From a virus: 27,778 bases of DNA. The position numbers were made by a program, and so were the translations under genes. The stretch lies in IMG/VR virus record IMGVR_UViG_3300048928_000215, positions 1-27,778 of that record; one strand, 5' to 3'. Every line of letters starts with the position of its first letter. The stretch's first letter is position 1. This document shows positions 1 to 27,778 of the stretch, piece by piece. The notes under the pieces were generated by a model. It made no database searches. It was not told the DNA's origin and saw only the letters and a program-made list of their open reading frames with translations.

Positions 1-316
1 CGTGATCTTCGATGAGGCCAAGCCACTCGAGAAGATTTTTCGCTGTGGCTACGTTCTCATGGGCGAAAAGAGCCTGCGCCTGTTGAAGCAGTCCCTGGAG
101 TACATCAAGCTCTATTCCAAAGCAACCGGTCTTAAATGATGCACGAACTTGGACAGATACCTTGGCCTTGCCCGCATTCAATACAGCGTTTGCCTCTTCA
201 AGCAGTTCGCCCAAAGCGAGTAAAGCGGGCGCGAGATCGCGGACGTCCATCTCGCTATTCGCGAGGGCCGGCCCATCATAAAGTACATTGAAAGTTGCTT
301 TGCTCATGTCTTCCAT
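1..316 (-). CDS. hypothetical phage protein, C-terminus cut by window edge
   Basis: The leftward reading frame stays open from an ATG at 316-314 to the window edge, giving 105 residues with no stop. It starts MEDMSKATFNVLYDG and continues with a Leu/Ala-rich stretch that looks helical (around residues 26-45). A purine-rich GGAAG ribosome binding site sits about 6 bases upstream. It is the last visible member of the leftward gene run beginning with the repressor. I recall similar small proteins (start MSKATFNVLYDGP) in Pseudomonas prophages, but no function. A second in-frame Met at residue 4 could be the start. No membrane segment or catalytic motif is visible. The open frame and ribosome site make it a likely real gene; the function is unknown. 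Confidence 0.7.
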   Translation of the reverse strand, partial: MEDMSKATFNVLYDGPALANSEMDVRDLAPALLALGELLEEANAVLNAGKAKVSVQVRASFKTGCFGIELDVLQGLLQQAQALFAHENVATAKNLLEWLGLIEDH

Positions 317-449
317 TGTTGCTTCCTTGCCTGAATCTGTCTATTGAAGCCTATGGCAAACTTCCGGGCTGGGTCTTCTCGCAGCTATGCAACGAGTCGA
401 GTTCAACGCGAGTACATTGCCCACCAGCACACTGACTCATGATCGAGAT

Positions 450-689
450 CTAGTCGTTTTTCGCCCGCGAAATTTTCCCCGCCTTCACCTCATCAGCGTA
501 AGCGGTCAGCCGATCCTCATCGGCATGGAATACGGCGCACATCTTCAGCACGGCCTGAGCATCCGCCTCGTTGCCGGCCTGGCTCAGCCGCTCGGCGACT
601 CGCATCAGCTCTACCGCTGACCACTTCAGATCGGAGGCGACACCCTGGAGGTCGCGCTTCAGGTCTTGCTCTGGTTTGTTGAGTCCCAT
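450..689 (-). CDS. small hypothetical protein, paralogue family member A
   Basis: This 79-residue leftward gene starts MGLNKPEQDLKRDLQG and ends in a charged tail with ADEVKAGKI. It is predicted to be mostly helical, acidic and soluble, with no signal peptide or membrane segment. It is clearly related to the next gene upstream (699-950): both begin M-x-L-x-KP-x-QDL-x-R-x-L, carry a central AVLK segment and share DRL-x-A-x-ADEVKAGKI near the end. The two genes lie 9 bases apart, so they are probably co-transcribed from the repressor side. A GGAAGG ribosome binding site precedes the ATG. The function is not recognisable. The position behind the repressor suggests a lysogeny-expressed accessory protein, which is inference. 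Confidence 0.7.
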   Translation of the reverse strand: MGLNKPEQDLKRDLQGVASDLKWSAVELMRVAERLSQAGNEADAQAVLKMCAVFHADEDRLTAYADEVKAGKISRAKND

Positions 690-698
690 GATCCCTTC

Positions 699-950
699 CT
701 AAATATCCCCGCCAGGCCATCTATTCATCTCTGGATCGTGAACGATCTTTCCTGCCTTCACCTCGTCCGCAAGCGCCGCAAGCCGATCTGCATCCTCATA
801 TAGCTTCGCAATCAGCTTCAGGACGGCTGCCACCTCGACATCTGGGCAGTCCTTGGTGATGTTGAGCACTTCGCTTGCGGCTTGCTCAAGGTCGAACCCT
901 AGCGCTTTGAGTTCGCGGCGAAGGTCTTGGTTGGGTTTGGTGAGTGTCAT
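699..950 (-). CDS. small hypothetical protein, paralogue family member B
   Basis: This 83-residue leftward gene starts MTLTKPNQDLRRELKALG and is predicted to be helical and acidic. It is the close relative of the 450-689 gene: the N-terminal KPxQDLxRxL pattern, the central AAVLKLI segment and the DRLAALADEVKAGKI segment all align. It differs by a short C-terminal tail (HDPEMNRWPGGDI). No enzymatic motif, signal peptide or membrane span is visible. It lies between the degenerate third family member (1006-1215) and member A in the same orientation, consistent with tandem duplication within one operon behind the repressor. The function is unknown. Confidence 0.7.
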   Translation of the reverse strand: MTLTKPNQDLRRELKALGFDLEQAASEVLNITKDCPDVEVAAVLKLIAKLYEDADRLAALADEVKAGKIVHDPEMNRWPGGDI

Positions 951-1005
951 CTATGCCTCACACATTCTGGCCGCTTCAGGCCTTTCAATGAGTCCATGGC
1001 GGTCT

Positions 1006-1215
1006 TCAATGAAGAGTCTTACGACTTTCGCCAATCCTGATCCTGTCCAGTGCCCGGTTTAGAGAATCCAAGGCATCAAGGAGGGCATTCGCCTCCGTCT
1101 CTCGACCATCTCCCCAAAGGCGCTCAGCCATTTTGTTCAGGGCCTGGATAGATCTTTCAATGTCTGCAGCGTTTGCTGTAGTGGGTTCTATCGGCCGTTT
1201 CTTTGGCGTTTTCAG
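1006..1215 (-). CDS. small hypothetical protein, possible third paralogue with a non-ATG or lost start
   Basis: The leftward frame is open for 69 codons from a CTG at 1215-1213, which overlaps the repressor stop as CTGA, to a stop at 1006. The only in-frame ATG is at 1131-1129 and would give 41 residues. The product includes MAERLWGDGRETEANALLD followed by ALDRIR, which matches the pattern of the two downstream paralogues (for example VAERLSQAGNEADAQAVLK followed by DRL). The CTGA overlap is one base from the ATGA overlap used between many genes here. It may therefore be a coupled CTG start, or a gene that has lost its ATG. No convincing ribosome binding site precedes either start. The coding signal is plausible, but the start and functionality are uncertain. 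Confidence 0.45.
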   Translation of the reverse strand: MKTPKKRPIEPTTANAADIERSIQALNKMAERLWGDGRETEANALLDALDSLNRALDRIRIGESRKTLH

Positions 1216-1865
1216 AACTTTTGCAGTGCTCGCACGACGACACCCACGATCCGGCAGCGTTCGTCAAACGGTTCAATCGGGTATCCGGGATTCAGCGGCT
1301 TTAAGAACAGCCTCCCGCCGTCGTTCACCAGCTTCTTGAAAGTGGCCTCGTTGCTGTCTGGTAGCTTCGCAATCACCAGTTTTCCAGCTGTTGCTTCGGC
1401 TTCGGTGTCAACCAGGATCAGCGTGCCCTCGGTAATGCTTTGCCCAGCGGGCGAGGTCATCGAGTCTCCTTTGACCTCAAGCCAAAACGCCGCACCTTTT
1501 GAGTCGTACTCGGAAAACTCATAGCGATCCGAGAAGCCGGTCGGGTAGGGCTCCACGGCCTCAGCCCAAGCGCCGGCGGCTACCCAGCTGATCACCGGGT
1601 AGCGGTAGGATTCCACAGGCTGGCGGGATTCGCCGACGTTTGAGTCAGCTTTCTCTACCTCGGCACCCTCACCGATGGCCAGCCACTCAGCACGAAACCC
1701 GGTTGCCTTGGCAAGCGCATATAGGTTCTCCGGCCGGAGGCTTTTGCTCTCGCCGGTAATCCATTGGGTTACGGCAGAGTTTGCAACGCCGCAAAGCGAA
1801 GCAATTTCGCCCTTCTTTTTCCCACTGAGCGCGATGGCTCGGGCAATACGTTCATGTCTTTCCAT
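1212..1865 (-). CDS. cI: CI-type phage repressor, S24/LexA-like autoprotease
   Basis: This 217-residue leftward gene is diverged from cro. The N-terminus is a helix-turn-helix DNA-binding domain (about residues 5-57, with KKGEIASLCGVANSAVTQW as the turn and recognition helix). The C-terminus is a LexA/S24-type peptidase domain. The self-cleavage site is Ala97-Gly98 in VAAGAW, the catalytic Ser135 lies in the GDSM motif, and the catalytic Lys is probably Lys177 in EATFKK, by alignment with LexA. Its role is to hold the lysogenic state by binding the operators at 1876-1945, with RecA-stimulated self-cleavage on DNA damage. All cleavage residues are present, so the switch looks SOS-inducible. 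There is no strong ribosome site before the ATG, as is common for repressors made from near-leaderless messages. Confidence 0.95.
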   Translation of the reverse strand: MERHERIARAIALSGKKKGEIASLCGVANSAVTQWITGESKSLRPENLYALAKATGFRAEWLAIGEGAEVEKADSNVGESRQPVESYRYPVISWVAAGAWAEAVEPYPTGFSDRYEFSEYDSKGAAFWLEVKGDSMTSPAGQSITEGTLILVDTEAEATAGKLVIAKLPDSNEATFKKLVNDGGRLFLKPLNPGYPIEPFDERCRIVGVVVRALQKF

Positions 1866-1875
1866 GGGCCCAATA

Positions 1876-1889
1876 TTAAGTTAACTGAA
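1876..1889. promoter_or_regulatory. operator-like palindrome nearest cI
   Basis: The site TTAAGTTAACTGAA is a near-perfect palindrome (consensus TTMAG-N4-CTKAA), extended by one matching base on each side (1875-1890). It starts 10 bases upstream of the cI start codon, so bound protein would probably regulate cI itself. The half-site TTAAG/CTGAA is shared with the site at 1932-1945. Confidence 0.65.
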
Positions 1890-1890
1890 T

Positions 1891-1904
1891 TTAAGCATGC
1901 AGTA
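1891..1904. promoter_or_regulatory. middle operator-like site
   Basis: The site TTAAGCATGCAGTA shares the 10-mer TTAAGCATGC with the site at 1932. The right half-site is degenerate (AGTA instead of TGAA). Its centre is 15 bases from the centre of the first site, close enough for side-by-side binding of dimers. Confidence 0.55.
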
Positions 1905-1918
1905 GGTGGAAATCGTCG

Positions 1919-1947
1919 TTGACGCAATAACTTAAGCATGCTGAAAT
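1919..1947 (+). promoter_or_regulatory. probable PR promoter for cro and the rightward early operon
   Basis: A TTGACG -35 box (1919-1924) is followed after 17 bases by TGAAAT (1942-1947), a 4 of 6 match to the sigma70 -10 consensus. The operator at 1932-1945 covers the end of the spacer and overlaps the -10 box, so repressor binding there would block rightward transcription. The cro start lies 28 bases downstream of the -10 box. Confidence 0.65.
1932..1945. promoter_or_regulatory. operator-like palindrome overlapping the PR -10 region
   Basis: The site TTAAGCATGCTGAA is palindromic except for one base pair (TTMAGCATGCTKAA). It is the best match to the shared half-site of the three operators and sits over the presumed PR core promoter. 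Confidence 0.65.
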
Positions 1948-1974
1948 TGCGCAAAGCTCGAACGAGGATGCGCA

Positions 1975-2154
1975 ATGAACACGCATGAAGTCGCCGAATT
2001 CTTCGGCAGCAAGACAAAGCTGGCACTGGCTCTGGGTATTTGCCCAAGTGCCGTGACCATGTGGGGGGAAACAATTCCTGAATCTAGGCAGTACCAGATT
2101 CAGGTTCTTTCCAAGGGCAAATTCAAGGCTGTGAAGAAAGACCAGGCCGCCTAA
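1975..2154 (+). CDS. cro: Cro-like transcriptional repressor
   Basis: This 59-residue gene is divergent from cI. It starts MNTHEVAEFFGSKTKLALAL, followed by a helix-turn-helix whose recognition helix is GICPSAVTMWGE, and ends in a basic Lys-rich tail. Size, position and the pattern EVAEFFGSK-x-KLA-AL match lambdoid Cro or YdaS-like proteins, which bind the shared operators and turn down cI. A GAGG ribosome binding site (1964-1967) lies about 7 bases upstream. An ATG at 1968 in another frame hits a stop after 6 codons, which fixes the start at 1975. The gene is too short to stand out in a simple ORF scan, but it is strongly supported by family pattern and location. Confidence 0.85.
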   Translation: MNTHEVAEFFGSKTKLALALGICPSAVTMWGETIPESRQYQIQVLSKGKFKAVKKDQAA

Positions 2155-2208
2155 GCGACATCCCTGCCCACCGATCCATCGAAGCCAGATTAAAAGAGAG
2201 CAGTCCTC

Positions 2209-2823
2209 ATGGAAACGTCCAGTCCAAGACACAGCGCGCAAACCCGTGACCAGGTGCTTGTTGCGCACGCGGCAAACCAGATCGCCCGTACCAGCCTGAG
2301 TCAGGACGATTTCGCCCAAACGCTGAGTCGCGAGCTGCACTCGGCATGCCCAGAGAAGGCTACAGCCAAAGAGGTGCCGGACTTCGGTGCATTGACCGAG
2401 CAGAACGATGTTGGTGAGTTCGTGAAGGCTACTGGCCGCTGGCTGAAGCGCGTTCAGCGTTGGTTGTCCGGCGATCAAGACATGCCGTCCTGGCTTGAAG
2501 AGTCGTGGGTGAATGCGTTGGGGCCTGAATTCCGCGATCACTGCATCAACGAACTGGCCGGCCGCCACGGACTGATCGGCGCCCGACAGATGACTAGCGA
2601 CCAATGCGCGAACAAAAGCTTTGGTGCGCTGATCCGCGCCCTAGGCGACGTGATCGATACCGGTAGTGACGTCTTTGACGACCAGGTGATGTGCGAGGCG
2701 GATTTGCCGCAGCTGCCGGCGTTCGCCAAGCAATGCCGTCAGGTTGAAGCGCGGGCAGGGGAGTTGGGCCGAAAGGCCGAGGAGCTGCTCGACAAACACC
2801 GACCGAAACTGAAAATCGCCTGA
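2209..2823 (+). CDS. hypothetical protein in the cII position
   Basis: This 204-residue gene follows cro by 54 bases and has an AGAGAG ribosome binding site. It begins METSSPRHSAQTRDQVLVAH. Visible features are a Trp-rich centre (around residues 75-105, with WLKRVQRWLSG and PSWLEESWVNAL), the segment ELAGRHGLIGARQMT and a helical C-terminus (ARAGELGRKAEELLDK). I recall similar proteins between cro and the replication genes of Pseudomonas prophages, all annotated hypothetical. The position equals lambda cII, so a regulatory role is possible, but I see no clear helix-turn-helix and do not assign one. It is followed at once by the hairpin region at 2823-2860. Confidence 0.85.
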   Translation: METSSPRHSAQTRDQVLVAHAANQIARTSLSQDDFAQTLSRELHSACPEKATAKEVPDFGALTEQNDVGEFVKATGRWLKRVQRWLSGDQDMPSWLEESWVNALGPEFRDHCINELAGRHGLIGARQMTSDQCANKSFGALIRALGDVIDTGSDVFDDQVMCEADLPQLPAFAKQCRQVEARAGELGRKAEELLDKHRPKLKIA

Positions 2824-2834
2824 ATCCCGGGCAC

Positions 2835-2859
2835 AAAAAAGCCGGGATTGCGCCCCGGC
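2835..2859 (-). terminator. intrinsic terminator reading leftward
   Basis: Read on the minus strand, GCCGGG (2859-2854), a 7-base loop and CCCGGC (2846-2841) are followed directly by six T residues (2840-2835). On the plus strand there is an alternative stem (AATCCCGG 2823-2830 with CCGGGATT 2842-2849) but no T tract after it, so rightward termination should be poor. No leftward gene immediately feeds this site. Confidence 0.55.
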
Positions 2860-2888
2860 TGATTCATTACCACTCGATGAGGCCGATT

Positions 2889-2999
2889 ATGCAGAGCCAA
2901 CCCAATTCAAGCAATACCCCGAACAATGTCGCGACACGTTTTAATAATTTGCAAATCGTGTCGCGCCTCAAATCTCGTTCTCAGGGAGTCAAGCAATGA
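2889..2999 (+). CDS. 36-residue leader ORF coupled to the replication gene
   Basis: The start is ATG at 2889 with GAGG (2879-2882) at 6-base spacing. The stop overlaps the next start as ATGA (2996-2999). The product begins MQSQPNSSNTPNNVATRF; it is polar at the N-terminus and basic at the C-terminus, with no recognisable domain. An in-frame ATG at 2877 would add 4 residues but lacks a ribosome site. The long inverted repeat at 2930-2965 lies inside the frame, so translation of this ORF could affect folding of the repeat and hence expression of the next gene. The spacing of ribosome site and stop is suggestive, but a chance ORF of this size cannot be excluded. Confidence 0.4.
   Translation: MQSQPNSSNTPNNVATRFNNLQIVSRLKSRSQGVKQ
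2930..2965. repeat. long inverted repeat, copy 1 (CGCGACAC-N20-GTGTCGCG)
   Basis: The arms CGCGACAC (2930-2937) and GTGTCGCG (2958-2965) flank exactly 20 bases that begin GTTT and end AAATC. The left arm is extended outward to TGTCGCGACA (2927-2936), itself a palindrome. The same arms and the same 20-base spacing recur at 8694-8729. This copy lies just upstream of the O-like replication gene. Confidence 0.8.
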
Positions 3000-3868
3000 C
3001 CCCCGACAACATCATCCAGCTGAACAGCAGCAGCAGGGGATTCACCCGTATGGACAACAGCCTGATGGAGGCTTTGGCTACGGTTGACCTGCCAGCGCGC
3101 GAACTGCGCGTTCTCATGGCCATTGCACGGCAGACCATCGGCTATCAACTCGAAACCAAGCGCCTGACCGCCGACGATATCGGCAAGCAGACCAACATGC
3201 GCCGAGACGTCACGTCGAAAGCGATCAGTCATCTCCTTGAGCGTCGAATCATTTTCCGGGTAGGGGGAAGCCGAGGTGATATCGGGATTTCCCCTATTCG
3301 CGAGTGGTCCTTCTATGAGGAAAAACCTGACCGTCTCACTGAGACCAAAACGTCTCACTCAGCCCAAATCGTCTCACTGAGACCTGAGGCGAGTGAGACC
3401 AAAACGGCAACTTGCCTTCTTTATACAAAGAAAGAACCCCTATTAACTCTTTCTTCGAAAGAGATTAATCCGCCCCAAGCGCAATTGGCTCCGCCGAAGC
3501 CTGAGCGCAAGAAGCCGTTCGGCAAAATCCAGATGCTGGCCAACAACCCGAACGCCATCCCTGAGCAACTGCTGGTCGACTGGCTGTCCCTGCGCAAGAC
3601 CAAGCGCGCCGCGACCACCGCGACCGTTTGGGATTCGCTAAACGCCGAACTGGTTAAGTGCAAGACCGATCATGGGATCGACGTGAAGACCGCCATGACC
3701 GAGGCACTGTCCGCTGGATGGCAAGGTTTCAAGGCCGAGTGGATCGCCAAGCGCCTGGCTGAACAACCCTCTGCCAAAACTGCCCCGCAGAGCCGTCACA
3801 CCGGCTTCGCTGACCGCAACTACACCGACGGACTAATCCAGCGGGAGGACGGTAGCTATGCGTTCTGA
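2996..3868 (+). CDS. O-like phage replication initiator
   Basis: This 290-residue protein has an N-terminal Phage_rep_O-type winged-helix region (about residues 12-115). Its features are GFTRMDNSLMEAL near the start, then LPARELRVLMAIARQT and IGKQTNMRRDVTSKAISHL, the recognition-helix region. The middle is a low-complexity linker encoded by iterons (positions 3332-3407). The C-terminal part (about 165-290) probably contacts the helicase loader. The family binds origin iterons inside its own gene and recruits the host helicase through the partner encoded next. The start ATG at 2996 has AGGGAG upstream and overlaps the leader ORF. The gene overlaps the downstream loader by 11 bases. N-terminal motifs, gene order and the origin all agree. 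Confidence 0.85.
   Translation: MTPDNIIQLNSSSRGFTRMDNSLMEALATVDLPARELRVLMAIARQTIGYQLETKRLTADDIGKQTNMRRDVTSKAISHLLERRIIFRVGGSRGDIGISPIREWSFYEEKPDRLTETKTSHSAQIVSLRPEASETKTATCLLYTKKEPLLTLSSKEINPPQAQLAPPKPERKKPFGKIQMLANNPNAIPEQLLVDWLSLRKTKRAATTATVWDSLNAELVKCKTDHGIDVKTAMTEALSAGWQGFKAEWIAKRLAEQPSAKTAPQSRHTGFADRNYTDGLIQREDGSYAF
3332..3471. other. predicted phage replication origin: 19-bp iterons plus AT-rich stretch
   Basis: CGTCTCACT recurs at 3332, 3351 and 3370, an exact 19-base period. Iterons 1 and 3 contain the perfect palindrome GTCTCA-C-TGAGAC (3333-3345 and 3371-3383). Iteron 2 has a decayed right half. A fourth partial unit keeps TGAGACCAAAA at 3394-3404. From about 3411 to 3471 the sequence turns AT-rich (for example CTTTATACAAAGAAAG and TATTAACTC) and contains the hairpin CTCTTTC-TTC-GAAAGAG (3447-3463). 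Lambda ori has the same plan inside gene O: palindromic iterons followed by an AT-rich unwinding region. The origin call is inference from that parallel. Confidence 0.75.
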
Positions 3869-4664
3869 ACCAGTACAACCGACCCCCGAGCTTCCGCCGG
3901 GAACTCGCATCCAGCCCGCCGAATGCGAAACCCACGGTGAGTTCGAGCAGAAGATTTTCTCGGTCATCGGTCGCGAGCTGAAGACCGGTTGCCCTGAGTG
4001 CTCTCGAATCGCCCAGATAGCGACGGAAGAGTCTGAGCGTAAGAGCAAGGCGCTGATGCTCCGCATGGCCATGGAGCGCAAGCTTGGCTCAGCGCTGATC
4101 CCGAAGCGCTTCGCTGGCAAAACCTTCGAAGGCTACGTGGCCACCACCGCCGAGCAGCACAAAGCGCTGAACACCTGCCGCCGGTATGCCACCGAGTTCT
4201 CGCAGATCGCCGAGTCGGGCCGCTGTCTATTGCTGTTGGGGAAACCGGGAACGGGCAAAACGCACCTGTCCGTGGCGATCGCCAACGAGATCATGGCCAG
4301 ATCGAGCGCCACCGCCGTGTACCGCACTGTCGGCTCGGTCTTGCAAGCAATCCGAGCCACCTACGACCGGACCAGCGAGCAGAGCGAAAGCCAGATCTTG
4401 TCGAGCCTCGTCAGCCCGTCGCTCCTCATCCTCGATGAGATCGGCGTCAGCAAGGAAAAGCCCAGCGACTTCGAGCTGACCACGCTGTTCGCAATCATCA
4501 ACGGCCGGTACGAGGAGCAGCGCCCGACGGTGATCGTTTCCAATCTGGATGCCAAGGCATTGCCGGCCGCGATCGGCGAGCGGTGTGCGGATCGTCTGCG
4601 GGAGGGCGGGGTGATCGTCATTCCGTTCGAATGGGAATCTCAGCGCGGCAAGGAGGGGTTTTGA
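3858..4664 (+). CDS. DnaC/IstB-like helicase loader (P-gene analogue)
   Basis: This 268-residue AAA+ ATPase has an N-terminal putative zinc site (Cys23, His26, Cys45, Cys48 in CETH...CPEC), as in phage DnaC-type loaders. The Walker A motif is GKPGTGKTH (128-136) with Lys134. The Walker B motif is LLILDEIG (189-196) with Asp193 and Glu194. A sensor-like VSNLD and an arginine-containing C-terminus (GERCADRLREGG) follow. The family loads the replicative helicase DnaB at the origin. It overlaps the O-like gene by 11 bases, and its GGGAGGA ribosome binding site lies within that gene's end, so the two are translationally linked. Origin, initiator and loader form one replication module. Confidence 0.92.
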   Translation: MRSEPVQPTPELPPGTRIQPAECETHGEFEQKIFSVIGRELKTGCPECSRIAQIATEESERKSKALMLRMAMERKLGSALIPKRFAGKTFEGYVATTAEQHKALNTCRRYATEFSQIAESGRCLLLLGKPGTGKTHLSVAIANEIMARSSATAVYRTVGSVLQAIRATYDRTSEQSESQILSSLVSPSLLILDEIGVSKEKPSDFELTTLFAIINGRYEEQRPTVIVSNLDAKALPAAIGERCADRLREGGVIVIPFEWESQRGKEGF

Positions 4665-4666
4665 TC

Positions 4667-5137
4667 ATGACCGACAAGATCAGCGTCAACAGCCAGGCCA
4701 AGCTCTCCGAGGCCATCACCTGCCTGACCACCATGTACCGCGACAAGAAGTTCGTCGTGGTCTCCCTGCGCCCGGGCAAGGACCGCACGCTTGATCAGAA
4801 CTCGCTGTGGTTTGGGATGTACAAGCGCATCGCTGAGATGAGCCAGATCGGCGACGCGGCTGACGCTCGGCGTTACTGCAAGCTGCACTTCGGCGTGCAG
4901 ATCCTGCTGAACGAGGATTCAGGGTTCCAGGCAGCGTGGTACCGAGTCATGCGTCATCTGCCCTACGAGGAGAAGCTGGCCATGATGGGCGAGTGCAAGC
5001 TGTTCGGTCCTGACGGTTTCCCCGTTACCAGCCTGTTCAATCGCGCCCAGGGCGTCCAGTACACCGACCGCATCGCCGCCTTCTTCACCGGTCAGGGCGT
5101 GGTGTTCACCGACCTACTCAGCAAGGAGGCTGCATGA
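4667..5137 (+). CDS. ninB: NinB/Orf-like recombination mediator
   Basis: This 156-residue protein starts MTDKISVNSQAKLSEAI. The ATG at 4667 is chosen because AGGAGG lies 10 bases upstream and it follows the loader stop by two bases; a longer frame from 4583 would overlap the loader for no reason. The segment FVVVSLRPGKDRTLDQNSLW matches the NinB family pattern RSLDQN after a beta strand. Lambda NinB (Orf) binds single-stranded DNA and helps load recombinase during Red or RecF-type recombination. The gene sits in the nin-like region just before ninG, as expected, and overlaps the next gene by ATGA. The family call is fairly secure; exact activity is inferred. Confidence 0.8.
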   Translation: MTDKISVNSQAKLSEAITCLTTMYRDKKFVVVSLRPGKDRTLDQNSLWFGMYKRIAEMSQIGDAADARRYCKLHFGVQILLNEDSGFQAAWYRVMRHLPYEEKLAMMGECKLFGPDGFPVTSLFNRAQGVQYTDRIAAFFTGQGVVFTDLLSKEAA

Positions 5138-5412
5138 GCCATCAATTCAAGCCGGGCGATTTGGCGCTCACTCTCGTTTCAAAATACGGCATGCCCGCGA
5201 TGTCTGCCGTTTTGCTGGTTGTCTTCATCCCGGACGGAAGTGGCGCCATCGAACCTGACGGTGCCCCATGGGCCGCCCCGCATGAAGGGTGGGTTGTCGA
5301 GCAAGAGGGTGAGGACGGCTACGGGTTTTTCAAGCCGTCGCAACTGATGCCGTTGCGTGGCGACTTTACCCAAGAGCAACAGAGAGCCAAGGAGGCCGAG
5401 CCATGCGCATAG
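5134..5412 (+). CDS. hypothetical nin-region protein
   Basis: This 92-residue protein starts MSHQFKPGDLALTLVS. It has a short hydrophobic stretch (MSAVLLVVFIP, residues 23-33) and an acidic, aromatic C-terminal half (EGWVVEQEGEDGYGFFKPSQL). The PGDLALTL opening and the GWVVE turn suggest a small beta-barrel-like domain, but this is only an impression. It overlaps both neighbours (ATGA with the NinB-like gene, 10 bases with ninG) and has an AAGGAGG ribosome binding site, so it belongs to the nin-type operon. I do not recognise the family. Confidence 0.8.
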   Translation: MSHQFKPGDLALTLVSKYGMPAMSAVLLVVFIPDGSGAIEPDGAPWAAPHEGWVVEQEGEDGYGFFKPSQLMPLRGDFTQEQQRAKEAEPCA

Positions 5413-5984
5413 CGCCAAAGCCACCCCGGCCGAAAAAGTGCAAGAACCCTGCGTGCGGTATCAGCTTTCCGCCGCAGCGCTTTGGGCAATCAGTGTGCAG
5501 CCCCAAGTGTGGCCTGGCCATCAAGGACGTGAATCAGGAGAAGGCTCGCAAGTCGCTTGCCCAGATCGAGCGCAAAGAGATCAAGGTCCGCAAGGAGAAG
5601 CTGAAGAGTCGGGCCGAGCATCTCAAGGACACGCAGACCGCGTTCAACGCTTGGGTGCGAGAGCGGGATGCCGAGCTGCCTTGCATCAGTTGCGGCCGGC
5701 ACCACCAGGGCAAATACGACGCAGGGCATTACCGCACTGTTGGCAGCAACCCTGCGCTTCGCTTCGAACCGCTGAACTGCCACCGCCAGTGCTCGCCGTG
5801 CAACACCCAGCTGTCTGGGAACATCGTGAATTACCGCATCGAGCTGGTGAAGCGCATCGGCGCCGAGCAGGTCGACTGGCTGGAAGGGCCGCATGAGCCG
5901 AAGAAGTACACCGTCGAAGAGCTGAAGGCGATGACCGCCGATTACCGGACGAAGACCCGCGAACTGAAGAGGGCGGCAGCATGA
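5403..5984 (+). CDS. ninG: NinG/Rap recombination endonuclease
   Basis: This 193-residue protein has an N-terminal zinc-ribbon-like cluster (Cys13, Cys18, Cys32, Cys36), a long basic helical region (about 45-75) and a C-terminal HNH-like part. That part carries Cys94-x2-Cys97, the DAGHY motif (106-110) and NCHRQCSPCN (125-134). NinG (lambda Rap) targets branched DNA such as Holliday junctions and D-loops and promotes Red-dependent recombination between partly homologous DNAs. That may ease the cassette exchange seen elsewhere in this phage. An AAGGAGG site precedes the ATG. The 3' end overlaps the start of the next small ORF (ATGA). Confidence 0.92.
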   Translation: MRIAPKPPRPKKCKNPACGISFPPQRFGQSVCSPKCGLAIKDVNQEKARKSLAQIERKEIKVRKEKLKSRAEHLKDTQTAFNAWVRERDAELPCISCGRHHQGKYDAGHYRTVGSNPALRFEPLNCHRQCSPCNTQLSGNIVNYRIELVKRIGAEQVDWLEGPHEPKKYTVEELKAMTADYRTKTRELKRAAA

Positions 5985-6061
5985 AGGAAATATTCGAAAT
6001 TTTGCAGGTAGTCATCACTGTGGTGGCGTTTTCTTGGGTCTGCTTGGAGGGGCGCGCATGA
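5981..6061 (+). CDS. 26-residue hydrophobic peptide
   Basis: The ORF runs from ATG 5981 to TGA 6061 and overlaps both neighbours as ATGA (5981-5984 and 6058-6061), a mark of coupled translation. The product, MKEIFEILQVVITVVAFSW followed by VCLEGRA, has one stretch of about 15 hydrophobic residues that could span or dip into a membrane. An AGAGGG ribosome site lies upstream. It is too short for standard gene callers. Double coupling favours a real gene. Its function is unknown; it may mainly carry ribosomes to the downstream regulator. Confidence 0.5.
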   Translation: MKEIFEILQVVITVVAFSWVCLEGRA

Positions 6062-6735
6062 AGTTGATCAACGCAAGGCAGGTATGGACAGAATCGCAGC
6101 ACGAATCGAACGCGTCGATCAGCGCTGTGGCTATCGACAAGGCGGAATCGGCGCCGGTACAGAAGGGCAGCCGAATGCGCCGCCATGAGGCCGTGTTTGC
6201 TGCCTTGGGGGATGACAAGGAAGAACGCATCCAGATCGTTCGGCAGAAGATCAGTATCAGCGAGACTCGCCGCACACCTATTGGTCGATCTACCGCCCGC
6301 GCCGCGCACCTGGCAACCATCGGCAAGGTCTTGCGCGCCATCGACACGCTGCCGTTCCAGGTACAACAGTTCGGGCACTACCTGTATCACCCGGCGATGA
6401 CCATGCGCCACGTCATGAATGCGGTGTTGCTGATTACCGCCCATGCCAAGTTGCCAGACCTCACTTCGGCCAAGCGCGTGAAGGCGCAGTACCTGGTGAC
6501 TCTGGCGTTGCAATCGTACAAGGGCGAGGTCGTCGGGGCGGCAGAGTGGGGGCCGGCCCGAGTCGCCGCCGAGATGAAGACCTTCTTCGGCGTGACGATT
6601 GATCCGAAGAACTGGACGCGCGATTGGCTCGACCTATGGGAATCCCTGAAAGAAGTCATCAAAGAAGTGGATATTCAGGCACAGCAGCCGGTATGGCAGG
6701 TCATTCACGCGGAAAAAGAAGAAGAAGCGGCATAA
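6058..6735 (+). CDS. hypothetical protein in the Q (late antiterminator) position
   Basis: This 225-residue protein starts MKLINARQVWTESQHESN. ATG 6058 is preferred over an in-frame ATG at 6034 because GGAGGGG (6046-6052) is well spaced and the ATG overlaps the preceding stop. It is basic in the middle (around residues 40-85, with MRRHEAVFAALGDD and ETRRTPIGRS) and has a Trp-rich C-terminus. It lies last in the early operon, directly before a promoter-terminator pair of the pR'/tR' kind. By position it is the best candidate for the late antiterminator. I recall relatives in Pseudomonas phages but cannot confirm a Q family match, so function is inferred from context only. Confidence 0.8.
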   Translation: MKLINARQVWTESQHESNASISAVAIDKAESAPVQKGSRMRRHEAVFAALGDDKEERIQIVRQKISISETRRTPIGRSTARAAHLATIGKVLRAIDTLPFQVQQFGHYLYHPAMTMRHVMNAVLLITAHAKLPDLTSAKRVKAQYLVTLALQSYKGEVVGAAEWGPARVAAEMKTFFGVTIDPKNWTRDWLDLWESLKEVIKEVDIQAQQPVWQVIHAEKEEEAA

Positions 6736-6740
6736 ACATA

Positions 6741-6769
6741 TTGACATGACGGGGAATTGCGCGTACTTT
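6741..6769 (+). promoter_or_regulatory. strong sigma70 promoter, probable late promoter pR'
   Basis: A perfect TTGACA (6741-6746) is followed by a 17-base spacer and TACTTT (6764-6769), 4 of 6 to the -10 consensus. It starts 6 bases after the stop of the putative late regulator. The only element before the next gene is the terminator at 6812. Confidence 0.8.
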
Positions 6770-6787
6770 TCCCATAGTGCGCAATTC
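6754..6787. repeat. inverted repeat spanning the late promoter -10 box
   Basis: GAATTGCGC (6754-6762) and GCGCAATTC (6779-6787) are perfect 9-base arms around 16 bases that contain the -10 box. The left arm lies in the -35/-10 spacer, where lambda has its Q binding element. The right arm would be in the early transcribed region. A binding site for the late regulator is possible. Confidence 0.6.
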
Positions 6788-6811
6788 ACGCAACACGCAC
6801 ACGAATATCTG

Positions 6812-6837
6812 AACCCGGCCATCGAGCCGGGTTTTTT
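6812..6837 (+). terminator. intrinsic terminator, probable tR'
   Basis: AACCCGGC (6812-6819), the loop CATCGA and GCCGGGTT (6826-6833) form an 8-bp stem that runs into six T residues (6832-6837). Its T tract lies about 60 bases downstream of the presumed start site. In the absence of antitermination it would stop transcripts from the promoter at 6741. Confidence 0.85.
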
Positions 6838-6903
6838 ATTGCTCAATTGCAGGCGAAAGACCGGAAAGACCCTCCTGCTCATTCAATACAAGAGGATCTA
6901 CCG

Positions 6904-7143
6904 ATGCCGCATATCACTCGCTGCAAAATGACTCTTCGCGCCAAAGGACCCGTTCAGGGCTCGTCGGAATCGCTGACCCGTTTGTGCTTCGGCGCTGTGT
7001 GGTCGGCCAACCCTGCGGAAGAGGATGCGATCTACGGCAAGTACACCCCATACGGCGAATACGTCGTGAACGTGGTTGCCGATCGCGCCGGGCAATTCGA
7101 GGAAGGTAAGGACTACTACTTCGATATCTCGCCAGCTTTCTGA
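6904..7143 (+). CDS. small hypothetical protein, first gene after the late promoter
   Basis: This 79-residue protein starts MPHITRCKMTLRAKG. ATG 6904 has GAGGA upstream (about 8 bases); a longer frame from 6847 lacks a ribosome site. The product looks like a small beta-rich domain: LTRLCFGAVW, then YGKYTPYGEYVVNVVAD and a C-terminal GKDYYFDISPAF. No membrane span or catalytic motif is seen. I recall similar small proteins near the lysis genes of Pseudomonas prophages, all without a function. It sits just downstream of the probable tR' terminator, so it would be made once antitermination is active. Confidence 0.75.
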   Translation: MPHITRCKMTLRAKGPVQGSSESLTRLCFGAVWSANPAEEDAIYGKYTPYGEYVVNVVADRAGQFEEGKDYYFDISPAF

Positions 7144-7391
7144 ATTCACCGCAGCCAGGGCGGCCTCACGGATGCCTGGACGTCGATAGCCGGATAGTGC
7201 GACGTACGGAATCAACACCGGCAGCCCGCGCATCCTGCACACCAACGCTTACAGGGTGGCGCGAGACTGGACTGCGAGATCGATGCAAAGGGGCGTCGGC
7301 GCAGAGAAGGTCTTCGGCGGACAGGAGGGGAAAGACCCTCACACCTATTTCGGGCCTCGCATTAAGCGGGGCCTTTCGCGCCAGTCAGAAT
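7144..7391. other. gap without a convincing gene
   Basis: No frame here has both a start with a ribosome site and coding-like composition. One plus-strand frame stays open from about 7190 to 7423 and reads plausibly (for example TYGINTGSPRILHTNAY) but has no ATG until well inside. It may be a decayed gene fragment. The stretch ends with the hairpin at 7353-7376. Confidence 0.4.
7353..7376 (+). terminator. hairpin terminator, weak T tract (left of twin pair)
   Basis: GGCCTCGC (7353-7360), the loop ATTAA and GCGGGGCC (7366-7373) are followed by only three T residues. It closely resembles the hairpin at 7718-7742. The two bracket the leftward gene 7392-7616. Confidence 0.55.
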
Positions 7392-7616
7392 CTACAAAGA
7401 TCGGTGCCAAGTTACTTCGGTGATGCCGCTTAATCTCACGAAATCTCGCATCGCTCTGATTGTTCCGCCGCATGGCGGACCTGAACCAAGATTGCTGCCA
7501 GAGTGAATTAAGGATAGGTAGCAAGCATCCGCCTCTGTCATGGTTGTCGAGGGATGGGCGAACACGACGCGGTACCCGTTGAAGCTGTAGCAGATAATAA
7601 AATTCGAGAGCTTCAC
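7392..7616 (-). CDS. small leftward protein, DUF6555-like
   Basis: From the GTG at 7616-7614 it encodes 74 residues beginning MKLSNFIICYSFNGYRVVF and ending ITEVTWHRSL. GAGG sits 6 bases upstream of this GTG. Alternative starts are ATG 7628 and GTG 7634. The pattern of an opening beta hairpin (F-I-x-Y-x-x-x-G), MTEADA in the middle, and a closing G-I-x-x-V-x-W-R resembles small Pseudomonas proteins I know as DUF6555, from memory only. It is opposed to all neighbouring late genes and bracketed by two nearly identical terminator hairpins, so it looks like an inserted cargo gene. Its role is unknown. Confidence 0.6.
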   Translation of the reverse strand: MKLSNFIICYSFNGYRVVFAHPSTTMTEADACYLSLIHSGSNLGSGPPCGGTIRAMRDFVRLSGITEVTWHRSL

Positions 7617-7717
7617 GGCGGGCCTCATGGCCACTGGCTATCATCTGTTGAGCCTAGTATGGGTGCGAGTAAATTGCTCTTGCCTCCGGTCTGAATGATT
7701 CAAAACTCTTTATTTGA

Positions 7718-7742
7718 GCCTCGCCAATGTGCGGGGCTTTTT
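7718..7742 (+). terminator. intrinsic terminator (right of twin pair)
   Basis: GCCTCGC (7718-7724), the loop CAATGT and GCGGGGC (7731-7737) are followed by five T residues (7738-7742). It lies about 100 bases upstream of the holin start, so lysis gene expression would also need antitermination or a promoter in 7743-7839, where I see no clear one. Confidence 0.75.
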
Positions 7743-7839
7743 CGTTTTCGGCTCCACCACACCCATCGCTCTGAGCTGGGAGTGCTGCTGGAGCCGGATC
7801 TATCAATCTCCCCGAGAGGGAGCCATTGGATTCTCAATC

Positions 7840-8154
7840 ATGCCGGACAGACCTGAGAGCTGGGCCAAGTTCTGGGAGGCAATGAGCAATCCACTCCTAC
7901 AGGGCGCAATTATGGCGATCCTCATCTCCCTCTTGCGCGTGCTCTATGACGCCAAAGAAACCAGCAAGCGCCGAATCATCTTCGAAGCGCTGATCTGCGG
8001 AGGCCTGAGCCTGTCGGCCAGTAGCGTTATCGCCTGGATGGAGTGGCCATCGAATCTTTCAGTTGCTGCCGGCGGGGCCATCGGCTTCCTCGGCGTTACT
8101 GCCATTCGCGAAATGGTGACCCGCTTCCTTGGTCGCAAGGTGGATTCACTATGA
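7840..8154 (+). CDS. lambda S-type holin
   Basis: This 104-residue protein starts MPDRPESWAKFWEAMSN. It has three hydrophobic segments: GAIMAILISLLRVLY (about 23-37), IFEALICGGLSLSASSVIAW (about 47-66) and LSVAAGGAIGFLGVTAI (about 73-89). The C-terminus is basic (RFLGRKVDSL). Segment spacing, GxIGFxG in the third span and size fit the class I lambda S holin family, which opens lesions in the inner membrane at a set time. ATG 7840 is chosen because residues before it (frame from 7714) are encoded by the terminator region. The ribosome site is weak. The gene overlaps the Rz-like gene by ATGA. Confidence 0.88.
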   Translation: MPDRPESWAKFWEAMSNPLLQGAIMAILISLLRVLYDAKETSKRRIIFEALICGGLSLSASSVIAWMEWPSNLSVAAGGAIGFLGVTAIREMVTRFLGRKVDSL

Positions 8155-8528
8155 AGGCGTTCGCAGCTGCAGCAATCATCGCGCTCGTTGCCTGCCTGTT
8201 GCTGGGTATTCAGCATTACCAGGTCATTGCGCTTGAGGGGCAGGTGACGATCGAGGCCAAGAGCAAGAACGACGCCATCGCGGCCAACACCGAAAGCCAG
8301 GCCACCATCACCACGCTACGGGCCGAAGCCCAGCGCAATGCTGACTACCTGAAAGACTTGAACAAGCGAATCAAGGCCAGCGAAGACAAAGCCAAAAAGG
8401 CGAGGAAAGACTTTGAAGATCTCAAGCGCAACAGCAAGCCTGTTCGTGATTGGGCTGCTCAGCCTCTGCCTGACGGCCTGCGCGGGAAGCCCGGCAGTGG
8501 TGACAAAGACACAGGCCGTAAGAATTGA
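8151..8528 (+). CDS. Rz: Rz-like inner-membrane spanin (i-spanin)
   Basis: This 125-residue protein has an N-terminal membrane anchor (residues 1-20, MKAFAAAAIIALVACLLLG). A long charged helical periplasmic domain follows (about 30-105, rich in Lys, Glu and Ala with coiled-coil character, for example LKDLNKRIKASEDKAKKA), and the C-terminal tail is rich in Pro, Gly and Asp. This is the Rz plan: it pairs with Rz1 to fuse the inner and outer membranes in the last step of lysis. ATG 8151 overlaps the holin stop. The Rz1 gene begins inside it in the +1 frame. No endolysin lies between holin and Rz. Confidence 0.88.
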   Translation: MKAFAAAAIIALVACLLLGIQHYQVIALEGQVTIEAKSKNDAIAANTESQATITTLRAEAQRNADYLKDLNKRIKASEDKAKKARKDFEDLKRNSKPVRDWAAQPLPDGLRGKPGSGDKDTGRKN

Positions 8529-8691
8529 AGCGCCCGAGCTAATTCCCTGTGAGCGGATCGACGCGGCCGAGTCTGAGGCTGGCCTTCGCCTGAACGGCGA
8601 TGTGTGGGAGCTCAAGGATCAGGCCATCAAACTGCTGGACACGTGTGCCGACCAGGTGGACGCCCAAATCAAGCGCAGTCAGAGCAAGTAA
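8413..8691 (+). CDS. Rz1: Rz1-like outer-membrane lipoprotein spanin (o-spanin)
   Basis: This 92-residue protein has a TTG start at 8413 and a well-spaced AGGAAA ribosome site. The signal peptide (1-22) ends in the lipobox LTAC with Cys23 as the lipidated residue. The mature part begins with a Pro-containing stretch and continues as a helical domain (LKDQAIKLLDTCADQVDAQ). The gene starts inside Rz in another frame, with 116 bases of overlap, and runs past its end, the partly embedded Rz/Rz1 arrangement. The protein is anchored in the outer membrane and binds Rz across the periplasm. Two further Cys residues (46 and 77) may form disulfides. The TTG start suggests low expression relative to Rz. 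Confidence 0.88.
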   Translation: MKISSATASLFVIGLLSLCLTACAGSPAVVTKTQAVRIEAPELIPCERIDAAESEAGLRLNGDVWELKDQAIKLLDTCADQVDAQIKRSQSK

Positions 8692-8693
8692 TC

Positions 8694-8729
8694 CGCGACA
8701 CGTTTCGCGAATCATCAAATTGTGTCGCG
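8694..8729. repeat. long inverted repeat, copy 2 (CGCGACAC-N20-GTGTCGCG)
   Basis: The arms CGCGACAC (8694-8701) and GTGTCGCG (8722-8729) flank 20 bases that begin GTTT and end AAATT. The right arm extends outward to the palindrome TGTCGCGACA (8723-8732), the mirror image of copy 1. It lies between the Rz1 stop (8691) and the gene at 8745. Confidence 0.8.
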
Positions 8730-8744
8730 ACATTGGAGAAGGGC

Positions 8745-8933
8745 ATGACCAACGTCACCCGCTTGCATCACGCATTGCCGCTGAGTCCCGCCATAAACCA
8801 GGCGATCACTGAACTGGATAGCGCCATTGCCAAAGCGATTGACGCTGCCAAGGCTGCCGGTCTCCCTCAGGGCTTGGTCGTATCACTCTTGCACGGGCAC
8901 GCCCAGGTGCAGACCAACATGATGGTGAGCTGA
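8745..8933 (+). CDS. small hypothetical protein
   Basis: This 62-residue protein starts MTNVTRLHHALPLSPAIN and is predicted to be helical, with LDSAIAKAIDAAKAAGL and a C-terminal GLVVSLLHGHAQVQTNMM. GGAGAAGGG precedes the ATG, which excludes the longer frame from 8604 that would overlap Rz1. The stop directly abuts the next ATG (TGAATG), so it is coupled to the HslV-like gene. I recall similar short proteins with LLHGHA in Pseudomonas prophages but not a function. It is the first gene after inverted repeat copy 2. Confidence 0.75.
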   Translation: MTNVTRLHHALPLSPAINQAITELDSAIAKAIDAAKAAGLPQGLVVSLLHGHAQVQTNMMVS

Positions 8934-9377
8934 ATGACGACCATTGCCTACAAAGAAGGCGTGATCGCCTATGACTCGCGTGAAACCCTGGGCACAACTA
9001 TCGTCGATGACGACTGCGACAAGTGTCAGGCCTCAGGCGGGGTTCAGTTCTTCTGTACAGGCTCGACACCCGACTACGACGCGCTGATAGCTGCCTACTT
9101 CGGTGAAAAGTCATCCGTGGTGATAGAGGCTGGCGGTATAGCTCTGGACAATGGGGTGTTGTGGTTGCTCGGGTACAGCGAAACTACTGGCTTCTGGAAG
9201 GATCGTCTCAGGCTGGATAACCCTTTCGCCGTCGGCAGCGGCTCAAGCCATGCCCTCACGGCAATGGACATGGGCGCCACTGCCTATCAGGCTGTAGAAA
9301 TGGCCATGAAGCGCGATAGCTGCACTGGCGGCAAGATCAGAACGCTCACTGTGAAGGCGTCCGAGCCTGCCGCCTGA
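8934..9377 (+). CDS. HslV/proteasome-like Ntn hydrolase
   Basis: This 147-residue protein begins MTTIAYKEGVIAYDSRETLG. After Met removal the N-terminal Thr would be the nucleophile. Alignment with E. coli HslV (TTI, then IAGDGQATLG, then Lys33) puts Asp14 and Lys30 (Met-inclusive numbering) at the catalytic Asp17 and Lys33. CTGS (41-44) fits the oxyanion glycine, AVGSGSSHA (99-107) fits the conserved Ser129 loop, and DSCTGGKIRTL (128-138) fits the final Asp/Ser loop. The residues therefore point to an active self-compartmentalising peptidase-type fold, though shorter than HslV (about 176). No ATPase partner is encoded nearby. Substrate and assembly are unknown. It might process capsid or host proteins; this is speculation. 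Confidence 0.75.
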   Translation: MTTIAYKEGVIAYDSRETLGTTIVDDDCDKCQASGGVQFFCTGSTPDYDALIAAYFGEKSSVVIEAGGIALDNGVLWLLGYSETTGFWKDRLRLDNPFAVGSGSSHALTAMDMGATAYQAVEMAMKRDSCTGGKIRTLTVKASEPAA

Positions 9378-9381
9378 TGAA

Positions 9382-9711
9382 TCAACTGCGGAACGTTTCA
9401 ACTCTCTGCGGCATAGCAGGGAACCACAGCCATTCGCCGTCCTGCATCGGGGTATTGAAGTTGCGCTTCACCTCGAACACACGATCATCCCCATTGGTAC
9501 CGGTTACCGACAGGATGTGCGCCGATTGCCAGCCCTTGAATTGTTCGCTCTTCAGGCCAAGCCAGCCTGCGCGGAGCACGAGCGCGCTGGTATTGTCTGC
9601 GCCGGTGTAAATGGTCCGCTCTCCAGGGTTAAAGGTGAATGGAATACCGGTCAATCGAACCGATTCATCATTGTCCGTATAGACCTCAATGTCCGCAGTA
9701 ATTAATCCCAC
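9382..9711 (-). CDS. hypothetical leftward protein
   Basis: This 109-residue protein comes from GTG 9711-9709, chosen because AAGGAG lies 7 bases upstream. A longer frame from ATG 9786 would add a hydrophobic Trp-rich N-terminus (MLKQGLKWWLVAGIGGG), possibly a signal-like segment, but has a poor ribosome site. The protein looks beta-rich: IEVYTDNDESVRLTGIPFTF, then ERTIYTGADN and a C-terminal GEWLWFPAMPQRVE. The gene is opposite to the late genes and its stop is four bases from that of the HslV-like gene. If the long form is right, its start lies only 14 bases from that of the small terminase. The family is not recognised. Confidence 0.65.
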   Translation of the reverse strand: MGLITADIEVYTDNDESVRLTGIPFTFNPGERTIYTGADNTSALVLRAGWLGLKSEQFKGWQSAHILSVTGTNGDDRVFEVKRNFNTPMQDGEWLWFPAMPQRVETFRS

Positions 9712-9800
9712 GATGCTGCTCCTTGCGTTTAGTTGACCGCCACCAATACCGGCAACAAGCCACCATTTCAATCCCTGCTTTAGCATTACCGAGAACGCCC

Positions 9801-10325
9801 ATGACGACCAAGCTACCCGACTGGGAGGCAATCGAACGCGCCTACCGGGCCGGGATGCTTTCTTTGCGAGCAATGGCGGAACAGTTCGGCTCCAAGGAGT
9901 CGACAATCCGCAGTAGGGCGTCCAAGAACGGATGGAAGATGGATCTGACCGCCCAGGTAAAGGCGGCGACCAAAGAGAAGCTTTCGCGCAGTACTTCGCG
10001 CACGACTGTCGCGCAATCCGATGTGCGCGAAGATGCGCAGATTATCGAGGAAGCCTCCGACGTGGCGGCCTCTATCGTGCTGTCGCACCGCACCGATCTT
10101 GCGCAATGGCGTGGTATAGCCAACAAGTTGCGCGATGCGCTCGATGCGCTACCGGTTACGGAAGAAAACCACGGCGACTTCGCCCGATCCTTGAACGCTG
10201 GTGTTGACGCACAGCTGAAGGTCATCAAGGGCGAACGCCAGGCCTATAACCTCGACACGGAGACAGGTGACAAGACAGTCAGCGACCTGGCCGCGATGAT
10301 GGACGAACTATCGAAGGAAGCCTGA
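9801..10325 (+). CDS. terS: small terminase subunit
   Basis: This 174-residue protein starts MTTKLPDWEAIERAYRAG. The N-terminal half holds a helix-turn-helix like those of terminase small subunits (LSLRAMAEQFGSKESTIRSRASKNGW, residues about 20-45). A helical oligomerisation region and an acidic C-terminus follow. The role is to recognise the packaging site and regulate the large subunit encoded one base downstream of its stop. ATG 9801 is chosen because the frame upstream (from 9723) overlaps the divergent gene. The ribosome site is modest (GAGA). Its position next to the large terminase and its DNA-binding motif make this a confident call. Confidence 0.85.
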   Translation: MTTKLPDWEAIERAYRAGMLSLRAMAEQFGSKESTIRSRASKNGWKMDLTAQVKAATKEKLSRSTSRTTVAQSDVREDAQIIEEASDVAASIVLSHRTDLAQWRGIANKLRDALDALPVTEENHGDFARSLNAGVDAQLKVIKGERQAYNLDTETGDKTVSDLAAMMDELSKEA

Positions 10326-10326
10326 C

Positions 10327-11814
10327 ATGAAGCCCGAGCACATGAAGCTGCTCCGGGACAAGCGTTGGAGGCTGAACAATCTCTACTTCATCACGGACAA
10401 GCAGGGCAAAAAGGTCCGCTTCCGGATGACGGACGAGCAGATCGAGTACTTCGATGGAATGCACACCCGCAACATCATCCTGAAGGCTCGGCAGCTCGGC
10501 TTCACCACTGAGTGCTGCATCATCCAGCTCGACGCCGCTCTATTCGAGTCGGCCAAGTGCGCGCTGATCGCTCACACCCTGAACGATGCCAAGCGTCTGT
10601 TCCGGGAGAAGGTGAAGTACGCCTACGACAACCTGCCGGCCGAGATTCGCGCTGCCAACCCGGCGAGCAACGATGCTGCCGGTGAGCTTGTTTTCAGCAA
10701 GGGCGGCTCGCTCTACGTCAGCACCTCATTCCGGGGCGGCACGCTGCGTTACCTGCATGTGTCCGAGTTCGGGAAGATCTGCGCCAAGTTTCCACACAAG
10801 GCCCGCGAGATCGTCACCGGCGCCTTCGAGGCTGTGGCCACCGATTGTTTCGTCACCATTGAGTCGACGGCAGAGGGCAGGGCCGGCTACTTCTTCGATT
10901 ACTCGCAGAGTGCCGAGCGCCAGCAACTGGCTGGTGTGCCCCTGGGCCTGCTGGATTGGAAGTTTTTCTTTTTCAGCTGGTGGAAGAACAAGGCCTACTC
11001 GCTGGACTCCACCGACGTGATGATCCCGCAGCGCCTGACCGATTACTTCAACGAACTGCACGCCAAGCACGGGATCGTCACGAACGACGGCCAGCGCGCC
11101 TGGTACGCGGCCAAGGAGAAGACCCTCGGCGACGACATGAAGCGGGAATATCCGTCTCTGCCGGCCGAAGCCTTCCAGCAGTCGATCGAGGGCGCTTACT
11201 ACGCCCAGCAGTTCACCAAGCTTTACGCCAATCAGCGTGTCGGTGTGCTGCCGAACAACAACCATTTGCCGGTGATGACTTTCTGGGATATCGGCGTCGG
11301 CGACTCCACGGCCATTTGGTTCGTGCGTCAGGTCGGCGAGGAATATCACATCATCGATTACTACGAGAACTCGGGCGAAGGTCTGCGCCACTACATGAAG
11401 GTGCTGAAGGATCGTGGCTACACGTATTCAGAGCATTGGGGGCCGCATGACATCGATAACCGCGAGTTCGGCAGCGATGCCAAGACCCGCCGCGAGCTGG
11501 CCCGTGAGGGCTACGACATCGACGGGCAGAAGTACTGCATGACATTCCAGGTCGTTCCAAAGCTCGGTATCAACGACGGCATTGAGCAGGCTCGCGAGAT
11601 CCTGCCCAAGTGCGCCTTCGATGAATCCAAATGCGAGGAAGGAATCGCCTGCCTTGAGAACTACCGCAAGGAATGGGACGACAAGCGCGGCTGCTGGAAA
11701 GACAAACCGCTTCACGACTGGACGTCTCACGGCTCCGACGGATTCCGGTACTTCGCTGTCGCCAAGAGCGCAAGGAAGCCGGTCAAATCAATCAAAATGG
11801 GATTTGCACGCTAA
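10327..11814 (+). CDS. terL: large terminase subunit (packaging ATPase and nuclease)
   Basis: This 495-residue protein has an N-terminal ATPase with a Walker A-like LKARQLGFTT (52-61), YVSTSFRGGTLRYLHVSEF including the Walker B end with Glu147, and a coupling motif ESTAEG (179-184). The C-terminal RNase H-like nuclease has Asp321 in TFWDIGVGDS, Asp344 in HIIDYYE, HD at 374-375 and an acidic pair near DGFRYF (471-476). It translocates phage DNA into the prohead through the portal and cuts the concatemer. GGAAG precedes the ATG. Its stop overlaps the portal start by one base (TAATG). Length and motif order are typical. I could not tell headful from cos packaging. Confidence 0.95.
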   Translation: MKPEHMKLLRDKRWRLNNLYFITDKQGKKVRFRMTDEQIEYFDGMHTRNIILKARQLGFTTECCIIQLDAALFESAKCALIAHTLNDAKRLFREKVKYAYDNLPAEIRAANPASNDAAGELVFSKGGSLYVSTSFRGGTLRYLHVSEFGKICAKFPHKAREIVTGAFEAVATDCFVTIESTAEGRAGYFFDYSQSAERQQLAGVPLGLLDWKFFFFSWWKNKAYSLDSTDVMIPQRLTDYFNELHAKHGIVTNDGQRAWYAAKEKTLGDDMKREYPSLPAEAFQQSIEGAYYAQQFTKLYANQRVGVLPNNNHLPVMTFWDIGVGDSTAIWFVRQVGEEYHIIDYYENSGEGLRHYMKVLKDRGYTYSEHWGPHDIDNREFGSDAKTRRELAREGYDIDGQKYCMTFQVVPKLGINDGIEQAREILPKCAFDESKCEEGIACLENYRKEWDDKRGCWKDKPLHDWTSHGSDGFRYFAVAKSARKPVKSIKMGFAR

Positions 11815-13274
11815 TGGCAGACGTCACCTACACCCGCCCGGAATACGACGCGGCACAGTCCCGTTGGCGGCTGGTGCGCGACGTGTGCAAAGGCTCCGAA
11901 ACGGTCAAGGCCCGAGGCGATGTTTATCTGCCGAAGCCAAATGAACATGACACCAGCGTCGAGAACAGGGACCGCTACAAGGGCTACAAGCAGCGCGCCG
12001 TGTTCTACAACGCCACTGGGCGAACTAAACACAGCCTAGTGGGTGCGGTGTTTCGCACCTGGCCAACGCTCACTGTCCCCGGCGCCCTCGACTACGTGTC
12101 GAAGGACATCGACGGGCAGGGCGTGAGCGTCTATCAGCAGTCGCAATCGGTCATCGGGCATCTGCTCGAAGTCGGCCGTCACGGTCTGCTGGTGGATTAC
12201 GCAGCTGTCGAAGCCGGCACCGTGAGCAAGGCTGACGAACAAGCAGGCCGGGCCCGGGCGAGCGTTGCCAGTTACCCGGCCGAAGCCATCAGGAACTGGA
12301 AAACTCGCAAGGTCGGTGGTCAGCACCTGCTGAGCCTGGTTGTTCTGCGCGAAGAAGCTGACAAAGATTCAGATGACGGCTTCGGCAGTGAAAAGGTTGT
12401 GCAATACAGAGTGCTTCGCCTCGACGAGGCCGGCATCTACACGCAGGAAGTCTGGGAAGAGAGCAGCAGCGAAACAACGATGGTCGTTGCACCTTTCACT
12501 CCGTTGAATGGCCTCGGTCACCCGTGGAAGCTGATCCCGTTCCAGTTCCTCGGCAGCGAGAACAACGACACCAGCATCGACGACTCGCCGCTGTATGACA
12601 TGGCCGTGCTCAACATCGGCCATTACTGCAACAGCGCGGACTACGAAGATTCGGTGTGGTTCTCTGGTCAGCCTCAGTTCTGGATCTCTGGCCTCGATGA
12701 GGCTTGGCGCGATCACCTGGAAGCGAATGGCATCTATGTCGGCTCGCGGGCTCCGCTGACACTGCCGGCCAATGGATCGTGTGGCTTTGCTCAGCCTGAG
12801 CCGAACACCCTCGTCAAAGAGGCCATGGACGCAAAGAAAGAGGACATGGTGTCGCTCGGTGCCCGACTGATCGAGCGCGGCAGCGCGGTGAAGACCGCGA
12901 CCCAAGCCGACAACGACAGTGCCGCGGAACACAGCGTGCTTTCGTTGGTGGTGAGCAACGTCAGCGAGGCCTACAGCCAGTGTCTGGTCTGGATGGCCGA
13001 GTTCGTGAACGCTCCCGGCGAAACCCTCTACAAGCTCAATCAGGACTTCAGCCAGATCACCCTGGACGCGACGATCCTTTCCGCACTGTTCAACGCGGTG
13101 CAGGGAGGCAAGCTGCCGGCGGGCGACTTCTGGCAGTACCTGCGCGACCGAGGTGTGATCGATCCCGAAAAGACCGACGACCAAATCCGCGACGAACTGG
13201 AAACAGAGAATCCGGTGATCGACTTGGATGACGACGAGGTAATCCCGAATGGCGGCAAACCAAGCAATCCTTGA
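11814..13274 (+). CDS. portal protein, DUF4055 family
   Basis: This 486-residue protein starts MADVTYTRPEYDAAQSRW. The ATG at 11814 overlaps the terminase stop; the longer frame from 11673 lies inside terL and is rejected. Family-like features are the opening PEYDAAQSRWRLVRD, the central HYCNSADYEDSVWFSGQPQFW, SLGARLIERGSAVKTATQA and an acidic C-terminus (DLDDDEV). It is a DUF4055-type portal, forming the dodecameric vertex ring that is the DNA channel and motor dock. It lies between the large terminase and the MuF-like gene, the usual place. The 3' end overlaps the MuF gene by 26 bases. Confidence 0.88.
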   Translation: MADVTYTRPEYDAAQSRWRLVRDVCKGSETVKARGDVYLPKPNEHDTSVENRDRYKGYKQRAVFYNATGRTKHSLVGAVFRTWPTLTVPGALDYVSKDIDGQGVSVYQQSQSVIGHLLEVGRHGLLVDYAAVEAGTVSKADEQAGRARASVASYPAEAIRNWKTRKVGGQHLLSLVVLREEADKDSDDGFGSEKVVQYRVLRLDEAGIYTQEVWEESSSETTMVVAPFTPLNGLGHPWKLIPFQFLGSENNDTSIDDSPLYDMAVLNIGHYCNSADYEDSVWFSGQPQFWISGLDEAWRDHLEANGIYVGSRAPLTLPANGSCGFAQPEPNTLVKEAMDAKKEDMVSLGARLIERGSAVKTATQADNDSAAEHSVLSLVVSNVSEAYSQCLVWMAEFVNAPGETLYKLNQDFSQITLDATILSALFNAVQGGKLPAGDFWQYLRDRGVIDPEKTDDQIRDELETENPVIDLDDDEVIPNGGKPSNP

Positions 13275-14334
13275 TGCCACGATTCGGCACGCGGTCTTCC
13301 TCGAGCAACTGAAGTCTGGGGAGGTCGCGAAGTTCGGGCCTTTTCTCAAGGAGATTGACCGCTCGATCCGTGAGCGGCTGACCCGGACCGATCTGACGGA
13401 TTACACCGTCGCTCGGCTGGAACGGTTGCTGAGCGAGGTCGACAGTCTGCTGCTGGGCATCTTCAACCGCTACAGCGACAAGCTGAACCTCGACCTGATC
13501 GACATTGCGAACTACGAGGCCGAGTTCGAAGCGACCAGTCTGACCCGTGCGGCGCCGGTGGGTGTCTCGTTTGATGCGGCAGTGCCTGGCGCTACTGCAA
13601 TCAGGGCGGCCATCCTCGGCAACCCGCTCAGCGTGCGCGGCGCAGATGGCGGCAAGCTGCTCAAGTCGTTCATTGATGGCTTCACCGCCACTGAGCGACA
13701 ACGCCTTACTGGCGCGATCCGGCAGGGCTTCTTCGAAGGTCAAACCAACTTCCAGATCATCAAGAACATTCGCGGGACCAAGGCACTCCAGTACAACGAC
13801 GGCATCCTGGCCACGACCAACCGGAATGCCGGCGCCGTGGTGCGAACGGCGGTGCAGCACGTCGCTACCCAAGCACGCATGGAGACGCTGAAAGAGAACT
13901 CCGACGTCGTGCAGGCGGTGGAATGGGTCAGCACCCTGGACACGAAGACGACCAGTCAGTGCCGGACGCTCGACAAGCAGCGCTTCAAGCTGACTGAGGG
14001 GCCAAGGCCGCCGATCCACATCAACTGCCGCTCGACGGTGGTGGCGGTGACTCGCTTCAGCGCTTTGTTCGCCAAGGACGCCACGCGGGCATCCATCGGC
14101 GACGGCGGCGCCCGGCAAGTCAGGGCAGACCTCAGCTATTACGACTGGCTCAAGCAGCAGCCAGCGGCGTTTCAGGACAAGGCAATTGGCCCCGTTCGAG
14201 CCAAGCTGTTCCGCGAAGGTGGCCTGAGCGTCGAACGGTTTGCCGAGCTGCAGCTTGATCGGAACTTTGCGCCGCTGACGCTCGTGGAGATGAGAGCTTT
14301 GGAGCCGCTGGCGTTCGAGAGTGCGGGTATTTAG
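13249..14334 (+). CDS. MuF-like minor head protein
   Basis: This 361-residue protein has a helical N-terminal half (about 1-190) and a C-terminal Mu gpF-type domain. Its marks are RTAVQHVATQARMETL (199-214), VEWVSTLDTKTTSQCRTLD (224-242) and PPIHINCRSTVVAV (254-267), with the conserved Cys238, His258 and Cys260. The family is a minor capsid protein ejected with or linked to the portal and needed for head morphogenesis. The C-terminus beyond 270 carries no toxin domain that I recognise. It overlaps the portal gene. Its stop codon touches, with no spacing, the stop of the leftward gene 14335-14850. Confidence 0.9.
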   Translation: MAANQAILDATIRHAVFLEQLKSGEVAKFGPFLKEIDRSIRERLTRTDLTDYTVARLERLLSEVDSLLLGIFNRYSDKLNLDLIDIANYEAEFEATSLTRAAPVGVSFDAAVPGATAIRAAILGNPLSVRGADGGKLLKSFIDGFTATERQRLTGAIRQGFFEGQTNFQIIKNIRGTKALQYNDGILATTNRNAGAVVRTAVQHVATQARMETLKENSDVVQAVEWVSTLDTKTTSQCRTLDKQRFKLTEGPRPPIHINCRSTVVAVTRFSALFAKDATRASIGDGGARQVRADLSYYDWLKQQPAAFQDKAIGPVRAKLFREGGLSVERFAELQLDRNFAPLTLVEMRALEPLAFESAGI

Positions 14335-14850
14335 CTAACAATGACGTCGATCAGAATTGATCGAGTTCATAAATTTTTGAAATTCGTCTCTCCATTTATC
14401 GTGGCTTTTGTTGAATTTGTCCAAATACTCGTTAGAAATTTTATCGTCCTTTTCATTAAACGCGTTTTTCAGAGCAGTCACTAAGTTCAGGCTCAATACG
14501 GAGAGTTCAGCTGGGGCATAAACGCTGAACGCGTACCCAGCTTTCATGAGTTCATCGAGCCTTGAATTGTAAGTTTCGTGTTTGAAATCACCATAACCTG
14601 TCATTGCCATCAGGTTCCCTAGTGCACTGATAAATAGGTCGGCCTTGACACGCAAGTTTTGCTCTTGGGTATCAATCCTTGCTATGCAGGATTGCCGGTT
14701 GGTGATTTCTGCAGTTTGTGAGGCTGTCATCCAGCTCGTCATGCCAGTGCTCATCGTGGCCGCCAAAACAAGTAGTCCTGTTATGGCCGGTATAAGGATT
14801 GGGCTCCATAGTTCAAGCTTCGTTTTCTCACTAGGTGTAGCGTCCGTCAT
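14335..14850 (-). CDS. leftward membrane-anchored protein, probable moron
   Basis: This 171-residue protein from ATG 14850 has GGAG 6 bases upstream; a GTG at 14865 would add five residues. One strong membrane span (about residues 15-37, SPILIPAITGLLVLAATMS) is followed by a long charged helical domain with SRLDELMKAGYAFSVYAPAE and NEYLDKFNKSHDKWRDEF. The DNA is strikingly AT-rich for this region (roughly one third G+C over 14341-14460 by my count). It is leftward, sits between the MuF and scaffold genes, and ends flush with the MuF stop. This fits an acquired gene expressed from the prophage. The family is not recognised; a role at the inner membrane (for example exclusion) is speculation. 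Confidence 0.75.
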   Translation of the reverse strand: MTDATPSEKTKLELWSPILIPAITGLLVLAATMSTGMTSWMTASQTAEITNRQSCIARIDTQEQNLRVKADLFISALGNLMAMTGYGDFKHETYNSRLDELMKAGYAFSVYAPAELSVLSLNLVTALKNAFNEKDDKISNEYLDKFNKSHDKWRDEFQKFMNSINSDRRHC

Positions 14851-14958
14851 CTGTTGCTCCAGCACTTAAATTAATTTGCCGGCGCATTCTCCGCATATTC
14901 AGAAATCATTTCTATCTCCGCAGGCAGGGCCTGCACTTACGTCTCTGGGAGACAACAA

Positions 14959-15666
14959 ATGCTGAAATTCCAACTGGACAGCCTGGATGGTGTCGACGAA
15001 GCCGTGCGCGCTCTTTACACCGAGAAGGACGGCAAGTTCGTACTTGGCATCGAAGGTCTGCCGCAGCCTGAGGATGTCTCCGGCCTGAAGTCCAAAGTTC
15101 AGGAGTTGCTGGACGAGAAGAAGGCCGCTGACAAGGCTCGCAAGGACGCCGAAGACCAGGCCCGCCTGGAGCGCGAAGAGAATGCCCGTAAGTCCGGCAA
15201 CGTCGAAGAGCTCGAACGCTCCTGGTCCGAGAAGTACAACCGCCGCGAAGCTGAGCTGAATGGCACGTTGGAGCAGGAGCGGACAACGCTGAGCACTCAG
15301 ATCCGGGATCTGACCGTCGGCCGTACCGCTACTGATATCGCGTCAGCCCTGGCAATCCCAGGCAGCGCCAAAGCCCTGTTGCCGCATATCGAACGCCGTT
15401 TGAGCGTCGAGCAGCGCGACGGGAAGCCTGTGGTTGTCGTGCTCGACGCACAGGGCAAGCTCTCGGCGGCAACGCTGGATGAGCTGAAAGCAGAATTCGC
15501 AAACGACACGGCGTTCGCGCCGTTGATCGCGGGTAGTAAGGCATCTGGCGGCGGGGCTGCTGGTGCTGGAGGTGGCGGCGGGGCCGCAAAAGGAAATATC
15601 GGCGGCACCAAGGCGGAGCGTACGGCAGCACTTGCTGCACGGTTCTCCGATCTCCCTCTCAAGTAA
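14959..15666 (+). CDS. head scaffold protein
   Basis: This 235-residue protein starts MLKFQLDSLDGVDEAVRA. It has the classic scaffold layout: a short structured N-terminus with ALYTEKDGKFVLGIEG, a long charged coiled-coil (about residues 48-118, rich in Lys, Glu and Arg), a C-terminal domain, then a glycine/alanine linker (about 196-213) and a basic C-terminal tail (GGTKAERTAALAARF). Scaffold proteins guide capsid assembly and then leave. GGGAGA precedes the ATG. It directly precedes the capsid gene with 11 bases between them. No protease domain is visible in it or nearby, other than the HslV-like gene at 8934. Confidence 0.85.
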   Translation: MLKFQLDSLDGVDEAVRALYTEKDGKFVLGIEGLPQPEDVSGLKSKVQELLDEKKAADKARKDAEDQARLEREENARKSGNVEELERSWSEKYNRREAELNGTLEQERTTLSTQIRDLTVGRTATDIASALAIPGSAKALLPHIERRLSVEQRDGKPVVVVLDAQGKLSAATLDELKAEFANDTAFAPLIAGSKASGGGAAGAGGGGGAAKGNIGGTKAERTAALAARFSDLPLK

Positions 15667-15677
15667 GGAAATAATTC

Positions 15678-16646
15678 ATGTCCCTGTCTCAAATGCAGGT
15701 CTTCAACGACTTCATCATGCCCGCGACTCTCGAGACGCTGGATCAAATGCTTCAGGCATTCAACGCCGCCAGTAACGGCGCGATCGTGCTGTCTCCTGAA
15801 GGCTTCACCGGCGACTTCTTGCAAGAGTCGTTCTTCCAGGCTCTGGGTGCTGCTCAGCGTCGTGTTGATCGCTACGCTGCCAATGGTGCCGCACCAATCA
15901 CCGATCTGACCGAACTGAAGAACACTTCGGTCAAGGTTGCTGGCGGCTTCGGTCCGATCCGCTACGAACCATCCCAGATGACCTGGTTGGAGCGCCCAAC
16001 TGTTCAGGGCATCGAAGTGGCCAGCCGTGCGTTTGCCGAGGTTCTGCTGAAAGACCAGCTGAACACTGCCATCGCTGCGTTGGTGGCTGCGATCACCGCG
16101 CAAGCCGCTGCAGTGAATGACGTGTCGGCAACCGCCGGTATCACTCAGGCCGGCCTGAACAACGCGCATGCGAAGTTCGGTGATGCCAGCCAGTCGCTAG
16201 TTGCCCAGATCATGCAGGGCACTACCTGGCACAAACTGGTCGGCCAAGCGATCGGCAACTCCACCAATCTGTTCGTGGCCGGCAACGTCCGCGTGGTCGA
16301 CATCCTCGGCAAAGTATCGATCGTTACCGACGCCCCTGCACTGATGCAGACCGGTACGCCGAACAAGGAAATCATTCTGGGCCTGGTAGGTGGTGCCGCT
16401 CTGGTCCATGACAACCGCGACATCATTTCGAACGTTCAAACCGTCAACGGTAAAGAGCGCATCGAAACCACCATCCAGACCGACTACACCTTTGGCCTGG
16501 GCTTGAAGGGTTACACCTGGGACACCACCGCCGGTGGCAAATCGCCGTCGAACGCGGCTCTGGCTACCGGCACCAACTGGGACAAAACGGCGTCCAGCAT
16601 CAAGGACACCGCTGGTGTTGCTCTGATCGGCGACGCCTCCAAGTAA
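15678..16646 (+). CDS. major capsid protein
   Basis: This 322-residue protein starts MSLSQMQVFNDFIMPATLET and is highly regular in codon use, as expected for an abundant protein. Features include GFTGDFLQESFFQALG (42-57), GGFGPIRYEPSQMTWLERP and the C-terminal DYTFGLGLKGYTWD. It is probably an HK97-fold capsid of the group paired with DUF4055 portals and MuF proteins. It follows the scaffold, has AAGGAAA before the ATG, and is followed by a strong hairpin (16660-16684). No N-terminal delta domain is obvious, consistent with a separate scaffold gene. The position makes the call firm. Confidence 0.9.
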   Translation: MSLSQMQVFNDFIMPATLETLDQMLQAFNAASNGAIVLSPEGFTGDFLQESFFQALGAAQRRVDRYAANGAAPITDLTELKNTSVKVAGGFGPIRYEPSQMTWLERPTVQGIEVASRAFAEVLLKDQLNTAIAALVAAITAQAAAVNDVSATAGITQAGLNNAHAKFGDASQSLVAQIMQGTTWHKLVGQAIGNSTNLFVAGNVRVVDILGKVSIVTDAPALMQTGTPNKEIILGLVGGAALVHDNRDIISNVQTVNGKERIETTIQTDYTFGLGLKGYTWDTTAGGKSPSNAALATGTNWDKTASSIKDTAGVALIGDASK

Positions 16647-16659
16647 CCATTTGATAACT

Positions 16660-16684
16660 GCGCCGGGGCATAATGCCCTGGCGC
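16660..16684. other. strong hairpin after the capsid gene, no T tract
   Basis: GCGCCGGGGCA (16660-16670), the loop TAA and TGCCCTGGCGC (16674-16684) form an 11-bp stem with one G-T pair. It is followed by AGCGGAG rather than T residues, so a terminator is unlikely. It may mark an mRNA processing or 3' protection site for the capsid message. Confidence 0.6.
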
Positions 16685-16699
16685 AGCGGAGTGACAGTG

Positions 16700-16915
16700 A
16701 TGACTGATAACATCTGGTATCTGCCGGGCCCGTTTCACCGCTACGAAGATGACGTGAAGGCAATCGCCAAAAAGGAAGGCCTGATCATCATCGATGCCAA
16801 TGTCACGGAAGACCGTGGCGGCGAAGTTGAGAAGTCGCCGAAGGCTACGCTGAAGGCTGAGTACCGCGCCGCACCTGCGAAGGCAGGCGCCGACCTGAAC
16901 AAACCCAAGGACTGA
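16700..16915 (+). CDS. small hypothetical structural-region protein
   Basis: This 71-residue protein starts MTDNIWYLPGPFHRYEDDVK. ATG 16700 has GGAG (16688-16691) upstream, and the longer frame from 16673 begins inside the hairpin. The N-terminal half looks like a small alpha/beta unit (AIAKKEGLIIIDANVTEDRG), and the C-terminal third is rich in Ala, Lys and Pro and probably disordered. It sits between the capsid and the head-completion gene, where many phages carry a head decoration or Ala/Lys/Pro-rich linker protein. I do not recognise the family. Confidence 0.8.
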   Translation: MTDNIWYLPGPFHRYEDDVKAIAKKEGLIIIDANVTEDRGGEVEKSPKATLKAEYRAAPAKAGADLNKPKD

Positions 16916-16918
16916 CCC

Positions 16919-17419
16919 ATGCTCATCATCGAGGACGGTACCGGCAAGCCAGACGCCGAAAGCTACGCGAGCGCCGCGGACCTGGTCATGTACGCCGGTA
17001 AGTTCGGTGTGACCATCCCCGCGTCCGAGCCAGCGCAAGAAGCACTGCTTCGTCGGTCCGCCTTGGCGATGGATGGCAAGACCTGGAAGGGACGCAAGAC
17101 GGATAGCGATCAGGCTCTGGCCTGGCCGCGTCGCGGGGTTGAACTGGATTGTCAGATCAAGCCCGACAACTACCTGCCGGCCCGAATCCAGTACGGCCAG
17201 ATGGCCTTGGCCGCTGAGATCCACACCGACGACATCGACCCAATCGACAAGCGAAAGGGTGCAATCACCCGTGAGCGCGTCGAGGGCGCAGTTGATCGCG
17301 AGTACGCAACGATTTCCAACACCAGCGGCAGGCTGTTGCCGGCGGCGCCGAATCGGCCGAGCGCCACGCAGTTCGCCGACTACTTACAGAAGCGGGGCCT
17401 GTTCGCCGTCCGCGCATAG
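16919..17419 (+). CDS. head completion / adaptor protein (DnaT-like domain)
   Basis: This 166-residue protein starts MLIIEDGTGKPDAESYASAA. The pattern of an acidic strand, then DAESYAS, ALLRRSALAMDGKTWKGRK, LAWPRRGVEL and QYGQMALAAEI matches the phage family usually called DnaT-like or head-completion protein. In siphophages it is the adaptor ring under the portal. The helical part and WPRRGV motif are typical. It follows the small gene at 16700 by three bases. AAGGA precedes the ATG. The structural role comes from the family and position. Confidence 0.82.
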   Translation: MLIIEDGTGKPDAESYASAADLVMYAGKFGVTIPASEPAQEALLRRSALAMDGKTWKGRKTDSDQALAWPRRGVELDCQIKPDNYLPARIQYGQMALAAEIHTDDIDPIDKRKGAITRERVEGAVDREYATISNTSGRLLPAAPNRPSATQFADYLQKRGLFAVRA

Positions 17420-17435
17420 CTGAAACGGAGCCACC

Positions 17436-17804
17436 ATGGCCTTCTACGACGAAATGGCCGTGATGGCTCTGGAGATGATCACAGAGTTCGGCCAGCCCGT
17501 GACCATTCGAGCAGTCACCGTTGGTGAGTACGATCCCGACGCCGGGATGGCACCGCCTGACACCATTACCGAGCAGATCGCCCAAGGCATCCTGCTCGAC
17601 TTCACTGGCCAAGAATTCCAGAACAACAGCCTGATCAAGCAGGGCGACAAGAAGCTCAAGATCGCTGCGCAGGGGCTTGAGTGGGTGCCTGATCTCCTGA
17701 ACAAGGTCGTCGTCCAAGGTCGTACCTGGTCAATCGTCCCACCGCTGAAAGAGATCAACCCGGCCGGCACACCGATTCTGTACGAGCTGCAGGTGCGATC
17801 GTGA
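17436..17804 (+). CDS. head-tail connector (stopper-like) protein
   Basis: This 122-residue protein starts MAFYDEMAVMALEMITEFGQ. It has a short N-terminal helix then a beta-rich body (PVTIRAVTVGEYDPDAG, LLDFTGQEF, KKLKIAAQGLEWVPD) and ends with VQGRTWSIVPPLKEINPAGT before a final strand. That last pattern is typical of small phage head-closure or stopper proteins. GGAG precedes the ATG. The stop overlaps the next gene's GTG start. Together with its neighbours it would seal the DNA-filled head and make the neck. Confidence 0.75.
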   Translation: MAFYDEMAVMALEMITEFGQPVTIRAVTVGEYDPDAGMAPPDTITEQIAQGILLDFTGQEFQNNSLIKQGDKKLKIAAQGLEWVPDLLNKVVVQGRTWSIVPPLKEINPAGTPILYELQVRS

Positions 17805-18397
17805 GCCGCGCTGGCTCCGGGCAGTCCGGCAGCTTCGCCTTGAGCCTTGCCGAGTTCGCGGCTCAAGCCACGGAAGCCATTGATGCAAGCTTGCGCGAGA
17901 TCATTATCGAGGTCGGCAGCAGCGTTATCCGCATGTCACCGGTGGGTAACCCTGAGATCTGGGCGCAGAACACTGTGGCCCGTCAGTACAACAAGGCCGT
18001 GGACGATCACAACAGCGATTTGCGCAGCGATCCGGCCAACCTGACGAAGGCGGGTCGACTTAAGCCTGGGCGCAAGCTGAACGACGGCATGAACATGGTT
18101 GCTCCTGAGGGCTATGTAGGCGGGCGGTTCCGAGCCAACTGGCACCTCTCCATTGATGTAGTGGAGAGCGTCACCTTTGACGAGATTGATCCGGGCGGGC
18201 AAGCAACAATCGCTGCATTGGTTTCGGCTGTCAGCGACTTCACCGCCGGACAGACTGCCTACCTCATCAACAACCTGCCGTATGCGATCCCGCTGGAGTT
18301 CGGGCATTCGACCCAGGCACCCGGCGGCATGGTCCGCATCACCGTGGCCCGCTTCCAGCAGATCGTGCTGGAGGCCATCAGGAACAACCAGGTATGA
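17801..18397 (+). CDS. neck / tail-completion protein (HK97 gp10-like)
   Basis: This 198-residue protein has a GTG start at 17801, overlapping the previous stop (GTGA). It begins MSRAGSGQSGSFALSLAEFA, followed by a helical region and IRMSPVGNPEIW, then GYVGGRFRANWHLSIDV and a C-terminal YLINNLPYAIPLEFGHSTQAP-type segment. The triad SPVxTGxFRxxW-like, NxxPYA and EFGxS is the signature of gp10-like neck proteins. The central insertion (about residues 55-95, Asn/Asp rich) is longer than I usually recall. The gene overlaps the tail terminator gene (ATGA). Confidence 0.85.
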   Translation: MSRAGSGQSGSFALSLAEFAAQATEAIDASLREIIIEVGSSVIRMSPVGNPEIWAQNTVARQYNKAVDDHNSDLRSDPANLTKAGRLKPGRKLNDGMNMVAPEGYVGGRFRANWHLSIDVVESVTFDEIDPGGQATIAALVSAVSDFTAGQTAYLINNLPYAIPLEFGHSTQAPGGMVRITVARFQQIVLEAIRNNQV

Positions 18398-18810
18398 GTC
18401 ATAACCTCATAGCTTCGATCTACGAGGCCAAGCTGATCAACTGGGCGAAAGCTCTACCGGTACCGCTAAAGGTCGTCGTCGAGAACGAGGCCTATACACC
18501 CGTGAACGGCGCGACCTACCTGAAGGCGTTCACGCTGCCGGCCGATACCGCGAGCAACACGCTCGGCGGGGACCACAAGCTGTACACCGGTGTTTTTCAG
18601 GTCAGCATCGTGACGCCGTCGGGCAAGTACCGCGGGGCGGCCGGTGCGCTGGCTGATCAGATCGCCGCGCTGTTCCCCCTGTATGAGCGGAACACGAAGG
18701 GCGCGCTGACCGTTGTGACGATGACACCGGTTGATCCGGGCCCCGGCATTCCAGACGACACCACCTTCACGGTGCCGGTTTCGTTCTTGTACCGAGCCGA
18801 CACCAACTGA
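18394..18810 (+). CDS. tail terminator protein (DUF4128-like)
   Basis: This 138-residue protein starts MSHNLIASIYEAKLINWAKA. Family-like elements are YLKAFTLPADTASNTLGG, GVFQVSIVTPSGKYRGAA and the C-terminal FTVPVSFLYRAD strand. This matches the phage tail terminator group (lambda U-like or DUF4128), which caps the tail tube before head joining. The start overlaps the neck gene. The stop is followed by two small hairpins, the second being the terminator at 18834. Confidence 0.8.
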   Translation: MSHNLIASIYEAKLINWAKALPVPLKVVVENEAYTPVNGATYLKAFTLPADTASNTLGGDHKLYTGVFQVSIVTPSGKYRGAAGALADQIAALFPLYERNTKGALTVVTMTPVDPGPGIPDDTTFTVPVSFLYRADTN

Positions 18811-18833
18811 ATTAGCCCGTTGGGCAAACCCAG

Positions 18834-18855
18834 AACCCGCCATTGAGCGGGTTTT
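18834..18855 (+). terminator. intrinsic terminator before the tail tube gene
   Basis: AACCCGC (18834-18840), the loop CATTGA and GCGGGTT (18847-18853) run into TTTT (18852-18855), then GTCATTT. A further short hairpin GCCC-GTT-GGGC lies at 18815-18825. It resembles the tR'-like hairpin at 6812 in both stem and loop. Confidence 0.65.
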
Positions 18856-18880
18856 GTCATTTCTGCAAAGAGGAAAACCC

Positions 18881-19528
18881 ATGAGTGTCAAGATTCCCAA
18901 CGGCACCACGTTCGAGATCGCGGCCACGCTGAGTCTCGCGAAACCTTTCACTGCAATCAGCAATGCCAAGCCCGCAGTGCTGACTGCTGCCGCGCACGGC
19001 CTGGCCAATGACGACGTGATTGTCATTGATTCGGCGTGGGCGAAGCTGAACGGCCGTCCTGCGCGAGTGATTGATTCCGATGTGGGCGACTTCGCGGCTG
19101 AAGGTGTGGATACCACCAGCGTCAAAAACTATCCAGCAGGCTCCGGTGCGGGATCGGTTCGTGCAGCGTCTGGCTGGACCCAAATCTCTCAGATCACCGA
19201 GCCAACCGCAAACGGCGGTGAGCAGCAGTTCCTGACCTACGGCTTCCTCGAGGATGACGATGATCGTCAGTTGCCCACCACCAAGTCGGCCAGCAGCATG
19301 ACGCTGCCGGTTGCTGATGATCCGGCTCAAGCGTACGTCGCGATTGTAGAGGCTGCCGACGAAGATAAAGAGCCGCGTCTGGTCCGTGCAAACCTTCCGG
19401 GCGGCGCGACCATTTACTACTACGCGTACGTGTCGATCACCGCGACCCCGACGCTGAGCCGCAACAACATCATGACGCGGACCATCACGCTGTCGTTCGC
19501 CTCCCGCCCAACTCGCTACAACGCCTAA
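18881..19528 (+). CDS. major tail tube protein
   Basis: This 215-residue protein starts MSVKIPNGTTFEIAATLSLA. AAAGAGGAAA precedes ATG 18881, and the longer frame from 18731 overlaps the terminator and the previous gene. The N-terminal part is beta-rich (FTAISNAKPAVLTAAAHG, VIVIDSAWAKLNGRPARV), followed by SGWTQISQITEPTANGGEQ and a C-terminal TRTITLSFASRPTRY. This is a Phage_tail_3-like tube protein. It follows the tail terminator gene and precedes the G/GT chaperone genes, the expected order in lambda-like siphophages. Confidence 0.87.
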   Translation: MSVKIPNGTTFEIAATLSLAKPFTAISNAKPAVLTAAAHGLANDDVIVIDSAWAKLNGRPARVIDSDVGDFAAEGVDTTSVKNYPAGSGAGSVRAASGWTQISQITEPTANGGEQQFLTYGFLEDDDDRQLPTTKSASSMTLPVADDPAQAYVAIVEAADEDKEPRLVRANLPGGATIYYYAYVSITATPTLSRNNIMTRTITLSFASRPTRYNA

Positions 19529-19537
19529 GGGGTTCCC

Positions 19538-19921
19538 ATGGCAAAGTTTTCCATCGCGCCGAAGCCGACGTTCACCGTCGATGTGGCCATCCCGCAGGTG
19601 GGCGGCAAACCAGCAATGGTGCCGTTTACCTTCAAATATCGCGACCGTACGGCGCTGGCTGAACTGTTCGATTCCTGGAAGGCAAAAGCGGAAGCCATTG
19701 GCGAACGCTTCAAGGGCACGGAGCCGAACCTCGTAGACGTGACCGCCGCCGAGGTCGAGCAGGGAGTCGATCAGATCAAGGATCTGGTGGTGTCTTGGGG
19801 TTTCGACGACAAGCTCAACGATGAGTCGATCACTGCCTTGGTGAAGAGCTGCGTTGGAGTTTCAGATGCCGTGGTGAAGGCCTACAGCGAAGCCTTCGGC
19901 AGGGCCCGTCTGGGAAACTGA
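19538..19921 (+). CDS. tail assembly chaperone, short form (G-like)
   Basis: This 127-residue protein starts MAKFSIAPKPTFTVDVAIPQ. It has a beta-strand N-terminal part with VPFTFKYRDRTALAELFDSW and a helical C-terminus (ALVKSCVGVSDAVVKAYSEA). Size, position between tail tube and tape measure, and the slippery sequence just before its stop all fit lambda gpG, which coats the tape measure protein during tail assembly. AAGGGG precedes the ATG. The stop at 19919-19921 follows the heptamer GGGAAAC directly. Confidence 0.88.
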   Translation: MAKFSIAPKPTFTVDVAIPQVGGKPAMVPFTFKYRDRTALAELFDSWKAKAEAIGERFKGTEPNLVDVTAAEVEQGVDQIKDLVVSWGFDDKLNDESITALVKSCVGVSDAVVKAYSEAFGRARLGN

Positions 19922-20226
19922 CCGCCGCAGCCCGTGCGCTCTATGAGTCTGACGGTTCCGCTGAACAGATGGCGATGTTCGGCTTCTCGCCAGAGGACTA
20001 CGACGAAACCTTCGAAGTTTGGCCTGACAACTGGAAGGCGTTCCTCGTCATGGATGCGATGGGCACCCAGTGGCGCACAGGCGCATGCGGCGCAACGGGT
20101 CTCGATTACGGCGTTCTTCCCAACGTGATGAAGCTCGTCGGCATCCCGGCGAAGGATCGCCCCGGCGTGTTCCAGGACATCCGGATCATGGAGTCAGAAG
20201 CCCTCTCCTTATTGGGTGGAGAATGA
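19538..20226 (+). CDS. tail assembly chaperone, frameshifted long form (GT-like)
   Basis: The long form reads the short gene to codon 127 (AAC, 19916-19918), slips back one base and continues from 19918 to the stop at 20226, giving about 229 residues. The added part begins LTAAARALYESDGSAEQM, followed by AMFGFSPEDYDETFEVWPDN and a C-terminal GVFQDIRIMESEALSLLGG. It has no ribosome site of its own (an ATG at 19969 is internal). In lambda the T part recruits tail tube protein to the tape measure. The coordinates given cover a joined reading frame, 19538-19918 plus 19918-20226. Confidence 0.88.
19912..19918 (+). promoter_or_regulatory. -1 ribosomal frameshift site GGGAAAC
   Basis: The heptamer sits in the short gene's frame as G-GGA-AAC, the X-XXY-YYZ pattern, and is followed immediately by TGA. 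Lambda uses GGGAAAG at the same place. A downstream stop and open -1 frame support its use. Confidence 0.88.
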
Positions 20227-20243
20227 TCGATGAGGTGCATTTA

Positions 20244-20534
20244 TTACATCCCCAGACCTTCGATCAAGATTTGCTCTCGGAATTTTAAAAGCAGTAGCGC
20301 TTTCAGGTCTGGGACCTTCGAGAGCTCCTTCTCGATAGCAATGATTCGTTCACGCTGAGAGTCAAAGGCATCGAGTTCTGGCCTCAGTTCTCCGCTTGGT
20401 TGATGTAGCTGCTGATAGATATGTTGGCCATCGATAGGGGTGCCTTGGAAGCCAAAAATAATGTCGTGCATATTTTCCGCCTTCGACTTTTGAAGGCTAG
20501 AAAGGATTTTTTCCGCACGATCGTTGTTTGTCAT
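20244..20534 (-). CDS. hypothetical leftward protein, probable moron
   Basis: This 96-residue protein from ATG 20534 starts MTNNDRAEKILSSLQKSKAE. A TTG at 20552 would add six residues. It is mostly helical and charged: an N-terminal helix, a short loop with GFQGTPIDGQHIYQQLH, then a long C-terminal helix (DSQRERIIAIEKELSKVPDL, then KALLLLKFREQIL). The DNA is richer in AT than the chaperone and tape measure genes on either side. It reads against them, with its stop 17 bases from the chaperone stop. GGA is the only ribosome site and is weak. It has no membrane span and I do not recognise the family. Confidence 0.65.
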   Translation of the reverse strand: MTNNDRAEKILSSLQKSKAENMHDIIFGFQGTPIDGQHIYQQLHQPSGELRPELDAFDSQRERIIAIEKELSKVPDLKALLLLKFREQILIEGLGM

Positions 20535-20665
20535 AAAAGTCCAATAAAGCAATGGGTTAAACCATCGTTGTACTCAGTGTTTTTCAATGGGTCAAGATGA
20601 TAGGTGTCTATTTGCCATCGTTGGGCGGTCTGGAGAGCGTTGGACATCTTTCACCTGGAGTACTC

Positions 20666-23600
20666 ATGAACATTGCAGAACTCGGCATCAAGATCGATTC
20701 GGCTGATGCCGCCAACGCTGCGACCGATCTCGACAAGCTGACGAAGTCCGGCGAGCGTGCAGAGCAATCCGCCGTTGGCCTGATGAAAGAGATGGAAGCG
20801 TTGGAGAAGTCGTTGTCGAAAGGCGCGACCACTACGCAGGAACTGGCCAAGCAGCGCGAGAGTCTGGCGAAACTCACCAAGACCGGCGCTTATGGCGAGG
20901 CCGAATTCACCAAGATCACCGCGCAGCTCGATAAACAACAAGTGGCCCTGGCCAAGTCCACCCTGGACGAGCAGAAGGCCCTGAATAGTCTGCTCGGCGC
21001 GATCGACCCGGCACGCGCGGCCATGGGCAAGCTCGACACCCAAGTCGAGCAGTTGGGCAAGCACCTCGACGCAGGCCGGATCAGCCAGGACCAGTACAAC
21101 GCGGCGTTGAGCAAGATCGACGGAAACTATGCGGCGCTGGAGAAAACCGCCACCGGTTTCGACCGGCTGAAGCTTGGCACCCGACAGGCGCAGGAAAACG
21201 TCGTTCAGCTGGGCAACGCGTTGTCGTCCGGTGATTGGGGCAGCGGTGTTCGTGCCGTGGCTCAACTGGGCGCAGGTGCAGGCGCATCAGCTGCTGGCTT
21301 GTTTGCCATCCTTGCGCCGATTGCACTGGCCACTGCCGCCGTCGGCGCTCTGGCTGTTGCCTATTACAAGGGCAGTGAAGAGCAGGATTCCTACAACAAG
21401 TCGCTGGTGATGACCGGTAGTTTCGCCGGTGTTAGCGCTGGTCAACTGGGCGAAATGGCCCGACAGGTAAGCGCTACGGTGGGTACCACTGGCCAAGCTG
21501 CTGCTGTTCTCGCGCTGCTGGCTGACAACGGCAAGATCGCGGGCGAGAGTTTCACCGGCATCACCCAGACCGCCGTTTCTATGCAGGAAGCGACGGGTAA
21601 GGCTGTCAGCGAAACCGTCGCCGAGTTCTCGAAGCTTGCCGACGATCCGGTGAAGGCATCTGCTGCACTCAACGAGCAGTACCACTACCTGACCGCCTCG
21701 GTTTACTCGCAGATCGCAGCACTGGAAGAGCAGGGCGACCACGCAGGTGCTGTGAAGCTGGCGACCGAGCAATATGCGGATGCCATCAACGAGCGCACGC
21801 CGAGAATCCTCGAAAACCTAAGCTTCTGGGAGAAGGGTTACAACGCAGTTGCGCGTGCGGCTGACAACCTGAAAAACATCGGTCGCAGCAACATCGGCTC
21901 CGATATTGAGCAGGCTCAACGTGATCTAACCCGGGCCGAGTCTGGGGATGTTGGCCTGTTTCAAAACAAGCAGGAAATGATCGACCTCTACCGCAACCGG
22001 CTGAATATGCTGGAGGACCAGAAGGCCGCTGAAGCAGACATTGCCAAGTACGACGGCGAGCAGGCCAAGGCACAGCAAAGCGCAGTCGTGGCGATGTCCA
22101 AAGTGGACGCGATCACCAAGTCTTCGCTGACCAACGAGCAGAAGCGCGCCGAGGCTATCAAGGATTACAAGAAAAGCCTGGATGATATCCGGAAGGTAGA
22201 CCCGAAAGACTCTCGGCTTGATCCGGCAGCAGTCGCCAAGAACATGGCGAACCTCAACGACAAATTTAAGGACCCGAAGGCTGCCGCAGGCAGTGCTGAC
22301 CTGACCAGCTTCAACAACGCGAAGAATGTATTGGCCGAAACCCTGGCCTACTACAAAAACGCGGACAAGGAGCTCGAAGCATCGCAGCGGGCTGGGGTGA
22401 TCTCTCAGGCCAGTTACACCGAGCAGCGCGTCAGCCTGCTGAAGCAACAGTCGGAAGAGGTTGCCCAAAGCTATCAGTCGGAGATCGATGCGCTCGAAGC
22501 GGTCAAGACCAAGAAGGGCGCGACGGCGGCTCAAGTCATCCAGATCGATCAGAAGATTGCCGATGCCCGCAGCGCCATGGTCAAGGCGCAGCAGGATAGC
22601 GACAGCGAACTGTCGATCATCGCCACCAATGAAGAAGGGCGCCTGCGCAAGCAGACTCTGGCTGTCAGCACGTACACCAGCGCTCTGCAGCAACAGGTCG
22701 AGACACTTCGGCAGCAAGGGCTGCGAGCGGCTTCTGGCCTTGGCCAGGGTGATCGGCAACGTGGGCTGACGGATCAGCAGAACGGCATCGATGATCGCTT
22801 CAACCAGCAGAGCCTTGAACTGGCCAACCAGTATGGTGATGGCTCGCGAGGCATGAGCCTTGACGAGTACACCCAGAAGCTGGCGGCGCTGAAAACCACC
22901 CAGCAGGATCTGCACGACACTGTGCAATCTAACTATGACGAGATGACCGCAGCTCAGGGCAGCTGGAGCGCGGGTGCATCGTCGGCATGGCAGAACTACC
23001 TGGAGTCGGCGCGGGATGTTGCCGGGCAGACGAAAAGCTTGTTCAGAAACGCCTTCAGCTCGATGGAAGACGCGATCGTCAACTTCGCCTTGACTGGGAA
23101 GGCGTCGTTCGGTGATTTCGCGAAGTCGATCATTGCAGACATGGCGCGCATAGCTACTCGGCAGGCCGGTTCGGCGCTGCTGGGCAGCTTGGTCGGGGCA
23201 GCCACCAGTTATTTCGCTGGCAGCGGTACCGCTGCTTCGGCGGGATCTACTCAGGCAGGCTACAGCGGCGACCTTTCAAGCTTTACGCCGGTGGCCAGTG
23301 CCAAAGGTAATGTCTTCGACACGCCAGGCCTGAGCGCCTACTCGAACAGTGTGGTCAGCTCTCCGACCATCTTCCCGTTCGCCAAGGGCGCAGGACTGAT
23401 GGGCGAGGCCGGGCCGGAGGCGATCATGCCGCTGACCCGGACAGCCGGCGGTCATCTCGGCGTGCGTGCGCTGAGCGGTGGCAGCAGCGGATCGAACATC
23501 AGCATCAACGCACCGGTCACCGTAGCGATTCCAGATCGCAGCTCGGAAGGCATGCAGATCGATCAGCAAGCGCTTCAGCAGAACCTTCAAACACAGATGA

Positions 23601-23680
23601 AGGTGGCGGCAGAGAGAGCCGTGGCTGAGTCTTGGCGCGCTGGCGGTGTCAGTTTTCGCAACGTTAACGGGAGGGCTTGA
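20666..23680 (+). CDS. tail tape measure protein (lambda H-like)
   Basis: This 1004-residue protein starts MNIAELGIKIDSADAANAA. ATG 20666 has TGGAG 5 bases upstream, and the longer frame from 20597 overlaps nothing useful. The N-terminal third is a coiled-coil tape region. One hydrophobic segment (about 211-237, ILAPIALATAAVGALAVAYY) is typical for membrane or channel function. More coiled coil follows, and the C-terminus has the lambda H-type domain (about 770-840, GKASFGDFAKSIIADMARIA) and a glycine-rich linker before GEAGPEAIMPL. It sets tail length and helps DNA entry. At about 1.5 angstrom per residue the tail would be near 150 nm (general rule, not measured). It overlaps the M gene by one base. 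Confidence 0.95.
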   Translation: MNIAELGIKIDSADAANAATDLDKLTKSGERAEQSAVGLMKEMEALEKSLSKGATTTQELAKQRESLAKLTKTGAYGEAEFTKITAQLDKQQVALAKSTLDEQKALNSLLGAIDPARAAMGKLDTQVEQLGKHLDAGRISQDQYNAALSKIDGNYAALEKTATGFDRLKLGTRQAQENVVQLGNALSSGDWGSGVRAVAQLGAGAGASAAGLFAILAPIALATAAVGALAVAYYKGSEEQDSYNKSLVMTGSFAGVSAGQLGEMARQVSATVGTTGQAAAVLALLADNGKIAGESFTGITQTAVSMQEATGKAVSETVAEFSKLADDPVKASAALNEQYHYLTASVYSQIAALEEQGDHAGAVKLATEQYADAINERTPRILENLSFWEKGYNAVARAADNLKNIGRSNIGSDIEQAQRDLTRAESGDVGLFQNKQEMIDLYRNRLNMLEDQKAAEADIAKYDGEQAKAQQSAVVAMSKVDAITKSSLTNEQKRAEAIKDYKKSLDDIRKVDPKDSRLDPAAVAKNMANLNDKFKDPKAAAGSADLTSFNNAKNVLAETLAYYKNADKELEASQRAGVISQASYTEQRVSLLKQQSEEVAQSYQSEIDALEAVKTKKGATAAQVIQIDQKIADARSAMVKAQQDSDSELSIIATNEEGRLRKQTLAVSTYTSALQQQVETLRQQGLRAASGLGQGDRQRGLTDQQNGIDDRFNQQSLELANQYGDGSRGMSLDEYTQKLAALKTTQQDLHDTVQSNYDEMTAAQGSWSAGASSAWQNYLESARDVAGQTKSLFRNAFSSMEDAIVNFALTGKASFGDFAKSIIADMARIATRQAGSALLGSLVGAATSYFAGSGTAASAGSTQAGYSGDLSSFTPVASAKGNVFDTPGLSAYSNSVVSSPTIFPFAKGAGLMGEAGPEAIMPLTRTAGGHLGVRALSGGSSGSNISINAPVTVAIPDRSSEGMQIDQQALQQNLQTQMKVAAERAVAESWRAGGVSFRNVNGRA

Positions 23681-24018
23681 TGGCGATCGAGACGTTTATT
23701 TGGCCAACGCAACACGGCGACTCACCCGAGATTACTTATCGGGTGCGCACCGCGCAGTTTGGCGACGGTTACAAGCAGGAGTCTGGCGACGGTCCGAACA
23801 ACAAGGTGGACGCTTACCCGGTTACCTACAGCGGCCCAAAGGCCAAAGTTCTGGAAATCATGGTGTTCCTTGATCGGCACGCGGGGGCAAAAGCTTTTGC
23901 CTGGACAACCCCGCTCGGCCAGCTCGGACTTTTCACCTGCAAAAATCCCGTCCCGACTCCTGTGGGCGGCGGTGTATTCAAACTCACGGCCACCTTTAAC
24001 CGTGCTTTCCAACCATAA
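23680..24018 (+). CDS. minor tail protein, lambda M-like
   Basis: This 112-residue protein starts MAIETFIWPTQHGDSPEITY. GGGAGGG precedes the ATG, which overlaps the tape measure stop (TGATG). It is the full length of the gpM family and carries VRTAQFGDGYKQESGDGPNN near the start and a C-terminal GGGVFKLTATFNRAFQP strand. The family forms part of the tail tip that initiates tube growth. The gene order H-M-L-K-I is that of lambda. Confidence 0.9.
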   Translation: MAIETFIWPTQHGDSPEITYRVRTAQFGDGYKQESGDGPNNKVDAYPVTYSGPKAKVLEIMVFLDRHAGAKAFAWTTPLGQLGLFTCKNPVPTPVGGGVFKLTATFNRAFQP

Positions 24019-24027
24019 GGAACACCC

Positions 24028-24777
24028 ATGCCGCTGATCAGCGACATCCAGGTCCTAGAGCCTGGCAGCGAAGTGCTGCTCTTTGAATTGGACGGTACGG
24101 ATTATGGCGCGGACATTCTGCGTTTTCACGGGCACGCCATCCCGCATACGCCGGCCGAGATCATTGCCGCCGGTGGTGATGCGGAGCTGTTGCCGGCCAA
24201 GGCCATTTGGTGGCAGGGCAACGAGTACGGGGCCTGGCCGATGCAGATCGACGGCATCGAGGCCAATGGCGACGGCACAGCGGTACGGCCTTCGCTTTCG
24301 GTCGGCAATGTCAACGGACGCATCACTGCGCTGTGCTTGGCATTCGATGATTTGCTCGAGTTCAAGCTGACCATGCACCACACCCTGGGAACGTACCTGG
24401 ACACGCAGAACTTTCCGGCCGGCAACCCAATGGCTGACCCAACCCAAGAGACGATTGAGGTCTGGTACATCGACCAGAAAACGAACGAGGACGGGGAGAC
24501 GGTCAGTTGGGAGCTTGCCAGCCCGGGTGATGTCGGCGGTGAATCCATTGGCCGGCAGGCAACCACCTTGTGCCACTGGTGCCTCACCGGCGGCTACCGT
24601 GGGCCGAACTGCAACTACACCGGACCGTACGTGACGAAGGACGGAGTCGTCACTGACAACCCCGAGCTGGATGAGTGTGACGCCACGCTGGGCCGGGGCT
24701 GCATCCCGCGCTTCGGTGAGGGCAATCCGCTGCCGTTTGGTGGCTTCCCTGCCGTTTCCCTGATCGCTCGGAGTTGA
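24028..24777 (+). CDS. minor tail protein, lambda L-like (Fe-S)
   Basis: This 249-residue protein starts MPLISDIQVLEPGSEVLLFE. The C-terminal region carries Cys182, Cys185, Cys195, Cys217 and Cys225 (LCHWCLTGG, GPNCNY, ECDATLGRGC). Lambda gpL holds an iron-sulfur cluster through four Cys here, so a cluster is likely. The spacing between the two Cys pairs is comparable. AAGGA precedes the ATG. It abuts the K-like gene, with the stop next to the start. It is a tail-tip component between M and K. Confidence 0.9.
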   Translation: MPLISDIQVLEPGSEVLLFELDGTDYGADILRFHGHAIPHTPAEIIAAGGDAELLPAKAIWWQGNEYGAWPMQIDGIEANGDGTAVRPSLSVGNVNGRITALCLAFDDLLEFKLTMHHTLGTYLDTQNFPAGNPMADPTQETIEVWYIDQKTNEDGETVSWELASPGDVGGESIGRQATTLCHWCLTGGYRGPNCNYTGPYVTKDGVVTDNPELDECDATLGRGCIPRFGEGNPLPFGGFPAVSLIARS

Positions 24778-24779
24778 CC

Positions 24780-25553
24780 ATGCGCAAGCACATCTTGAAA
24801 GCGATTCAGGCTCATGCGGCCGCCGAGTACCCGAAAGAGTGCTGCGGTGTGCTGCTGGGCATTGGCCGCAAGCAGCAGTATTACCCGTGCCGGAACATCT
24901 CGACCGAGCCGAGCGAAGAGTTCCGGATCGATCCGGAGGAATACGCCGCGGCGGAAGACCTGGGTGAAGTGATCGGCATTGTTCACTCCCACCCGGACGC
25001 AACCAGCAGGCCTTCGCCGCGCGATCTCGCCATGTGCGAGGCGACCGCGATGCCGTGGCATATCCTCAGTTGGCCCGAGGGCGACCTGCGCACCGTGATG
25101 CCGACCGGCGATGTCCCTTTGCTGAAGCGACCATTCGTGCACGGTGCCTGGGACTGCTGGCAAGTCTGCGCCGACTGGTACAAGCGCGAATGGGGGATCG
25201 AGTTCGAAGCCTTCAAGCGAGCTGATGGTTGGTGGGAAAGCACCGACAATGCCAGTCTGTACGAGGCGAACTACGAGGCTGCCGGGTTCTACAAAGTCGA
25301 TCAGCCACAGTGCGGCGACATGATCGTGATGGAAGTTGGGCGGACGGTGTACCCAAACCACGCAGGCATCTTCCTCGGCGCTGATCCGGCGCTTCCGGGC
25401 GAGGACTCGGCCACCTTCGGCCCCGGTCCTTTTCTGCTGCACCACCTGTACGGTCGACCGAGCGAGATCATTGTCTTCGGCGGGCCGTGGCTTGACCGAA
25501 CACGCCTCGTACTCAGGCACAAAGACGCACCAACCAACCAAATGATGCGGTAA
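24780..25553 (+). CDS. tail tip protein, lambda K-like: JAMM plus NlpC/P60 domains
   Basis: This 257-residue protein starts MRKHILKAIQAHAAAEYP. ATG 24780 is chosen over an in-frame TTG at 24774 because CGGAG is well spaced. Domain 1 (about 1-115) is JAMM/Mov34-like: Glu20, then HSHPDATSRPSPRD with His69, His71, Ser79 and Asp82. Domain 2 (about 120-257) is NlpC/P60-like: Cys126 in GAWDCWQVC, His194 in NHAGIF and HHLYG. Both active sites look intact. The protein probably acts on peptidoglycan or in tip maturation. In lambda, gene I follows directly; here a cargo cassette intervenes. Confidence 0.93.
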   Translation: MRKHILKAIQAHAAAEYPKECCGVLLGIGRKQQYYPCRNISTEPSEEFRIDPEEYAAAEDLGEVIGIVHSHPDATSRPSPRDLAMCEATAMPWHILSWPEGDLRTVMPTGDVPLLKRPFVHGAWDCWQVCADWYKREWGIEFEAFKRADGWWESTDNASLYEANYEAAGFYKVDQPQCGDMIVMEVGRTVYPNHAGIFLGADPALPGEDSATFGPGPFLLHHLYGRPSEIIVFGGPWLDRTRLVLRHKDAPTNQMMR

Positions 25554-25603
25554 GTCCGCGAGGTAGGCCAAAGTGGAAAATATGATTGAGTCAGCAGCGA
25601 AAA

Positions 25604-25633
25604 CCGCCAGTCGTGAGCCTATCTGGCGGCTTT
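25604..25633 (+). terminator. possible terminator after the K-like gene
   Basis: CCGCCAG (25604-25610), a 12-base loop and CTGGCGG (25623-25629) are followed by CTTT. The T run is short, so termination is probably partial. The stem resembles that at 27387-27402, the right end of the cassette. Confidence 0.5.
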
Positions 25634-25654
25634 CAAAGAGCGGCACTATTGAAA

Positions 25655-25903
25655 TTAGTTGCGGGTTTTATCAGCGTGAAGCATTTGCTGAAGCTGTGCC
25701 AAGTCTGTTTTCAAAAGGTTTAGCGGCCATTCGTAAGCTGTTTTAGCAGCGCCAGTTTCACAGCCCTTCGCGGGATTGTCTGTGAAGTATTGAGCGGCTT
25801 TAGTGAGCGCGTCGCCATCAAAGCCGGGCGTTGCTCGAATGGTCGCAGACATCGAGACAAGCGCCATCAGCACACCTTGTTCGAAAGGGGATAGCTGTTC
25901 CAT
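25655..25903 (-). CDS. hypothetical leftward protein in tail cassette
   Basis: This 82-residue protein starts MEQLSPFEQGVLMALVSMS. A strong ribosome site (GGAGG, 5 bases from the ATG) supports it. It is mostly helical, with a mildly hydrophobic stretch (residues 10-22) that is not a clear membrane span. The acidic middle has GFDGDALTKAAQYFTDNP, and the C-terminus is basic and helical (LLKTDLAQLQQMLHADK). It lies leftward between the K-like and I-like tail genes, downstream of another leftward gene and separated from it by a hairpin. The function is not recognised. Confidence 0.65.
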   Translation of the reverse strand: MEQLSPFEQGVLMALVSMSATIRATPGFDGDALTKAAQYFTDNPAKGCETGAAKTAYEWPLNLLKTDLAQLQQMLHADKTRN

Positions 25904-25942
25904 GTGACCTCCAGGTCATTAACGCGCCGAGATTGGCGCAAT

Positions 25943-25975
25943 CCCAGTCCTTGGGCTTGCAGGCAAAGGACTGGG
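25943..25975. other. stem-loop between the two leftward genes
   Basis: CCCAGTCCTT (25943-25952) and AAGGACTGGG (25966-25975) form a perfect 10-bp stem with a 13-base loop. Neither strand has a good T tract at the correct side (plus strand: GCTGTCCTTTTAAC further on). It may be an attenuator, processing site or protein site between the genes. Confidence 0.5.
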
Positions 25976-25997
25976 GCTGTCCTTTTAACTTTGTTGG

Positions 25998-26270
25998 TTA
26001 TTGCTCTTCTGACTCTGGCGACTGCCAGCTAATGTGGAGCTTGTGGGTCGCTTCATCGTAAGCAATGTTTACATCCGACTCGGCAAAGTTTTCTAATACA
26101 GCATCTGCAAACTCAGCTTTATTCTCGCCCAGCGGATAGACAGTCGAAGACAAACCAAACCTGGTTTGCTCTACGATGTCGTAGTTGATCGAGTCCATGA
26201 GATCCTTGAATTCCATGTTTTTCTTGCCTTCTTCTGTGCGGCGGCGAAGCTCATCTGCATCTGGTGGCAT
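25998..26270 (-). CDS. hypothetical leftward protein, acidic
   Basis: This 90-residue protein comes from ATG 26270 (MPPDADELRRRTEEGKKNM). An internal ATG at 26216 gives 72 residues, starting MEFKDLMDSINYDIVEQTRF. Neither has a strong ribosome site. The protein is strongly acidic in the C-terminal half (ENFAESDVNIAYDEATHKLH, then a tail with SPESEEQ), with a plausible alpha-beta fold. The DNA is AT-rich for the region. It is leftward, upstream of the 25655-25903 gene and probably in the same transcript. The function is unknown. Confidence 0.6.
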   Translation of the reverse strand: MPPDADELRRRTEEGKKNMEFKDLMDSINYDIVEQTRFGLSSTVYPLGENKAEFADAVLENFAESDVNIAYDEATHKLHISWQSPESEEQ

Positions 26271-26420
26271 TTTCTATGTCTCGCGGTTTATGGAAATTGC
26301 GCAAATTACGCAGAGCGAACCTATTGCCGATACATGGCACAGTGCAACTGTTCATCCATCCATGCTGGATGCTCGGACAGCATCAGGCTACAGTCACCCC
26401 TTTCAGGATGAGGACGAATC

Positions 26421-27008
26421 ATGCGGATTTTGATAGGGGCGGTGGCGGTGATGCTGTTGGCGGGGTGCCTTGCCGAGGGTAAACGGTCTGAAGGGCTCGT
26501 TAATGCGACAAAGCAAATAGAAGACCTTCCGCTGGCAACCAATTCGCCCGATGCAACGGTTAAGTCTTGGTGGGCAGCAAAAGACGCCGAAATGCGACTT
26601 GATCTAGAACTCTGTTTCGAATATGCAAATCTTCAACGTCCGGCAATAGAGAAGCTAAGCCAGCTCGCGTCGAGCAATGTTTCCGAAGGCCGTAAATGTC
26701 GTGCGGAGCCACTATTGTTTGATCGACAAATAGCGACGGTCGAAGTCGAGTCTGAGACCCGGGCCACGGTGTACGCGCTGATAAAGAATATTACTCCGCC
26801 CGAGTCTGGCTCCACTCTGGGCGAGAGTGACCGTAGGTTGAAGGAGGCAGGGGAGCGTTACAGATATACGCTTGAACGCAAGGATAGCTCCAACGGATGG
26901 GGGATATCTAAGGTCTCGAACCTTCCGTCTTATGCAAAGGATTGGCAAGATGCATACATTAAAACTGTTCCTTCAAATAACCGATATGTATATGGAATGC
27001 TCCAGTGA
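26421..27008 (+). CDS. predicted lipoprotein in tail cassette
   Basis: This 195-residue protein starts MRILIGAVAVMLLAGC. The short signal peptide ends in the lipobox LAGC, with Cys16 lipidated and Leu17 next to it, consistent with an outer-membrane destination. The mature part carries PDATVKSWWAAKDAEMR and ends NNRYVYGMLQ. It contains Cys65 and Cys93, a possible disulfide. It is AT-rich and has a GAGGA ribosome site. It slightly overlaps the gene-start region of the second lipoprotein. Such lipoproteins in lambdoid phages often alter the surface of the lysogen to block superinfection; that role is inference here. Confidence 0.72.
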   Translation: MRILIGAVAVMLLAGCLAEGKRSEGLVNATKQIEDLPLATNSPDATVKSWWAAKDAEMRLDLELCFEYANLQRPAIEKLSQLASSNVSEGRKCRAEPLLFDRQIATVEVESETRATVYALIKNITPPESGSTLGESDRRLKEAGERYRYTLERKDSSNGWGISKVSNLPSYAKDWQDAYIKTVPSNNRYVYGMLQ

Positions 27009-27025
27009 TCAATCGAGTGACCTGC

Positions 27026-27370
27026 ATGAAATTATTCGTAGGGGCGTTGGCGGTAGCGCTGTTGGCGGGGTGTGTGTCGCCCAGCGATTTAGAAAAGAAC
27101 GATCCGAGCATCAAGACGGCCACGACTAAGGATCCGAAGCGGTACGCTCTGTGTGTCTTCCCTAAATGGCAATCAGAGCGAACTGATTCGTCGATGGTTG
27201 AAACTGAAGCTGGTTATCGGCTGTGGGTGGCAAGCAACAACATGGCCGATGAGCTGCTTGAAATCAAAAAGACCTCTAGTGGCAGCTCAGTAACGCTTCA
27301 CCAACGAATGGCATGGTCCGCCATGCCTGGCAGGAGCGGCATCGAATCGGCAGTGAAAAGCTGCCTCTGA
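27026..27370 (+). CDS. predicted lipoprotein in tail cassette, second
   Basis: This 114-residue protein comes from ATG 27026, starting MKLFVGALAVALLAGC. A GTG at 27005 would add seven residues. The lipobox LAGC places the lipidated Cys at 16 (Val17 next). The mature part includes DPKRYALCVFPKWQSERTDS and AGYRLWVASNNMADELLEI, with further Cys residues near the middle and C-terminus (KSCL). I recall similar lipoproteins (LCV..KWQ, then C-terminal Cys) in Pseudomonas prophages. The signal region is similar at the DNA level to that of the gene before it. It ends just before the strong terminator at 27387. Confidence 0.75.
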   Translation: MKLFVGALAVALLAGCVSPSDLEKNDPSIKTATTKDPKRYALCVFPKWQSERTDSSMVETEAGYRLWVASNNMADELLEIKKTSSGSSVTLHQRMAWSAMPGRSGIESAVKSCL

Positions 27371-27386
27371 TCATAAATTTTCAAAG

Positions 27387-27408
27387 GCCGCCTTCTGGCG
27401 GCTTTTTT
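27387..27408 (+). terminator. strong intrinsic terminator after lipoproteins
   Basis: GCCGCC (27387-27392), the loop TTCT and GGCGGC (27397-27402) are followed by six T residues (27403-27408). It ends the lipoprotein transcript 16 bases before the tail gene I start. Confidence 0.85.
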
Positions 27409-27423
27409 GTGCCCGAGGAAAAC

Positions 27424-27778
27424 ATGGCCGCATTCGCAATCAACTATCTGCCGATGACCACTATCAAGCTTTCAGGCTCGCTGGCAAAGAAGTTCGGCCG
27501 CATTCACCGACGGCTACTGGACTCTGGGAGGTCTTGGGAAGTACTCAAGGCGCTTAAATATACGATCGCAGGGTTTGAGGAAGAGATCAGACGCCTTGAT
27601 CGTCTCGGAATGCGGTTCGCAATTTTTAGAAATGGCAAGAACGTCGGATTCGATGGGTTCGATTTGGCCGGCACGCGAGAAATTCGAATCGTCCCTGTCG
27701 TTGAAGGCAGTAAGCGCGCAGGCATTCTTCAAACAATTCTCGGTGCTGTGCTCCTGGTTGCGAGCATTTGGGTTCCCG
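27424..27778 (+). CDS. tail assembly protein, lambda I-like, 3' end cut by window
   Basis: The ATG at 27424 follows GAGGAAAAC. The frame is open for 118 codons to the window end. It begins MAAFAINYLPMTTIKLSGSL, with a helical part (EEEIRRLDRLGMRFAIFRNG) and then NVGFDGFDLAGTREIRIVPV, the typical gpI core that leads to the hydrophobic stretch ILGAVLLVAS seen at the cut end. gpI helps tail-tip assembly and would normally be followed by the J host-recognition protein, which is outside this window. It probably follows the K-like gene ancestrally, with the cassette inserted between. Confidence 0.8.
   Translation, partial: MAAFAINYLPMTTIKLSGSLAKKFGRIHRRLLDSGRSWEVLKALKYTIAGFEEEIRRLDRLGMRFAIFRNGKNVGFDGFDLAGTREIRIVPVVEGSKRAGILQTILGAVLLVASIWVP

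Follow-up and report, generated by a model that had tools for sequence, protein, structure and literature searches.

The window, a 27,778-base virus record from IMG/VR whose nearest DNA similarity is to Pseudomonas siphophages, carries on its plus strand a complete open reading frame (ORF) at positions 8934–9377 (ATG to TGA), encoding a product of 147 amino acids with the N-terminus MTTIAYKEGVIAYDSR. The gene, designated PPH here after the family to which its product belongs, has a phage setting, with lysis and terminase genes as neighbors in the order Q-like antiterminator, holin, Rz, Rz1, phrog_15190, PPH, small terminase subunit (TerS) and large terminase subunit (TerL), all on the plus strand. 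The Q-like anti-termination gene at the head of the late operon (6034–6735, with the start codon as mechanically listed) was recognized by phrog_304 and the holin gene (7714–8154) by phrog_126 and PF05106, while PHROG matches identified the Rz-like spanin (8148–8528), the Rz1-like spanin in an overlapping frame (8413–8691), TerS (9801–10325, with ATG 9801 as the likely start) and TerL (10327–11814). Downstream of TerL are genes for a portal (PF13264), a Mu F-like protein, a scaffold, a Gp13-like major capsid protein (MCP), connectors and tail proteins; by its Gp13-like MCP, scaffold and Mu F-like protein, the head module is of the SPP1 type.

The PPH start codon directly abuts the TGA of the preceding 62-residue ORF (8745–8933, +; phrog_15190), an arrangement that suggests translational coupling of the two genes. 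We considered the phrog_15190 product as a dedicated partner of PPH and rejected it, as near-homologs are present in just 21 of about 190 PPH loci. A consensus scan of positions 6700–10400, which is weak evidence, detected no sigma-70-like site that would represent a dedicated PPH promoter. As to an AAA+ unfoldase, the only candidate among the scanned window proteins was a DnaC/IstB-like helicase loader (3858–4664), which was discarded; this agrees with the preliminary description of a protease lacking an ATPase partner of phage origin. The interval between PPH and TerS contains a minus-strand ORF of 109 amino acids (9382–9711, −), whose GTG start follows an AAGGAG sequence and for which there was no PHROG match. 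Its position looks like a moron slot, because relatives hold different minus-strand ORFs at this place.

We characterized the 8934–9377 product by profile comparisons. It was matched by PHROG_1040, named "peptidase HslV family", with E = 2.1e-34. The Pfam Proteasome profile remained below threshold (E = 0.0022; 18.1 bits against a cut-off of 22.4 bits), but a search of the PDB with a 54-sequence profile retrieved proteasome beta8 and beta5 (1e-10), and the catalytic motifs coincided in the alignment. NCBIfam gave weak scores only, with no match to an HslV model at E ≤ 1, and the similarity of the PPH profile to host HslV was moderate (hhalign probability 53%). Thus, of the label "HslV" given to this protein in the preliminary description, the superfamily holds, whereas the exact name does not: proteasome beta5/beta8 are the better matches, and the protein fits a separate family. 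That family, PPH, was described by Fuchs et al. 2021 (PMC8665760) as phage proteins of about 140 residues without a propeptide, with the loss of helix H2 as a stated peculiarity of PPH/RPC; the published PPH cluster is KEGG OC.1434257. Relatives are present in 236 GenBank phage records, so the gene is not unusual, contrary to the preliminary description. Comparison with relatives gave dN/dS values of 0.07–0.36, showing that the gene is under purifying selection. The ORF is real and not a chance reading frame, because it has the PHROG_1040 match, relatives in phages, low dN/dS values and conserved residues.

An AlphaFold model of PPH was obtained with a pLDDT of 94 and a pTM of 0.87. It contains helices H1 (residues 45–55), H3 (104–112) and H4 (117–127) but not H2; H3 and H4 are the helices to which ring-to-ring contacts are ascribed (PMC8665760). 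Foldseek searches with this model returned proteasome beta subunits (probability 1.00, E ~2e-8), HslV (1g3i; probability 1.00, E = 7e-8, TM 0.71) and also many phage proteins, most of them without a functional name. The model therefore predicts a compact N-terminal-nucleophile (Ntn) threonine hydrolase with the fold of the proteasome superfamily, and the Ntn fold anticipated from the sequence was recovered.

We then compared the active-site residues with those of the proteasome and of 167 unique full-length PPH relatives. The predicted N-terminal nucleophile, Thr2 (codon 8937–8939), which would be Thr1 of the mature enzyme, aligns with proteasome Thr1; both this residue and the MTT start are conserved in 167/167 relatives, a count biased by retrieval patterns that included MTTIAYK. 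Asp14 (8973–8975; proteasome Asp17) is kept in 164/167, Lys30 (9021–9023; proteasome Lys33) in 166/167 and Gly43 (9060–9062; oxyanion-hole Gly47 of the proteasome) in 165/167. The GSGS motif at residues 101–104 (9234–9245) corresponds to the proteasome GSGS, with Gly101 and Gly103 retained in 166/167, and the D128-S-C-T-G-G133 motif (9315–9332) corresponds to proteasome D166 and S169-GG, with D128 and G132 invariant (167/167) and Thr or Ser at position 131 in 166/167. In the profile alignment to proteasome beta8, T2, D14, K30, GSGS and RDSxxGG all fell on the corresponding catalytic motifs. Since the start codon directly precedes the threonine, no propeptide is needed. As judged from these alignments, the catalytic set is intact, and PPH is apparently a catalytically competent enzyme, predicted to be active. 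The residues singled out in the preliminary description (Thr2/Thr3-Ile4, Asp14, Lys30, CTGS at 41–44 and GSGSS at 101–105) are all present, and its central proposal, that the phage encodes an HslV/proteasome-type hydrolase whose catalytic residues are intact, agrees with the PHROG match, the conservation and the fold model. A few PPH copies in relatives carry D14Y, D14G or D14N (locus L017, 5001–5432; L138; L179), and these copies may be inactive.

To address the genomic distribution of PPH, we compared 191 non-redundant loci that carry it in related phages and prophages; the query biased this collection to the Pseudomonas type. PPH usually lay upstream of TerS, TerL and portal, with TerL proteins of two types that do not cluster together. 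In an alternative arrangement, the place of TerS is taken by a metallopeptidase-like gene (PF18894) together with one for a DUF2280 protein; the putative metallopeptidase, which PHROGs labels a transposase, comes after PPH and before DUF2280 in about 75 loci (for example, L242, 6735–7358). When the TerL type of the window was used as the anchor (about 85% or more identity), PPH was found in 12 of the 57 contigs with enough upstream sequence and was lacking from 45; with the other TerL type it was found in 6/56, making 18/113 viral contigs for both anchors combined. PPH was also absent genome-wide from two complete phages, PseuP_222, which has the same SPP1-type head genes, and PS-1, which has related packaging or head genes. 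An 84-residue family, phrog_30428, occupied the PPH slot in 23 contigs that lack PPH (L286, 5885–6136, and 22 others) against 0/12 that bear it (Fisher p = 0.0008). Farther afield, PPH is upstream of the holin gene in Salmonella SE479 and beside tRNA genes in Erwinia Caitlin. Its optional presence in the TerL-anchored contigs and the exchange with phrog_30428 mark PPH as accessory, carried in the late operon in a swappable slot between the spanin genes and the small terminase gene.

The same slot is used in relatives by acb2, which encodes an anti-CBASS cyclic-nucleotide sponge. The identity of Acb2 was established by PF24729 (E = 4e-19) and the PDB entry for p26 (E = 2e-13); the gene stands just upstream of PPH in relatives (for example, L284, 5007–5237), and PHROGs lists its matches as being of unknown function. 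It is absent from the window. Within 4 kb of PPH, acb2 was found in 34/191 loci, upstream in 33 of them, and the order acb2, small ORF, PPH recurred in the distant Pseudomonas aeruginosa phage HHBS14_1. Among the TerL-anchored contigs, acb2 was present in 6/18 with PPH as compared with 4/95 without it (pooled Fisher p ~0.001, calculated with 4/94, a one-contig difference that does not affect the result), a significance inflated by the mutual relatedness of the contigs; TerL set B alone gave p = 0.11. Conversely, PPH was found in 22/74 unique Acb2-anchored contigs. The association between PPH and acb2 is real yet modest; it is a lead rather than proof, and in part it is what a shared accessory slot gives.

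Given these observations, we consider PPH to be an accessory, ATP-independent N-terminal threonine hydrolase that acts inside the infected cell, without HslU, and is not required for virion assembly, a reading to which we assign a probability of roughly 0.7. The protein would be made late, on the Q-driven transcript. Host methionine aminopeptidase would remove Met1, as the small second residue leads us to infer, and expose Thr2 as the nucleophile; Asp14 and Lys30 would activate it, and Gly43 together with the GSGS loop would form the oxyanion hole. The enzyme could then be a peptidase or an amidohydrolase whose substrate is limited or has been unfolded beforehand, and would serve some phages as an accessory fitness or counter-defence factor that others have swapped for different genes in the slot. 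Degradation of a host factor, one of the roles put forward in the preliminary description, is possible and is the class of function that we prefer.

A specific form of this reading, in which PPH is a counter-defence protease that cuts or removes a host anti-phage component, with CBASS as the nearest candidate, is a possibility that we hold tentatively. An optional slot common to PPH and acb2 makes it unlikely that virion assembly depends on PPH, and it points to counter-defence; the recurring gene order in HHBS14_1, the acb2 enrichment and the optional presence of PPH all agree with it. Against it, late-operon slots gather unrelated accessory genes, most PPH loci, like the window, are without acb2 within 4 kb, the kinship of the contigs weakens the statistics, and no defence target is known. 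It is more doubtful still that PPH, as an ATP-independent enzyme, disarms a defence component, for example of CBASS, and, in some phages, forms a second arm beside the Acb2 sponge within one cassette. If PPH does disarm defence, it would be, as far as the literature that we found shows, the first anti-defence protein with the proteasome fold.

Processing of head proteins had also been proposed, and PPH might accordingly be a head-maturation or scaffold protease that acts during assembly. Its location invites this idea: it adjoins terminase and portal genes here and in most of the roughly 190 Pseudomonas-type loci, separates TerL from portal in phiM5, lies inside the connector genes, between those for head completion and head closure, in Vibrio 1.147.O, and is upstream of scaffold and MCP in other Vibrio phages. 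However, PPH is optional in the TerL-anchored contigs, which speaks strongly against its being needed for packaging or head maturation; it is absent from the 45 contigs with closely related TerL mentioned above, and from PseuP_222 and PS-1. The head genes of the window are moreover of the SPP1 type, and we know of no requirement for proteolysis in heads of this type. In the phiM5 record, presence in particles is noted for portal, scaffold and MCP but not for the peptidase, and elsewhere PPH is near NinG and DnaB (Shewanella 3/49) or opens the terminal repeat (Caulobacter BL47). We thus regard an assembly protease as unlikely in these phages, where PPH is probably a helper inside the infected cell, although a morphogenetic role could apply in distant lineages that have PPH among head genes, such as Vibrio 1.147.O and phiM5.

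We judge it to be just as improbable that PPH is an Ntn enzyme other than a peptidase, namely a specific ligase, a deconjugase or a small-molecule amidohydrolase in the manner of connectase. The relatives of the proteasome do include a monomeric ligase (PMC8665760), and loss of H2 could change the quaternary structure; on the other hand, the active-site set is the canonical one of peptidases, and positive support for such an activity is nil. Least probable of all is the suggestion that PPH teams up with host HslU, or takes the place of HslV, so that degradation comes under phage direction: PPH and HslV share a fold and HslV is encoded in 6/6 tested genomes carrying a PPH locus, but docking on HslU is predicted to be unlikely because PPH lacks the H2 region of about 30 residues that host HslV has between H1 and the next strand, the basic VMKGNAKK before the catalytic lysine of host HslV is replaced by an acidic IVDDDCDK, the profile similarity is only moderate, and no AAA+ partner was found to co-occur with these homologs (PMC8665760).

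Compared with known systems, the accessory hydrolase that we favor most resembles proteasome beta5/beta8, its best matches by both profile and Foldseek, and has equivalents of T1, D17, K33, GSGS, D166 and S169-GG; it differs from mature proteasome beta subunits in being about 50 residues shorter and in having no H2, propeptide or alpha partner. With HslV (ClpQ) it has in common the TTI N-terminus, the aspartate, the lysine and the GSG, besides the fold; by contrast, no hslU lies beside it, and the hosts encode their own HslV. Acb2 is an unrelated protein that is linked to PPH only through the accessory slot that they share in relatives. A literature search for HslV-like or Ntn phage proteins yielded only PMC8665760 as relevant, and the phage Adele paper makes no mention of a PPH-type peptidase. 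From the described PPH/PHROG_1040 family we found no meaningful difference: in every feature compared, including the length class (147 residues), the Ntn core fold, the catalytic threonine, aspartate and lysine with the oxyanion glycine, the absence of propeptide and H2, and the setting in phages of the kind that infects proteobacteria, the 8934–9377 product agrees with it. Thus, we conclude that this protein is one more member of a widespread, already described and functionally uncharacterized family rather than a new kind of protein, and that what is new here is only its context in Pseudomonas-type phages, an accessory slot and the neighborhood of acb2.
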